Positions 1-64,000 of a DNA stretch of 64,000 nt are shown piece by piece. Source of the DNA: Gammaproteobacteria bacterium (lineage in GTDB: Bacteria > Pseudomonadota > Gammaproteobacteria > Steroidobacterales > Steroidobacteraceae); contig RFOD01000001.1 in the NCBI GenBank assembly GCA_009926865.1, positions 62,001 through 126,000 of the forward strand. Direction: 5' to 3'. The notes below the pieces were generated by a model. It searched no databases. It saw only the letters and a program-made list of their open reading frames with translations, and was not told where the DNA came from. The position numbers were made by a program, and so were the translations under genes. Positions within the stretch are counted from its first letter, which is position 1. Every line of letters starts with the position of its first letter.

Positions 1-152
1 AGTCGTGAAACGACTCACCGCAGTCCTTTGCGAATCCCCCAATCCAGCTCCAACTGTAACCTCCCCCAAATGTACTGACAACCCATGCGCCGCACTCGGT
101 ATCGGTCACTTGAAAACTCCCCCACAATGTGCCAAGCCACTCCGCGTGAAAT

Positions 153-1844
153 TCACTCGCCTTCATCTGTGACGGCACCCGTCGATGCACTTGACACCGC
201 GCGCGCGTACTTGGCGAGCACACCGCGTGTCGCATAGGGTTTTGGCGCTCTCCAGGCTGCGCGACGTCGCTTCCACTCAGACGCCGTCAAACTCACTTCA
301 ATACGACGTTTGACCGCATCAATGGTAATGGCATCACCATTTTTGATGAGCGCGATCGGGCCACCCACCGCCGCCTCAGGTGCAATATGCCCCACCACAA
401 AACCATGGCTGCCGCCCGAGAAACGACCATCGGTGATGAGCGCGACCTTATCACCGAGGCCGCGCCCCATGATGGCGCCTGTGGGGCTCAACATTTCGCG
501 CATCCCCGGCCCACCGCGCGGACCTTCGTAACGAATCACGACGACATCGCCCGCTTTAACTTTGCCAGCAAGTATGGCTTGTGTTGCGGCCTCTTCACCA
601 TTGAATACTTTGGCCTTACCCCGGAAGGATAAACCTTCTTTCCCCGAAATCTTTGCGACCGCTCCCTCAGGTGCGAGCGAACCGTATAGCACCACAAGGT
701 GACTGTCGGCTTTGATCGGATTAGCAAAACTACGAACAATGTCTTGGCCGCTTGGATAATCTTTGACCTTCGCGAGATTCTGTGCAAGTGTCCGGCCCGT
801 GACAGTCAGGCAGTCACCGTGCAACATCCCACGTTGCAACATTCGGCGCATCAAGGGCTGAATGCCTCCAATCTCAATGAGCTCTGACATGGCATAGCGA
901 CCGCTCGGACGCAAATCTGCGAGTACGGGTATTCGTTTCCCTATACGGGTGAAGTCATCCAAGCTTAGCTTGACTTCTGCTGCTTGCGCGATGGCAAGCA
1001 AATGCAGCACGGCATTTGTCGAGCCACCCAGGGCGATCGTCACCGCAATCGCATTCTCAAACGCCTTTCGAGTCAGGATATCGCGCGGCGTAATACCTGC
1101 TTTGACAAGCTTCACCACCGCAGCGCCCGCGAGCTCACAGTCATCCTGCTTTGCAGAGCTAATGGCATCTTGCGCCGAGCTTCCGGGCAAGGACAGCCCG
1201 AGCGCTTCGATCGCTGAGGCCATGGTGTTGGCGGTGTACATGCCCCCGCAGCTTCCGGGACCTGGAATCGCGGTTCGTTCCACCTCTTTCAATTCGCGAT
1301 CGCTAACCGTGCCAGCAGCATGGCCACCGACTGCTTCAAATACCGACACAATATCGCGACGCTTCGCACCGGGGCGAATGGTGCCGCCGTAGACAAACAC
1401 CGCGGGTCGATTAAGCCGTGCAATCGCCATCGCACAACCGGGCATATTTTTGTCACAGCCACCCACCGCGACCACGCCATCGAAGCCTTCAGCGCCGACC
1501 ACCGTCTCGATGGAGTCGGCGATCACTTCCCTTGAGACGAGCGAATAGCGCATACCGGGCGAGCCCATCGAGATACCATCAGAGACCGTAATGGTGTTGA
1601 ACACGACCGCTTTGCCACCGGCCTGATCGGCGCCTGCCGCAGCGCGCCGAGCGAGATCATCAATATGCATGTTGCAGGGGGTCAGCGTCGCCCAGGTCGA
1701 AGCGATGCCGATCTGCGGACGCTTGAAGTCAGCATCCGTAAAGCCAACGGCGCGTAACATCGCTCGAGAGGGCGTTTGCTTGACGCCATCCACCACCAAG
1801 CGTGACCAACGCCTTGGATCCGCTTTCGCCCTCGTTTTACTCAT
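153..1844 (-). CDS. ilvD: Dihydroxy-acid dehydratase
   Basis: Dehydrates 2,3-dihydroxy-3-methylbutanoate (and the isoleucine homologue) to the 2-keto acid, the step after IlvC in valine, leucine and isoleucine synthesis; cytoplasmic Fe-S enzyme. The 563-residue length is normal. The three expected cluster cysteines are visible: Cys57 in TPCNMH, Cys130 in [11 protein letters not shown] and Cys199 in [14 protein letters not shown]. The C-terminal region has the GGPGMREM and [11 protein letters not shown] motifs. It starts 7 bases after the stop of the aminopeptidase gene, so the two are probably co-transcribed. It is not in the ilvC-leu operon, which lies next to it on the opposite strand. Confidence 0.97.
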
Positions 1845-1851
1845 TACGATC

Positions 1852-3291
1852 TTAACTCCCGTGCCTCATCAAAAATTGTCGTATTAGTTCAACCGCGAGC
1901 CGCATACACTGCGCCTCCGCGCCGATCGGTCGACCGGCTCGCTCCCGGGCATTCCATCCATAGAGATCAAAGTGCGCCCATTTACGTCCACGCGAAATAA
2001 AGCGACGTAAAAAGAGCGCCCCCATAACGGAGCCGGCGAATGAGTGACTCGCGACATTATTGAGATCCGCAATACGACTACTGAGTTCGTCGTCATATCC
2101 ATCCCACATTGGTAGTGGCCAAACAGGGTCATGCTCGGACTGGGCGCAGACCATGATTTGTTGCCGCAGGCTTTCATCGTCCGTGAACACCGCGGGCAGC
2201 TCCGGCCCGAGCGCCACGCGCGCAGCCCCCGTCAGCGTCGCGAAATCTAATAATAGATCCGGCTGCTCAGCATCCGCGGCGGCCAACGCGTCTGCGAGTA
2301 TCAACCTGCCCTCCGCATCGGTATTGCCCACTTCGATCGTGAGCCCTCGCCTCGATCGCAGCACATCGCCTGGGCGGAAGGCGTTCCCAGCAACGGAATT
2401 TTCCACCGCGGGTACGAGTACTCGTAGCTCCACGGGCAGGCGCTCTTGCATCACCAAGCGCGCGATACCAAGGGCCACCGCGGCGCCGGCCATGTCCTTT
2501 TTCATGAGGGCCATCCCGCTCGCCGCCTTTAAGTCGAGTCCGCCACTATCAAAGCAGACGCCCTTACCCACCAAAGTGACTTTCGGACCGTGGGTGCTAC
2601 CGCGCCAACGTAAATCCACCAATCGCGGCGCTCGGGTGCTCGCGCGCCCGACCGCATGAATCAGCGGGTAATTGTCTGCGAGCAGCGCATCGCCCACCGT
2701 AATTTGACACTCTGCACCGTGAGTTCGGGCCAGTGACTCCGCCTGGGAAGCCAATTCCGCGGGCCCTAGATCGGAGGCTGGCGTGTTGATGAGATCGCGT
2801 ACCCAGGCATGCGCTTCCACGCTCTCGCGCAATCGATCCAAGGAAACGCCTACCGGACACACGAGGCGAGCGGGAGCCGCCGAAGCACCCTGTGATGGGC
2901 TCTGCGCCGGTTTGTAGAGTGCACCCCGATAATGGCCAAGACACCAACCGAGTGCGATCTGCCAGCGCGCGCGTTTGGAGAATTCCTCTGCTAGCTGATA
3001 GGTCGCCTCAGGCAAACGCTCTGTCAGACCCATGGCCTGCCAACATGACAAAGAATTCATATCGTCGAGCGCGCCAAGCCCAATCACGGCGCCCGCCACT
3101 TCGCCGTTGGCAGAACACCAGGCGAGCACTCGACCGCGTTCGGGTTTAAACCGCTGCGCGCTGATCCATCGATGAACGGACTCAGGTTGACTCTGTCGCC
3201 ACGCAGCAAAGCGTGACTCGCTCACCCACCACAGAGGCACCGGAGCACGGTCAGAAGATTCAACTACGGGAATAAACGTCATCTGCATCAT
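1852..3291 (-). CDS. M17 leucyl aminopeptidase family protein
   Basis: Cytosolic dinuclear metal aminopeptidase that removes N-terminal residues from peptides. The C-terminal catalytic domain has the M17 signature NTDAEGRL (residues 323-330) and the metal/catalytic segment [15 protein letters not shown] (Lys243, Asp248), followed by KKDMAGAA. At 479 residues it fits the family. The N-terminal domain is divergent, so it is closer to the PepB-like or generic M17 proteins than to PepA. The start is uncertain: ATG codons lie at residues 1, 2 and 4, with no clear Shine-Dalgarno sequence. It is the first gene of a probable pair with ilvD and is divergent from the ilvC leader. Confidence 0.9.
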
Positions 3292-3309
3292 TCTAGCGCA
3301 CCGGATTCA

Positions 3310-3339
3310 TTGACAGTCCGACATTAATTGTGATCCCAT
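3310..3339 (+). promoter_or_regulatory. Candidate sigma-70 promoter of the ilvC-leu operon
   Basis: A perfect -35 hexamer TTGACA lies at 3310-3315. With an 18-base spacer the best -10 is TCCCAT (3334-3339), which matches consensus only at its first and last two bases. The predicted start point falls at or next to the leader-peptide ATG at 3346. The weak -10 keeps confidence low. Confidence 0.35.
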
Positions 3340-3345
3340 ACCAAG

Positions 3346-3480
3346 ATGATTCGCGACGTTTCCACTTGCTTACTCACTAAGGCGCTTCACGCAAGCGTTC
3401 AGGGAGTCGTTCAAGCCCTAGGCCTACGACTACCGGTGCTATCGCAAGCCGGCCGGCGCGGGTTGCCCGTCGGGGTCTGA
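3346..3480 (+). CDS. ilvC leader peptide (attenuator peptide)
   Basis: A 44-codon ORF (ATG 3346, TGA 3478) that sits between the divergent aminopeptidase start and ilvC. Sixteen of 44 residues are Leu, Val or Ile, including Leu9-Leu10, Val21-Val22 and a run of Leu25, Leu27, Leu29, Val31 and Leu32 encoded mostly by CTA. This is the composition expected of a leader peptide whose translation senses charged branched-chain tRNAs. It is followed by competing RNA hairpins and a terminator before ilvC. No Shine-Dalgarno sequence precedes the ATG, and an in-frame TGA at 3331 rules out an earlier start. Ribosome-mediated attenuation of ilv/leu operons is established in gammaproteobacteria; the assignment here is inferred from composition and position. 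Confidence 0.8.
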   Translation: MIRDVSTCLLTKALHASVQGVVQALGLRLPVLSQAGRRGLPVGV

Positions 3481-3557
3481 TGCTTAAGGCCAAGACCCCG
3501 AGGCGCTGAGAGATCACCAAACCCCGCACCGGCCAGAAGCCGATGCGGGGTTTTTTT
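3451..3557 (+). terminator. ilvC attenuator: terminator and antiterminator
   Basis: The terminator stem CCCCGCA (3522-3528)/TGCGGGG (3544-3550) has an inner stem CGGC/GCCG (3530-3533/3539-3542) and is followed by seven T (3551-3557). An alternative pairing joins GGCCGGCGCGGGTT (3451-3464), inside the last third of the leader ORF, to the terminator 5' arm AACCCCGCACCGGCC (3520-3534), with one mismatch and one bulge. A separate 8-bp stem CGGGGTCT (3471-3478)/AGACCCCG (3493-3500) brackets the leader stop codon. A ribosome stalled at the Leu/Val codons around 3415-3440 would leave 3451-3464 free to form the antiterminator; one that reaches the stop would cover it and allow termination. Confidence 0.85.
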
Positions 3558-3596
3558 GTGCTTGAAACATCGACCTGAGGTCACTGGGAGTTCGTC

Positions 3597-4586
3597 ATGA
3601 AGTTGTATTCGCAAAAGGACGTCAACAAAAAAGCGTTGAAGGGCGCGCGCATTTGCGTGCTGGGCTATGGCAGCCAAGGCCGCGCTCACGCGCTGAACTT
3701 GAAGGACAGCGGTTTTGATGTCGTCATCGGCGTGCGCAAAGGTGACAGCTTTAAGAAAGCCAAGCGCGATGGCCTCAATGTCGCCGAGCCTGCTAACGCG
3801 GTGGTCGATGCCGATCTAATCGCGATGCTCGCGCCGGATCTGGCACAGAAGCAGCTCTATCAAGACGTTCTACCGAAAGTCAAAGCCGGCGCCACACTCC
3901 TCTTCGCGCACGGTTTCAACATTCACTATAAACAGATCAAACCGCGCAAGGACCTCGACGTCGTGCTGATTGCGCCGAAGGGACCCGGCGGTCTCGTGCG
4001 TCGTCAATACGAAGAAGGTCGTGGCGTGCCCTGTCTGCTCGCTGTTCACCAAGATGCATCCAAGTCAGCATTTGCCAAAGCGCTCGCCTACGCTGATGGT
4101 ATCGGCGGGACCCGCGGTGGCGTATTGGTGACCACTTTCGCTGAAGAAACCGAGACGGATCTCTTCGGCGAGCAAGCTGTGCTGTGTGGCGGCGCGACTG
4201 AGCTGGTGGTGAAGGGCTTTGAAACCTTAGTGGAAGCGGGCTATCAGCCTGAGGTGGCCTACTTCGAGTGTATGCATGAGCTCAAGCTAATCGTTGATCT
4301 GCTGCATGAAGGCGGTATCACCAAGATGCACCAATTCATCAGCGAAACGGCGAAATATGGGGATCTCACCCGCGGTCCACGCGTCGTGACGAAGCAGACT
4401 AAAGCCGAAATGAAAAAGATTCTCAAAGAAGTCCAGCAGGGCAAATTCGCTCGACAATGGATTCGTGAGAATGCGACGGGTCGCAAGAAATACAACAAGA
4501 TGCTGAAGGCCGACATGAACCGCCAGATTGAAAAGGTGGGCTACAAGTTGCGCGGCCGCATGCCTTGGTTGGATCAGGGGCGCTAA
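3597..4586 (+). CDS. ilvC: Ketol-acid reductoisomerase (class I)
   Basis: Isomerises and reduces acetolactate or acetohydroxybutyrate to the dihydroxy acid with NADPH and Mg2+. The 329 residues give the short class I form. The Rossmann nucleotide motif GYGSQG is at residues 23-28, and the cofactor-specificity loop [10 protein letters not shown] (residues 47-56) carries the basic residues of NADPH enzymes. The knotted C-terminal domain starts around [18 protein letters not shown] Shine-Dalgarno element precedes the ATG. It is the first structural gene of the ilvC-leuACDB operon, behind the attenuator. The acetolactate synthase genes often found next to ilvC in relatives are absent here. Confidence 0.98.
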
Positions 4587-4616
4587 GTCGCGTCCATTGC
4601 ACAGGAGAGAGATGAC

Positions 4617-6152
4617 ATGACGTCCACACTTGATCGGGTAATGATCTTTGACACCACGCTGCGCGACGGCGAGCAATCGCCAGGCTGCAGCATGACGCAG
4701 CCAGAAAAGCTGCGGGTGGCGAAGGCGCTAGCCGAGCTGGGCGTCGATATCATTGAAGCGGGTTTCCCAGCCGCCTCGCAGGGCGATTGGGAAGCCGTCA
4801 ATGCCGTAGCGCGTGAGGTTCAGGGGCCGATCATCTGCGGCCTCGCGCGTTGCTCGCGTGACGACATTGAGTTAGCGGCCAAAGCGCTGCGCGATGCCGA
4901 GCGGCGACGGATACATGTGTTTTTGGCGACTAGCGCGATCCATCGCGAGCACAAACTCAATATGGCCAAAGAAGAGATTCTTCGGCGTGCCGTAGAGGGC
5001 GTGAAGATTGCGCGCGAGCACTGCGAGGATATCGAGTTCTCCCCAGAGGACGCATCTCGTACCGAACTTGATTTCTTAGCCCAAGTGGTCGAAGCGGTCA
5101 TCGATGCAGGCGCGACAACGGTCAATATTCCCGATACGGTTGGCTACACGGTTCCGCATGAGTTTGCGGAGTTATTCCGTTACCTCACCAAGAACGTGCG
5201 CAATATTGATAAGGCGAGACTCTCAGTGCATTGCCACGATGACTTAGGAATGGCTGTCGCCAATAGCTTGATGGCCGTGGTGGCCGGCGCCCGCCAGGTC
5301 GAGTGTACGATTAATGGTATCGGTGAGCGCGCGGGCAACTGTTCGCTCGAAGAAGTCGTTATGGCACTGCGCACCCGTGAGACATTTTTCAATGCCGCAA
5401 CGGGCATCCAATCACAACGGCTGTACCCAGTATCACGTCTCGTCTCAAGCATTACGGGCATGCCAATCCCTCGGAATAAGGCGATCGTTGGCGAAAATGC
5501 CTTCGCCCATGAGTCGGGCATCCACCAGCATGGCATGCTCAAACATGCGAGCACCTATGAAATCATGCGACCTCAGGATGTCGGTCTTGCCAGATCTAAC
5601 TTGGTTCTGGGCAAGCATAGTGGACGTCATGCACTGCGCGAGCGTATCAAAGAACTAGGCTTCGAACTCGATGAAGCGGAGTTCGAACGTGTATTCATAG
5701 ATTTCAAAGCACTAGCGGACATCAAAAAAGAATTGTTCGACGGTGATATCGAAGCGCTCGTATTACGTGCCGAAGGTGGTGAAGCCGGTCCATGGACCCT
5801 CGGCTCTTTACGAACGTCTTCAAGCGCCGCGCGCGGCCAAGCAACCGTCAGCCTGCAACATGCCGATGGTACCGTCGTGGAACGCTCCGCGGCTGGCGAT
5901 GGCCCAGTGGATGCAGCCTTCAAAGCGATTGAATCAGCGACCGGTGTCACGCCCAGTCTGCAGAAATTCGAATTACGTAGTCTTTCTGAAGGTGAGGATG
6001 CGCAAGGCGAAGCGGTCGTCTACGTCAACTTTGCCGATCGCAGTTATCGCGGCGCAAGCGTCAGCACCGACATCGTTGAATCGGCCACCCGCGCCTTTCT
6101 CGAGGTCATTAACCGTATTGAAACCTCTCAAAGTGCGAAGGAACACGCATGA
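4617..6152 (+). CDS. leuA: 2-Isopropylmalate synthase
   Basis: Condenses acetyl-CoA with 2-ketoisovalerate, the committed step of leucine synthesis. The 511 residues include an N-terminal TIM barrel with the signature [12 protein letters not shown] (residues 11-22), metal-binding HCHDDLG and NGIGERAGN, and the family motif GKHSGRHAL. The last about 120 residues form the regulatory domain, expected to bind leucine for feedback inhibition. A GGAGAGAG ribosome site lies just upstream, 30 bases after ilvC. Its stop overlaps the leuC start (ATGA), so the two are translationally coupled. Confidence 0.97.
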
Positions 6153-7552
6153 GCACACCTCGAACCCTATTTGAGAAAGTCTGGTCGGCCCACGAAGTGG
6201 TGCCCGCTACGGCTGACACGCCCGCGGTCATTTTCATTGATCTGCATCTGACGCATGAGGTTACCTCGCCTCAGGCGTTCGCTATATTACGCGAGCGCGG
6301 TCTGAAAGTACGCCGTCCAGATCTGACCCTCGCCACCATGGATCACGCCACGCCGACGAGAACCGAGCAGGTCTTTGGCGGTGCTCCGATCACGATCGAT
6401 TCGGCAGCTAAACAAATTCGCCAGCTGGAAGCGAACTGCGCAGACTTCGGCGTCGAGCTACTCGGTCTACAAGATGCCCGGCGCGGGATCGTACACATCA
6501 TCGGCCCTGAACTGGGCGTCACCCAACCTGGCAAGACCATCGTCTGCGGCGACAGCCACACCTCGACACACGGTGCGTTTGGCGCCCTCGCCTTTGGCAT
6601 CGGCACTACCGAGGTGGGCCATGTACTCGCTACGCAGTGCTTACTGCAAAAGAAGCCAAAAACCTTTGCGATCAATGTCGAGGGCGAGCTCCCTAACGGC
6701 GTCACGCCCAAAGATTTGATCCTCGCGATCATTGGCAAGGTGGGCGTTTCAGGCGGTACGGGTTACGTGTTTGAATATCGTGGCTCAGCCATTCGCAAGC
6801 TCAACATGGAGCAGCGAATGACGATCTGCAACATGTCGATTGAGGCAGGTGCCCGCGCGGGAATGATCGCACCGGATGAGATCACTTTTGAATATTTGAA
6901 AGACCGTCCGCGCGCGCCAAAGGGCGCCGCTTGGGATAAGGCCGTCAACGCATGGCGAGCGTTGGTAACGGATGACGGCGCGGTCTTTGATCGCGAAATT
7001 ACCATCGATGCGTCGGCGCTCGAGCCGATGATCACCTACGGTACCAACCCCGGCATGGTTGTGCCGATCTCTGGACAAGTGCCCGATCGTGCGGGAGATC
7101 CCGTGTTCGATGCTGCGATGCGCTACATGGGTCTCACCCCAGGACAACGTATCCAAGACGCGCCGGTGAACGTCGTTTTTGTCGGCAGTTGCACCAATGG
7201 CCGTATCAGCGATCTGCGCGCTGCGGCGCGTGTCTTAAAGGGTCATAAAGTCGCCGATGGCGTGCAGCTTTTAATTGTGCCCGGCTCGCAGGAGGTCAAA
7301 CGCGACGCAGAAGCCGAGGGACTCGACCAAATATTCAAAGCTGCGGGCGCTGATTGGCGCGAATCGGGATGCTCCATGTGTCTTGGTATGAACGGTGACA
7401 CCGTGGCCAAGGGTCAGTACTCCGTGAGCACCAGTAATCGAAATTTTGAAGGCCGCCAAGGGGTCGGCGCCCGGACTTTACTGGCGAGCCCCGAAACGGC
7501 GGCCGCGTCAGCGATTCGCGGGAAAGTGACTGATCCGAGGGAGTTTGCCTAA
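6149..7552 (+). CDS. leuC: 3-Isopropylmalate dehydratase large subunit
   Basis: Large subunit of the aconitase-family isomerase that converts 2- to 3-isopropylmalate with LeuD. The 467-residue length is normal. The [4Fe-4S] ligands are Cys348 (GSCTNGR), Cys408 and Cys411 ([10 protein letters not shown]). The substrate region [20 protein letters not shown] is intact. The start overlaps the leuA stop by four bases. A second, more divergent LeuC is encoded at about 38.6-40 kb; this copy is the biosynthetic one by operon context. Confidence 0.97.
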
Positions 7553-7553
7553 C

Positions 7554-8132
7554 ATGCAAGCGATTAAAACCATCCATTCACGTACGGTCGTGATGCCCTC
7601 GACCAACATCGATACCGATCAAATTATCCCTGGGCGCTTTCTAACCACGACCACCAAGGAAGGCCTCGGGCAGCAGCTTTTTGCCGATTGGCGTTATGCC
7701 GCCGACGGTACACCGATTGCGGATTTCATTCTCAATCGCCCTGAGGCGGAAGGTTGTCGCATTCTTGTGGCTGGGCGAAATCTCGGTTGTGGCTCATCGC
7801 GTGAACACGCACCCTGGGCGCTATTAGACTATGGATTCCAAGCGGTAGTTAGTACCGAGATTGCAGACATCTTCCGTAACAATTCTTTGAAAAATGGCCT
7901 CTTACCTATCGTCGTTGATGATGCCACCCACCAATGGCTGTTGGCGAACCCTGGCGTCACAGTCACCATTGATCTGCAATCCGCCACCCTGCAGGCTGCA
8001 AGCCGCGAGCCGGTAAGCTTCCCCATTGATGCCTTTGCGCGTTATTGCTTATTGAATGGGGTCGATGAATTAGGCTTTCTGCTGTCGAAGGATGCTGAGA
8101 TTCAACGATACGAGAGCCAACACGCCGGATGA
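7554..8132 (+). CDS. leuD: 3-Isopropylmalate dehydratase small subunit
   Basis: Swivelling small subunit that completes the LeuCD isomerase. 192 residues from the ATG at 7554, which lies one base after the leuC stop and behind a GAGGGAG ribosome site; an in-frame TTG at 7545 sits too close to that site to be likely. The family motifs [12 protein letters not shown] and [15 protein letters not shown] are present near the N-terminus and middle. The stop overlaps the leuB start (ATGA). Confidence 0.97.
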
Positions 8133-9184
8133 AAGCGCGTATCGCGATATTGGCCGGAGACGGCATCGGCCCCGAAGTGACCGCAGAGGCTGTCAAAGTT
8201 CTGCAAATCATTGCTGGACGCTGCGGCCACGAATTTGAGCTCGAAGCGCTCCCGTTTGGCGGTGTCGCGATCGATGCGTATGGCGACGGTCTGCCGCCTC
8301 ATACGCTCGAGGGCTGCCGTTCCGCCGATGCGGTGCTACTCGGAGCGATCGGGGGTCCCAAGTGGGGACCCGATGCACCTGTGCGACCTGAGCCTGCGCT
8401 ACTACGCTTGCGTGCCGAGCTGGGCGTCTATGCAAACCTCCGCCCCATCAAAGTCTCGAACGCGCTACTCAATGATTCGCCGCTCAAGCCAGAAATCATT
8501 GAGGGGGTAGATTTACTGTTTGTGCGCGAACTGACCGGGGGCATCTACTTCGGCCGTAAGGGCTTAGAAGGCGATCGAGCGTTTGACGAATGCGCCTACA
8601 CGGTGAGCGAGATTGAGCGTATCACCCGCACGGCGGGCATATTGGCGAAGGCTCGCCGCGGAAAAATCACCCAAGTTGATAAATCCAATGTGCTCGAAAC
8701 GTCCAAACTCTGGCGGCGAGTCAGCGAGCGTGTAATCCGTGAGGAATTTCCCGGAGTCAGCATCGAACACATGTTCGTCGATGCGGCGTCCATGCATTTA
8801 TTACGACGCCCACGCGACTTTGATGTCATCCTCACCGAGAATTTGTTTGGCGATATCCTGACGGATGAAGGGGCCATGCTGGCTGGCTCGTTGGGCGTTT
8901 TACCCTCCGCGGCACTCGGTACGGGCGCCAAGGGCTTATACGAGCCGATTCACGGTTCCGCACCGGATATCGCGGGGCGCGGCATCGCCAATCCAACCGG
9001 TACGATTCTGAGTGCCGCGTTGTTGTTACGCCATTCGTTGGGGTTAGATGCCGAGGCGCAGCAAATCGAACAGGCCGTTGAGCGCGCCCTCACCAACGGA
9101 GCGAAGACGGCTGATCTCACATCAGGCGGTCGCGACGCTCTCAGCACCGAAGCGATGGGCGCAGCCATCAGGCAAGCGCTTTAA
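8129..9184 (+). CDS. leuB: 3-Isopropylmalate dehydrogenase
   Basis: NAD+-dependent oxidative decarboxylation of 3-isopropylmalate to 2-ketoisocaproate, last pathway-specific step to leucine. 351 residues. [16 protein letters not shown] (residues 10-25) opens the fold. The substrate/Mg site includes [10 protein letters not shown], the catalytic-region [22 protein letters not shown] and the NAD-binding [15 protein letters not shown]. Last gene of the operon; its last 17 bases overlap the 3' end of the convergent sulfhydrylase gene. Confidence 0.97.
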
Positions 9185-10325
9185 ACCCACGCGCGAGATC
9201 CTCTAGTAGATCGTCGGCCGATTCAATGCCGATCGACAAACGCAGGAGTCCGTCTGTTAAACCGGCTGCAGTGCGAGCCGCCGGGTCCATCGCAGCGTGA
9301 GTCATCGTGGCGGGATGCGCGATGAGACTCTCAACGCCACCTAGTGACTCCGCCAAAGAAAAAAGCTCGAGATTCGCGACCAAACGCTCTACCGCTTGCG
9401 CGCCGCCTTTGAGCTCAAAACTGACAATCGCACCGAACCCCGACTGTTGGCGTTTCGCTAAAGCATGCTGCGGATGAGAGCTTAAGCCCGGATAAAAAAC
9501 CTTCGATACCGCGGGTTGCTCAGCCAGCCAAGCTGCGATCTGATTCGCATTCTCTTCGTGATACGCCATTCGCGCATGTAAGCTGCGCATTCCTCGAAGG
9601 GTGAGGAAACTGTCAAACGACGAGCCCGTTGCACCGCTCGCATTCGCCCACCACGCGACTTTCTCATGCCACTCGGGTGTCGCCGCGACGACTGCGCCAC
9701 CAACCACATCACTGTGACCATTTAAATATTTGGTCGTAGAGTGAACCACCATATCGACACCCAGTGCGAGTGGCTGTTGCAAGACGGGTGACAGAAAGGT
9801 GTTGTCCGCCACCACGAGCGCGCCCTGCTCATGTGCGCGAGCGCTCAAGTGCGCGATATCAGTAATGCGTAGGAGCGGATTACTCGGCGTCTCAATCCAC
9901 AGTAAATCAAACGGTTCGCGCATAGCCTGCTCGACTGCGGCCGACTTTCCAAAGTCTACGAACTCAACGCGAAAATCACCGCGGCGTTGCCACGCTGCAA
10001 ACAGCCGATAACTACCACCGTAACAGTCATGTGGGACCAGTAGTCGCGCGCCGCGCGCGAGCACCTGCCCGCATAGATGAATTGCTGCCATGCCAGAGCC
10101 TGTCACCACACAGCCGGCGCCGCCTTCCAAATCATTGATGGCAGCTGCCAACAAATCACGGGTAGGATTGCCGGAGCGTGAATAATCATATTGCCGCTTC
10201 TTGCCAAAGCCTTCGAAAGCAAATGTGGAGGTCAGATGAATCGGAGGTACGACCGCGCCCGTAACGGGATCTGATTCCAAGCCAGCGCGCACAGCACGGG
10301 TTCGCGGGTGTTTGGGGCGATTCAA
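9168..10325 (-). CDS. Cystathionine gamma-synthase / O-succinylhomoserine sulfhydrylase family
   Basis: PLP enzyme that joins activated homoserine to cysteine or sulfide in methionine synthesis. 385 residues from a TTG at 10325. That start follows AGGAGA by six bases and overlaps the metX stop as TTGA; a longer reading from 10355 would run into metX. The PLP lysine lies in HSTTKYLNGHSDVVGG, and the family segments YSRSGNPTRDLL and GVESLIAHPATMTHA are clear. Sequence alone does not separate MetB from MetZ activity. Translational coupling to metX supports a methionine role, and both should be under the SAM-I riboswitch. Confidence 0.9.
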   Translation of the reverse strand: MNRPKHPRTRAVRAGLESDPVTGAVVPPIHLTSTFAFEGFGKKRQYDYSRSGNPTRDLLAAAINDLEGGAGCVVTGSGMAAIHLCGQVLARGARLLVPHDCYGGSYRLFAAWQRRGDFRVEFVDFGKSAAVEQAMREPFDLLWIETPSNPLLRITDIAHLSARAHEQGALVVADNTFLSPVLQQPLALGVDMVVHSTTKYLNGHSDVVGGAVVAATPEWHEKVAWWANASGATGSSFDSFLTLRGMRSLHARMAYHEENANQIAAWLAEQPAVSKVFYPGLSSHPQHALAKRQQSGFGAIVSFELKGGAQAVERLVANLELFSLAESLGGVESLIAHPATMTHAAMDPAARTAAGLTDGLLRLSIGIESADDLLEDLARGFKALA

Positions 10326-11323
10326 GTGACATCTCCTGTTAGCGGCTGCAACCAATCCTGCAGCGTGTCAGATTCTTTAAGGAACGCGTCATGTCCATAA
10401 TAGGACGACATTTCACGTAGCTGTACGTTAGGCAGTTTGGCGCAGAGTCGGCGCATATCATCGATCGGTACCAGCTGGTCCTCAATGACGGCTAACGCTC
10501 GAGTAGGCACCGAGATCCTGCTTGCATCGACTTGATGAAGATCGATCGACTGCGAAAGACACAGAAAGCTTGCAGCCGAATAGCGTGTCGAATAATCGGC
10601 GCCGCGCGCGAGCAGATAGTCTTCCACCGGAAAACGGGCGATACCCTGCTCAAATCGAGCCGGGCCACTAAATCGTTGGGCAAACTCTTCGGGGCTCCGA
10701 TACGTGCTCATCGCCAAAGCACGCGCCAGCTGTAACCCCTCCGCCTCTTTGCCGTGCCGTAAAGCAAACCGTACGAGATTGCGCTGCACACTCCGCCAAG
10801 CCGTGGCCATGGGATGCGTACGCTCGGCTGCACTGATCACCGCGAGCTCCGCCACCAGCTCGGGAAATCTTTGCGCAAAGGCGAGTGCTACCATGCCACC
10901 ATAGGACGCGCCGACGATCGCGCGCAACGATGAGATATTGATCGCTTTGAGAAGTCGGCCGATGAGCTCAGCTTGATCAAACGGTGAAATCGCGGGCCAG
11001 GCTTGATCCAAGGTCGGCGCACTCGACTCGCCCCAGCCACCGAGATAATCAAAGGAAAGAACCTGTAGCCGTGTGGTGTCGAGTGCGCACCCCTCGCCGA
11101 CGACGCCTTGCCACCAGCCAGGCGCTTCACCCACGTCGGAATGCGTTTGACGATGCGCGGAGATACCACCCATGGCGAGCACGGTCGGTGAGCCAGGCTG
11201 GCCGACGAGCCGCCAAGCCAGCGCGACGTCGTCAAGTTTGCCTCCATGATGCAAGGCGAGCGGGCCCAGAGGCGCCACACCATCTTTTTTCTGGAGCTTA
11301 CTTTTGGAACTCGACTCGCTCAT
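10322..11323 (-). CDS. metX: Homoserine O-acyltransferase, MetX family
   Basis: Alpha/beta-hydrolase that activates homoserine for methionine synthesis. The nucleophile serine is in GASYGGMVALAFAQ, the acid is probably the aspartate of VIEDQLVP, and the histidine lies in YYGHDAFLKE near the C-terminus. The 333-residue length is at the short end of the family. Relatives in the Xanthomonas group are reported to use succinyl-CoA, so the acyl donor (acetyl or succinyl) is left open. An in-frame TAG immediately upstream fixes the ATG at 11323 as the earliest start; no strong ribosome site is seen. It lies downstream of a SAM-I riboswitch. Confidence 0.92.
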   Translation of the reverse strand: MSESSSKSKLQKKDGVAPLGPLALHHGGKLDDVALAWRLVGQPGSPTVLAMGGISAHRQTHSDVGEAPGWWQGVVGEGCALDTTRLQVLSFDYLGGWGESSAPTLDQAWPAISPFDQAELIGRLLKAINISSLRAIVGASYGGMVALAFAQRFPELVAELAVISAAERTHPMATAWRSVQRNLVRFALRHGKEAEGLQLARALAMSTYRSPEEFAQRFSGPARFEQGIARFPVEDYLLARGADYSTRYSAASFLCLSQSIDLHQVDASRISVPTRALAVIEDQLVPIDDMRRLCAKLPNVQLREMSSYYGHDAFLKESDTLQDWLQPLTGDVT

Positions 11324-11435
11324 CTACCAACGGGTGCCTCATCTATCTATCAACTCAGTCTCACCGGCACTCCGTCAGCCGGGTTACTAGAGCCACCCGG
11401 TCGTCCGCGCCCTGACCCCAAAGGGGTTACGCAGC
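11324..11435 (-). other. metX leader downstream of the SAM-I aptamer (expression platform region)
   Basis: Non-coding leader between aptamer and metX ATG. It holds ACCCC-TTT-GGGGT and CCGGGT...ACCCGG hairpins and a GTGCC...GGCAC pairing that could hide GAGG near the start. The 7-mer GATGAGG at 11337-11343 (minus-strand sense) repeats the P1 3' strand and could compete for the P1 5' strand. No gene is seen. Confidence 0.4.
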
Positions 11436-11550
11436 ACTCATCTGACGCGCACCCTGTCGGGTACGGAGGAGTTGGCACCATATCAGTGTGGTTGGCACTG
11501 ACGGTTGCCCCGGCGTCACTGGGCCTGTCCCTCAGCCGGTCTCGATGAGG
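11436..11550 (-). promoter_or_regulatory. SAM-I (S-box) riboswitch upstream of metX
   Basis: Read on the minus strand from 11550, the conserved SAM-I elements appear in order. They are P1 5' strand CTCATC, the kink-turn region CTGAGGGACAGGCCC, the core GCCGGGGCAACC, a P3 hairpin TCAGTG/CACTGA, GGTGCCAACTCC, a P4 hairpin ACCC/GGGT, and the P1 3' strand GATGAG (ending at 11436). SAM-I RNAs bind S-adenosylmethionine and usually switch methionine and sulfur genes off. The mRNA start lies beyond 11550. The 112 bases between aptamer and metX contain short hairpins but no T-tract terminator, so control may be translational. Confidence 0.92.
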
Positions 11551-11597
11551 CGGCGGAGTTTACGGAAGGCGTCGCTAGATCGTCAACCCAAAGCCAA

Positions 11598-11626
11598 TTG
11601 CCGCAGCGCATGCTTTGTGCTATTGT
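11598..11626 (+). promoter_or_regulatory. Sigma-70 promoter of the trpR-like/his operon
   Basis: TTGCCG (11598-11603, 4/6 to the -35 consensus), a 17-base spacer, and an extended -10 TGcTATTGT (hexamer TATTGT at 11621-11626). Expected start point is about 11633, giving a leader of about 65 bases before the trpR-like ATG at 11700. This leader has no Leu- or His-rich peptide of the attenuator type. Confidence 0.6.
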
Positions 11627-11642
11627 ACTAACGCATTAACAC
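11625..11642 (+). promoter_or_regulatory. Candidate operator (palindrome over the his promoter)
   Basis: The 18-mer GTACTAACGCATTAACAC is an imperfect palindrome: 12 of 18 positions agree with its reverse complement, centred on GC with TAA.GC.TTA at the core. It overlaps the end of the -10 element and the predicted start point, where a repressor would block RNA polymerase. The nearest regulator gene is the TrpR-family gene 58 bases downstream, so autoregulation and his control is the natural hypothesis. No binding data can be read from sequence. Confidence 0.45.
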
Positions 11643-11699
11643 ACTATCTCAAATCGCCATGGACATCAGAGCGATGTACTGACACTTCGGTTACCTGCC

Positions 11700-12032
11700 A
11701 TGAAAACAAGTAGCAAACCCTCGGCACTCGAGCAGCAAGCCCGGTGCGAAGCTCTTTACGAAGCGATCGCGAGCCTGAAAAGCCCTGCAGAATGCCGCGC
11801 TTTTTTGGAAGACCTCTGCACCCCCGCAGAGCTCGAAGCGATGTGCGATCGCTGGCTGGTCGTCGGTTGGCTTCAGCGAGGAATACCCTATCGGGAAATT
11901 CATCAACACACCGGGGTTAGCGTGACGACAATTGCGCGCGTGGCCCGCTATCTGGCTGCCGGCAACGGTGGCTACTCATTGGCACTGAAACGCCAAACAC
12001 GCCGTGCGAAGAGGACTCAACTTGTTGACTAA
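11700..12032 (+). CDS. TrpR-like regulator (YerC/YecD family)
   Basis: A 110-residue protein of the TrpR/YerC-YecD helix-turn-helix family. The helix-turn-helix lies around REIHQHTGVSVTTIARVARY (residues 66-85), after a helical dimerisation half (PAECRAFLEDLCTPAELEAM). The C-terminus is basic (KRQTRRAKR). It overlaps the likely TTG start of hisG by about 10 bases, so it is the first gene of the his operon and is translationally linked to it. Proteins of this family at this position occur in Xanthomonas-type bacteria and are proposed histidine regulators; the effector is unknown from sequence. Confidence 0.85.
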   Translation: MKTSSKPSALEQQARCEALYEAIASLKSPAECRAFLEDLCTPAELEAMCDRWLVVGWLQRGIPYREIHQHTGVSVTTIARVARYLAAGNGGYSLALKRQTRRAKRTQLVD

Positions 12033-12924
12033 CCCAGATCGACTGAAGCTCGCGATTCAAAAATCGGGCCGATTAACCGACCACTCCACCGATCTTTTGC
12101 GTCGCTGCGGGCTTCAGTTCTCGCGCGGCAAAGACCAGCTCGTTGGCTTTGGCGAGAACATGCCGTTCGACCTGCTCTTCGTTCGAGACGATGATATCCC
12201 TGATCTGGTTGAAGAGGATGTGTGTGATCTCGGGATCGTCGGGCTAAACATCATCGAAGAAAAAAGGCTCGAGATGATGTCGCTCGGCAAGACACCTACG
12301 TTCTCGGTCTTGCGTTCTTTAGACTTTGGTCGCTGTCGCCTGAGTATCGCCGTGCCAGAGGGTTTTCAATATGAAGGTCTTCGATCGCTTCATGGTCAGC
12401 GAATCGCAACCACCTACCCGTTTGTGCTGCAACGATTTTTGACCACCCACGCGATCGATGCACAGATCGTCACGCTCTCGGGCGCGGTGGAGATCGCGCC
12501 ACGGCTGGGTCGTGCAGATGTGATTTGCGACTTGGTATCGACGGGCTCGACGCTGCTCGCAAATCGTCTACGGGAAGTCGAGACCGTACTCGAGAGTCAC
12601 GCCGTGATTGTTCAAACGCCCATCGCTCTCTCAGAGATTAAACGCAGCTGGGTCGAGCGCCTCCTGCTACGCATCGATGGCGTCCAGCAGGTGCGTGAGA
12701 GCAAGTACATTATGTTGCACGCGCCGCGTAGCGCACTTAGTCAAATCCGTACTCTCCTCCCGGGTAGCGAATCCCCCACTATCATTCCCCTAGAGGGCCA
12801 AGACGACCGCGTAGCCGTGCATGCGGTGTGCAAAGAAAATGTCTTCTGGGAAACCTTGGAATCCCTGAAAGCCGCGGGTGCGAGCGCGATGTTGGTTCTA
12901 CCGGTCGAGAAGATGTTGACATGA
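12022..12924 (+). CDS. hisG: ATP phosphoribosyltransferase (long form)
   Basis: First step of histidine synthesis: ATP + PRPP to phosphoribosyl-ATP. With 300 residues it is the long form that carries its own C-terminal regulatory domain and needs no HisZ. Visible motifs are RLKLAIQKSGRL at the N-terminus and the PRPP loop region DVICDLVSTGSTL. The start is inferred as TTG at 12022 or 12025 because GAAGAGGA lies 8-10 bases before it; a GTG at 12004 would extend into the regulator gene. The stop overlaps the hisD ATG (ATGA). Confidence 0.95.
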   Translation: MLTNPDRLKLAIQKSGRLTDHSTDLLRRCGLQFSRGKDQLVGFGENMPFDLLFVRDDDIPDLVEEDVCDLGIVGLNIIEEKRLEMMSLGKTPTFSVLRSLDFGRCRLSIAVPEGFQYEGLRSLHGQRIATTYPFVLQRFLTTHAIDAQIVTLSGAVEIAPRLGRADVICDLVSTGSTLLANRLREVETVLESHAVIVQTPIALSEIKRSWVERLLLRIDGVQQVRESKYIMLHAPRSALSQIRTLLPGSESPTIIPLEGQDDRVAVHAVCKENVFWETLESLKAAGASAMLVLPVEKMLT

Positions 12925-14291
12925 GCTCCGCTGACTCCGCGCAAGAAGATCTGGGAGAGAATTCACTCCTACCGATCATTGATTTCAACGTGCTGTCCGC
13001 TGATGCGCAGCAACGCGCGCTTGAGCGACCTCAAATGGGCGATATGGCCGACATCGCCTCGCGCGTCCGTGAGACGATTGCCGATGTTCGCACGCGGGGT
13101 GATGTCGCCCTACTGCACTATGCCGAGCACTATGACGGCGGTGCGCCGCAGGCGCTACGCGTCGACTCAAAGATCATCGATGAAGCCATGGCGGCGCTCG
13201 GTCGGGACGCCTTGGCTGCGCTGCAACGCGCCATTGGCAACGTACGGCGGTTTCACGAGGCGCAGCGTCTTGCGCCGATCACTCTCGAGACTGAGCCGGG
13301 CGTACGCTGCGAGCGATTGTTACGCCCCATTGAGCGTGTCGGTCTATACGTTCCCGCTGGCTCCGCTCCTTTACCGTCGGCGCTCATCATGTCGGCGATT
13401 CCAGCGGCGATCGCTGGATGTCCTGTCCGTATTCTTTGCACGCCGGCGCGTGGGGGCACGGTATCGCCCGTTATTTTGGCGGCAGCAAGGCTCTGCGGAA
13501 TTGACAGTATTTTCGCAATTGGCGGTGCCCAAGCGATCGCCGGTATGGCCTATGGTACCGAGACGATCCCTAAGGTAGATAAAATTTTTGGACCAGGTTC
13601 CGCATGGGTGACCGTTGCCAAGCAACAGGTCGCGCAAGATCCTGAAGGCGCTGCGATCGATCTACCGGCCGGTCCCTCAGAGGTGATGGTGATCGCCGAC
13701 GAAACCGCTCGGGCAACATTCGTCGCCGCTGACCTCTTAGCGCAGGCGGAACACGATCCGCTCTCGCAAGCGCTGCTGATTACAACGAGCCCCGCGCTCG
13801 CCGCGCAGGTTCGCGAGGCGGCGCTCCGTCAGTACCAAGGACTATCACGTCAAAGTATTTTACGCGAGTCGCTACAGCGCAGTCGTTTGCTCTGTGTCAA
13901 CGATTTATCCCAAGCGATCGACATTGCCAATCGCTACGCACCCGAACACCTTCTCTTGCAGGTTCGCGAACCACGCCAATGGCTAGATCAAGTGACCTCG
14001 GCCGGTTCGGTCTTTCTCGGCGATTGGAGCCCCGAGCCCATGGGTGATTATTGCTCCGGCACCAATCACGTGCTGCCGACCTATGGCTATGCACGCGCGT
14101 ATAGCGGCTTATCACTGCTCGATTTCTCTAAACGGATCACCGTGCAAGAACTCTCGGCAGATGGCCTACGCAATCTCGGTCCGACCGCCTCGCTACTCGC
14201 AGGTCTAGAGGGTTTGGATGCCCACGCACTCGCGGTCAATCTACGACTGGACGTCTTGCAGGGTGTGGATGCGGAGACGCTGACCTCATGA
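12921..14291 (+). CDS. hisD: Histidinol dehydrogenase
   Basis: Oxidises L-histidinol to histidine in two NAD+-dependent steps, with Zn2+. 456 residues from the ATG that overlaps the hisG stop; the first 25 or so residues (acidic, Ser-rich) go beyond the usual family start. Recognisable blocks are RVGLYVPAGSAPLPSALIMS, DKIFGPGSAWVTVAKQQV, the zinc/active-site region LAQAEHDPLSQALL and GTNHVLPTYGYARAYSGLS. The stop overlaps hisC (ATGA). Confidence 0.97.
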   Translation: MSSADSAQEDLGENSLLPIIDFNVLSADAQQRALERPQMGDMADIASRVRETIADVRTRGDVALLHYAEHYDGGAPQALRVDSKIIDEAMAALGRDALAALQRAIGNVRRFHEAQRLAPITLETEPGVRCERLLRPIERVGLYVPAGSAPLPSALIMSAIPAAIAGCPVRILCTPARGGTVSPVILAAARLCGIDSIFAIGGAQAIAGMAYGTETIPKVDKIFGPGSAWVTVAKQQVAQDPEGAAIDLPAGPSEVMVIADETARATFVAADLLAQAEHDPLSQALLITTSPALAAQVREAALRQYQGLSRQSILRESLQRSRLLCVNDLSQAIDIANRYAPEHLLLQVREPRQWLDQVTSAGSVFLGDWSPEPMGDYCSGTNHVLPTYGYARAYSGLSLLDFSKRITVQELSADGLRNLGPTASLLAGLEGLDAHALAVNLRLDVLQGVDAETLTS

Positions 14292-15358
14292 CTGACGCTA
14301 CATCAATCGTTGCGCTGGCTAGACCTGCGATCCGGCAATTGTCGGTATACGCTCATGCACAATGGGATCTGGGCCTAGAGCGACTGCACGCGAACGAATC
14401 CCCGTGGGCGCCGGTCGGCCAAGATGACGAACTCGCTCTGAATCGCTATCCAGAACCCCAGCCTCAGACTCTCTGGGAGGCGATGGCTCGGCATTACCAA
14501 GTGCTGCCCACGCAAATTGTCGTCGGTCGTGGGAGCGACGAAATCATTGATCTACTGACACGGATCTTCTGCGAAGCGGACCGCGATGCAGTGACGGTTT
14601 GCCCACCGACCTTTGGTATGTATGCCGTCGCGGCCCATATTCAAGGCGCGCGTGTCCTGAATGCGCCCTTGCGCTCCGACTGCTCACTTGACCTCGCGGC
14701 GATCGCGCAGACGATCGAGGCCGGTAGCCGACTCATCTGGCTCTGCTCGCCAAATAACCCTACCGGTAATTTTTTAGCGGAATCGGATATCGAAGCGGTA
14801 CTGACGCTCGCTGCGAATCGCGCACTGGTCGTGGTGGATGAGGCCTATGCCGAATTCTCCTCTCAGCGCTCGTGGTCGAGCCGTGTATTGACCCATCCCG
14901 GTCTCGTAGTATTGCGCACCCTCTCCAAGGCGCACGGACTTGCCGGCATTCGTCTCGGTACGTTGATTGCGCATCCAGCGATTGCCGAGCTCGTACGAAA
15001 AGTGATCCCGCCCTACGCCGTTGCGCAACCGACCTTGGAAGCGGCGCTACGTGCACTACAACCGGCGGTACTTGCGGTCACGCGAGAGCGCATAGAGATC
15101 CTGCGGCAGGAACGCGAGCGCCTGCGTAAGATGCTCGCGCAATCTCCATGGGTACAAGGAATTTACGCCAGCGACGCCAACTTTTTACTGATCGCCACTG
15201 ACACGCCAGAGATTGTGCTCGAACGCGCCAAGGCGAGCGGACTCTTACTGCGCGACTTCAGTGGACGCGACGGTCTCGGTGGAGCCGTCCGAATTTCCAT
15301 TGGCACGCCAGATCAAAACAATCGTTTGCTGCTAGCGCTTCGGGCCGTGGCGACCTGA
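14288..15358 (+). CDS. hisC: Histidinol-phosphate aminotransferase
   Basis: PLP-dependent fold-type I aminotransferase that converts imidazole-acetol phosphate to histidinol phosphate. 356 residues. LHANESPWAP near residue 35 is the family start block, CSPNNPTGN and VVDEAYAEF line the cofactor site, and the Schiff-base lysine is in RTLSKAHGLAGIRLG (about residue 215). It overlaps hisD by four bases. The coupled his context favours HisC over other class I/II aminotransferases. Confidence 0.95.
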   Translation: MTDATSIVALARPAIRQLSVYAHAQWDLGLERLHANESPWAPVGQDDELALNRYPEPQPQTLWEAMARHYQVLPTQIVVGRGSDEIIDLLTRIFCEADRDAVTVCPPTFGMYAVAAHIQGARVLNAPLRSDCSLDLAAIAQTIEAGSRLIWLCSPNNPTGNFLAESDIEAVLTLAANRALVVVDEAYAEFSSQRSWSSRVLTHPGLVVLRTLSKAHGLAGIRLGTLIAHPAIAELVRKVIPPYAVAQPTLEAALRALQPAVLAVTRERIEILRQERERLRKMLAQSPWVQGIYASDANFLLIATDTPEIVLERAKASGLLLRDFSGRDGLGGAVRISIGTPDQNNRLLLALRAVAT

Positions 15359-15402
15359 GTCGACACATACGACCTGATACGCTGTTCCACGAGGATCGAA
15401 CC

Positions 15403-16479
15403 ATGAAAGTCTTATTCATTGATCGGGACGGAACCCTGGTGGAGGAACCACCCGATGAACAAGTTGACCGTCTAGATAAAATTTGTTTTGCCGAGCACGT
15501 CATCCCTAGCCTCTTACGCTTAAAGGCAGCGGGTTACCGCTTTGTCATGGTCAGCAATCAGGATGGACTGGGAACAGAAAGCTTTCCCTTCGAAGACTTC
15601 GAGCGCTGCCAGTCCTTTATCGTGCGCAGCTTTGCCTCTCAGGGAATTGAGTTCGACCCTATTTTTATTTGCCCGCACCGACCAAGCGATAATTGTCGAT
15701 GCCGGAAGCCAAAAACCGGATTGCTTGATGAGTGGTTAAGCGCACTCGCTGTGAATCAGACCCCCTTTGACCGCACACAGAGTGCCGTGATCGGTGATCG
15801 CGAAACCGACCTGCAACTCGCCGATAACCTTGGAATACGAGGCCTAAAATTCGATTCTTCGAGCGAGCACGGTCTCACCTGGCCTGCGATCACCGCCAGC
15901 TTGCTCGCTAGGCGTGCCGAGGTGCGACGTGTGACGCGCGAAACAGCGATTACGGTCCGCTTGAATCTCGATGAGAGCGAGCCACTCACCGCCAATACCG
16001 GGATCGGCTTTTTTGATCACATGCTCGAGCAACTCGGCAAGCATGCTGGGATTTCTTTGCAGTTGGACTGTGAGGGGGACCTACAAGTTGATGAGCACCA
16101 CACCGTAGAGGACTGCGCGCTTGCTTTGGGCGAGGCGCTGCGGCAAGCCTTGGGTAGCAAACATGGGATTGCTCGCTATGGGTTTGTCCTGCCGATGGAC
16201 GAGTCACGCGCGCAGGTAGCGATCGACTTATCGGGTCGAGCTTACAGCGTTTTTGAGGGCGAATTTGGACGCGATCAGGTGGGTGCACTCCCCACGGAGC
16301 TGGTGCCGCATTTCTTTCGCTCGCTGGCGGACTCCCTCGGCGCTGCGCTTCATGTCAGTGTGACCGGCGAGAATACCCATCACATGATCGAGGCTTGTTT
16401 CAAGGCCACCGGCAGAGCGCTACGGATGGCGGTTGCCAGACAGGGTGATGACTTGCCGACCACTAAGGGACGACTCTGA
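15403..16479 (+). CDS. hisB: Bifunctional histidinol-phosphatase / imidazoleglycerol-phosphate dehydratase
   Basis: 358 residues with two domains. Residues 1 to about 165 form the HAD phosphatase, with nucleophile motif DRDGTL (residues 7-12), a zinc loop CPHRPSDNCRCRKPKTG and the acid motif GDRETDLQLA. Residues about 170-358 are the dehydratase, with FFDHMLEQLGKHAG, DEHHTVEDCALALGEAL and a second metal motif NTHHMIEACFKATGRAL. This fused form is typical of enterics and Xanthomonas-type bacteria. It starts 44 bases after hisC. Confidence 0.97.
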   Translation: MKVLFIDRDGTLVEEPPDEQVDRLDKICFAEHVIPSLLRLKAAGYRFVMVSNQDGLGTESFPFEDFERCQSFIVRSFASQGIEFDPIFICPHRPSDNCRCRKPKTGLLDEWLSALAVNQTPFDRTQSAVIGDRETDLQLADNLGIRGLKFDSSSEHGLTWPAITASLLARRAEVRRVTRETAITVRLNLDESEPLTANTGIGFFDHMLEQLGKHAGISLQLDCEGDLQVDEHHTVEDCALALGEALRQALGSKHGIARYGFVLPMDESRAQVAIDLSGRAYSVFEGEFGRDQVGALPTELVPHFFRSLADSLGAALHVSVTGENTHHMIEACFKATGRALRMAVARQGDDLPTTKGRL

Positions 16480-16512
16480 TGGACGGACGGCCACGATCAC
16501 AAGTGGGTCATC

Positions 16513-17130
16513 ATGGCTAACTCAAGCCCCGTGGTGATTGTGGACTCCGGTGGCGCTAACCTCGCCTCCTTGCAGCATGCATTACATCGGCTCGGTGCAG
16601 TAGCGATCGTCTCGAGCGACGCCAAAATCATTGAACGTGCTCCGCGCATCATCCTTCCCGGAGTGGGCGCGGCGGCGATGGCCATGGAGCGCTTGAGTCG
16701 TGCTGGACTCATCGATGTGCTGAGGTCCTGCACTCAGCCGCTACTTGGGATTTGCCTTGGCATGCAGCTGCTATTTGAACACTCAGCCGAAGGCGACACG
16801 CCGTGTCTCGGCTTGTTGCCTGGGCACGTACACGCTCTGACTGCCAGCACCGAGCGCCCTGTCCCGCATATGGGTTGGAACACCCTCGGTGACTCCGAGC
16901 ACGCCCTGGTCAAAGATTGCGCTCAGCAATGGTTTTACTTCGTACACAGCTATTATGTGCCAGGTACCTCATCCAGTTGTATCGCGACAACCCATTATGG
17001 ATTGTCCATCGCCGCAGCCGTTGCCGTAGGGAACATCATGGGCGTGCAATGTCACCCCGAGCGCTCTGCACACGCCGGGGCTCGCCTACTCAAAAATTTT
17101 CTCGATATGCCTAACCCGCAGGCGACTTAA
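16513..17130 (+). CDS. hisH: Imidazole glycerol phosphate synthase, glutamine amidotransferase subunit
   Basis: Class I glutaminase that supplies ammonia to HisF. 205 residues. The nucleophile cysteine is in GICLGMQLLFEHS (about residue 80), and the His-Glu pair is in GVQCHPERS (about residue 178); the Cys before HPE replaces the more usual Phe but is not catalytic. It lies between hisB and hisA in the his operon. Confidence 0.95.
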   Translation: MANSSPVVIVDSGGANLASLQHALHRLGAVAIVSSDAKIIERAPRIILPGVGAAAMAMERLSRAGLIDVLRSCTQPLLGICLGMQLLFEHSAEGDTPCLGLLPGHVHALTASTERPVPHMGWNTLGDSEHALVKDCAQQWFYFVHSYYVPGTSSSCIATTHYGLSIAAAVAVGNIMGVQCHPERSAHAGARLLKNFLDMPNPQAT

Positions 17131-17144
17131 AAGGATCCTCATTC

Positions 17145-17891
17145 GTGCTTCTCATCCCTTCGATCGATTTGCGTAACGGACAATGCGTTCGCTTACTACG
17201 GGGCGACTTTGCGGCCGAGACCCGCTACGACGTAGACCCTGTGATGCTATTGCAGCGATACCAATCCCTGGGTGCGCCGTGGTTACACGTCGTTGACTTG
17301 GATGGCGCTCGCGATGGCGAGCTTGGGAACTTACCGATTCTCCAGCAACTCGCCGCCTCCTCATCTTTACGCTTACAGGTCGGTGGCGGCGTACGAACCC
17401 TGGCGGCTGCACTACGCCTACGCGATGCGGGGGTGAGCCGCGTTGTCATCGGCAGCGCGGCGATTGAGCACCCCAGTGAGGTGCTGCGCTGGGTCAAAGA
17501 ACTGGGTCCAGAGGCCTGTTGTCTCGCGCTTGATGTGCGTCTGGATAGCAAGCAGATTCCTCGCGTACAGACGCGCGGCTGGACCCAAGGCACACAGGTG
17601 TCGCTATGGGATGCCCTGGCACCGTTTCGCGATGTCGGCGTCAAAGATGTGTTGTGCACCGATGTGGCACGTGACGGTGCTCTCGAAGGGCCTAGCGACA
17701 GCCTGTATCGCGAGGCCTTACATCGCTATCCCGATATCGATTGGCAGGCTTCCGGTGGCGTACGGGATGGCGCGGATCTGCAAGCGCTGCACAGTCTCGG
17801 TTTGGCGTCTGTCATCAGCGGTAAAGCCTTACTGGAGGGCCGGATTGAGGATGAGGCACTTCGATACTGGTTTCGCGGAGCGCGAGACTGA
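17145..17891 (+). CDS. hisA: 1-(5-phosphoribosyl)-5-[(phosphoribosylamino)methylideneamino]imidazole-4-carboxamide isomerase
   Basis: Amadori isomerase of the histidine pathway, a (beta/alpha)8 barrel of 248 residues. It begins at GTG with AAGGA about ten bases upstream. The N-terminal catalytic Asp is in [15 protein letters not shown]; the second catalytic Asp and phosphate-binding motifs appear in [15 protein letters not shown] and [11 protein letters not shown]. The stop codon shares one base with the hisF start (TGATG). Confidence 0.96.
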
Positions 17892-18661
17892 TGCTCGCAA
17901 AGCGCATCATTCCCTGTTTAGATGTCCGCGACGGCCAGGTCGTCAAGGGTGTACGTTTTCGTGATCATCGTATCGTCGGCGATATCATTGAACTGGCGCA
18001 ACGGTATCGCGATGAGGGTGCCGATGAGCTCGTGTTCTACGACATCACGGCGAGTCCCGAGGGACGAGCGGTGGATGTTCAGTGGATTGAGCGCTGCGCA
18101 CAGGTTCTAGATATCCCTTTTTGCGTCGCGGGCGGGATCCGTACGGTTGAGGCTGCGGAGCGAATTCTCGCTGCCGGTGCCGAGAAGATTTCCGTCAACA
18201 GTCCTGCTCTGGAGAACCCCGATCTTATTGATGCGCTCGCGCGCCGCTTTGGCTCCCAGTGCGTGGTCGTGGGGATCGATAGCGAGACTCAAAATAATAG
18301 CTATCACGTCTACCGTTACACGGGTGATCCCAATCGCTCCGCTGACACCGGTCGAGCCACGCTCGATTGGGTACGCGAAGTGCAAGCGCGCGGCGCCGGC
18401 GAAATCGTACTCAACTGCATGGCGAGCGATGGCGTTCGTCACGGCTACGACATCCCGCAACTCCAACACGTTCGCGCGGAATGTCGCATTCCATTAGTGG
18501 CATCAGGGGGCGCAGGCTGCAGCGAGCACTTTGTGACGGTGTTTCGCGAATCGGCCGTCGATGCTGCCCTAGCAGCCAGCGTATTTCACAGTGGTACGCT
18601 CTCGATTCCCGCTCTCAAGCAAACACTTTCCCGCCAAGGCATTGAGGTTCGTCTGTCATGA
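17891..18661 (+). CDS. hisF: Imidazole glycerol phosphate synthase, cyclase subunit
   Basis: Forms imidazole glycerol phosphate and AICAR with ammonia from HisH. 256-residue barrel paralogous to HisA. Catalytic Asp is in [17 protein letters not shown] (about residue 11) and the second is in [14 protein letters not shown] (about residue 180); phosphate loops are [11 protein letters not shown] and VASGGAG. It overlaps hisA by one base and the hisIE start by four (ATGA). Confidence 0.97.
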
Positions 18662-19317
18662 TCGTGACTCATCAAAACGCCGAGCAACTGGACTTCAATA
18701 AAGGCTCAGGCCTGATGGTCGCGATTGCCCAACATGCCCTATCAGGCGAGGTGTTAATGGTGGCCTGGATGAACCGCGAGGCGCTCGCCCGGACCTTAGA
18801 TGAGCGCGTTGCAGTGTTTTATAGTCGCTCCCGCCAATCTTTGTGGCGTAAGGGGGACACCTCAGGTCACACCCTCACAGTCCAAAGTATCCTTGCCGAT
18901 TGCGATCGAGACGCGCTCTTACTGCGCGTGATGCCTCAGGGCCCAGCCTGTCACACCGGCGCCCGAAGCTGCTTTCTCGCCGAGACCGACTCCCCTGAGA
19001 CGCAACAGGCGCTTGCCGGTGACTTCTTACACCGTCTTGAAGGCATTATCGATGAGCGCATCGCCACGGCAATAACCAAAGATAATACCGAGGAAAGTTA
19101 TACCGCCCGATTGCTTACGCGAGGATCACGACGCATCGCGCAAAAGGTGGGCGAAGAAGCTATTGAAACGGCGCTGGCAGGCGCGGCAGGCGATCTCGAT
19201 GAGCTACGTAATGAGTCGGCCGACTTGCTCTTTCACTGGCTACTACTGCTTCGACAGCAAGGAGTCTCGCTCGATGAGGTGCTTACGACGCTTGCGGAGC
19301 GGCATCGCGCCCGCTGA
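18658..19317 (+). CDS. hisI: Bifunctional phosphoribosyl-AMP cyclohydrolase / phosphoribosyl-ATP pyrophosphatase
   Basis: HisIE fusion of 219 residues for steps two and three of the pathway. Residues 1 to about 115 are the cyclohydrolase, with [28 protein letters not shown] and zinc-binding [10 protein letters not shown] and CHTGARSCF. Residues about 120-219 are the MazG-like pyrophosphatase, with [12 protein letters not shown] and [14 protein letters not shown]. Last gene of the operon; its final 35 bases overlap the 3' end of lysAC on the other strand. Confidence 0.97.
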
Positions 19318-21964
19318 GGGCGATTTCTTGGGCGGGTGCGCGCAAATTATAGTGCGATGACATGCTCGCACCGTACGCCCCTGCTGTTGCCACCAACAAC
19401 ACATCGCCTTCGGCCGTCGCACGCGGTAACACCCGATCATGACCGATGACATCGCCCGTTTCACAGATGGGTCCGACCACATCAAAAATTCCCGTATCCG
19501 GATCATCGATGCGCGAGAGATTCACAATCTCATGATAAGCCCCGTAAAGCGCGGGACGAATCAACGAATTCATGCCCGTCGCGATACCCACGTAGCCACT
19601 AGCACCTTTGAGCTTAAGCTGGGTCACTTTGGCCAGCATCACCCCGGATTCGGCAACCACATACCGACCGGGCTCGAGCCATAGTGCAACCGAGGGCCAG
19701 TCTCGACGTACGTCAGCGAGTGCGGCATCCAGCGCCGTCAAATCCAATTCAGGCCCGCCTGATCGCTCGGGAACACCGAGCCCACCGCCCAAATCGATAA
19801 TGCGTACATCAGGGAACTGCTCGCGCACGCTTGCAAGCGCCGCCGCCACCTGTCGCCAATTACCGACATCCAGTACCCCACTACCCGAGTGTGCATGCAA
19901 GCCAATGATTTGGCATCCTGCCATATGCGAAAGCGATACCAGCTCTGGCACCTCCCACAAGGGCACGCCAAACTTTGACTGCGTACCCCCCGTGCGAACG
20001 TGCTGGTGATGCCCACGGCCGCTACCGGGATCAAGGCGTACCAGTACCTCGCGACCTGCAAACAACTCGGGCCAATGCCGTAGCGGATGTAAGTTATCTA
20101 AGGTGACGTGGACCCCTTGTGCCAAGGCGGTTTCGTACTCGCCTCGAGCGGCAAAGTTGGGCGTGAACAAGATTCGATCGGGCGCGAGCTCAGGGACACA
20201 CTCACGAACATGTGCAAGTTCTTCCGCCGACACGCACTCGAGCCCCAGACCTTGGGTCACGACAGTCGACAAAATAGCTGGGTGGGCATTAGCCTTAATC
20301 GCATAGAAAACCTGATCCACTGCACTTAACGCACGGAGGCGCTGGCAGCGCTCAATGACGGTCGCAAGATCGTACACGTAAGCCGCGTCACGCCCGTCAT
20401 CCATCAGGGTCTGTAATTCGGTTTGACGATCGCGCCACCAGGGTCGCGTCGCCGTCAGCATCGGCTCGAACTCGGCTTTAAACAGACGACTCCAACTTTG
20501 ACCGATGACTGAATCGTCTTGCACGCGGGTAATCAATAAATCGTGCAAGCCCTCGACCAAACGCTCGCCCTGGGATTCATCGACTACAAAGGTCAGGTTT
20601 AAATCATTGGCCGCCTGGCTCACTAGATAAATTCGCTGCTCTTTAAACAACTCCAAGGCTTCGCCCAGTTGATGAAGGATGCCGCGAATATTGCGCCCGA
20701 CCACACTCACCGAGGCACAGGGTCCAATGAGTTCTGCCCGGCATAATCCAGCCAGCGCTTGCTGCAGACTCGCTAGTACGGACTCATCCAGTGCGTTCGC
20801 CTGCGGATCCAAGGATACCGTCACGTTTGTTTCACTGGTGGATACGAGGTCAACCGACAGACCTAATTGTTTAAAAATCTGAAAGGCATCAGCCAAGAAG
20901 CCAACCTGATGCCACATCCCAGGGCTTTCCATGGAGACGAGATTCACTCCCGTCTTCAGACAGATCGCTTTGACCTGTGCCGAATCATTGACGGGAGCGG
21001 TCGTAATACGCGTATGACCGAGCCCGGGGGCGTGCGTAGAAAGCACATGTAGGGGAATGGCGCGCTGCCGTACCGGAAGCAAACAACGCGGGTGTAATAT
21101 TTTGGCACCCGCAGTCGCGATCTCCTGTGCTTCATCATAGGTGAGCTCGCGTAATTGCCGAGCTCCCGGCAACTGCCGCGGGTTCGCACTGAACATGCCC
21201 GGCACATCGGTCCAGATTTCAAGCCGTTGCGCAGATAACAACCCCGCAAAGTAGGCTGAAGAGGTATCTGATCCCCCTCGACCCAAGAGCACCGTATCGC
21301 CTGCCGAATCACTCGCGATGAAGCCTTGTGTGATCAGTAAACGTCCTTCGGACCGAAGCCGTGCGTCGACCGCCGGATTCGCGGCAAACTCGCAAGTCGC
21401 CGACAGATACTGGGCCTTAGACCGAGCGGCCTCTCGATGTACCGCACGCAATGAGTTGCGAGCATCTGTCCAAACCACTGGCAATCCCAGCCTATGCAGA
21501 TAGGCCGCACCGAGACGAGTGGCCAATAATTCACCGGTGGCCATGACGCGCGCACGCGCTCGATCATCGATACTTGGACTCGAGCGTAGCTGCTCAATGA
21601 AATCTATAAACAGTTGCCACTCTTCGCCAAGCGCGCCTTGCGGATCAACCCCGAGCTCCATAGCGAGTTGCCAGTGTCGCTGTCGCAGGTGGGTCAGTAG
21701 CGCATCCACTGACAGACCATCCGTAGCGTTGGTCTCCGAGCGCTCCCCGTCAGACAGGACTGCCAACAAAGATTCCAGTTGGTCGGTAACTTTACTCAGT
21801 GCCGAATGGACGATGAGCACGTGAAAGGATTCGCGAAGGCGCTCCTCGGCAATGGCGGCAATTTTTTCCCAGACCGACAACGAAGAAACACTCGTTCCTC
21901 CGAACTTGAGCACGATCCAGCCAGGACGGACCTCGGACACCCGCTCGCTCCGCTCAATCGTCAC
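19283..21964 (-). CDS. lysAC: Bifunctional aspartate kinase / diaminopimelate decarboxylase
   Basis: 893-residue fusion of the first and last enzymes of lysine synthesis. Residues about 15-470 are the aspartate kinase: KFGGTSV near the start, GRGGSDTSSAYFAGLL, TDVPGMFSANPR and paired ACT domains. Residues about 500-893 are the PLP decarboxylase: YAIKANAHPAILS with the PLP lysine, HAHSGSGVLDVGNW, DLGGGLGVPE and ICETGDVIGHDR. The start is GTG at 21964, overlapping the upstream small ORF as GTGA. This fusion is known from Xanthomonas and Xylella relatives. Joint lysine control is likely but no leader element was seen. Confidence 0.95.
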   Translation of the reverse strand: MTIERSERVSEVRPGWIVLKFGGTSVSSLSVWEKIAAIAEERLRESFHVLIVHSALSKVTDQLESLLAVLSDGERSETNATDGLSVDALLTHLRQRHWQLAMELGVDPQGALGEEWQLFIDFIEQLRSSPSIDDRARARVMATGELLATRLGAAYLHRLGLPVVWTDARNSLRAVHREAARSKAQYLSATCEFAANPAVDARLRSEGRLLITQGFIASDSAGDTVLLGRGGSDTSSAYFAGLLSAQRLEIWTDVPGMFSANPRQLPGARQLRELTYDEAQEIATAGAKILHPRCLLPVRQRAIPLHVLSTHAPGLGHTRITTAPVNDSAQVKAICLKTGVNLVSMESPGMWHQVGFLADAFQIFKQLGLSVDLVSTSETNVTVSLDPQANALDESVLASLQQALAGLCRAELIGPCASVSVVGRNIRGILHQLGEALELFKEQRIYLVSQAANDLNLTFVVDESQGERLVEGLHDLLITRVQDDSVIGQSWSRLFKAEFEPMLTATRPWWRDRQTELQTLMDDGRDAAYVYDLATVIERCQRLRALSAVDQVFYAIKANAHPAILSTVVTQGLGLECVSAEELAHVRECVPELAPDRILFTPNFAARGEYETALAQGVHVTLDNLHPLRHWPELFAGREVLVRLDPGSGRGHHQHVRTGGTQSKFGVPLWEVPELVSLSHMAGCQIIGLHAHSGSGVLDVGNWRQVAAALASVREQFPDVRIIDLGGGLGVPERSGGPELDLTALDAALADVRRDWPSVALWLEPGRYVVAESGVMLAKVTQLKLKGASGYVGIATGMNSLIRPALYGAYHEIVNLSRIDDPDTGIFDVVGPICETGDVIGHDRVLPRATAEGDVLLVATAGAYGASMSSHYNLRAPAQEIALSGRDAAPQAS

Positions 21965-22188
21965 AGATCGTCGTCGTCGTAATCACGCAAATCTTTGGCG
22001 AGACGCTTATCGGCGAGCACCTCTTCCAGTTTGCTCCAGGCGGCTTTACCACGCTTGCCCGGCTGCGGCTTGGCACGTCGGTCCACGCGATCGAGAAAGC
22101 GATCGTAATCATCGCCCCCATCGTTGGAGTTGGCCTCGTTCAAGAGCTCCTCATCGAGCTCGAAGCCTTCCGTGTCTCGCTCAGCCAT
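21961..22188 (-). CDS. Small acidic hypothetical protein before lysAC
   Basis: 75 residues, unrecognised. Acidic N-terminus (FELDEELLNEANSNDGGDD), a basic middle (RRAKPQPGKRGKAAW) and an acidic tail DLRDYDDDDL. The segment AAWSKLEEVLADKRLAKDL suggests one amphipathic helix. It resembles, weakly, the small PA3496-type proteins of gammaproteobacteria. Its TGA overlaps the GTG of lysAC, so it is translationally coupled to it. The start ATG at 22188 follows GGTTCGTCACC, with no strong ribosome site. No signal peptide or membrane segment is visible. Confidence 0.6.
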   Translation of the reverse strand: MAERDTEGFELDEELLNEANSNDGGDDYDRFLDRVDRRAKPQPGKRGKAAWSKLEEVLADKRLAKDLRDYDDDDL

Positions 22189-22283
22189 GGTGACGAACCT
22201 TTATACCTTAAAAATCAACAACTTATAAAAATACGATGCGATCGCCGCGCTGCACTATAGCGAAAACTTCGTCGGCTGCAAGT

Positions 22284-23132
22284 TCAGCGACGCCGAACCC
22301 CCTCGACAACGGTGATCGGCGCCCCCCGAGAGACCCCTAGGACATCCATGGCCCGCCGTTCCGCCACCGCAACTTCGATCACACCGAAGGAGTTGATTAG
22401 CGCCAGCGGCTCTCCCGGTTGCACCTCACCATAGGTTCTTCTGAGGGGTAAACGTTGCTGGCCCACCCTCACCACCGGCTCGCGCCACCCGTCTAGGCTC
22501 AAGGCGTCGATATTGCTCAAGAGATTCCCAAAGTGATCGACAGTGATGATCACACCTTGCACTCGTCCCGAGCTAACGATCGGGTCATCCACCCAGGAGG
22601 GGACAAGTTCCTCGCACGGTACACCCAACGACTCGATTGTCCTCCTGCCGGAAGCGAGCTCGGCAGCAAGCGGTGCAAAGATATCGCGGCCATGAAAGGT
22701 AGCACTCACTCGCGACAGGCCGAGGGTGTGCAAAATTTCCGGACGCAGGTGCCAAACACGGGCTTGACGTGCTCGCTGCACGACGGGCGCCAGAAGGCCA
22801 TTGTCCGGTGCGAGGAAGAGATGCCCATCGGCCTCCACCAACGCGATCTTGCGCGCCGTGCCGACACCGGGATCCACCACGGCAATATGCACGGAGCCGT
22901 TTGGAAAGTACTCGAACGCTCTCGATAACCAAAAGCCTGCTTCTGCAGGCCAATGAGCCAGAATCTCATGGGTAAGATCAATGACTTGGGCGTGAGCAAA
23001 ACACGACAGGATGCGCCCCTTCATGACCCCAACGAAAGGGTCACGCAAGCCGAAGTCTGAAGTCAGGGTAATGACTCCACTGACGGGCGGCAAAACCGCC
23101 TTAGGGGTTAACATGGACTCATCCGCGTTCAT
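22284..23132 (-). CDS. S-adenosylmethionine hydrolase/adenosyltransferase (DUF62, chlorinase-fluorinase family)
   Basis: 282 residues. The N-terminal family block TLTSDFGLRDPFVGVMKG (about residues 22-39) includes the SAM-site Asp, with DLTHEI and VVDPGVGTARK following. The mid region FLAPDNGLLAPV and FHGRDIFAPLAA are typical. Most bacterial members hydrolyse SAM to adenosine and methionine with a water-derived hydroxide; only a few make C-halogen bonds, and nothing here shows halogenase activity. It stands alone, divergent from the SDR gene. Confidence 0.88.
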   Translation of the reverse strand: MNADESMLTPKAVLPPVSGVITLTSDFGLRDPFVGVMKGRILSCFAHAQVIDLTHEILAHWPAEAGFWLSRAFEYFPNGSVHIAVVDPGVGTARKIALVEADGHLFLAPDNGLLAPVVQRARQARVWHLRPEILHTLGLSRVSATFHGRDIFAPLAAELASGRRTIESLGVPCEELVPSWVDDPIVSSGRVQGVIITVDHFGNLLSNIDALSLDGWREPVVRVGQQRLPLRRTYGEVQPGEPLALINSFGVIEVAVAERRAMDVLGVSRGAPITVVEGVRRR

Positions 23133-23158
23133 ACGAGCGCTACGGTATCATTAGTGCC

Positions 23159-23953
23159 ATGAACACGCAGCGCTCCGAGTTTAGCTCGCTCATGCCGTTT
23201 CGTTTAGACGAGCAAATTGTGTTGATCACGGGCGCTTCGAGCGGAATCGGCGCTGCGCTCGCACGCGGCTTTGCCGCGGCAGGCGCATCGGTCGTCCTCG
23301 CGGCCCGACGCTTGGATCGCCTTGAGGCGATTGCCACCGAAATCAGAGCGAGCGGCGCACGCGCCCTACCCCTAGCACTCGACGCCTCAGACCCGAAGAG
23401 CTTCTCTGCACTCTTCGATCGCGTTGAGCAGGAATGGGGGCTCATCAATGTTCTGATCAACAACGCAGGCCTTGCTCGTCCCGCTCGCTTTTTGAAAACC
23501 TCAGATCGGGATTTCGCTGAGACGATGCGTTTGAACTTTGAGGCGCCGTGGTTTCTGAGCCAAGAATTCGCCGCGAGACTCATTGCCGCCAAGCGCTCGG
23601 GTTGTATCCTGAATATCGCCTCGGTACTCGCTCTCGGCTCAGGGCCAGGCTATGCCGCTTACTCCTCTTCCAAAGGCGCTTTGGTTCAACTCACGCGCAG
23701 TCTCGCTCTTGAATTTACCCGAGCCGGGATTCGCGTTAACGCTCTCGCTCCCGGGTGGTTTGTCACGGAGATGAATGAGCACTGGTTCGCCACACCAGAG
23801 GGTCAAACCTATCTGCAAAGTACGCCTGCGGGCCGCGCGGGTCAGCTTGAGGAATTAATTGGACCTGCCCTTTTGTTATGTAGCAAGGCGGGCAGCTTCC
23901 TAAACGGTGTCATCTTACCGGTAGATGGCGGACATCATGTCGCTTTGAAATAG
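23159..23953 (+). CDS. Short-chain dehydrogenase/reductase
   Basis: Classical SDR of 264 residues. The nucleotide-binding motif TGASSGIGAALA is at residues 23-34, NNAG follows at about residue 102, the catalytic Ser is in NIASVLALGSG, and Tyr-Lys are in YSSSK (about residues 172-176). The C-terminal PVDGGHHV is the usual end. An internal ATG at 23192 (MPFRLDEQ) would also leave a full domain. The substrate cannot be told; the AARR after the first strand suggests NADPH preference. Confidence 0.88.
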   Translation: MNTQRSEFSSLMPFRLDEQIVLITGASSGIGAALARGFAAAGASVVLAARRLDRLEAIATEIRASGARALPLALDASDPKSFSALFDRVEQEWGLINVLINNAGLARPARFLKTSDRDFAETMRLNFEAPWFLSQEFAARLIAAKRSGCILNIASVLALGSGPGYAAYSSSKGALVQLTRSLALEFTRAGIRVNALAPGWFVTEMNEHWFATPEGQTYLQSTPAGRAGQLEELIGPALLLCSKAGSFLNGVILPVDGGHHVALK

Positions 23954-23954
23954 G

Positions 23955-23978
23955 CGCCTGCTCATCAAAAATCAGGCG
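23955..23978. terminator. Hairpin between convergent SDR and transporter genes
   Basis: CGCCTG (23955-23960) and CAGGCG (23973-23978) form a 6-bp stem with a 12-base A-rich loop. It straddles the transporter stop codon and lies between two converging genes. There is no long T-tract, so it would be a weak bidirectional terminator. Confidence 0.35.
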
Positions 23979-25396
23979 ATTACTACTCCCACCAAAGAAA
24001 TCACCACAATAGCGGCTAAATTGACCCATAAGCCCGCCTTCAACATTTGTTCAAATTGCACCCGACCGGTACCAAACACCATGGCATTCGCGGGTGTACC
24101 GACTGGCATCATGAATGCAGCCGATGAGGCCATCGCGGCTGGGGCGATCAGCGCTAGGATCGAGTGATCCGAGCTCGCGGCCACAGCGGCTAAAATCGGC
24201 AAAAAGGTTGCGGCCGTTGCCACATTACTATTTAGCTCTGTCCAGAAAACGAGCACTGCGACGATCGCGATAATTAGCAAGGGTAACGGCCAGCCTCCCA
24301 GTACACTCAAAGATTGGCCTAGGATCATCGCAAGCCCACTCTGCTGAATGGAGGCTGCCAGAGCAAGACCACCTCCAAATAAGAGCAAAATTGACCACGG
24401 CAACCGACCAATGTCCTCGGCGGCGAGCAGAGCGGACTGTCGGCCAGAGGGAATCACAAACAAAACGAGACCGGCCGCCACTGCGATCGACGTGTCATTC
24501 AAGCCCGCGAGCGGTGCCCAATTATTGAGCCATGGGCGAACAATCCACAGTAACGCGGCGCTACCGGCGACCATCGCCACACGCCTCTCAGCAATCGTAA
24601 TGGGACCTAACGAATCGACTGCGTCTGCAAGTGCCTGATCGGACTGTCCGAGTTTTGCGGCATTGAATGGCAGCGCAACATGAGTGAGTAGCCACCATGT
24701 CAGGGGCAATAGCATTGCGACCGTCGGTAGTCCAAAAACAAGCCAATCGAGAAAGGTGACCTCGACGTCAAAGTTTTTAGCCATGAAGCCTTGCACAATC
24801 GCGTTGGTCGGTGTTCCGATGAGCGTCCCTAAGCCACCAATGGTCGCCCCATAAGCCACCCCCAACAGCAAGGCCGCCGAGAATTGCAGACCATCCCGAT
24901 CCTCGTTCACACCCGGCTTCGCCGTGCCCATCGCCAAGGTCGCAACCGCGACGGCCACGGGCAGCATCATCAGCGCGCTTGACGTGTTCGAGACCCACAT
25001 ACTCACCGTGGCGGTCGCAATCATGACGCCCAGCACCAAGCGTTTGGGTTCAGCACCTAAAATCCCCATGATGCGATACGCAATGCGACGGTGTAATTGC
25101 CAATTCTCCATCGCACGGGCAATCAGAAAGCCACCTAAGATCAGCATCACCGACGAATTGGTGTACTCGCTTAATACCTTCGCAGGATCAGGTAAACCCA
25201 GCAAAGGAACCCAGATCAAAGGCAGCAAAGCGGTCGCCGACAGCGGCACTGCCTGCAAGGCCCACCAGAGAGCCATCCAACCGGTGATACCCAAAACACG
25301 CCAACTGGTGTCGGTAAAAACATCCGGTGCCGACACAAGCCATGTCATCGCAAAGAACGCGGGCCCGACGATGAGTCGCAGTAAGGAACCCATCAC
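23972..25396 (-). CDS. DASS/SLC13 family anion symporter
   Basis: 474-residue integral membrane protein with about 11-12 hydrophobic segments. Family features are the first SNT-type motif SNTSSALMMLPVAVA (about residue 135), TPTNAIVQGF after it, and the second repeat ELNSNVATAATFLPIL with GTPANAMVFG near the C-terminus; these repeats form the sodium/substrate sites. Substrates in the family include C4-dicarboxylates, citrate and sulfate, and the sequence does not decide. It begins at GTG or the following ATG, overlapping the stop of the L,D-transpeptidase. Confidence 0.9.
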   Translation of the reverse strand: MMGSLLRLIVGPAFFAMTWLVSAPDVFTDTSWRVLGITGWMALWWALQAVPLSATALLPLIWVPLLGLPDPAKVLSEYTNSSVMLILGGFLIARAMENWQLHRRIAYRIMGILGAEPKRLVLGVMIATATVSMWVSNTSSALMMLPVAVAVATLAMGTAKPGVNEDRDGLQFSAALLLGVAYGATIGGLGTLIGTPTNAIVQGFMAKNFDVEVTFLDWLVFGLPTVAMLLPLTWWLLTHVALPFNAAKLGQSDQALADAVDSLGPITIAERRVAMVAGSAALLWIVRPWLNNWAPLAGLNDTSIAVAAGLVLFVIPSGRQSALLAAEDIGRLPWSILLLFGGGLALAASIQQSGLAMILGQSLSVLGGWPLPLLIIAIVAVLVFWTELNSNVATAATFLPILAAVAASSDHSILALIAPAAMASSAAFMMPVGTPANAMVFGTGRVQFEQMLKAGLWVNLAAIVVISLVGVVIA

Positions 25397-26388
25397 AAGA
25401 CGTCCGGTGCATAGAGCTTAAGTTCTGGTTCAAGCTCTAAGCCAATCATTAAGGGAATACCCGACGACTCACGTAAAGCACTGATAGCGAGATCCCAGTT
25501 GATCATGACTTCGCTATCCCCCAGTAGCTCATCGAGTCGCGCTTCAAAGATTTGTAAATCGACCACTGTCGCTTGCCCCTCTTCATTGATGGGGGGGTGA
25601 ACTTCCAGCCAGATCTCTCCTCCCACCTTCGCAAGTTTGACCGGTTCGTTGATCAATGCGACCTCGGTACCGATCGGTACGTCCGGAAACATGCGCGCGA
25701 TATCTTCGGGATACATACGTAAGCAACCGTGAGTGACCGCCATCCCCACTGCGTCCGGGTTATTAGTGCCATGAATCAGATACGCACCGCTTGGGATCCC
25801 GAGTCGCATCGCGTGCCGACCGAGTGGATTATCCGGTCCGGGCGGGACGACCCGCGGTAGCGGACGCTCTCCCCGTGCTGCGCGGTCCCGACGCACGGAC
25901 TCAGGCGGTGTCCAGGTCGGGTTCACACGCTTAGACACAATCGTGGTCACGCCCAGCGGCGTACGCCAGTCCATTTTGCCGACACTCACCGGGTAGGTGT
26001 AGACCTTAGCCGCTTGGCCCTTAGGGGGCTTGGGGAAAAAGTACAGGCGATTCTCTGGCAAATTCACCACGATTCCGCGTCGCTCGCCAGGAGGCAGAAC
26101 ACGCTGGCCCGGAATCACGACCTCGGTCCCCTCCCCCGGCAACCATGGGTCGACGCCTGGATTAACCCTCAACAGCTCCTCGTACCCGAGACTGTATTGT
26201 CGGGCGAGTTGGATCAACGTGTCCTCGTAGCGCGTACGAACTCGCAGCACCTCGCCAAAGAGACCATCTCCAGATTCAGGCAAGAGATATTCCGAGCTAT
26301 GCACCCATGGGGATGCCACGCTACTCAGCAGCGCCGCGACCGAGACCAAAAGCGTACGGGAGATGCAAGAAACGTTCGAACCGTCCAT
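25393..26388 (-). CDS. L,D-transpeptidase (YkuD domain) with LysM-like segment
   Basis: Exported peptidoglycan cross-linking or lipoprotein-anchoring enzyme of the ErfK/YcfS type. From the ATG at 26388 a signal peptide is visible (SRTLLVSVAALLSSVASPWVHS). A LysM-like region follows (TRYEDTLIQLARQYSLGYEE). The catalytic motif HGTNNPDAVGMAVTHGCLRM holds the His and the Cys of HGC. An earlier GTG at 26415 has a better ribosome site (AGGGAAG) but would lengthen the signal n-region. Its stop overlaps the transporter start. Confidence 0.9.
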   Translation of the reverse strand: MDGSNVSCISRTLLVSVAALLSSVASPWVHSSEYLLPESGDGLFGEVLRVRTRYEDTLIQLARQYSLGYEELLRVNPGVDPWLPGEGTEVVIPGQRVLPPGERRGIVVNLPENRLYFFPKPPKGQAAKVYTYPVSVGKMDWRTPLGVTTIVSKRVNPTWTPPESVRRDRAARGERPLPRVVPPGPDNPLGRHAMRLGIPSGAYLIHGTNNPDAVGMAVTHGCLRMYPEDIARMFPDVPIGTEVALINEPVKLAKVGGEIWLEVHPPINEEGQATVVDLQIFEARLDELLGDSEVMINWDLAISALRESSGIPLMIGLELEPELKLYAPDVL

Positions 26389-26457
26389 GGGTTCGAATGA
26401 TGCCCGATCTCTCACCAAAATGGGCTTCCCTAAAAGCGTGATACGACGGGAGCTGAC

Positions 26458-27357
26458 CTAATTGAGAACCACCATGAGCTGCTCAACCTCCTCGGCCACC
26501 GACTCTCGTAGCGCTGAAGGATCCATTTGTCCGTAGCCAAGACGGTGCGCTGCGGGGGACTGCCTAAGAACCCCCTCCCAGGGATCTGGGCCTTGCTCGG
26601 GCGCTGGTAAATCTACGAGTGCGTCGCCTAGCGCGAGTACGTCAAGAAGATGATCCTGCACGAGCCTAAGATCGCTGCTCGCAGCGTCTCGCGCCTCAAA
26701 ACACGTCACCGCTCGCACAATGTCCGGCGCAAAGTCCCACTCACGAAGCAACTGATCGCTCACGCGCGCATGCCAAGAATCTAGGACATGCGCCAGCGCA
26801 GCCGAGTCTTCGAGTAAGGACGCCGACCACGCGGCTCGTGTCAGCAAGACGATCTTACCCATGTTGTGCAAGAGCCCCGCCAAAATCGCGGAATCTTTGG
26901 ACACTGCCGGCAGCGGCGCGCTTAGCCCACGACAGAGGCTAGACATGCGGATCGCTCTCTCCCATAGACGGCCCATCGGTTCCCGAACCAATGTGTATTC
27001 TGGCAAGCTGCGTACAGCCGACAAAGAAAACGCGAGCAACACCACGCGCAAGGTATCGTGCCCAAGGCGCGCGATCGCTGCCCCCAACTCTTTTGGCGCA
27101 CGACCGGCGGGACGGAACGCAACGGAATTCGCCATCCCAATAATTCGAGTCGAGAGTTCGGGTTCGCGCTGAATCAATCGGGCGAGTTGATAATTCGAAC
27201 CGAAATCGTCTGCCAACTGACGCAGCAAGAGGCCCGTGATGTCCGGCAAGCCCACGATGTTGATCGCGCCTACGCGTAATTCGCGCTCTAACTCAATGAT
27301 AAAGGCGTGCGCCTCAGGTGTGGGCGCCGGTGTCATAGCTCGGCCTTCATCTGTCAC
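26458..27357 (-). CDS. HDOD domain protein
   Basis: 299 residues, mostly one HDOD domain (residues about 25-225), a degenerate HD-hydrolase fold used as a signalling scaffold. Typical segments are LIQREPELSTRIIGMANSVAF and AGLLHNMGKIVLL; the latter keeps His-Asn where true HD enzymes have His-Asp. GTG start overlaps the stop of the MotD-like gene as GTGA, so it is co-translated with it. HDOD genes are often near chemotaxis or motility genes; here it came in on the motD side of the fusion junction. Confidence 0.88.
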   Translation of the reverse strand: MTDEGRAMTPAPTPEAHAFIIELERELRVGAINIVGLPDITGLLLRQLADDFGSNYQLARLIQREPELSTRIIGMANSVAFRPAGRAPKELGAAIARLGHDTLRVVLLAFSLSAVRSLPEYTLVREPMGRLWERAIRMSSLCRGLSAPLPAVSKDSAILAGLLHNMGKIVLLTRAAWSASLLEDSAALAHVLDSWHARVSDQLLREWDFAPDIVRAVTCFEARDAASSDLRLVQDHLLDVLALGDALVDLPAPEQGPDPWEGVLRQSPAAHRLGYGQMDPSALRESVAEEVEQLMVVLN

Positions 27358-28154
27358 TGCGAGTAAAAATCCGTCGAACCTTTATCCGATTGTAAAATCG
27401 CGAGAATAACCCGACGGTTTGCCGCACGACCCTCTACGTTTTCATTGGTCTCAACCGGGCGATGCTCGCCAAAGCCAATGACCGTGAGCCGCGTCTCCGG
27501 AATGCCGACGGTCGCCATCAATCGGGCAACCGATGCCGCGCGCGACGCGGAAAGCTCCCAATTACTGGGATAGCTTGCAGTCTTGATCGGCAGGTTATCC
27601 GTATGGCCTTCAATTAAAATCGGATTCGATACGTCGACCAATTGGCTTGCGAGTCGCCGAATAATCTCCTGCGCCGTAGGCGGTAGATTTGCTGACCCGC
27701 TGGCGAACAGGATGTCATTACGCAGTTCGATCTCCACCCAACCGCGATGCTGGCGAATCATGAGCTGATCCGCGAATACCAGATCCTGCATTTCAACCGC
27801 GATGTTGTCAGCGATTTGCACAAGTGAGGGGGCCCTTGGTTGAAGCTGCGTTTGTTGACCGGCAGCCGTACCCTGTGGACTCGTAGGATTGGGTACTGCG
27901 ACCACATTTGGCGTCGGAATACCCTCTTGTCGTAGCTCTGCGGTGAATGGCACCTCACGCTGCGGTTCACCGCGAAAGGCGGCATTGAGCGCGTCTGAGA
28001 GGACACGATACTTGCCAGAATTAACTGAGGAAATTGAATACATCACTACGAAAAAAGCGAGCAACAAGGTAGAACTATTTGCGATGTTATTCGCCGTCGC
28101 TGACAGATCCGTCTGAGCGGCATTCATTCCACTGATGGCGGTACGCATGGACAT
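27354..28154 (-). pseudogene. FlgE-MotD chimera: flgE start fused to the MotB/MotD stator body
   Basis: 266-residue in-frame ORF. Residues 1 to about 27 (MSMRTAISGMNAAQTDLSAT and ANNIANS) are the N-terminus of the flagellar hook protein FlgE, with its ribosome site AGGAAATCGAT and its place right after flgD. From about residue 28, TLLLAFFVVMYSISSVNSGK is the transmembrane segment of a MotD/MotB stator protein, and residues about 145-255 are its OmpA-like peptidoglycan-binding domain (IEGHTDNLPI, NWELSASRA, GRAANRR). The usual MotB lead-in SYADF, which carries the proton-channel Asp, is missing, so it cannot work as a normal stator. The junction is near 28070-28075. Confidence 0.88.
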
Positions 28155-28183
28155 ATCGATTTCCTCTAAATAAAGGTGAAGGG

Positions 28184-28846
28184 CTACATCACATGCCGTA
28201 CAGACGACAGTGCGATGCGACCGTTATCGGTGTTAAGAAGTAGACCCGCGCCTTGGCCATCGACCGTGATACTGCGCACGGTGCTCAAGACGGAAACCGG
28301 CAATGCTTCCGTTCGGTCGGCATAGCGCGCCAGCGCGTTGATTTGATACGGCCCAGGCATCAAAGATTCACCGTCCGCGCCGCGCCCGTTCCAGCTGTAC
28401 TCGCGCTCGCCACCGCCGGGACCCAGTAACAACCGCGACACCTCGACACCCATCGAGTCACGAATGACCACTTCGACGGCAGATGCCGTGTCAGGCACCT
28501 CGATCGTGCCGCGCACCGGACGTTGCCCATCAAACGAGGCGATATTTCCCTCGCTCAATACACCACGCCCGATCAAGCTTGCGCCTTCTACGGTTTGCGA
28601 TGCGCGCAAGGCATCCACCATGCCACTTAATTGGGATTGCATCCCTTGTACGCCCGTTACGGTGCTGAACTGCGCGAGTTGCCCCAAGAACTCGCCGGGC
28701 TCTAAGGGCTTGAGCGGATCCTGGTTTTTGAGCTGGGCCAACATGAGGGTCAAAAATTGCTCCTGACCCATCTCGCCCATGCCGCGAGACGCTGTTTCAC
28801 CCTTGCGAATCAGCGTGCCAGAAAGCGGCTCTTGAATCGTGGTCAT
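28184..28846 (-). CDS. flgD: Flagellar hook assembly protein (hook cap)
   Basis: 220 residues. FlgD caps the growing hook and helps FlgE polymerise. The N-terminal conserved part MGQEQFLTLMLAQLKNQDPL (about residues 26-45) and EFLGQLAQFSTVTG are clear, and the C-terminal half has the beta-rich FlgD Ig/tudor region (GEREYSWNGRGADGESL). It follows flgC by 4 bases. Its normal partner gene flgE is reduced to its first codons 29 bases downstream. Confidence 0.93.
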   Translation of the reverse strand: MTTIQEPLSGTLIRKGETASRGMGEMGQEQFLTLMLAQLKNQDPLKPLEPGEFLGQLAQFSTVTGVQGMQSQLSGMVDALRASQTVEGASLIGRGVLSEGNIASFDGQRPVRGTIEVPDTASAVEVVIRDSMGVEVSRLLLGPGGGEREYSWNGRGADGESLMPGPYQINALARYADRTEALPVSVLSTVRSITVDGQGAGLLLNTDNGRIALSSVRHVM

Positions 28847-28850
28847 AGCG

Positions 28851-29261
28851 TTACTGTCCCAGTCGTAGCGTGGCGAGCATCAGATCACGCGTGGTGTTCA
28901 TCACTTCCACGTTATTTTTGTAGGCGCGAGAGGCGGAAATCATGTCAACCATCTGCTCAACCGCGCTGATATCCGGTACGAAAACGTACCCTTCCGCGTT
29001 CGCTAACGGATTACCCGGCTCATAGCGCGTTAATGGCGCTTTATCGGATTGCACCACTTGACTCACGCGGACCGCGGAGCCCTCATCGCGCGCCAACTGA
29101 CTGCGCACTTCCTCAAAAATAACGGCGCGTGCGCGATACACATCCTCGGGGCGCCCTGCCACGGTATTCGCGTTGGCAAGATTACTGGCCACGGCGTTGA
29201 GGCGAGTGGATTCCGCGCTCATCCCGGAGCCTGCGATTTCAAATAACTTAAAACTCGACAT
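28851..29261 (-). CDS. flgC: Flagellar basal-body rod protein
   Basis: 136-residue proximal rod protein, exported by the flagellar type III system. The N-terminal rod motif is SRLNAVASNLANANT-like: ESTRLNAVASNLANANTVAG (residues 17-36). The C-terminal heptad segment is VEQMVDMISASRAYKNNVEV. Length and order after flgB are normal. Confidence 0.95.
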   Translation of the reverse strand: MSSFKLFEIAGSGMSAESTRLNAVASNLANANTVAGRPEDVYRARAVIFEEVRSQLARDEGSAVRVSQVVQSDKAPLTRYEPGNPLANAEGYVFVPDISAVEQMVDMISASRAYKNNVEVMNTTRDLMLATLRLGQ

Positions 29262-29276
29262 GAGGCCCTCCGCGAC

Positions 29277-29693
29277 TTACTGACCCGTGATCGCAGTCAT
29301 CAGACCGCGCATCTGGGAACTAATGAAATTGAGCGAGGCCTGATAGCGCACAGCGTTCTGTGCGAAAGCCGCCTGTTCGCGTTGAATATCGACGGTATTA
29401 CCGTCCAGCGAAGGCAGTACGTCCGTCCGATCCTGTAAACGCCACGGGCCGCCCATGGCGGCTGGTACGCCCGGCAAATGGCTGGCCTGGGTCGTCAATA
29501 AATTGGCGCTTTGACCTGAAGGCGATGGCGAACCCCGCAGCGCCGTATCCAGTGCCAAACGGAAATCGAGATCCTGTGCCTTATAATTAGGTGTCTCCGC
29601 ATTGGCGATATTTCGCGCCAGAACCTCGGCGCGTTTCGCACTGAGCTGTAAGGCTTGTGCGTGCAATGCGAAATGAGCATCTAAGTTAAACAT
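29277..29693 (-). CDS. flgB: Flagellar basal-body rod protein
   Basis: 138-residue proximal rod protein. The N-terminal rod motif SAKRAEVLARNIANAETPNY is at about residues 18-37, and the C-terminal helix is VRYQASLNFISSQMRGLMTA. A GGAGGATGATCA ribosome site precedes its ATG. First gene of the flgBCD remnant operon, behind a near-perfect sigma-54 promoter. Confidence 0.95.
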   Translation of the reverse strand: MFNLDAHFALHAQALQLSAKRAEVLARNIANAETPNYKAQDLDFRLALDTALRGSPSPSGQSANLLTTQASHLPGVPAAMGGPWRLQDRTDVLPSLDGNTVDIQREQAAFAQNAVRYQASLNFISSQMRGLMTAITGQ

Positions 29694-29733
29694 TGATCAT
29701 CCTCCGCCAAAAAATTGGCCTCGTGGAGGAATG

Positions 29734-29749
29734 AGCAAGTGCCATGCCA
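29734..29749 (-). promoter_or_regulatory. Sigma-54 promoter of flgBCD
   Basis: On the minus strand TGGCAT-GGCAC-TTGCT matches the -24/-12 consensus TGGCAY-N5-TTGCW at every defined position. It lies about 45 bases before the flgB ATG. Sigma-54 with a FleQ- or FleR-type activator drives flgB operons in Pseudomonas-like bacteria. Confidence 0.85.
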
Positions 29750-29978
29750 ATTCTGGTCGTAGGCTGCTCTCGGAGGCGGTGCCGTCGCGTGACGGTCGCG
29801 TCAAACACCTTAAATCGCCGATAAAAATTCGCTAAAGGAATCCCCAGAACTGCCGATGTATCGTCTGTTCGCACATCGCGGCGGTTAAGCCGTTCACGGA
29901 AAGGGCTTGCCACCTCGACCTGCAAATTTCTGCCAGCGGCGCGCGCGCTCGCGAAGCCATTCGGCAGAAATGTATCTT
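29750..29978. other. Divergent flgB/flgA intergenic region
   Basis: 229 bases between two opposed sigma-54 promoters. No credible gene is seen; open frames here have no family resemblance. This is where enhancer sites for a sigma-54 activator would be expected, but no site could be assigned by eye. Confidence 0.4.
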
Positions 29979-29994
29979 TGGCATGTATGTTGCT
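29979..29994 (+). promoter_or_regulatory. Sigma-54 promoter of flgA
   Basis: TGGCAT-GTATG-TTGCT fits TGGCAY-N5-TTGCW fully. The start point expected about 12 bases after the GC element (near 30004-30006) falls almost on the flgA ATG at 30007, so the transcript would have little or no leader. The ATG at 29983 lies inside the promoter and cannot be the translation start. Confidence 0.75.
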
Positions 29995-30006
29995 GATTCA
30001 ATCACC

Positions 30007-30735
30007 ATGAATCAGCGTGACAAACTATTGGCGTTATCCGCCTGGCTGCTGTGTGCTTCGCTTTCAATCTATGCGCAGGCCAGCCACGCGCAAAGTCCAC
30101 CCGTTTCGTCGACCTATCAACTGCATTCACACGCGGAGATTTTGCAAACTGCGGCGCAGTCGTTACGAAATCGTGCACCGGATGCCATCATCGAGGCGCA
30201 GCCCATCGACCCGCGCGTTCAACTACGCCGCTGCTCAGCACCGCTACAAACCGATGTTCCTTTAGGGGTGGCGTTAACGGCGCGAATCAATGTGCGGGTT
30301 CGCTGTCTCGCACCGGCCGCGTGGAGTCTCATCGTTCCCGTCTCCGTGAGCACAGAAACCGAAGTCTGGGTATCCGCCCGCCCCTTACGCGCAGATGAAC
30401 CGCTTCGGGAAATCGACCTAAGACGGGAAACTCGACGATTTCCGGGGACCGACCGCTGTTGTGTCCGTGATTCCGCCGAAGTGATCGGTAAAGTGCTGCG
30501 TCGACCGATTGCTGCAGGCACGGTCCTGAAGCGCGCGGACATCGAGATCGCTGATTCGATCAAGCGTGGCGAGATCGTCACGATCGTCGCAAGCGAAGCG
30601 GGTTTCGAAGTCCGCGCAAGCGGCGTCGCGCTGGGGGATGCCAAACCTGGAGAACCCGTTCGCATTCGGCACTCAAGTTCACTCAGGATTGTGCAGGCCC
30701 GTGCCGATACACCGGGTGTGGTGAGGGTGCCATGA
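30007..30735 (+). CDS. flgA: Flagellar basal body P-ring formation chaperone
   Basis: Periplasmic chaperone for FlgI P-ring assembly. 242 residues from ATG 30007, giving a standard signal peptide (MNQRDKLLALSAWLLCASLS, cleavage after SHA). The C-terminal half is the SAF/FlgA domain: WVSARPLRADEPLREIDLRR, VIGKVLRRPIAAGTVLKRAD and GEIVTIVASEAGFEVRASG. The substrate of this chaperone (FlgI) is not encoded in the window. Confidence 0.9.
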   Translation: MNQRDKLLALSAWLLCASLSIYAQASHAQSPPVSSTYQLHSHAEILQTAAQSLRNRAPDAIIEAQPIDPRVQLRRCSAPLQTDVPLGVALTARINVRVRCLAPAAWSLIVPVSVSTETEVWVSARPLRADEPLREIDLRRETRRFPGTDRCCVRDSAEVIGKVLRRPIAAGTVLKRADIEIADSIKRGEIVTIVASEAGFEVRASGVALGDAKPGEPVRIRHSSSLRIVQARADTPGVVRVP

Positions 30736-30805
30736 GTCGCGCACGTCGATTACCCGTCACCGTAGGCGTCACAACCATTTCGGAACGTTTATCTGAAAAA
30801 AGTCC

Positions 30806-30832
30806 TCAAGCTTTACCTGAGGCGGCCGTTAA
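30806..30832 (+). promoter_or_regulatory. Sigma-28 (FliA) promoter of flgMN
   Basis: TCAAGCTT-N11-GCCGTTAA compared with the flagellar consensus TAAAGTTT-N11-GCCGATAA: 6/8 in the -35 and 7/8 in the -10 box with exact spacing. It lies 36 bases before the flgM ATG. FliA-dependent flgM transcription is standard in the flagellar cascade. Confidence 0.75.
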
Positions 30833-30868
30833 CCCGCTTGGGAAAGTGGCAAAAGTGTGGAGACTGCC

Positions 30869-31213
30869 ATGACAATCAAAGTAAATTCGTTCGAGCCGCG
30901 GCTGGTGCCGGTCGGTCAGGAACATCCAAGCCGCGTAGCTAGCAATCCGACGGATCGCGCTGACGTGGCGAGTGCGATGAGTTCTGGGACGGCAACTCAA
31001 GCCGAGGAACGTTCGGTCGCGTTGACGCCAGCGAGTCGGCAACTCGCCGAGTGGTTGCGTGATGAGACATCCGAAGCGGGTGTGGATGCAGCCAAAGTCG
31101 CTCGTCTACGGGTTGAAATCGAGCACGGCACCTACCGGCTCGACTCGACGCGTATCGCCGAGGGCCTACTGACAAGCGAGCGTGAGCTCTTACAGCGAAT
31201 GGACCGTGGCTGA
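30869..31213 (+). CDS. flgM: Anti-sigma-28 factor
   Basis: 114 residues. FlgM holds FliA inactive until hook completion allows its export. The C-terminal FliA-binding region is recognisable: VDAAKVARLRVEIEHGTYRL followed by DSTRIAEGLL. The N-terminal half is low-complexity and disordered-looking, as in the family. ATG chosen because GGAGA precedes it by six bases. Ends one base before flgN. Confidence 0.88.
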   Translation: MTIKVNSFEPRLVPVGQEHPSRVASNPTDRADVASAMSSGTATQAEERSVALTPASRQLAEWLRDETSEAGVDAAKVARLRVEIEHGTYRLDSTRIAEGLLTSERELLQRMDRG

Positions 31214-31214
31214 T

Positions 31215-31730
31215 ATGTCTGATGACCTGTCGCATCGGAACGCCGATCAGGTGCAAACCGAACTGGCTCGTCAGCTCAGCGTCGAGCGGCGCTTACTCAC
31301 CGAGCTTGAGCGACTGCTTAAGGAGGAACGTGAGGCGTTGCAGCAAACGGTGGCACCCGAGCACCTCGAGCAGGCCTGTAATCGTCGCCAACAATGCATG
31401 GGCGAGTTACTTCGCCTACAGGACGAACGGAACCAGTGGCTTTTGCAAGCCGGTGTCACAGCCGATATTGCGGGGCTCTTACAACTCATCCGCCGCAGTC
31501 ACGTCCCAGGTAACGTCCCGAGCCAGTGGGCCGAGTGCGCGGCTCTCGCCAAACGTTGCCGCGATATGAACCAACAAAATGGTGCCTTGGTGGCCTCGCG
31601 TATGAGACGGGTTCAAGGCGTACTCAATATTTTGATCGGTCAAGGCGCCGACGCCGTGCCGGCGACTTATTCACGCCAGCTGACCGACTCGGCTCGACCG
31701 AGCGGACGAGTGTTGTACCTCGAGGCCTAA
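31215..31730 (+). CDS. flgN: Flagellar export chaperone for hook-associated proteins
   Basis: 171-residue helical protein matching FlgN by position after flgM and by pattern: ERRLLTELERLLKEEREALQ early in the protein, then NRRQQCMGELLRLQDERNQW. FlgN binds FlgK and FlgL before export, neither of which is encoded here. The ATG at 31215 lies one base after the flgM stop; a start at 31182 would overlap flgM. Confidence 0.78.
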   Translation: MSDDLSHRNADQVQTELARQLSVERRLLTELERLLKEEREALQQTVAPEHLEQACNRRQQCMGELLRLQDERNQWLLQAGVTADIAGLLQLIRRSHVPGNVPSQWAECAALAKRCRDMNQQNGALVASRMRRVQGVLNILIGQGADAVPATYSRQLTDSARPSGRVLYLEA

Positions 31731-31739
31731 GCGCTCATC

Positions 31740-31758
31740 GGGCGCCGATCAGGCGCCC
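31740..31758. terminator. Hairpin between flgN and the convergent oxidase gene
   Basis: GGGCGCC-GATCA-GGCGCCC forms a perfect 7-bp GC stem between two converging genes. There is no T-tract on either side, so it may be a weak or Rho-assisted bidirectional stop. Confidence 0.4.
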
Positions 31759-31765
31759 CTCGAGG

Positions 31766-33385
31766 CTACAGCTCAAGCGCGCCGGGGTTAATTTGTCGAG
31801 TGGGATCCACCACCCGCTTTAAATCTTTGACGAACTCCGCTGTTCCAGCTTGGAGCTCGCTGAGATAGGGATAGGTTTTACCTAATTGATTCGATGCTGC
31901 ACCCAATTCTGCAAATAACGCGACTAACTTTGAGCGTGCTTCATGCACGAGCGCAGTGGCTCGGGGATTAGCCTCCGGTTCGCGAAGTTTTGCCTTGGCC
32001 TCCGCGCTTAATACATGGCCATGCAATGGCAACCAGCGATCACGCCAATGAAAAACAGGCTCAAAACTAAATGCATGCGTACCGATCGCAATCAGCAAAT
32101 GACTCATCCATATGCCTTCTTCGGCAAAACGTGACTGATAGGGCTCCAACAACTTCGCAGCCGCCTGCATGATGCGCTCGGCATCCGAGTGAGCGACCTT
32201 GGCATTTAATGCAGCCCATCGATCGCCCTCCGCGCCGAGCACGCCATCCGGTGCGGGGAACAAATCCGCCCGTACCGCGCGCGGGATGGACTCGGCGATC
32301 TCCTGCCCACCTCGACTGAGACAAATTTCACGGATCGCGGCGATATCTGCCTGCACCGCTGCATCAGATCGACCCGAACACACCACATGCAATGAAAACG
32401 CGTCCGTCGGCAAAAAGTTCCGTCCTGCCGAGACGAGTCTCGCGCCAGCTGCCAAGCCCTTCAACAGGCCGTTTTCACTGCGCATCACTTTGAGTAACAC
32501 ACCGGTATCACTCAAAAGTCCATGTGACTGGAGATTCTTGCGAGTGGTCTCGGGGTCAAATACATAGGCCTCTTCCGCTGCCCCAGATCGCGCGACCTCC
32601 GATAACGCTCGCCCAGCTGCCGCCATCCCATCAAAGACGAAAGACCCAAAGCCGACCGCCTGGGGCGTACGCATGATGCGCAAGGTGGCCGTGAGCTTCA
32701 CCCCGAGCGCACCCGATTCATGCAGAAAGAGTCCGGTGAGATCCGGTCCACACGTGCGGTAGAAGGGCTTTTGGGCGTGGCGAAACGCCAGTTGCCCCGT
32801 TGTGATAATTTGCCCGTCCGCCCGAGCGACCTCGAGACCGAGCACGATGTCCGCGCCGGTGCCATAGCGCGCGGTGCCCAAGAATAACGCTCCATTGGAT
32901 AAACCACCCCCCACAGTCGCCCGTGCCCCCGAAAAGGTGCCAAAAAACGGCAAACGCAGACCGAGTGGTGCTAACGCGTCGTAGATTTGTTTCCACGTCA
33001 CACCCACTTCCACTCGGATATACATATCCTCGGGGTTGATCTCGAGAATGCGATTGAGTCGTGAGGTATCGAGCACCACCGTTTTAGCGCCCTCTGCCAA
33101 ATAACCCCCGGTGTAAGACAGGCCACCGCCTCGCGCGATCACGGTGTATCCGGCTTTCACAGCGGCGCCCACGGCTCTGGCGCATCGCTCTACATCGCGT
33201 GGTTTGAGAACGGCATCAACCGTTTGCCCACAGCCATAAACGTCACTCGAGGCGATCTCCCGCGTGGCGATATCCACTGCGATCTCGTCGGATTCCAGAA
33301 ATCCAAAACCACTGGATAAGCCCGCGGCAGCGGTCACACCCTGGGCTGGATGCGCACTCAGGTCATTCGTGATTGGATCCAACAT
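31766..33385 (-). CDS. FAD-binding oxidase/dehydrogenase (PCMH type)
   Basis: 539 residues. The N-terminal FAD domain shows ARGGGLSYTGGYL and FFGTFSGARATVGGGLSNGA, the C-terminal part the FAD-oxidase C domain ending DPTRQINPGALEL. Related enzymes oxidise 2-hydroxy acids (glycolate, lactate) or act as alkyl-DHAP synthases; the substrate is not evident. ATG at 33385 is preferred over TTG 33409 because GAGGGG lies five bases before it. Divergent from the stress-protein gene. Confidence 0.82.
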   Translation of the reverse strand: MLDPITNDLSAHPAQGVTAAAGLSSGFGFLESDEIAVDIATREIASSDVYGCGQTVDAVLKPRDVERCARAVGAAVKAGYTVIARGGGLSYTGGYLAEGAKTVVLDTSRLNRILEINPEDMYIRVEVGVTWKQIYDALAPLGLRLPFFGTFSGARATVGGGLSNGALFLGTARYGTGADIVLGLEVARADGQIITTGQLAFRHAQKPFYRTCGPDLTGLFLHESGALGVKLTATLRIMRTPQAVGFGSFVFDGMAAAGRALSEVARSGAAEEAYVFDPETTRKNLQSHGLLSDTGVLLKVMRSENGLLKGLAAGARLVSAGRNFLPTDAFSLHVVCSGRSDAAVQADIAAIREICLSRGGQEIAESIPRAVRADLFPAPDGVLGAEGDRWAALNAKVAHSDAERIMQAAAKLLEPYQSRFAEEGIWMSHLLIAIGTHAFSFEPVFHWRDRWLPLHGHVLSAEAKAKLREPEANPRATALVHEARSKLVALFAELGAASNQLGKTYPYLSELQAGTAEFVKDLKRVVDPTRQINPGALEL

Positions 33386-33492
33386 GTTTACCCCTCTACG
33401 CTCAGCCAATGCCTCTATATACGCAATCCTACTGATGTATCGCGAGAAGGGGCAGTTGAGACTTTACGCAAACGCCGTAAGGAGGTCAGCGC

Positions 33493-34466
33493 ATGCCGGC
33501 ATATCGGAAAATACTCATCGCCCTGAAAGATCTGGACGCCAAGTCCATGCCAGCCCTCAACAAAGCCGCGCAGATCGCCAAGGCCCACGGTGCCACGCTC
33601 GAGATTTTTCACGCTCTCGCCCAAACCGTGCTCGTCGATGCGTTGGATGCGAAGAAAGTCTCGCTCAAAGATTTTGAGAATCAGCAACTACACGCCTGCA
33701 AAGTATTGCCAAGCGCTTAAGGAAACACGACATCAGGGTAACCTGCGCCGCGGAGTGGGATTATCCACCTGCGGAAGCCATTATTCGTCGAGCGCTCAAA
33801 ACTAAGGCCGATCTCATCGTCGCCGAGCGTCATGCGACCAAGCATGTCGCGGGTTGGATGCTCTCCTACACCGATTGGGAGCTCCTACGACAAGCGCCCT
33901 GCCCAGTGCTATTGGTCAAAAAGACGAAACCCTATCACCGACCGCGCGTTCTTACGGCCATCGACCCCTTCCATCAGCACGAAAAGCCAGTACGGCTGGA
34001 TGCCGCATTACTGAACGCCAGCGCATCGCTTGCGACAGCGCTCAAAGGCACGTTACAAATCATTCACTGCGTTCCGCCTCCCACGGTGCTTACGGCCGGA
34101 TGGGTGGCAGGACCCGTCGTGGTCGATAACATCAAAACGGATGAGATGCTGAAAAATGCGCGTAAGGCCTTGGCGGCTGAGGTCGCACGGCATGATCTAC
34201 CGTCTCATAAATTGGCGATCGTCCAAGGCGCAGCGCGTGAGGCTATCCCGCAAACGGCGAAGTCTGGCAAGGCTGATATCGTCGTGATGGGTGCCTTGTC
34301 GCGTTCAGGGTTGAAACGTGTATTGATCGGTAACACGGCCGAGGCGGTGCTCGATGCACTCGAGTGTGATGTGTTGATCGTAAAGCCCGGGAAATTCCAG
34401 ACTAAAGTCGCAAGACGCAGCCGAGGCGCCCAACTCATGGCCTTGCCGAACGCCATTACGGGCTAG
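33493..34466 (+). pseudogene. Tandem universal stress protein (UspE-like), frameshifted
   Basis: A strong ribosome site TAAGGAGGT precedes ATG 33493. The first frame (75 residues, AYRKILIALKDLDAKSMPAL) stops at 33720. The protein continues in another frame from about 33700 (SIAKRLRKHDIRVTCAAEW), through the first Usp end (CPVLLVKK) and a complete second Usp domain with GAAREAIPQTAK, MGALSRSG, and RVLIGNTAEAVL. Adding one base in the A-run near 33700-33703 restores a 324-residue protein, the normal UspE size. So this is a one-base deletion, either a true mutation or a sequencing error. Confidence 0.85.
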
Positions 34467-34491
34467 GATCAAAGATCCTTCCGGTACGCGC

Positions 34492-35649
34492 CTAAAAAGC
34501 GTTGAGACCCGTCAACTCTCTGCCTACAGAGAGTTGATGGATCGTCTCGGTGCCTTCATAGGTGATCACACTTTCCAGATTCAGTGCGTGACGCAGCGCG
34601 CCGTACTCGAGCGTAATCCCCGCGCCACCGAGCAGATCTCTCGCCTCGCGGGCGATCTCCATCGCGGAGCGACAGTTATTCCACTTGGCCATCGACACCT
34701 CAACCGGTCGTAATGCACCTCGATCTTTGCGACGCCCTAAATGCAGCGCCAACACTTCGCCGAGCGTAATCTTGCGAGCCATCTCGGCGAGGCGAATCTG
34801 CACAGCTTGCGTAGCCGCCAAAGAACGCCCAAAGAGCTGACGCTCTCGCGTGTAGCGTAGGGACTCATCCAAACAGGCTCGGGCCGCGCCCATGACGCCC
34901 CACGCGATCCCATAGCGGGCTTGGGTGAGACACGACAGCGGTGCCTTCAGACCCACCTCGGTACCCGGCAGCAAGTTGGACGCCGGCACCCTCACATCAT
35001 CAAAGAAAAGTGCACCTGTGGCTGAAGCTCGCAGAGATAACTTTCGCTCAATGGCAGTCGCCGAAAATCCGGGCATATCACGCTCAACCAAAAACCCGCG
35101 CACGCCCTCATCAGTAAGCGCCCAGACAACTGCCAAATCGGCAATGGGTCCATTAGTGATCCACATCTTAGAGCCGTTGAGAATCCAATCTCCGCCTTGT
35201 CGCTTCGCATGCGTCAACATATTGAGCGGATCAGATCCCCCATGCGCCTCAGTGAGGCCAAAACAGCCGATGATTTCCCCGCGAGCCATGGCGGGCAGCC
35301 AGCGCTCACGTTGCGCTTCATCGCCATAAGCGTGGATGGGCCACATACAGAGCGAGGATTGCACGGACACAAAGCTGCGTAGCGCCGAGTCACAACGCTC
35401 GAGCTCTTGGCAGATCAGGCCATAGCTGACGGCGTTCAAACCCGCGCACGCGTAGCCTTCGATCGACGATCCCAATAGACCGAGTTCGGCCATGGGCTTC
35501 ACGAGCTCATGCGGAAAACGACTCTCTGCGAAGCACTCGCTGATGAGCGGCAAGGCCTCTGCATCCACAAAGCGAGCGACGGACTCGCGAACGGCGCGCT
35601 CTTCGTCGCTGAGCTCAGCGTCCACCCCCGCAAAATCAATTCGATCCAT
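34492..35649 (-). CDS. Acyl-CoA dehydrogenase, glutaryl-CoA dehydrogenase-like
   Basis: 385-residue FAD enzyme. The segment CDSALRSFVSVQSSLCMWPI and GCFGLTEAHGGSDP closely follow glutaryl-CoA dehydrogenases, including the Arg and Ser that hold the gamma-carboxylate. The catalytic Glu is in TYEGTETIHQL near the C-terminus. Glutaryl-CoA dehydrogenase converts glutaryl-CoA to crotonyl-CoA with CO2 release. It is the last gene of a five-gene minus-strand cluster with a CoA-transferase that could supply its substrate. Confidence 0.85.
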   Translation of the reverse strand: MDRIDFAGVDAELSDEERAVRESVARFVDAEALPLISECFAESRFPHELVKPMAELGLLGSSIEGYACAGLNAVSYGLICQELERCDSALRSFVSVQSSLCMWPIHAYGDEAQRERWLPAMARGEIIGCFGLTEAHGGSDPLNMLTHAKRQGGDWILNGSKMWITNGPIADLAVVWALTDEGVRGFLVERDMPGFSATAIERKLSLRASATGALFFDDVRVPASNLLPGTEVGLKAPLSCLTQARYGIAWGVMGAARACLDESLRYTRERQLFGRSLAATQAVQIRLAEMARKITLGEVLALHLGRRKDRGALRPVEVSMAKWNNCRSAMEIAREARDLLGGAGITLEYGALRHALNLESVITYEGTETIHQLSVGRELTGLNAF

Positions 35650-35729
35650 GGTGACCTCTCACGATGCCAACCCCCATCTGCGCGGCCCCATCGAGGCAGC
35701 CTTAAACGAGCCTATGGATGAATGATGCC

Positions 35730-36929
35730 TTATCCGACGACCTTTCGGTCACGCAGGTCGGCGATTTCCGCCTCGGCGAGGCCTAAGCCACGCAGAATCT
35801 CCTCCCCATGCTCGCCCGCACTGGCCAGGCGCCCGCCCTGACTCGGCCGTTTTCCGTCCATCTCGATCGGCAGAATCGGTAAGCGCGTTTTCCGACCATC
35901 CGGTAAGGTGGTTTCGCCCAATCCGCCACTGGCGGCGAGGTGCGGATCATCAAACATTTCCTCAGGCTTACCGATCGGTGCAAACGGCAAACCGGTTTTT
36001 TCCAGCAGAGGAATCAAGTTGGCCTTGGTGTAGCCTTTGAGAATCGCCCTCACTTTCGGCAGTAGCGACTCGCGCTGCAAGACACGCTGAGAATTCGTCT
36101 TGAGGGACTCATCCGCTGCGAAGTCTGCGAGACCAAACGACTGGCAAAACTTCTCCCACAGCCCATCCGAGACGATGCCGACGAACACTTGATCGTTATC
36201 AGCGGTCTCGAACACATCGTAAATGGCCCACGCAGAAATGCGCACGGGCATCGGCTTAGCGGGCTGGCCGGTCACCGCCATCTGCGCCATGTGCTGACCC
36301 ACGAGATAGACTGTCGTCTCAAAGAGTGCACTACTCACTTTTTGGCCACGACCCGTTTGATGACGCTGTTGTAGTGCTGCCAGCACGGCAATTGCCCCAA
36401 ACATCCCCCCCGTGACATCGATTACCGACGTCCCCGCGCGTAAGGGTCGCCCGGGTGGCCCCGTCATGTAAGCGAGCCCTCCCATCATTTGCGTGACCTC
36501 ATCGAGCGCGGTTCGGTCTTCATAAGGACCCGATAAAAAGCCTTTTTCCGAGCAATAGATCAGCCGAGAATTGGTTTGGCAGAGGCTGTCATAGCCCAAA
36601 CCCAAGCGTTCCATCGCGCCACTACGAAAATTCTCAACGACCACATCCGCCGCATCACAGAGGCGACGCGCCACGGCTACGCCTTCAGGTGACTTCAAGT
36701 TCAAACAAATACTCTTCTTATTGCGGTTATACATGGGGAAGTATCCCGCTCCCGAACCCAGCAAGGCTCGAGTGCTATCACCGCCAATAGGCTCAACCCG
36801 AATCACCTCAGCGCCCAGCTCCACGAGCACCGCACCAACGGCTGGCCCCATGACCATGTGGGTGAACTCGACAATCCGAATTCCCTGTAAGGGTAAAGGC
36901 TCACCCGTAGATTTAGACGCTTCACTCAT
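35730..36929 (-). CDS. Class III CoA-transferase (CaiB/BaiF family)
   Basis: 399 residues from ATG 36929, which has GAGGGG seven bases upstream; the longer reading from 36986 has none. Family blocks are GIRIVEFTHMVMGPAVGAVL at the start, NRNKKSICLNLKSPEGVAV, and the catalytic Asp in ALDEVTQMMGGLAYMTG. It moves CoA between carboxylic acids, often from succinyl-CoA. Candidate acceptors from context are glutarate (dehydrogenase next door) or a citramalate-like hydroxy diacid (lyase next door). Confidence 0.85.
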   Translation of the reverse strand: MSEASKSTGEPLPLQGIRIVEFTHMVMGPAVGAVLVELGAEVIRVEPIGGDSTRALLGSGAGYFPMYNRNKKSICLNLKSPEGVAVARRLCDAADVVVENFRSGAMERLGLGYDSLCQTNSRLIYCSEKGFLSGPYEDRTALDEVTQMMGGLAYMTGPPGRPLRAGTSVIDVTGGMFGAIAVLAALQQRHQTGRGQKVSSALFETTVYLVGQHMAQMAVTGQPAKPMPVRISAWAIYDVFETADNDQVFVGIVSDGLWEKFCQSFGLADFAADESLKTNSQRVLQRESLLPKVRAILKGYTKANLIPLLEKTGLPFAPIGKPEEMFDDPHLAASGGLGETTLPDGRKTRLPILPIEMDGKRPSQGGRLASAGEHGEEILRGLGLAEAEIADLRDRKVVG

Positions 36930-36982
36930 TGTTGACCCCTCACTCACTCGCTCCATCCCCATCGACGCCGTAAAGACGTCGC

Positions 36983-37909
36983 TCAACGATCCGCGGTCTG
37001 TTCAAAGCCCAACGGCAATCCGGCCTCAGGCGTAAAACCATAGAGCGCCTCATTCGGTAAAGCCTCTTGCAGAATCTGCCGGACGTGCAAAAGTTTCGAC
37101 AAATCAATGCCGGTGTCGAGACCCATCGCCTCGAGCATGAAGACCAAATCTTCCGTTACGATGTTGCCCGACGCACCCGGTGCGAACGGGCACCCCCCCA
37201 GACCGCCGAGAGAACTATCAAAAGTCGTGATTCCGACTTCAAGTCCCGCGAGCACATTGGCGAGCCCAAGACCGCGTGTGTTGTGCAAATGCAGACCGGA
37301 GAGCGCTTCTTCGCCGACGACTGCTCGCACGCGCCGCACTAAATCTTTGACCTGCGTTGGATTGGCGTACCCAGTGGTATCCGATAAACCGACTTCATCA
37401 CACCCCGCGGCCATGAGCGCTTCAGCCAAGCTCAAAACTTTTTCCACCGGTACGATGCCTTCGATCGTGCACCCAAACGCCGTCGATAGCCCGCCTTCAA
37501 ATTTGGGGCGCTCCGCAATTGGCAGCGTCTGCAGTAATTGCGCAATGGCCCGCACTTCGTCCATCACCTGCGCATGGGTCCGACGCAGATTTTTTAAGCT
37601 ATGCGTTTCAGAGGCGGAAAGCGGTAGCGTAATTTTGTGCGCTCCGGCGGCCACAGCCGCTTCGGCCCCCTTGAAATTCGGCACCAACGCGGCGACCGTC
37701 AGACCGTTAAAGCCGCGCGCATAACGCACGACTTCACCCGTGTCCGCCAACTGGGGTAACAACTTAGCCGGCACAAAACTACCAACCTCTATTTCTCTGA
37801 CTCCCGCTGCGTACTCCGCTGCGATCCACGCTTTTTTTGCCTCGAGTGGCATGATGCTACTAATACTTTGTAAACCATCTCGCGGGCCGACCTCGCTAAT
37901 CAAAATCAT
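36983..37909 (-). CDS. Hydroxymethylglutaryl-CoA lyase-like enzyme
   Basis: 308 residues from ATG 37909, which overlaps the stop of the small dehydratase subunit (ATGA). TIM-barrel HMGL family: EVGPRDGLQ at residues 6-14 holds the metal Asp, LHLHNTRG the metal histidines, and GGLGGCPFAPGASGNIVTED the catalytic Cys and Asn. It could cleave HMG-CoA to acetoacetate and acetyl-CoA. Homologues also act on citramalyl-CoA (pyruvate + acetyl-CoA). Neighbouring LeuCD-like subunits make the second role worth testing. Confidence 0.85.
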   Translation of the reverse strand: MILISEVGPRDGLQSISSIMPLEAKKAWIAAEYAAGVREIEVGSFVPAKLLPQLADTGEVVRYARGFNGLTVAALVPNFKGAEAAVAAGAHKITLPLSASETHSLKNLRRTHAQVMDEVRAIAQLLQTLPIAERPKFEGGLSTAFGCTIEGIVPVEKVLSLAEALMAAGCDEVGLSDTTGYANPTQVKDLVRRVRAVVGEEALSGLHLHNTRGLGLANVLAGLEVGITTFDSSLGGLGGCPFAPGASGNIVTEDLVFMLEAMGLDTGIDLSKLLHVRQILQEALPNEALYGFTPEAGLPLGFEQTADR

Positions 37910-38559
37910 ATTGTCACATCCACTTTGGGGGGTGATGAAGGCAACTCGTGCAGCCATGGACGTACACGGCGTTGCTCACGCATAAACTGATCAATCCGAT
38001 CACGATGCTTAAAGCTTAAGTCGATTGCATCCAAGCCCTCGAGCAGCATCTCGCGTGACTCGCTATCCATGGTGAACGGAACTGAAATGTCAGCGCAGCG
38101 TACTTCGCACTGCTGAAGATCCACCGTCACTCGATAAGCCGAAGGATCGACGGCGACCTGTTCTGCCAATCTTGCGATATCGCTTGCAGCAAGTATCACC
38201 GGTGCAATACCGTTACGCACACAGTTGCTGCGAAATATCGGTGCAAATGAGGGCGCGATGACAGCCCGAAAACCATATTCGTGCAAGGCCCACACAGCGT
38301 GTTCTCGACTAGAGCCGCAACCAAAGTTTTCGCCGCCCAGCAAAATACGCGCCCCGGCGTACGCTGGCTGATTCAAAATAAATTCAGGGTTCGCATCTCT
38401 TTCGCCCATGGTGAGATAGCGCCAACCGGCAAAGAGCCCCTCTGACAACCCCGTCTTTGAGACCGATTTCATCTCCCGCGAGGGAATGATGGCGTCGGTA
38501 TCAACATTGGCGCGTATTAGCGGTGCCGCGATCGTGGTGAGTACAGTTAAAGCGTCCAT
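37906..38559 (-). CDS. Second LeuD-like dehydratase small subunit
   Basis: 217 residues, aconitase-superfamily swivel domain: NVDTDAIIPSREM near the start and [16 protein letters not shown] in the middle. It is longer than the biosynthetic LeuD of this window by about 25 residues, mostly a C-terminal extension rich in Arg and Pro. Start and stop are shared with neighbours (TAATG with the large subunit, ATGA with the lyase). It probably pairs with the adjacent large subunit on a substrate other than isopropylmalate. Confidence 0.85.
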   Translation of the reverse strand: MDALTVLTTIAAPLIRANVDTDAIIPSREMKSVSKTGLSEGLFAGWRYLTMGERDANPEFILNQPAYAGARILLGGENFGCGSSREHAVWALHEYGFRAVIAPSFAPIFRSNCVRNGIAPVILAASDIARLAEQVAVDPSAYRVTVDLQQCEVRCADISVPFTMDSESREMLLEGLDAIDLSFKHRDRIDQFMREQRRVRPWLHELPSSPPKVDVTI

Positions 38560-39962
38560 TAATTTTGAAGCTCTCGAGGATCAGCAATACAGCCTGCTAA
38601 GGCGCTCGCCGCCACGGTTTCAGGGCTCGCTAAGTGCGTGCGGGTCTCGGGGCCTTGGCGACTTTCAAAATTCCGGTTAGTGCTGGAAACCACACGCTCA
38701 CGCAACCCGAAACTTTCGCCGCCGGCAAAGAAACACATGGAACAGCCCGACGCGCGCCACTCAAACCCCGCGTCGCGGAAGACTTGATCTAACCCCTCGG
38801 CCTCGGCAGCACGTTTAACGGACATGGAACCGGGCACGCAGATCGCTTTGACCCCCGCAGCAACTTTTTTTCCACGCAACACCGCCGCCGCACGTCGCAA
38901 ATCAGACAAACGACTGTTGGTGCAGGAGCCAATAAATGCGGCATCGATTTTGAGCCCTAGCAAGGACTGACCCGCCTGCAAACCCATGTACTCCAAGGCA
39001 CGCGCATAGGCTTCCGCACTGGTACCGCTATCACTTTGCGCGGGTACGCGAGCCCCAATCGGCACGGCATGCTGAGGACTCGTCCCCCAAGTCACCATAG
39101 GCGTCAGTTGCGTGACGTCTATGACGATTTCCCGATCGAAGACAGCATCATCATCCGAGATGAGTTCACGCCAATCTTTGACTGCCTGATCCCACAGCGA
39201 CCCTTGCGGTGCATAGTGACGCCCGCGAAGATACTCAAAGGTACGCCCATCCGGTGCGATGAACCCAGTGACAGCCGAAAACTCGGTTGCCATATTGCAC
39301 AAGGTGAGCCGCGCCTCGATATCGAGCGCACGCACCGCCTCACCCGCGTATTCGATGGCATATCCGTTACCCCCGACGGAGCCATGCTCGGCAATGAGCG
39401 CCAAGGTCAAATCTTTGGCCGTGACACCAGGTGGCAATTCACCTTCAAAGCGTACCCGCATCGTCTTGGGTTTGCGCACACGCAAGGTGCCCGTTGCCAA
39501 TGCGTGCTCAGCCTCACTGGAGCCGATCCCCCAGGCAAAGGACCCTAAGGCCCCTTGAGTACAGGTATGACTGTCCGGACACACGACCGTTGTCCCCGGC
39601 AGTACGATGCCCAGTTCTGGCGAGATGACATGGACGATCCCTTGCAAGGGATCACGCACATCAAACAATGTGATGCCGGCGGCTTGCGCCGCCGCACGGG
39701 TTTCGGTGATGAATGCTTTGCCACCTGGCATTCGGGTGTCGTCACTGCGCTCTGGGACGGTGTCGACAATGTGATCCATCGTACAAAACACGCGCGAAGG
39801 ATCGAGCACCGAACGACCCGCCTCGCGCAGGCTCTTGAGTGCAACCGAACCAGTGCGCTCATGCAAAAAAATCCGATCAATCGCGATCAGACCCATCCCG
39901 TTGCCCAGATCGCTCACTAAATGCTGCGACCATAGCTTTTCGAATAACGTCATCGGACTCAT
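38559..39962 (-). CDS. Second LeuC-like dehydratase large subunit
   Basis: 467 residues from ATG 39962, which has GGAG seven bases upstream; an ATG at 39983 is the alternative. The three [4Fe-4S] cysteines are kept (GSCTNSR and SGCSMCFFAGGE), but the segment after the last Cys differs from the canonical CLGMNGD of the leucine enzyme. PDSHTCTQGALGSFAWGIGS is the substrate loop. This divergence and the catabolic neighbours suggest a related hydro-lyase (citraconate, mesaconate or methylmalate type); the reaction is not known. Confidence 0.85.
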   Translation of the reverse strand: MSPMTLFEKLWSQHLVSDLGNGMGLIAIDRIFLHERTGSVALKSLREAGRSVLDPSRVFCTMDHIVDTVPERSDDTRMPGGKAFITETRAAAQAAGITLFDVRDPLQGIVHVISPELGIVLPGTTVVCPDSHTCTQGALGSFAWGIGSSEAEHALATGTLRVRKPKTMRVRFEGELPPGVTAKDLTLALIAEHGSVGGNGYAIEYAGEAVRALDIEARLTLCNMATEFSAVTGFIAPDGRTFEYLRGRHYAPQGSLWDQAVKDWRELISDDDAVFDREIVIDVTQLTPMVTWGTSPQHAVPIGARVPAQSDSGTSAEAYARALEYMGLQAGQSLLGLKIDAAFIGSCTNSRLSDLRRAAAVLRGKKVAAGVKAICVPGSMSVKRAAEAEGLDQVFRDAGFEWRASGCSMCFFAGGESFGLRERVVSSTNRNFESRQGPETRTHLASPETVAASALAGCIADPRELQN

Positions 39963-40032
39963 GCTGCTCTCCACACCCGACATTATGCCAAGGCGGGTGG
40001 GCAGATCGCGCGGCTCTGCGCTCTCATAGCCC

Positions 40033-41063
40033 TCAGGCGGGCGAGCGCTGCAGCGGCCGTAACTGCTCAGGGGTCAGGTGCAAGGCGACCCGTGTTCCCG
40101 AGAGCCCGTCTCGACGTGGACCGATTTGCAATGTTCCCCCGATCGCACGGGTGCGACGATGCATATTGTTCACGCCGCGACGCACCACCAAAGGCTCAGG
40201 TAAGCCGACGCCGTCATCGATGATCTCGATGTACAAGCCGGTCAGCTCATCAAACTGAGCCGAGACGACCAACTGCGTGGCCTGAGCATGCCTAACCGAG
40301 TTATTGATCGACTCTTGCATGATACGTAGTAACTCAAGTAGCGCCCGCTGCTCAATGGGCGGCATGCGATCCACTGCGAGTGACCAAATAATTCGGGTTG
40401 AGCGTTCCGAAAATCGTCGCTCTGTTCGGAACCGATAATCTGTCAGCGCATCTGCAAAGGAGTCACTGTCCTCCCGCAAGGTATCCACCATCAAATGTAG
40501 GTCGGCCATGCACTCTCGCAGTAGCTCCACCACCTCCGCTTGGGGCAGCTCGGAACGTTCCACCTTGAGCCGCGCAGTCGCGAGCTGCGATCCCAAACCA
40601 TCATGCATGTCGGCGAGTAAGCGTTCACGCTCTTCGGTACGCATCCGTTCACGCTCGGCCACTCTGAGCGCGCGTTGACTGGCGTCGTTTTCCCGAAGCG
40701 CACGGTTGAGGATTAGGCCAATGAAAAAGGCGTTAACAGCTGCTGCAATTACAAACAAGATGGCAGAGCCCACCCAAGAGGCGACCTCGCCGCGCGGGAT
40801 CAGAGGATTAGTTCCCTCCGGGATCGGTGCAAAACCGATCAACACAAATAAGAGACCATACGCCCCAATGAAACACCCCAGCCAGTAACCTGCCGAGTTA
40901 CTCTCCGCTCGGGCGATACAAAACGCTTCGCGCGCGGTGAAGAGCGCGAGTGTGGCATTGAAGAGCGCCACAAACCGCGCAGCACAATCCAGGTGAGCAA
41001 CGCCAACACCGTCGCTGAGAGTCCGGTGATAAATAAAGAATCTATATCGGTGATGGGTGTCAT
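40033..41063 (-). pseudogene. NarL-type sensor histidine kinase, frameshifted near its N-terminus
   Basis: The ORF from 40971 gives 312 residues, with HisKA_3 motif LADMHDGLGSQLATARLKVE and HATPase blocks ESINNSVRHAQA and IIDDGVGLPEP. A real start is likely at ATG 41063, which overlaps the pabB stop (ATGA) and encodes another membrane segment (SLFITGLSATVLALLTWIVL). A one-base deletion near 40971-40980 separates the two frames; restoring it gives about 343 residues with four membrane helices. No response regulator gene is adjacent. If the short GTG start at 40971 is used instead, a shorter kinase could still be made. Confidence 0.8.
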
Positions 41064-42343
41064 CCGCTCAGCAACGCGGCCTTGGCGCGCGTCTCCTCCC
41101 ACTCTTCGCCCACGGTGGAGTCTGCCACGATTCCTCCGCCCACATCCCAACGAGCCTGACCGCGATAGCATTGTAGCGAACGAATCACCACGTTGAATTC
41201 CGCATCACCATTGGGCTCCAGCCAGCCCAGCGCCCCGCCGTACATACCGCGCGGACCGGACTCTAACTGCCGAATCCATCTGGTGGCCTCAATCTTTGGC
41301 GCCCCCGTCATTGACCCTGGCGGGAAGCATGCCGCCAAGACATCCCAGATGTCTCTCGCTTGCTCCAACTGACCCACTACGGTCGAAGTCATCTGCGCGA
41401 CACTAGCGTAGGTATCCACCTGACAGAGCGCCTCCAGCTTCACACTTCCTGGCCGACAAACCCGTCCTAAATCGTTGCGCATGAGATCAACGATCATGAT
41501 GTTCTCAGCACGATCCTTCGAAGAAGTTGCTAAAGCCTGTGCAATCGCTGCCACCTGTTCCGGCTGAGCACCCGCTGGAATTGCTCGTGTTCCTTTCATC
41601 GGCTGTACAAAGACCTCGCCTGCACGCAAGGAAAAAAACCGCTCGGGACTACAGCACAGGAGCTCAAAATCGCTCAGCTCAATATGAGGATCGACCTGAG
41701 CAACGACCCGAGGAAGATGGACCCATGCGGCGTGGTCGACGGGCTGTTCCATCAACCAACGGGCAAAAAGCTGTCCGGGATCCGTGGGTACCGGCGTTTT
41801 GATCGGGTAAGTGAGGCAGGCCTGATAGAGCTCACCCGCCGCGATCGCAGCTTGCACTTCCTGAAGCGCCGACGCGTGGGTGCTCGCATCCCAAAGCGGG
41901 TTCAAGGGTAAGCGCTCAACCGAGTGACTGACCCAAGGCTCCCCTGCCTCAAACTCCGCGAGCTCAAACGCAGCCCAGAGCTGAATTCGAGGTAGATTGA
42001 GCCACGGCTCATGCGTCGCAAAATCATCAAATAATTCTGCGGCCTCATGACTGACGAGGACCAAGACTCCCTTGGCGCCGGATGCGAATGCGCGCTGGGT
42101 GGCAGTTCGCCACTCGGCCTGTAACGCCCGACGATACGCCTCTCGCCCCGACCCCCGAAGTCGCGCAAGATTCGAAGCCTCGAGCTCAACAGGAGTTAAC
42201 GCAGTCGCCAGTAACGAACGCCGACCGAGGCCTGCACGCGCGGCGGCTGAGACTAAAGCGGCAAAGGGTACACCTCTCGCACGCAACGATTGAGCCGCCT
42301 GCTGCAAACTGACGGGCGAACCGGTGACCGCTCGCCTAGACAT
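41060..42343 (-). CDS. pabB: Aminodeoxychorismate synthase component I
   Basis: 427 residues from ATG 42343, which lies inside the end of pabC; earlier starts would run deep into pabC. Chorismate-binding family: VQPMKGTRAIP, ENIMIVDLMRNDLGRVC, FPPGSMTGAPKIEATRWI, and RGMYGGALGWLEPNGDAEFN. It makes 4-amino-4-deoxychorismate for folate with a glutaminase (PabA) that is not in the window. Anthranilate synthase TrpE is the main alternative; the pabC neighbour decides for PabB. Confidence 0.92.
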   Translation of the reverse strand: MSRRAVTGSPVSLQQAAQSLRARGVPFAALVSAAARAGLGRRSLLATALTPVELEASNLARLRGSGREAYRRALQAEWRTATQRAFASGAKGVLVLVSHEAAELFDDFATHEPWLNLPRIQLWAAFELAEFEAGEPWVSHSVERLPLNPLWDASTHASALQEVQAAIAAGELYQACLTYPIKTPVPTDPGQLFARWLMEQPVDHAAWVHLPRVVAQVDPHIELSDFELLCCSPERFFSLRAGEVFVQPMKGTRAIPAGAQPEQVAAIAQALATSSKDRAENIMIVDLMRNDLGRVCRPGSVKLEALCQVDTYASVAQMTSTVVGQLEQARDIWDVLAACFPPGSMTGAPKIEATRWIRQLESGPRGMYGGALGWLEPNGDAEFNVVIRSLQCYRGQARWDVGGGIVADSTVGEEWEETRAKAALLSG

Positions 42344-43178
42344 CGTTCGCTGAGTTCTGGGTGAATGCGACATCTTCGAGAAGACGCTCGCGTAAAAGCG
42401 TTGCGCAATGAACCCGATCGGGTAACACCGCGCCATCGAGCGTGCTCACAGCCACCACGAGTCGAAGCGCACTGACCAGTAGCAACCCCTCTGCCTGCAG
42501 TTTCTGGCTCGTCACCGATCCACGTGGCTCAATCGTGAGGCCGCTCTGGCGTAAGCCCTCGATGGTCACGCTCGGCAAACAGCCCTGCTGACCGCTGGTA
42601 CTGCACCAGCGTCCATTTTCCGACCATAACAAACTCGCGGTGCTCGCTTCGAGGAGCCCATGCTCATCGCCCAGTAATACCTCATCTGCACCGACCGCCG
42701 CCGCCTCACGTCGCGCGAATGTCGACCAGTGATAGCTCAAAGATTTACCCAAAATACCGAGCCCTGGATGCCGAATCTTTGAGGTTATGACCCTCGCCGC
42801 TTGTCGATACAACCGAGATGGCTCCTCATAGGGTGATAAGGCGACCAAGACTTGAGGCCATTGGTGCCGTTCTACGGCCGGTAACAAGGTTAAGCGCAGA
42901 CAGGCGCACTCCTGCGCAGCGATGGCGCTCCAGACAGGGGTCATCGCTCGCTCTAAGAGGCCCTCGAGTCTCGCTCGGTCATCGCCCCACATGAGTGCGC
43001 TGTTGATGAGTCGATGCAGATGGGCCTCGACCCGTAAAGCACGACCCGCGTGGACCCGCACGGTTTCAAACCAGCCCTCTCCCGAGCGCAAACTCGGCGA
43101 CTCAGGATGCAGCGATAAGGACGGATCGCTTAAAGCGCACCCATCAAGCCAATACTGCGCTGCCGAAGAAACGCTCAT
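42336..43178 (-). CDS. pabC: Aminodeoxychorismate lyase
   Basis: 280 residues, fold-type IV PLP enzyme that releases 4-aminobenzoate. GEGWFETVRVHAGR (about residues 33-46) is the N-terminal family block, the PLP lysine is in GILGKSLSYHW, and GADEVLLGDEHGLLEASTAS binds the cofactor Glu. Branched-chain aminotransferase-like proteins share the fold; the overlapping pabB supports PabC. Confidence 0.85.
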   Translation of the reverse strand: MSVSSAAQYWLDGCALSDPSLSLHPESPSLRSGEGWFETVRVHAGRALRVEAHLHRLINSALMWGDDRARLEGLLERAMTPVWSAIAAQECACLRLTLLPAVERHQWPQVLVALSPYEEPSRLYRQAARVITSKIRHPGLGILGKSLSYHWSTFARREAAAVGADEVLLGDEHGLLEASTASLLWSENGRWCSTSGQQGCLPSVTIEGLRQSGLTIEPRGSVTSQKLQAEGLLLVSALRLVVAVSTLDGAVLPDRVHCATLLRERLLEDVAFTQNSANDV

Positions 43179-43242
43179 GGTCAGAGCTGCCCAGCTCCTT
43201 GTCAGACATCCAGCCGTCCGACATCAGGCTCTATAGAGAAAT

Positions 43243-43319
43243 TGGTCGGGGCGGCGAGATTCGAACTCACGACCCCTTGCACCCCATGCAAGTGCGCTAC
43301 CAGACTGCGCCACGCCCCG
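43243..43319 (-). tRNA. tRNA-Pro (GGG)
   Basis: 77 bases including an encoded CCA. Acceptor CGGGGCG/CGCCCCG, D arm GCGC..GCGC, anticodon stem CTTGC/GCAAG around loop ATGGGGT with anticodon GGG, T arm GTGAG-TTCGAAT-CTC. Located between pabC and the merR gene. Confidence 0.96.
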
Positions 43320-43353
43320 ACCGAAGGGTTGAAATGATAACCGGTTGCGGCGC

Positions 43354-43710
43354 TCAACGCCTCAGAATGCGCAAGACGTCTTCCAGCTCACTGCGCAACT
43401 GACGCACGATTTGCTGGCTCTGTGTGGAGTCGCTGCGCGCCTCTTCACCCTGAAGCTTGTTGCGAGCACCGCCAATCGTGAAACCCTGTTCATACAACAA
43501 CGAGCGGATCTGACGGATCACAATCACGTCCTGCCGCTGATAATAGCGACGATTGCCCCGTCGCTTAACGGGTTTCAGCTGGGGAAACTCCTGCTCCCAA
43601 TAGCGCAGGACATGAGGCTTTACCCCGCACAACTCGGCGACCTCTCCGATCGCAAAGTATCGCTTGCCCGGGATCGCCGGTAATTCGTCGTTATTCTTGG
43701 CTTCCAACAT
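43354..43710 (-). CDS. MerR-family regulator downstream of ihfA
   Basis: 118 residues. N-terminal MerR helix-turn-helix and wing: [20 protein letters not shown], then [23 protein letters not shown]. The C-terminal part is a short coiled coil ([14 protein letters not shown]). No metal-binding cysteine pair is seen. A MerR gene in this place after ihfA is conserved across many gammaproteobacteria; its ligand is unknown. ATG 43710 lies inside the end of ihfA; GTG 43722 is an alternative. Confidence 0.88.
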
Positions 43711-44032
43711 ACGCTTCGACACGCGCCTTCAATTTTTGTCCCGGCCGAAAGGTCACCACACGACGCGCGCTAATCGGAATCTCCTCGCCCGTCTTTGGGT
43801 TGCGTCCAGGACGTTGATTTTTGTCACGAAGATCGAAGTTGCCAAAGCCCGAGAGCTTTACCTGTGCCCCCCTCGACAACGCCGATCGTAATTCCTCGAA
43901 GAAAAGGTCAACGAGCTCACGCGCTTCACGCTTATTCAACCCCAGCTGATCAAATAGGGCCTCAGCCATATCAGCCTTGGTCAATGCGCTGGAGAGACTC
44001 GACTCCAGTGATGACTCTTCTTCTTGCACCAT
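43691..44032 (-). CDS. ihfA: Integration host factor subunit alpha
   Basis: 113-residue DNA-bending protein that pairs with IhfB. After a Ser/Glu-rich N-terminal extension of about 15 residues comes [20 protein letters not shown]. The minor-groove arm has [20 protein letters not shown] and [10 protein letters not shown] with the intercalating Pro. AGGGGGG precedes the ATG, right after pheT, which is the classical location. Confidence 0.96.
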
Positions 44033-44044
44033 CTCGCCCCCCCT

Positions 44045-47452
<3,408 letters not shown>

Positions 47453-47815
47453 TCAGGCAATACCGAGGGCCGATTTCGCGCGCAGCGCGATTGCTCCAAA
47501 AGCCTCAGGATCATGTACGGCGATGTCCGCCAACATTTTACGATCCACCTCGATTTGCGCGAGCTTCAGACCGTTCATGAGACGGCTGTAGGACAACCCG
47601 CAACTGCGCGCAGCCGCATTGATACGCTGAATCCACAGGGCGCGGAAATCACGCTTCTTGAGGCGACGTCCCGCATACGCATACTGCCCTGCTTTAATGA
47701 CCGCTTGCTTAGCGGTGCGATAAACCTTGCGACGAGCGTTGTAATACCCCTTGGCCTTGCCAAGGACCTTTTTGTGACGACGACCCGCCGTCACACCACG
47801 TTTTACGCGTGCCAT
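47453..47815 (-). CDS. rplT: 50S ribosomal protein L20
   Basis: 120 residues: basic N-terminal arm [20 protein letters not shown] and the globular end [14 protein letters not shown]20 binds 23S rRNA early in 50S assembly and in enterics represses rpmI-rplT translation through a leader structure. The normal infC-rpmI-rplT-pheST order is kept. Confidence 0.98.
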
Positions 47816-47832
47816 ATGTTCTTACCTCGGAA

Positions 47833-48033
47833 TCAGGCGTGGGGAAGCAGCTGTGTCAAACGACCGACATCGCTCTCATGCACGAGGCTAGAGCCTCCCG
47901 AGCGAAGCTGGCGCTTGGTCTTGCGCGGCTTATGTCCGAGGTTGTGACGGCGTCCGGCCGAATAGGACTTAAAGCCCTTGGCCGTTTTACGAAAACGCTT
48001 CGACGCCGCCCGATTGCTTTTCAGCTTGGGCAT
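47833..48033 (-). CDS. rpmI: 50S ribosomal protein L35
   Basis: 66 residues, highly basic: MPKLKSNRAASKRFRKTAKG at the start and HESDVGRLTQLLPHA at the end. AGGAGT lies about 9 bases upstream of the ATG. The 121-base gap to infC can form GC hairpins (CCCGC GA GCGGG), a possible L20 control region, but no specific site was proven. Confidence 0.97.
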   Translation of the reverse strand: MPKLKSNRAASKRFRKTAKGFKSYSAGRRHNLGHKPRKTKRQLRSGGSSLVHESDVGRLTQLLPHA

Positions 48034-48154
48034 TTTATTTACTCCTAATTGTAGCTACCGGTCACAAGGCCCTTTACAGGACCCGCTCGCGGGCGGAGCT
48101 TTACGGTGTCGTGCCCTCTTCAGACACCCACCGAAATCGCTCACTTGTTCACTG

Positions 48155-48676
48155 TCACTTTTTCTTAGGTGACAGCACCATGACCATTTGACGGCCTTCC
48201 ATCGAGGGCATTTGCTCGACGGTGCCAAACTCAACCAGATCGGTGGTCAATCGATCTAGCAAACGGCGACCAATCTCTTGGTGCGCCATCTCTCGACCCC
48301 GGAACCTTAAGGTTACCTTGGCCTTGTCACCCTCGCCGAGGAAGCGGATGAGATTACGCAGCTTGACCTGATAATCTGCCTCTTCCGTGCCAGGACGAAA
48401 CTTTACTTCCTTGATCTGTTGTTGCTTCTGCTTGCGCTGAGCGGAGTGGGTTTTCTTCTTTTGTTCAAAGAGAAACTTACCGAAGTCCATGATACGTACC
48501 ACCGGTGGCTCAGCCATCGGTGACACTTCAACTAGATCCAGATCCACATCCCGGGCCAACTGCAGCGCCTCAAAGCGCGTCATGATTCCCGCTTGCGATC
48601 CGTCCGCCGCGATCAACCGCACTTGCGGTGCCGTGATTTCTTCGTTGCGCCGGACGCGCTTATTTGCAGTCGCGAT
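48155..48676 (-). CDS. infC: Translation initiation factor IF-3 with a non-canonical ATC start
   Basis: 173 residues when started at ATC 48676. The reading frame is conserved upstream of the first ATG/GTG ([20 protein letters not shown]), and an in-frame TAA at 48680-48682 (the thrS stop) is only one codon before it. GGAGGA lies eight bases upstream of the ATC. No ATG, GTG or TTG exists between that stop and the conserved region. Rare start codons (AUU, AUA, AUC) are typical of infC and let IF-3 autoregulate. C-terminal domain: [19 protein letters not shown] and [16 protein letters not shown]. Confidence 0.93.
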
Positions 48677-48679
48677 AAA

Positions 48680-50608
48680 TTAATCCTCCAAGGTTTGGCG
48701 GCCGCGGCTATCGAGCTCGATGCGCAAGCGTTCAAGGAACGACTGCAAGGACATCCCACCCAGATCCTTACCCCCGCGGGTCCGCACAGCCACTTGTTGC
48801 GCTTGGACTTCTTTGTCGCCCGCAACCAACAGGTAAGGCACGCGTTGCAGCGTGTGCTCTCGAATTTTAAAGCCGATTTTTTCGTTACGCAAGTCGCTCT
48901 CGACTCGAACCCCCTGATTTTTAAGGGATTGCGCGATCTCTCGCACGTAGTCCTCTTGTCGATCGGTGATGTTCATGATCACGACCTGCACCGGTGCGAG
49001 CCAGGCCGGCAAACGCCCTGCATGGTGCTCGATCAAAATACCGAGAAACCGCTCCAGCGAGCCGAAGATCGCGCGATGCAGCATCACTGGGGTCTGTTTC
49101 TGGCTGTGCTCATCGACATAGTGCGCCCCGAGACGTCCGGGTAGATTCAGATCCACCTGTAGCGTGCCGCACTGCCAATCTCGCCCAATCGCATCCCGCA
49201 AGACAAACTCCAGCTTCGGGCCGTAAAACGCTCCCTCGCCCGGATTGAGCGTGAAGTCGATCCCCGCCTCGCGGGCGGCCTTCTGTAATGCGGCTTCCGC
49301 CTTATCCCAGATGTCATCTGAGCCCACTCGCTTTTCTGGGCGATCGGAGAATTTGATCCGTACCTCGTCAAAGCCAAAATCCCGGTAGATATCGAGAATG
49401 AGGCGAGTGACGGCCACAGACTCTTCGGTGATCTGCTCAGGACTGACAAAAATATGCGCGTCATCCTGAGTAAAGGCCCGCACTCGCATCAAGCCATGCA
49501 ACGCGCCTGAGGGCTCATAGCGGTGGACTTTGCCAAACTCTGCGTAGCGCACCGGCAAATCGCGATAGCTGCGAATCCCCTGCTTGAAGATTTGGACATG
49601 TCCCGGACAGTTCATGGGCTTTATGGCGTAGACGCGTTCATCTGGCGTCTGAGTCGTGAACATGTTCTCGCCGAATTTTTCCCAATGCCCAGAGGCCTCC
49701 CACAGACTGCGGTCCATGAGCTCAGGTCCATTGACCTCCTCAAAGCCCGCCTCGCGCTGCTTATCGCGCATGTAGCCGATCAAGGTCTGAAAGACGCTCC
49801 AGCCTTTCGGATGCCAGAACACCGCACCCGGCGCTTCTTCCTGCATATGAAACAAGTCAAGCTCACGCCCAATCTTGCGATGATCGCGCTTTTCGGCTTC
49901 TTCGAGCCGATGCAAATAATCTTTGAGATCCTTCTCACTCAACCAAGCGGTGCCATAAATTCGCTGCAACATTTCGTTGCGCGAATCTCCGCGCCAGTAG
50001 GCACCAGCCACCTTCATCAGTTTAAATACTTTGAGCTTACCCGTCGCCGGAACGTGTGGGCCCCGACATAGATCAACCCACTCCCCTTGACCGTAAAGAC
50101 TGATCGGCTCATTGCTCGGGATACTGGCAATGATTTCAGCCTTGTAGTGCTCGCCTAAATCTTTAAAAAACTGCACCGCGTCATCACGTGGCATCTCTCG
50201 CCGATTGACGGCTAGATTCGCGGCAGAGAGCTCCTGCATCTTCGCCTCAATGGCTGCCAGATCCTCAGGCGTAAAGGGGCGCTTATAGGAAAAATCGTAA
50301 TAAAACCCATCATCGATCACCGGGCCAATGGTGACCTGCGCCTCCGGGTAGAGGGCTTGGACAGCCTGGGCCAAAAGGTGCGCCGTGGAGTGGCGAATGA
50401 TCTCAAGCGCATCGGGATGCTTATCGGTAACGATCTCAAGGCGCGCGTCGTCGTTCAAGCTAAACGACGTATCAACGAGTTTTGAGCCGACTTTCCCAGC
50501 GAGCGCAGCCTTGGCCAGACCCGCGCCGATACTCGCAGCGACCTCGGCCACCGTCACCGGATGATCAAAGTTTCGTTGACTGCCATCGGGCAATGTAATT
50601 ACCGGCAT
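48680..50608 (-). CDS. thrS: Threonyl-tRNA synthetase
   Basis: 642 residues. N-terminal TGS domain ([20 protein letters not shown]), editing domain with [12 protein letters not shown], class II core [20 protein letters not shown] and [14 protein letters not shown], zinc Cys/His in these blocks, and C-terminal anticodon domain from [16 protein letters not shown]. infC starts one codon after its stop. In E. coli thrS is autoregulated by a tRNA-like leader; no clear mimic was identified upstream. Confidence 0.98.
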
Positions 50609-50680
50609 AAGCTTCCCCTACGGGCTCTCCGTCATCCTCATCACGTTCGCAGCGAACACCTTAGCGACCCTTATGATCGC

Positions 50681-50714
50681 AAAAGGGGCGTTTCCGCGAC
50701 GCGAAAACGCCCCC
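50681..50714 (-). terminator. Rho-independent terminator after tRNA-Val
   Basis: On the minus strand GGGGCGTTT...AAACGCCCC is a 9-bp stem with a GC-rich loop, followed directly by TTTT. It lies 12 bases beyond the tRNA 3' end and 73 bases before thrS, so it separates tRNA transcription from thrS. Confidence 0.85.
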
Positions 50715-50726
50715 ATGTTGGCAAAC

Positions 50727-50801
50727 TGGTAGGCGCGAGTGGGATCGAACCACCGACCACCACCATGTCAAGGTGGTGCTCTACCACTGAGCTACGCGCC
50801 T
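50727..50801 (-). tRNA. tRNA-Val (GAC)
   Basis: 75 bases with encoded CCA. Acceptor AGGCGCG/CGCGCCT (first pair A-U), D arm GCTC/GAGC, anticodon stem CCACC/GGTGG with loop TTGACAT, anticodon GAC, T arm GGTGG-TTCGATC-CCAC(T). Followed by a strong terminator. Confidence 0.96.
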
Positions 50802-50819
50802 GCGGAAAGGTCGCGAACG

Positions 50820-51655
50820 ATACCTGAGGCGTCCAAAAGCGGCAACCGCCGCGGACGAATTCCCGTCAATCTGGCCACCGCATTGGCCAAGGCCGGGGCC
50901 TTGGGCGGCAACCCGCGTTCACCCACGCCACCCGGCGCCTCCCCACTGGGAAGGTTAGGGACCTCGATGAGGGGGGTCTTAGCCATCCGTAGCATGGGAT
51001 AGCCATCGAAATTGCCCGCTTCCACTTCCCCACCGCGGATCGCGATCTCGCCGTAGAGCGCAGCACTGAGTCCGTAGATCACGCTGCTTTGCGTCTGCTG
51101 TGCCACCGACCCCGAGGTAGACCACCTGACCACAATCGACCACAACCACGACTCGGTGCACGCGTAATCGTCATTTGGAATCCATCGTGACTTCATGGGC
51201 CTGACCGACGATGCTGCCAAAGGAGCGATTGATGGCAGAACCCTGCGCGATACGATTCGCTTGACCGTGCATTTCATCTGCCCCCATTACGCGCGTTAGC
51301 GTAGCGCCTCGAGTACTCGCTGATGACGGGGATGGGCCGTCACATGCGCCAAGCGGAATGCGAGGGGATCCTCGCCTCCCGCAACCGCCAACTCATCGAT
51401 GAAGCGTTCGAAGAAAAAGGCCCGTGTGAACCCCTTGACCGAGTTCGCATTGCGGCATGAAAAGCGTTACGGAATCATCCGCACCAAGCCTGACCCAAGC
51501 TTTGATCGCGAGCGCGTCATGACTAGTTGGATAACATCGCATCGTGCATCAACCGCGATCGTGGCGGCACGAAATCCCAGCCCAACGCTAGCGCGCCGAC
51601 CGCACCGGCTCCCACCCATAAGACCTGACGGCGCGAGACCGTCTTTGCCCTTAAC
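50820..51655 (-). pseudogene. Degraded molybdopterin oxidoreductase large subunit (IorB/xanthine dehydrogenase-like)
   Basis: Collinear fragments of a protein normally over 700 residues are packed into about 830 bases in several frames. From 51655 down: a twin-arginine signal (SRRQVLWVGAGAVGALALGW), then a stop; KAWVRLGADDSV; VKGFTRAFFFERFIDELAVA and GGEDPLAFRL, then a stop; GQANRIAQGSAINRSFGSIV and HEVTMDSK, a TGA, then RVVVVVDCGQVV; and after a frameshift SSVIYGLSAALYGEIAI, DGYPMLRMAKTP and ALANAVARLTGIRPRRLPL. The order matches isoquinoline 1-oxidoreductase beta subunits. Large internal parts are gone. It abuts the uvrB stop and the tRNA-Val gene. Confidence 0.85.
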
Positions 51656-53690
51656 TCGCGCGTGTAGCGGGAAGACCAAGGCTACTACGCCGTAAAGACT
51701 CGATCTCATCGCGCAGTCGCGCTGCCTGCTCAAACTCTAAGTTACGCGCATGCTTAAGCATCTCGGTCTCTAATTGTTTGATGCGCCGTATCGCCTGCTC
51801 GGGTGCGAGAGACGCCACATCTTGATTCGTTCCCGATGCTTGGCTCGCCCGACGAGAGGAGGTTTTCGAAGACCCCGCACCAGGACGGGCTGATCTCGCG
51901 CCTTCCATCACATCGACAACGGGCTTCACAATTCCTCTTGGCACAATACCGTGTGCGGCGTTGAAGGCCTGTTGTTTTGCGCGCCGTCGTGCCGTCTCCT
52001 CGAGCGCGCGCTGCATCGATCCCGTGACTTTATCGGCGTACAGAATGGCGCGCCCGTTCACATTACGCGCCGCACGACCGATGGTCTGGATCAACGAATT
52101 TTCTGATCGTAAGAAACCCTCTTTGTCGGCATCCAAAATCGCGACCAAAGCCACTTCCGGCATGTCGAGACCTTCACGTAAAAGATTAATCCCAACCAAC
52201 ACATCAAATAAACCAAGACGTAGATCACGAATGATTTCGCTGCGCTCAACGGTGTCAATATCCGAGTGTAAATAGCGGACTTTGATGCCGTGCTCCTCTA
52301 AATACTCCGTTAAATCTTCCGCCATGCGCTTGGTGAGCGTGGTAATGAGCACACGTTCGCCTACCTCGACGCAACGATGAATCTCCGAGAGGACATCATC
52401 GACTTGCGTGCGCACGGGACGAACATCCACCTCTGGGTCGACTAAGCCCGTCGGCCGTACCACCTGCTCGACCACCTGCGAGGCATGGCGCTTTTCATAG
52501 TCAGCGGGCGTCGCGGAGACAAAAATCATCTGCGGGGCTAATTGTTCCCATTCCTCAAACTTAAGAGGCCGATTATCCAGTGCCGAGGGCAAGCGAAAGC
52601 CAAACTCCACCAAGGTCGTCTTACGCGAGCGATCGCCTTTGTACATGGCGCCGAGCTGCGGTAAGGTCTGGTGACTCTCATCCACCACTAGCAAAGCATT
52701 AGCAGGCAGATAATCGTAGAGGCAGGGAGGTGGCTCACCGGCCGTGCGTCCAGAGAGATAACGCGAATAGTTTTCGATTCCTGCGCAGTAACCCACCTCT
52801 TTCATCATTTCCATATCAAACATGGTGCGCTGTTCGAGTCGCTGCGCTTCGACCAACTTGTCTTGCGCGCGCAGCTCTGCCAAGCGCTCGCGTAACTCTT
52901 CGCGGATACCATCGATCGCGGTGAGCAGCCTTTCTTTGGGGGTTACAAAGTGAGTACCGGGATAAACCGTGTACCGCGGGACTTTGCGTTGCGCCTCACC
53001 CGTTAACGGATCAAACACGGTCAGCGACTCAATCACATCATCGAAGAGTTCAAGCCGTAGCGCTTCGCGTTCCGACTCAGCCGGAAAAACGTCAATGACA
53101 TCCCCGCGCACCCGAAAGCTCCCCTGCGAAAAATCGATCTCGTTACGCGTGTATTGCATGTCAGCCAGACGACGCAATAAATGTCGCTGATCGATGCGAT
53201 CGCCTCGCACAAGATGCAGCACCATCGCGAGATACGTTTCGGGATCACCAAGACCGTAGATTGAGGAGACCGTCGCGACGATGATGGCATCGGGGCGCTC
53301 GAGCAGAGCCTTGGTCGCCGACAGACGCATCTGCTCAATGTGTTCGTTGATCGACGCGTCCTTCTCGATATAGGTATCGCTCGCGGGGACATAGGCTTCG
53401 GGTTGGTAGTAGTCGTAATACGAAACAAAATACTCGACCGCGTTATCAGGAAAAAATTCGCGAAATTCCCCGTACAACTGTGCCGCTAAGGTCTTGTTAT
53501 GCGCTAGCACGAGGGTCGGCCGCTGGACGGCCTGAATCACATTCGCGATGGTGTAGGTCTTGCCGCTACCGGTCACGCCGAGCAAGGTTTGGTGCGCAAG
53601 ACCGCTTTGCAGTCCTTCCACCAGTGTTGCGATCGCCGCGGGCTGATCGCCGGCCGGTGGATACTCAGATTGAAGACGGAACTCGCTCAT
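51651..53690 (-). CDS. uvrB: Excinuclease ABC subunit B
   Basis: 679-residue helicase-like damage-verification subunit of nucleotide excision repair. Walker [11 protein letters not shown] (about residues 39-48), beta-hairpin region [16 protein letters not shown] box [11 protein letters not shown], helicase motif [19 protein letters not shown], and the C-terminal UVR domain ([20 protein letters not shown]) that binds UvrC. Length is normal. Its last codons overlap the first bases of the oxidoreductase remnant. Confidence 0.98.
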
Positions 53691-53902
53691 GGTGATGACT
53701 ATTGGAGGTGAGTTAAGGGAAGCTTTTTTAGGGTAAATAGTGAAGGGAGAGGATGACGATTGCGCGGCTCATCCGCACAGGTTACTCGAAGCGTCCCGAG
53801 CCGAGTACCTTCGCCACCGCGCCCTCCGCTTGACGTACTGCGTCGCTTTCCTGAGAATGCGCCCTCCTTAAAGCTTGGCTGCCAAGGCAACCGAGCTTCA
53901 GT

Positions 53903-53978
53903 TCCCCGGTAGCTCAGTCGGTAGAGCGTCGGACTGTTAATCCGCAGGTCGCTGGTTCGAGTCCAGCCCGGGGAGCCA
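53903..53978 (+). tRNA. tRNA-Asn (GTT)
   Basis: 76 bases with encoded CCA. Acceptor TCCCCGG/CCGGGGA, D arm GCTC/GAGC, anticodon stem-loop CGGACTGTTAATCCG with anticodon GTT, T arm GCTGG-TTCGAGT-CCAGC. It points at the convergent ppa gene, whose stop is four bases away. Confidence 0.97.
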
Positions 53979-53982
53979 CTTC

Positions 53983-54531
53983 CTAAAAATTCAAGGGTTC
54001 AGCGGACGAGGCATGGCGTGCGACGGCCTCCTCGACGAGTCGCCGCGCCTGCGTAGCATCGCCCCAGCCTTTGAGCTTGACCCATTTACCGTGGTCCAAA
54101 TCCTTGTAATGCTCAAAGAAATGACCGATCCGCTCTAACCAGTGTCGCGACACCGTATCAATGTCTAGGACATGGCTGTAGCCGTTGAAGACCTTATCGA
54201 CGGGTACTGCTAATAGCTTTTCATCCTCGCCGGACTCATCCTCCATCAACAGCACGCCGACGGGACGGCAACGGATGACGGACCCCGGCACCAGTGACAG
54301 CGGCAAAATCACGAGCACATCCGCTGGATCCCCATCCCCACCGAGCGTATGCGGGATGTAGCCGTAGTTACACGGGTAGCGCATAGGCGTCGACAAAATA
54401 CGATCTACGAAAATCGCCCCCGTCGCCTTGTCAACTTCATATTTGACAGGCTCAGCGTCTTTCGGGATTTCGATGATGACGTTGATTTCCTGTGGGACAT
54501 CCGTTCCCGCCGAGACTAGATCGAGTGCCAT
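53983..54531 (-). CDS. ppa: Inorganic pyrophosphatase (family I)
   Basis: 182 residues. Hydrolyses pyrophosphate with Mg2+. NVIIEIPKDAEPVKYEVDK at the N-terminus, YPCNYGYIPHTL and the metal-binding DGDPADVLV (about residues 66-74), DEKLLAVP and the C-terminal HFFEHYKDLDHGKWVKLKGW. Monocistronic by position, convergent with tRNA-Asn. Confidence 0.97.
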   Translation of the reverse strand: MALDLVSAGTDVPQEINVIIEIPKDAEPVKYEVDKATGAIFVDRILSTPMRYPCNYGYIPHTLGGDGDPADVLVILPLSLVPGSVIRCRPVGVLLMEDESGEDEKLLAVPVDKVFNGYSHVLDIDTVSRHWLERIGHFFEHYKDLDHGKWVKLKGWGDATQARRLVEEAVARHASSAEPLNF

Positions 54532-54558
54532 ACGCCCCTCCTATGGGCTGTGATCGGC

Positions 54559-55701
54559 TCACACTGAGCGCGAGATCAATTCCTTCATAATTTCATTGGT
54601 GCCGCCATAAATCCGCTGCACGCGCGAGTCCGCAAACATACGGCAGACCAAATATTCGTTCATATAGCCATAGCCGCCATGCAACTGCACGCATTCATCG
54701 AGCACCTGCTGCTGCATATCCGTGACCCAATATTTCGCCATCGATGCGGTCTCTGTATCGAGCGTACCCTCCAGTTGTCGGGCAATACAATCATCGACAA
54801 ACACCCGCGCGACGCGCGTGATGGTCGCGATTTCAGCCAGCTTGAAGCGAACCGTCTGCATACTACCCAACACCTGACCGAAGGCTTTGCGCTCTTTGAC
54901 ATAGCGCGAGGTCTCCGCCAGAGCCCCCTCCATGGCGGCCACCCCGCACAGCGCAATAATCAACCGCTCGTAGGGTAAGTCGCCCATCAGCTGGTACATG
55001 CCTTGCCCTTCCTCGCCAAGCAGGCAATCCACTGGCACTCGGACATCTTCAAAGAAAAGCTCTGCCGTATCTTGAGCGGGCATCCCCATCTTATCGAGCA
55101 CGCGACCCACACGATACCCGGCGAGCTCCTCGGTCTCCACCATTAACAAGGAGAGACCCCGCTTACGATCCTCACCCCCGGTGCGTACCACCAGCATTAA
55201 AAGACTGGCACTCCCCCCATTAGTAATGAAAATCTTAGAGCCATTGATTGTGTAGTGATCACCCTCTCGGACCGCTCGGGTGCGAATTCCCTGCAAGTCA
55301 GACCCTGCGCCCGGTTCCGTCATGGCGATAGCACCGATCAGCTCGCCACTCGCGAGCCGTGGTAACCAGCGCTGCTTTTGGACTTCGCTCCCATAGTTAT
55401 GAACATAATGTGCGGCGATACTATGCACGCCTTGGCCAAACCCTGAAATTCCTCGGCGCGCCAATTCTTCATAGAAAATGGCTTCGTGACGAAAATCACC
55501 GCCACCGCAACCATACTCAGCGGGAAGATCCAGACACAACAGTCCCGTCTCGCCCGCTCGACGCCAAATTTCTTTGCCCACACTATGCTGAGCACGCCAC
55601 TTAGGATCCTGCGGCACCATTTCCGTTTCTACAAAACGCGCTACGGTGTCACGAAATACCGATAGGTCTTCATCCATCCAAGGCGACACATAGGGAATCA
55701 T
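54559..55701 (-). CDS. Acyl-CoA dehydrogenase
   Basis: 380-residue FAD enzyme with the full family pattern: [33 protein letters not shown], and the C-terminal [20 protein letters not shown] and [15 protein letters not shown]. The Glu in the last motif region or in the helix before it is expected to be the catalytic base, as in medium/short-chain enzymes; chain length cannot be told. The ATG overlaps the galU stop (ATGA), an unusual pairing of lipid and sugar-nucleotide genes. Confidence 0.9.
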
Positions 55702-56627
55702 GACTTGCGACCCCTAGCGGCCGGCTTGCGTGCCGGCTTGCGTGCCGGCTTTTGCTCGGCCACTCGGCGTAGATACTGGCGAAATTCTGCCCCGAACTGC
55801 GGATGCTTGAGCGCATACGCAACCGTCGCTTCTAAATAACCAAGCTTGCTGCCGCAATCGTAGCGGGTGCCGGAAAAACGATGCGCGTAAACCGCCTCCT
55901 CACCAAGGAGCCGGGCGATCCCATCTGTTAATTGGATCTCACCGCCCGCACCGCGACCAATGCGCTCAAGATGTTCAAAGATAGAGGGCGACAGCAGGTA
56001 ACGACCCACAACTGCGAGATTCGAGGGCGCCGCAGCAGGCTTCGGTTTTTCAACAATACTTCGGATGCGCGCGGTCACCCCAGGGGCTTCAACCTCGACA
56101 ATGCCGTATTTATCGGTTTCCTTGCGTGGGACGACTTCGCAACCGATGACGCTCGCGCGCTTAGCTGCATATACCTCCGCCATTTGCGCGAGGCAGGGCT
56201 GCTCCGCATCAATCAAATCATCGGCCAAATGTACAAAAAACGGCTCGCTGCCCACCGCAGGCTTCGCGCACAGCACCGCATGACCAAGACCCAGCGGCGC
56301 AGGCTGCCGGATGTAAATACAGGTGGCATAGGAGGGAAGCACGCTATGCAGCTGTTTGACGAGATCGGATTTGCCTTGGGACTTGAGCATATTCTCGAGC
56401 TCAAGATCCGAGTCAAAGTGATCCTCGATCGCTCGCTTGGAAGCACCGGTGATAAATACCAGACGCCGCGCGCCCGCGGCCAACGCCTCTTCCACGGCGT
56501 ATTGGATGAGGGGCTTGTCAACCACCGGCAGCATTTCCTTGGGGCTCGCCTTGGTCGCAGGCAAAAACCGCGTACCTCGGCCGGCTACGGGAAACACTGC
56601 TGTCTCAATCAAAGGACGTCGGGCCAT
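55698..56627 (-). CDS. galU: UTP-glucose-1-phosphate uridylyltransferase
   Basis: 309 residues from ATG 56627 (GGAG seven bases upstream); an ATG at 56657 is an alternative. Makes UDP-glucose for envelope sugars. [20 protein letters not shown] is the nucleotide-binding start, followed by [31 protein letters not shown] and [17 protein letters not shown]. The C-terminus ends in a Lys/Arg/Pro/Ala tail ([17 protein letters not shown]) encoded by a 12-bp tandem repeat, not part of the usual enzyme. Confidence 0.95.
55720..55752. repeat. 12-bp tandem repeat in the 3' end of galU
   Basis: GCCGGCTTGCGT occurs at 55720-55731 and 55732-55743, with a 9-base partial third copy. It encodes the ARKP repeats of the GalU tail. 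Copy number could vary by slippage without changing frame. Confidence 0.8.
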
Positions 56628-56671
56628 GTGCCGCTCCGCGCTCAACGAAACGGCCATGTTAAACCATCACC

Positions 56672-57064
56672 TTAATCCGCGGGTGACGGAAGCCCACGTC
56701 GGGGGCGCGAGGGCGTCGCTGAAGCCGACTGCGGGGAAGCCTTACGGGCGGGCGTTGGGTCTTTGACGCTTAGGCGGCTGCGATTACGCTCCAGCGTTCG
56801 CGGACCTATTCCTTTGACCAAAGCGAGTTCATCAACGGACTTAAATGCACCATGCGTTTGACGGTACGCCACGATGGCTTGCGCTTTGGCCGGCCCAATC
56901 CCCACCAAACCGCGCGCTAACGTCGCCGCATCTGCGCGATTGAGGTCGATGGGCGTCGGGGTCGAGGTGGAGCCTGCCGCTAAAGCTGGCAATGCCGTCG
57001 CCACCATGGCCGCTCGTAGTAAATACTGACCTAACGTCAGCCAAGTCTTGAGCGCTGTTGTCAT
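56672..57064 (-). CDS. ComEA-like helix-hairpin-helix DNA-binding protein
   Basis: 130 residues. A hydrophobic N-terminal signal (LLRAAMVATALPALAAGS), then a double helix-hairpin-helix domain: IDLNRADAATLARGLVGIGP and KAQAIVAYRQTHGAFKSVDE ending in LALVKGIGPRTLERNRSRL. The C-terminus is a Pro/Ser/Arg-rich tail. Periplasmic ComEA proteins bind DNA during natural uptake. Other competence genes are not in the window, so the role is inferred. Confidence 0.85.
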   Translation of the reverse strand: MTTALKTWLTLGQYLLRAAMVATALPALAAGSTSTPTPIDLNRADAATLARGLVGIGPAKAQAIVAYRQTHGAFKSVDELALVKGIGPRTLERNRSRLSVKDPTPARKASPQSASATPSRPRRGLPSPAD

Positions 57065-57172
57065 AAGCCCTGCTCTGAATCTAAAAGAAAGACCCGAGCC
57101 TAGGGATCGCTACCGAACGGAGCGAGTGACAATTATCGATAAAAACCCAGTAATTCCGGTGTACGCCGGCTC

Positions 57173-57475
57173 TCAGTCGTGGATGGGGTGTTGAATGCTC
57201 TGATTCACACGCTCGCGTAAATCTTTGCCCGGCTTGAAGTGCGGGACATATTTCCCGGACAACGCAACCGCCTCTCCGGTCTTCGGGTTTCGCCCTTGTC
57301 GGGGAGGCCGATAGTGCAAAGAAAAGCTGCCGAAACCGCGAATTTCGATTCGCTGACCGGTGGCAAGCGCATCGCTCAGGATTTCTAGCATCTGCTTCAG
57401 CGCAAGTTCCACGTCCTTGGCCGGCAAATGCTTTTGTTTGTCTGCAATGAGTTCAATGAGCTCCGATTTAGTCAT
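57173..57475 (-). CDS. ihfB: Integration host factor subunit beta
   Basis: 100 residues from ATG 57475 (GGAG six bases upstream), starting [23 protein letters not shown]-binding arm: [20 protein letters not shown] and [20 protein letters not shown]. Partner of IhfA at 43.7 kb. Conserved position after rpsA. The open frame upstream of this ATG lacks family similarity. Confidence 0.96.
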
Positions 57476-57562
57476 CTTTCGCTCCGTAGTCTCACCTACC
57501 CCGCTGACCACCGGCGGACGGTGCGCAGAGTCTCTGCACACCGTCCGTCGATCTGGGATCTA

Positions 57563-59251
57563 TCAGCTGCGATCGCGATCGCTATTGATCTGCGCCTTCA
57601 GCAACTCGCCCAAGCTTGTACCCGCTGACGCCGGGCCCTGCTCAGAACGATAGCTTTGAACCGCTTCGGCCTCTTCGTGAGCTTCCTTGGCCTTGATGGA
57701 CAAGGAAATCGAACGGGTCTTGCGATCCACACCCATGAACTTTGCTTCGACTTCATCGCCTTGTTTGAGGAACTGCCGCGCATCCTCAACACGCTCGCGG
57801 CCGATATCAGACGCGCGCAACTGGCCTTCGATGCCGTTACCGAGGTCGATGATCGCCCCTCGCGCATCCACCTCACGCACCGTACCACGCACGATGCTAC
57901 CCTTCGGATTGTCGGCAATGAACCCTGCGAACGGATCTTTGGCGAGTTGCTTCACACCGAGGCTAATGCGTTCACGCTCAGGATCGATGGCGAGCACCAT
58001 GGCTTCGAGATCCTGACCCTTCTGGAAGCTGCGAACGGCCTCTTCACCTGGGATATCCCACGAGATATCCGACAAGTGCACGAGGCCATCGATGTTGCCC
58101 GGCAGGCCAATGAAAATACCGAAATCGGTGATGGACTTGATCTGACCCGACACCTTATCGCCTCGGTTATAGTTTTCCGCAAACTCACGCCACGGATTCG
58201 AGGCGCACTGCTTGAGGCCTAGGCTGATACGACGACGTTCTTCGTCGCAATCGAGCACCATAACTTCCACTTCTTGCCCAGTCTCAACGACTTTAGCCGG
58301 ATTGACGTTTTTGTTGGTCCAATCCATCTCAGAGACGTGCACGAGACCTTCAACGCCGTCTTCGATCTCAACGAACGCACCGTAGTCGGCAATGTTGGTA
58401 ACCTTACCGAATACTCGGGTATTCGGCGCATAACGACGCGCAATGTTCTCCCAGGGATCGGCTCCAAGCTGCTTGAGACCCAAGCTGACGCGTGAACGAT
58501 CGCGGTCGAACTTAAGGATACGCACTTCAACTTCGTCGCCGACCTTAACCACTTCCGAGGGATGCTTAACCCGCTTCCACGCCATATCAGTGATGTGCAG
58601 CAACCCATCGATCCCACCGAGATCGACGAACGCGCCGTAATCGGTGAGATTTTTGACGTTACCGCGGACGATAGCCCCTTCTTGGAGGTTGTCCATCAAC
58701 GCCGAGCGCTCAGCGGAGAACTCTTGCTCCACGACGGCGCGACGCGACACCACCACGTTGTTGCGCTTCTGGTCAAGTTTGATGACCTTGAATTCCAGCG
58801 GCTTGTTCTCGAGATACGCGGTGTCGCGAACCGGACGGACGTCTACCAGCGAGCCCGGCAAAAACGCGCGGACGTGCTCGATCTCCACCGTGAAACCACC
58901 TTTGACGCGACCGGTAATGATGCCGGTGACGATTTCGCCTTGTCCAAAAGCCTCTTCGAGGCGGGTCCAAGTGCGCGCGCGCTTGGCTTTTTCACGCGAC
59001 AAACGGGTTTCGCCCGTACCGTCTTCGACCGAGTCGAGGGCGACCTCAACCATATCGCCGGCCTTAACCTCGATCTGGCCGTGCTCATCTTTGAACTGTT
59101 CGACCGGAATAACCGCTTCGGACTTGAGGCCTACGTTGACGATGACCATGTCCGAACCGACATCGACCACCAAACCCGAGAGGATCTGACCTGGGCGGAT
59201 ACGTTGGCTCGCCAGGCTCTGCTCAAACAGTTCTGCAAAACTTTCAGTCAT
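57563..59251 (-). CDS. rpsA: 30S ribosomal protein S1
   Basis: 562 residues with six S1 RNA-binding repeats, for example [40 protein letters not shown] and [21 protein letters not shown]1 recruits mRNA to the 30S subunit. Length and repeat number are normal for the gammaproteobacterial protein. Between cmk and ihfB as usual. Confidence 0.98.
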
Positions 59252-59390
59252 GGGATTACTCTTGCGATGTTACGGCACCGCACCGTCTATTCCGTGGTTG
59301 GGCATCCCGCGCCACGGGGTTAATAACAACAGCCGCACATCCTTGCGCAGCCACCACACTTCACTCATTCATGATCGACACCATCGAGGA

Positions 59391-60104
59391 TTAGGCCCAT
59401 AGCCCTTTGGAACGTCCAAGTTCGATCACGCGTTCAAACACCTCATCGGCCGTTAATTCGGTCGAATCGATAACAAACGCATCGGACGCTGGCCGCAGCG
59501 GAGCAACTGCACGATTGGCATCGCGCTCATCCCGCTCGGCGATCTCCCGCGAAAGGGCGGCAAGACTAGCAGTGGATTCCTTGTATTTCAACTGCTTATG
59601 CCGTCTGCGAGCCCTTTCATCCGCGCTCGCTGTGAGAAATATCTTCAGCGGCGCGTCGCTAAAGATGACGGTCCCCATATCCCGCCCGTCTGCCACTAAG
59701 CCCGGGTGCTGCGCGTAGGCGCGCTGCCGATCCACCAACGCAGCACGCACCGACGGCCAAGCCGCCACGCGCGAGGCCCCCATCCCACTTCGTTCCTCAC
59801 GCACCTGGGCGGTGACCTCCTCACCTGCGAGGAGGATGCGCTCACCCCCGGTCTCTGGATCGCGCCCAAAGTCCGCCTGCAGAGTCCGGGCGAGCGCGGT
59901 ATGCCCCTCGACGTCTTCGGTGCCGAGCCCTGCGCGGGCGCCAGCAAGCGCGACCAGTCGATAGAGCGCCCCGCTATCGAGCAAATGCCAATCCAAGCGC
60001 TCGGCAAGTCGCCTTGCAATCGTGCCCTTCCCCGAACCAGACGGACCATCGATGGCGACAATCGGTACAGCGGTCGACGGGATGGCGGCCGATGGTGCCA
60101 TCAC
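59391..60104 (-). CDS. cmk: Cytidylate kinase
   Basis: 237 residues. Phosphorylates CMP and dCMP. P-loop IDGPSGSGKGTIARRLAE (about residues 18-35), LDSGALYRLVAL, DGRDMGTVIFSDAPLKIFLT (NMP/lid region) and RDERDANRAVAPL. Start GTG 60104 or ATG 60101, overlapping the aroA stop. Confidence 0.97.
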   Translation of the reverse strand: MMAPSAAIPSTAVPIVAIDGPSGSGKGTIARRLAERLDWHLLDSGALYRLVALAGARAGLGTEDVEGHTALARTLQADFGRDPETGGERILLAGEEVTAQVREERSGMGASRVAAWPSVRAALVDRQRAYAQHPGLVADGRDMGTVIFSDAPLKIFLTASADERARRRHKQLKYKESTASLAALSREIAERDERDANRAVAPLRPASDAFVIDSTELTADEVFERVIELGRSKGLWA

Positions 60105-61435
60105 TGACGCAGGCCTACCTCGGCTGCCAGGGCCGAGAAACTCGGGAAGGACGTTGCCACGTTGGCGACATCTCGAATACGGATGGGCGCGGCCGCCCGC
60201 AGTGACGCAACGGCAAAAGACATCGCGATACGATGATCGCCGTGACTGTCGATCTCACCGCCCTCAAAGATATCCCCTTCACCATGGCTACCTGCGATAT
60301 CGATTCCATCTTCACTGAGCGCATGCTCGATACCGAGCGCCCGTAAACCATCACTCATCACCGCCAGTCGATCACTTTCTTTGACTCGTAGCTCTGCGGC
60401 ACCACGCAACCGCGATCGCCCCTCGGCACAGGCTGCAGCGACGAAAAAAGCGGGAAATTCATCAATCGCGAGCGGGACCCACTCCGATGGCACTTCGATC
60501 CCGCGTAAGCGCGCTGGACGCACTAGCAAGTCCGCGACTGGCTCGGCGAGACGTCGCTCCTCCAGCACTGTGATATCCGCGCCCATCGCACGAAGGATTC
60601 GCAAAATGCCGTCACGCGTTGGATTCATGCCCACGTTGCGCAGTACGAGCTCACCCTCGCGAGCAATACTACCCGCAACCAAAAAAAAGGCTGCCGAGGA
60701 AATATCACCCGGCACATCGATCCGCGTCCCCTGCAAACGCTGACCACCGGCGAGTCCAACCCGTAGACCCTCTCGCAGCAGCGTCACACCGAACCCCTGC
60801 AGCATCCGCTCGGTATGATCACGCGTGGGCGCAGGCTCGGTGACGATGGTGGTGCCGCCCGCGCGTAGTGCAGCAAGGAGGATGGCCGACTTCACCTGAG
60901 CACTGGCCACCGGCAACAAATAGTCGATCGCCTGCAATGATTTGCCCGCGTGAATACACACAGGTGGGCGACCCTCCGAAGTACTGATTCGGGCGCCCAT
61001 CTCGCGCAAGGGCGCTGCGACCCGCTCCATCGGTCGACGCATCAAAGATTGATCACCGATCAACGTCGATTCAAAACTTCGCCCACTCAGCAAGCCCATA
61101 AATAAGCGCATGGCGGTACCCGCATTACCCATGTCGAGCGGGGACACGCTTTGCTTGAGTCCATCGAGTCCAACGCCGTGTACCTCAACTGCACCCGCTG
61201 GATGCTGGATGATGTTGACACCCAATTGCCGCAGCACGCGTAGGCTTGCCAAACAGTCCTCACCGGCCAAGAAACCGTGGATCCGACTCTCACCCTCGGC
61301 CACAGCGCCGAGCATCAACGCGCGATGCGAAACGGACTTGTCGCCTGGAATCAGGATATCTCCGCGAATACGGCTTACGGGCTCCCAATACCAGTGCTGG
61401 GACGGCGTGGCCGATGTCGAGTTCACGTCAGTCAC
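60101..61435 (-). CDS. aroA: 5-Enolpyruvylshikimate-3-phosphate synthase
   Basis: 444 residues. Sixth step of the shikimate pathway. RGDILIPGDKSVSHRALMLG at the N-terminus, the PEP-site loop MDMGNAGTAMRLFMGLL, RRPMERVAAPLREMGARI, and C-terminal ESDRLAVMSDGLRALGI. The loop keeps the glycine of GNAGT but has Leu where the E. coli class I loop has Pro after AMR. Starts 44 bases after pheA; its stop overlaps cmk. Confidence 0.96.
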   Translation of the reverse strand: MTDVNSTSATPSQHWYWEPVSRIRGDILIPGDKSVSHRALMLGAVAEGESRIHGFLAGEDCLASLRVLRQLGVNIIQHPAGAVEVHGVGLDGLKQSVSPLDMGNAGTAMRLFMGLLSGRSFESTLIGDQSLMRRPMERVAAPLREMGARISTSEGRPPVCIHAGKSLQAIDYLLPVASAQVKSAILLAALRAGGTTIVTEPAPTRDHTERMLQGFGVTLLREGLRVGLAGGQRLQGTRIDVPGDISSAAFFLVAGSIAREGELVLRNVGMNPTRDGILRILRAMGADITVLEERRLAEPVADLLVRPARLRGIEVPSEWVPLAIDEFPAFFVAAACAEGRSRLRGAAELRVKESDRLAVMSDGLRALGIEHALSEDGIDIAGSHGEGDIFEGGEIDSHGDHRIAMSFAVASLRAAAPIRIRDVANVATSFPSFSALAAEVGLRQ

Positions 61436-61479
61436 GATGTCACTCTATGTCACACTCGATGGTCGTCAACGAGGCACGC

Positions 61480-62670
61480 TCAAAGAACCGCTCGTGGATA
61501 TGAGCCCAAAATCCGAAATAAGGAGGCTTGGTCTTTGAGCTTCTCGAGTGCTTTTTGGACCTGGGGCTCCTCGGCGTGACCTTCTAAATCCATGAAGAAC
61601 ACATAGTCCCATTTGCGTCGCTGAGACGGTCGGGATTCAATCCGAGTCAAACTCACTTTGTGCGCCGCGAGCGGCTGCAATAGCTGGTGCAGGGCACCGG
61701 GCGAGCCCGTCTGACCGGTCGATACCAGCAAGGTGGTACGGTCATCACCGCTTGGACCAAAACTACGTCGTCCGATCACCAAAAATCGCGTACTGTTATC
61801 CGGGCGATCTTCGATGTCGCTGGCCATCAGCGTTAAGTCATAGACCTCAGCAGCCGTCTCACCCGCGATCGCCGCCGTACCCATCTCATCGCGAGCGCGG
61901 CGAGCCGCCTCCGCGTTACTCGCTTCTGCGATGAGCTCTACATCCGGCAGATGCTCACTGAGCCATTGCCGACACTGCGCCAAAGATTGTGGGTGACTGC
62001 AGACGCGTTTGATATCGCGCATGGACCGCATCTTACCCATCAGGTTTTGACGAATACGTAGTTCGACTTCACCGCAAATACGCAGACTCGAAATCAAAAA
62101 CCGATCTAAGGTGTGATTCACACTACCCTCAGTGGAGTTTTCGATCGGCACGACGCCAAAATCCGCATGCCCAGCCTCTACCTCATGAAAGACTTCGTCG
62201 ATCGTGGATAGCGCAAGGGCGCGAGCCGAGTGACCGAAATGTTTGTAGACCGCCGTCTGCGAAAATGTTCCCTCCGGGCCCAAAAAACCGACCTTAAGTG
62301 GTTCCTCTTGGGCAAGACACGCCGACATGATCTCGCGAAAGAGACGCACAATCTCTTCATCGCGTAGCCCACCCTGCCCCCGGGCCTCTGCGTTGCGCGC
62401 CAACGCCATGCGTAACACCTGTGCTTCGCGCTCTGGACGATAGAAATCCACGAGTCGCCCAGACTGGGTCTTGGATATGCCAACCTGCCGCGCAAGACGC
62501 GCGCGTTCGTTCAGCAACTGATGTAATTGGTGATCAACGCGATCAATCGCTTCGCGTAGACCCTCTAGCGGTTGATGACCTTGGACCGATTTACGCGTTC
62601 GTTTTGCGGAGCGCGGCGCGGGTCTTACAGCCTTTTTCTTAGGAGTCTTTTTTTGACGTGCCGCCATCAT
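61480..62670 (-). CDS. pheA: Chorismate mutase / prephenate dehydratase (P-protein)
   Basis: 396-residue phenylalanine biosynthesis enzyme. A basic N-terminal extension of about 28 residues precedes the AroQ chorismate mutase (LREAIDRVDHQLHQLLNERA). The dehydratase follows with VGFLGPEGTFSQTAVYKHFG, VVPIENSTEGSVNHTLDRFL and the TRF motif NSTRFLVIGRR. The ACT regulatory domain has SPGALHQLLQPLAAHKVSLT and ESRPSQRRKWDYVFF for phenylalanine feedback. It is 19 bases after serA. Confidence 0.96.
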   Translation of the reverse strand: MMAARQKKTPKKKAVRPAPRSAKRTRKSVQGHQPLEGLREAIDRVDHQLHQLLNERARLARQVGISKTQSGRLVDFYRPEREAQVLRMALARNAEARGQGGLRDEEIVRLFREIMSACLAQEEPLKVGFLGPEGTFSQTAVYKHFGHSARALALSTIDEVFHEVEAGHADFGVVPIENSTEGSVNHTLDRFLISSLRICGEVELRIRQNLMGKMRSMRDIKRVCSHPQSLAQCRQWLSEHLPDVELIAEASNAEAARRARDEMGTAAIAGETAAEVYDLTLMASDIEDRPDNSTRFLVIGRRSFGPSGDDRTTLLVSTGQTGSPGALHQLLQPLAAHKVSLTRIESRPSQRRKWDYVFFMDLEGHAEEPQVQKALEKLKDQASLFRILGSYPRAVL

Positions 62671-62689
62671 TCACCTCTATTCGTGGATA

Positions 62690-63859
62690 TCAGACTAAAC
62701 GCGCCGACAGCACACCTTTAATTGCGCGAATCCGCGTCATCACCCCTTCATCCACACGACCCTCAATATCGATCAACGTGTAGGCGTAATCGCCTCGCGA
62801 GCGATTCAAAAGCTCCGCAATGTTTAGCCCGGCCTCGGCCAGAACGGTCGATACCTGCCCCACCATATTTGGGACGTTGCTATTGGCAACTGCAATACGC
62901 TCTGTGCCCGAGATACGTGGCAGAGCCGCCTCTGGGAAATTCACGCTGTGACGAATATTACCGTTCTCAAGGTAATCGCGCAGTGTCTCCACCACCATCA
63001 CCGCACAATTTTCTTCCGCCTCCAGCGTCGAGGCCCCCAGATGCGGTAGCGTGACGACCTTCGGATGATCTTTGAGTGCGTTACAGGGGAAGTCACAGAC
63101 GTACGACTTCAGCGTCCCTGAGTCGAGTGCGGACAAGATCGCCTCCTCATCAACAATCGGGGCACGAGAAAAGTTCAGTAGCACGCCCTCAGCGGGCATT
63201 AAGGCGAGCCGCGCTGCATTGGCCAGACCACGCGTCTGATCCATTAAAGGGACATGAACCGACACGAACTGTGAACGCGCAAAAAGATCTTCCAGCGATC
63301 TCGCTTGTTCCACACCAGACGATAATTGCCACGCACGCTGTACCGTGATTTGCGGATCGTAGCCGAGCACCCGCATACCTAATCGCTCGGCTGCGTTAGC
63401 CACCTCTACGCCGATCGCACCGAGTCCGATGACTCCGAAAGTTCGTCCCGGTAACTCGAATCCGGCGAATGCTTTTTTACCCTTCTCGGTCGCGGCATCA
63501 ATCGTCGCATCATCACCCTGCAATGACCGTGCAAATTGCCAGGCAGGGCAAATATTCCGCGCAGCGAGAAATAAGCTCGCGATAACTAATTCTTTGACTG
63601 CGTTCGCGTTCGCCCCGGGCGCATTGAAAACCGGCACACCTCGCTTCGATAACTCCGCGACCGGAACATTATTGACCCCCGCTCCGGCGCGACCCACGGC
63701 TAGCACCGATGCAGGGATATCCATCTCATGCATTTTTGCCGAACGCACGAGAATCGCGTGCGGCTCAATCAACGCACTGGCCACCTCGTAACGCTCCCGC
63801 GGCAAACGCTCCAAACCGCGTGCGCTGATGTTATTTAGCGTTTGAACCTTAAAAACCAT
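62690..63859 (-). CDS. serA: D-3-phosphoglycerate dehydrogenase
   Basis: 389 residues. First step of serine synthesis, oxidising 3-phosphoglycerate with NAD+. Nucleotide motif GVIGLGAIGVEVANAAERLG (about residues 140-160), catalytic Arg region NFSRAPIVDEEAI, and catalytic His in LPHLGASTLEAEENCA. The C-terminal ACT domain (PNMVGQVSTVLAEAGLNIAE) suggests serine control. It sits between serC and pheA, an insertion relative to the enteric order. Confidence 0.96.
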   Translation of the reverse strand: MVFKVQTLNNISARGLERLPRERYEVASALIEPHAILVRSAKMHEMDIPASVLAVGRAGAGVNNVPVAELSKRGVPVFNAPGANANAVKELVIASLFLAARNICPAWQFARSLQGDDATIDAATEKGKKAFAGFELPGRTFGVIGLGAIGVEVANAAERLGMRVLGYDPQITVQRAWQLSSGVEQARSLEDLFARSQFVSVHVPLMDQTRGLANAARLALMPAEGVLLNFSRAPIVDEEAILSALDSGTLKSYVCDFPCNALKDHPKVVTLPHLGASTLEAEENCAVMVVETLRDYLENGNIRHSVNFPEAALPRISGTERIAVANSNVPNMVGQVSTVLAEAGLNIAELLNRSRGDYAYTLIDIEGRVDEGVMTRIRAIKGVLSARLV

Positions 63860-63879
63860 ACCGCAGACCCTTACAGAAC

Positions 63880-64000
63880 TTATCCGTGACGACGCTGGAA
63901 ATCCGCCATGAAATCTATCAAGGCGCGTACGCCCTCCATCGGCATCGCGTTATAGATTGAGGCTCGCATCCCACCGACGGATCGGTGTCCCTCCAGGTTT
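63880..64000 (-). CDS. serC: Phosphoserine aminotransferase, C-terminal end (partial)
   Basis: Only the last 39 or so codons lie in the window; the gene continues beyond the right edge. They read [20 protein letters not shown] then [17 protein letters not shown] and stop at 63880, the standard SerC C-terminus that contributes to the PLP/substrate site. It lies 20 bases before serA. Confidence 0.93.

Follow-up and report, generated by a model that had tools for sequence, protein, structure and literature searches.

An in-frame fusion of the flgE start to the motD body, apparently left by deletion of a flagellar gene cluster in several species of one genus of Steroidobacteraceae

The stretch of DNA analysed in this work (the window, 64,000 nucleotides, bases 62001-126000 of contig C1) belongs to the draft genome G000 (2.32 Mb, 103 contigs, 97% complete). 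The window harbours genes of a flagellar locus, referred to here as the first flagellar system, and its neighbours:

25393..26418, minus strand: L,D-transpeptidase gene (YkuD; Pfam), the conserved right-hand neighbour that served to locate the locus in relatives
26458..27357, minus strand: HDOD-domain gene (Pfam), overlapping the end of motD
27354..28154, minus strand: flgE'-motD chimeric ORF, 266 aa (profile matches; chimera also in G001, G005 and G023)
27354..28067, minus strand: MotD-derived part, with a truncated transmembrane segment without the Asp, a linker and an OmpA-like peptidoglycan-binding domain (Pfam, NCBIfam, alignment)
28068..28070, minus strand: junction codon (Thr), with a 2-nt AC microhomology in the intact G007 flgE/motD pair
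28068..28154, minus strand: FlgE-derived N-terminus, 29 codons (Pfam Flg_bb_rod 3-29; alignment against the intact G007 flgE)
28184..28846, minus strand: flgD of the first flagellar system (Pfam FlgD, FlgD_ig and FLgD_tudor)
28851..29261, minus strand: flgC (TIGR01395 above cut-off)
29277..29693, minus strand: flgB (TIGR01396 above cut-off)
29734..29749, minus strand: sigma54-like site TGGCATG-N4-TTGCT upstream of flgB (pattern scan)
29983..30735, plus strand: flgA (TIGR03170 above cut-off)
30857..31213, plus strand: flgM (TIGR03824 above cut-off)
31182..31730, plus strand: flgN (Pfam FlgN)

The site upstream of flgB was called with the sigma54 consensus. The loose pattern had three matches across the whole 64-kb window, and such a site preceded flgB in 7/7 regions scanned (the window, G001, G005, G023, G007, G018 and G003), in fused, eroded and intact loci alike. 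A 120-aa gene lies between motD and the HDOD gene in G001, G005, G023 and G007 and is missing in the window (27354-27357). Elsewhere in the window, positions 19283-21964 hold an 893-aa ORF that by eye appears to be a fused aspartokinase/diaminopimelate decarboxylase.

The chimeric ORF lies directly after flgD, with the HDOD gene and then the L,D-transpeptidase gene beyond it. In Pfam, residues 3-29 matched Flg_bb_rod (PF00460, 25.3 bits against a cut-off of 20.7), residues 29-60 corresponded to positions 27-58 of the 58-position MotB_plug model (38.6 bits), and residues 149-247 matched OmpA (PF00691, 74.3 bits), the C-terminal peptidoglycan-binding domain being present. The top NCBIfam model was MotD, aligned from model position 23 (262.5 bits, under the 283-bit cut-off). 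Compared to the hook protein FlgE, the chimera has the start site and the first 29 residues, and neither the hook body nor Flg_bbr_C or any other hook domain was among the Pfam families that it matched. These profile matches, together with the same join in three other genomes (see below), confirmed at the level of sequence that the ORF is a fusion, in frame, of the FlgE start to the MotD body, as an initial annotation of this DNA had proposed. That annotation placed the junction at 28070-28075, an estimate accurate to one or two codons; the actual Thr codon is at 28068-28070, and either parent, FlgE or MotD, might be the source of Thr29.

The initial annotation had also noted the loss of the segment carrying the proton-channel Asp, and this was borne out by the alignment. 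Intact relatives read AIPYGDLVT-LLLAFFVVMYS or AIPYADLMT-LLLAFFVVMYA, while the window chimera reads NIANSST-LLLAFFVVMYS; its helix begins at LLLAFFVVMYS, and the conserved Asp and the helix start are missing. The Asp-bearing segment was seen in all of the intact MotD rows inspected and is gone in 4/4 fused genes. The functions assigned to MotB Asp32 and to the peptidoglycan-binding motif, as well as proton carrying by the MotB/MotD Asp, are taken from the MotB literature (PMC6680979). The hydrophobic core of the chimera is 15 residues long (mean hydropathy 2.27, compared to 2.57 in the intact protein), and a structure model had very low confidence in the N-terminal half (pLDDT 30-35). The best matches to the cognate MotC in G000, G001, G005, G018 and G023 were only 28-33% identical and stood at other loci; a 73% identical match was present in the intact G009. 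The chimera shares with stator B subunits (MotB/MotD, MotCD type) a short N-terminal tail, a membrane helix and a periplasmic OmpA-like peptidoglycan-binding domain, but its N-terminus is that of FlgE, the Asp-bearing start of the helix is gone, and no MotC was found above 33% identity.

Related genomes, which the initial annotation had suggested inspecting, do carry the same junction. In a search of 40 relatives, a chimera with a codon-exact identical join was found in G001, G005 (JALRHE010000104.1, a Steroidobacteraceae MAG) and G023, all of the same genus, indicating that the join is not due to chance and that the gene is real and apparently maintained, not a product of misassembly. The fused genomes make up 4/24 of the genus genomes searched, and no further ones were found among these. 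The chimera proteins of G001, G005 and G023 are about 57-58% identical to that of the window. The gene order flgB-flgC-flgD-chimera-(120-aa gene)-HDOD-L,D-transpeptidase-SDR was read in these three genomes, and flgN-flgM-flgA plus the genes up to lysAC were read in G001 and partly in G005. A 75-aa junction query matched 155 of 396 genomes of the order, a set from which G005 was absent; among the matches listed, residues 1-75 were covered only in G000, G001 and G023. The other listed matches started in MotD (residue 24-29) or ended soon after the FlgE part, except for G018, which aligned from 15 to 72 through a stop codon. A text scan of 304 sequences found the chimera in G000, G001, G005 and G023 only, and a contig search (best 80 loci) returned one chimera record, G005's own. 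Judged by titles and abstract openings, none of the papers listed by literature searches describes an flgE-motD fusion or the flagella of this genus.

G007, the sister of G001, has a complete flgE and a complete motD, with about 37 kb separating the positions of the two break points. Between them lie flgF to flgL, several flagellins, fliD, a fleQ-like gene, fliF to fliR, flhB, flhA, flhF, a fleN-like gene, fliA and motC (most names assigned by eye), and the cluster looks complete. The DNA of G007 and G001 is 88-90% identical and collinear on both sides of the 37-kb difference. Among the 33 candidates scored per genome, a 19-kb stretch from the G007 interior had no match at the expected identity in G000, G001, G005, G018 or G023; matches over 400 nt were 66-70% identical, and closer ones were short. 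FlhA was present once in G000 and once in G001, as one partial copy each in G005 and G023, and twice in G007. All of the genomes are drafts (77-97% complete); consequently, single absences are weaker evidence than the joint pattern. The comparison with G007 showed an apparent deletion of about 37 kb that removed the core of the first system between flgE codon 29 and the motD transmembrane segment. The initial annotation's large deletion, leaving only flgNMABCD and motD-HDOD, thus describes the locus correctly but not the whole genome, where a second flagellar system remains.

In G000, the second system is carried by contig C52 (flgD, flgE of 1076 aa, flgF, flgG, flgH, flgI, flgJ, flgK of 1064 aa, flgL and fliD) and contig C20 (fliM to fliR, flhB, flhA, flhF, fliA, motA and motB), several of the names being assigned by eye; C52 ends just before flgD. 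FlgE and FlgK of this system are very long, and on contig C32 an ORF of 1186 aa resembles flagellin (by eye). The G000 second-system FlhA groups with those of other members of the genus, well separated from the first-system branch, in an FlhA tree that omits 7/15 second-system rows as too short (G001, G005, G006, G008, G009, G010 and G019) and 2/12 first-system rows as empty (G021 and G025); the partial FlhA of G005 lies outside this typing. The initial annotation had named a complete flgE and a complete motD elsewhere in the genome as evidence against a genuine fusion. A complete flgE does exist, but it belongs to this divergent system (tblastx identity of 47% across the first 30 residues), and no complete motD was found in the search of G000. 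The search for flagellar genes in the rest of the genome, also suggested there, found neither the first-system interior nor its MotC at the expected identity, but flgD-flgL, fliD, flhA and fliA are present as parts of the second system. Overall, the initial interpretation is partly supported. The bacterium seems to have lost one of two flagella and, as the second system is present, the cell may still be flagellated. That the second system needs flgA and flgM of the first was considered and rejected on the basis of relatives: flgA-like ORFs occur in the second system of G007, G008 and G009, and a flgM-like ORF in that of G009 (by eye). In G023 (bin contamination 6%), contig C1 is a flagellar contig that resembles the first system, and its flgE and flgB are divergent (64% to G001); its probable source is a different species of the genus.

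The phylogenetic data bear on whether the junction arose once or several times, and they point in both directions. No first-system FlhA was seen in 9/10 genomes of the G000 clade (rpoB+rpoC tree, clade support 81; G018, with 131 aa of rpoC, G010 and G011 not included, and the G005 row poorly filled), and only G007 has it. This pattern and the shared codon-exact join favour, by parsimony, one deletion and one regain. On the other side, G001 pairs with G007 in the rpoB, rpoC and joint trees, G005 and G023 falling outside that pair, and grouping the fused G001, G005 and G023 without G007 was disfavoured with rpoB+rpoC (AU p = 0.023). Moreover, over the last 188 columns on the left side, the sites up to the junction group G001 with G007 (25 vs. 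5 and 1), the G007 first-system FlhA is sister to that of G009/G010, as vertical descent predicts, and in motD, grouping all four fused genes was disfavoured (p = 0.022, long branches present), while grouping those of G001, G005 and G023 was not rejected (p = 0.33). The junction-side sites and FlhA, in which G007 looks related to G001 and G009 by ordinary vertical descent, and the motD result favour several losses. The left flank looks mosaic, as if recombined between species: dS between G001 and G005/G023 is 0.36-0.55 in flgB-flgD and 0.85-1.45 in motD, HDOD and transpeptidase genes. A long-lived presence/absence allele pair recombining in its flanks could fit both patterns; the analysis covered one genome per species. 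A substitution peak at the boundary, as recombination would be expected to leave, did not reach significance: G001 and G007 differ at 12 positions in the 80 nt around the junction (40 nt either side; mean 7.9), and 13.7% of windows are as high.

A possible explanation, to which we give about one third of our confidence, is recurrent exact deletion, the cluster having been lost separately, at the same codon pair, in G000, in G001 and in the ancestor of G005/G023. FlgE (NIANxxT) and MotD (D-L-x-T-LLL) both conserve the Thr, which would provide a standing in-frame AC microhomology, and the join is among the few places that drop the Asp yet keep the membrane helix. The local flanks, rpoB+rpoC and FlhA support the sisterhood of G001 and G007 and vertical descent of the G007 cluster, motD disfavours a single clade of four fused genes, and G018 shares the motD break point of the fused genomes to within a codon, with a different flgE break point. 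Nor are there extra amino-acid changes on the G001 branch, as if the loss were recent (changes on the G001/G007 branches, outgroup G005: flgB 5/6, flgC 5/4, flgD 9/9, motD 1/3); relaxed selection after loss in G001 was accordingly rejected for these four genes. However, the join has only 2 nt of microhomology, which argues against microhomology as the sole cause. In-frame alignments of the G007 pair offer at least 2 nt in 47 of the 655 cases tested, and 3 nt in 15; since so many match or exceed the observed join, chance alone would hardly pick the same one again and again.

Selection on the retained genes was estimated with frames taken from stop to stop, the flgB and flgC rows including some codons upstream of the start and the motD rows beginning at LAFF. 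Between G005 and G023, the fused motD had a dS of 1.06, a dN of 0.029 and a dN/dS of 0.028 (bootstrap range 0.012-0.049), compared to 0.033 in motD of the intact pair G009-G010, and dN/dS was 0.046 in flgB, 0.106 in flgC and 0.060 in flgD. In flgE' (86 nt), all six sites that differ between G005 and G023 are synonymous (manual count on the alignment). These ratios show strong purifying selection on the fused motD, and by the same measure the flagellar leftovers are not decaying in the fused species. The constraint would point to continued function provided that the fusions are old; were each loss recent, it would attest only to past function. In the first 40 nt of motD after the junction, 14/40 nt differ between G005 and G023, above nearly all neighbouring 40-nt bins, and the protein is the same.

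Other first-system losses in the genus did decay. In G018 (C53, 3560-3600), an apparent flgE ATG is joined out of frame to the motD LLLAFF, the frame being lost at the start; in G003 (C59, 6460-6640), another chimera joins the start of flgB, which carries a frameshift and is cut at the homologous motif (LANAD) to within about a codon, to motD near VVMYS; motD is broken, and this chimera is now a pseudogene. All that G013 retains is part of flgN next to HDOD, the G002 contig shows no match to flg genes or motD, and the G012 contig ends at the transpeptidase and is uninformative on leftovers. With such company, the chimera might itself be a neutral leftover of a recent loss from which nothing useful is made, under either one or several origins, and a recent loss is expected to give no relaxation signal. 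However, the ORF is intact in four species, and G005 and G023 share the junction at a motD dS of about 1 with the dN/dS given above, which is hard to reconcile with a neutral gene if the fusion happened once; we consider a dead relic rather unlikely.

A site-specific recombinase that excises the cluster in a programmed or reversible way would account for the identical junctions and for intact and fused states in sister species. However, only 4/27 third positions within 40 nt of the junction are invariant among the four fused alleles, so that no conserved site beyond the protein was seen and a recombinase site was rejected; visual inspection of the ORFs in the G007 cluster revealed no recombinase, and this alternative is highly improbable. 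The contig misjoin at about 28070 that the initial annotation had left as an alternative, conceivable in a draft of 103 contigs, was rejected as having hardly any probability, given that three further genome records, with about 57% identity at the protein level, share the junction, gene order and frame, one of them inside a 454-kb contig.

The explanation that we prefer, with about even chances as a whole, combines the deletion of about 37 kb, retention of the chimera as a peptidoglycan-binding protein, a single-origin empty-site allele and acquisition of the G007 cluster by exchange. The deletion in the first system left the in-frame chimera behind flgBCD, and the sigma54-like promoter of flgB, the flgE start site and the 29-residue N-terminus now head a truncated MotD, which would be translated from the flgE start site. 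The hydrophobic core of about 15 residues should act as an N-in membrane anchor, exposing the OmpA-like domain to the peptidoglycan. Without the conserved Asp and the MotC partner, the chimera would not conduct protons and presumably cannot be a working stator; most likely, it is a membrane-anchored periplasmic peptidoglycan-binding protein kept by selection, a function predicted from its domains. The junction probably arose once and would have persisted as an 'empty-site' allele, while G007 would have acquired its intact cluster from relatives that retain it, through homologous recombination in the flanking DNA, in the manner of flexible genomic islands. PMC4033161 describes flagellum-related islands of aquatic bacteria exchanged via recombination in their flanks. 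The replacement flexible genomic islands treated there (flagellum glycosylation, O-chain) resemble the present case in having a variable flagellar locus at a fixed place between collinear flanks; here, however, it is core flagellar genes that are absent, and the empty site is an in-frame gene common to several species. As in motility loss by flagellar gene deletion, one flagellar system was apparently lost through a large deletion, but here several species share the codon of the break point, and purifying selection is seen on the product.

In a bolder reading, the scar would be a functional gene. An flgE'-motD fusion that arose once, long ago, would have been co-opted as an envelope protein and retained over long evolutionary times, the whole cluster would be swapped in and out of the genus at the same point, and intact flagellum and chimera would be alternative alleles across species. 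We regard this as unlikely, at about one chance in four. If true, it would mean that flagellum loss can give rise to a new gene that is retained at the point of deletion, and that a 37-kb organelle cluster can act as an on/off allele. G001 and G007, sister species that differ at the locus by exactly this event, offer a clean natural test.
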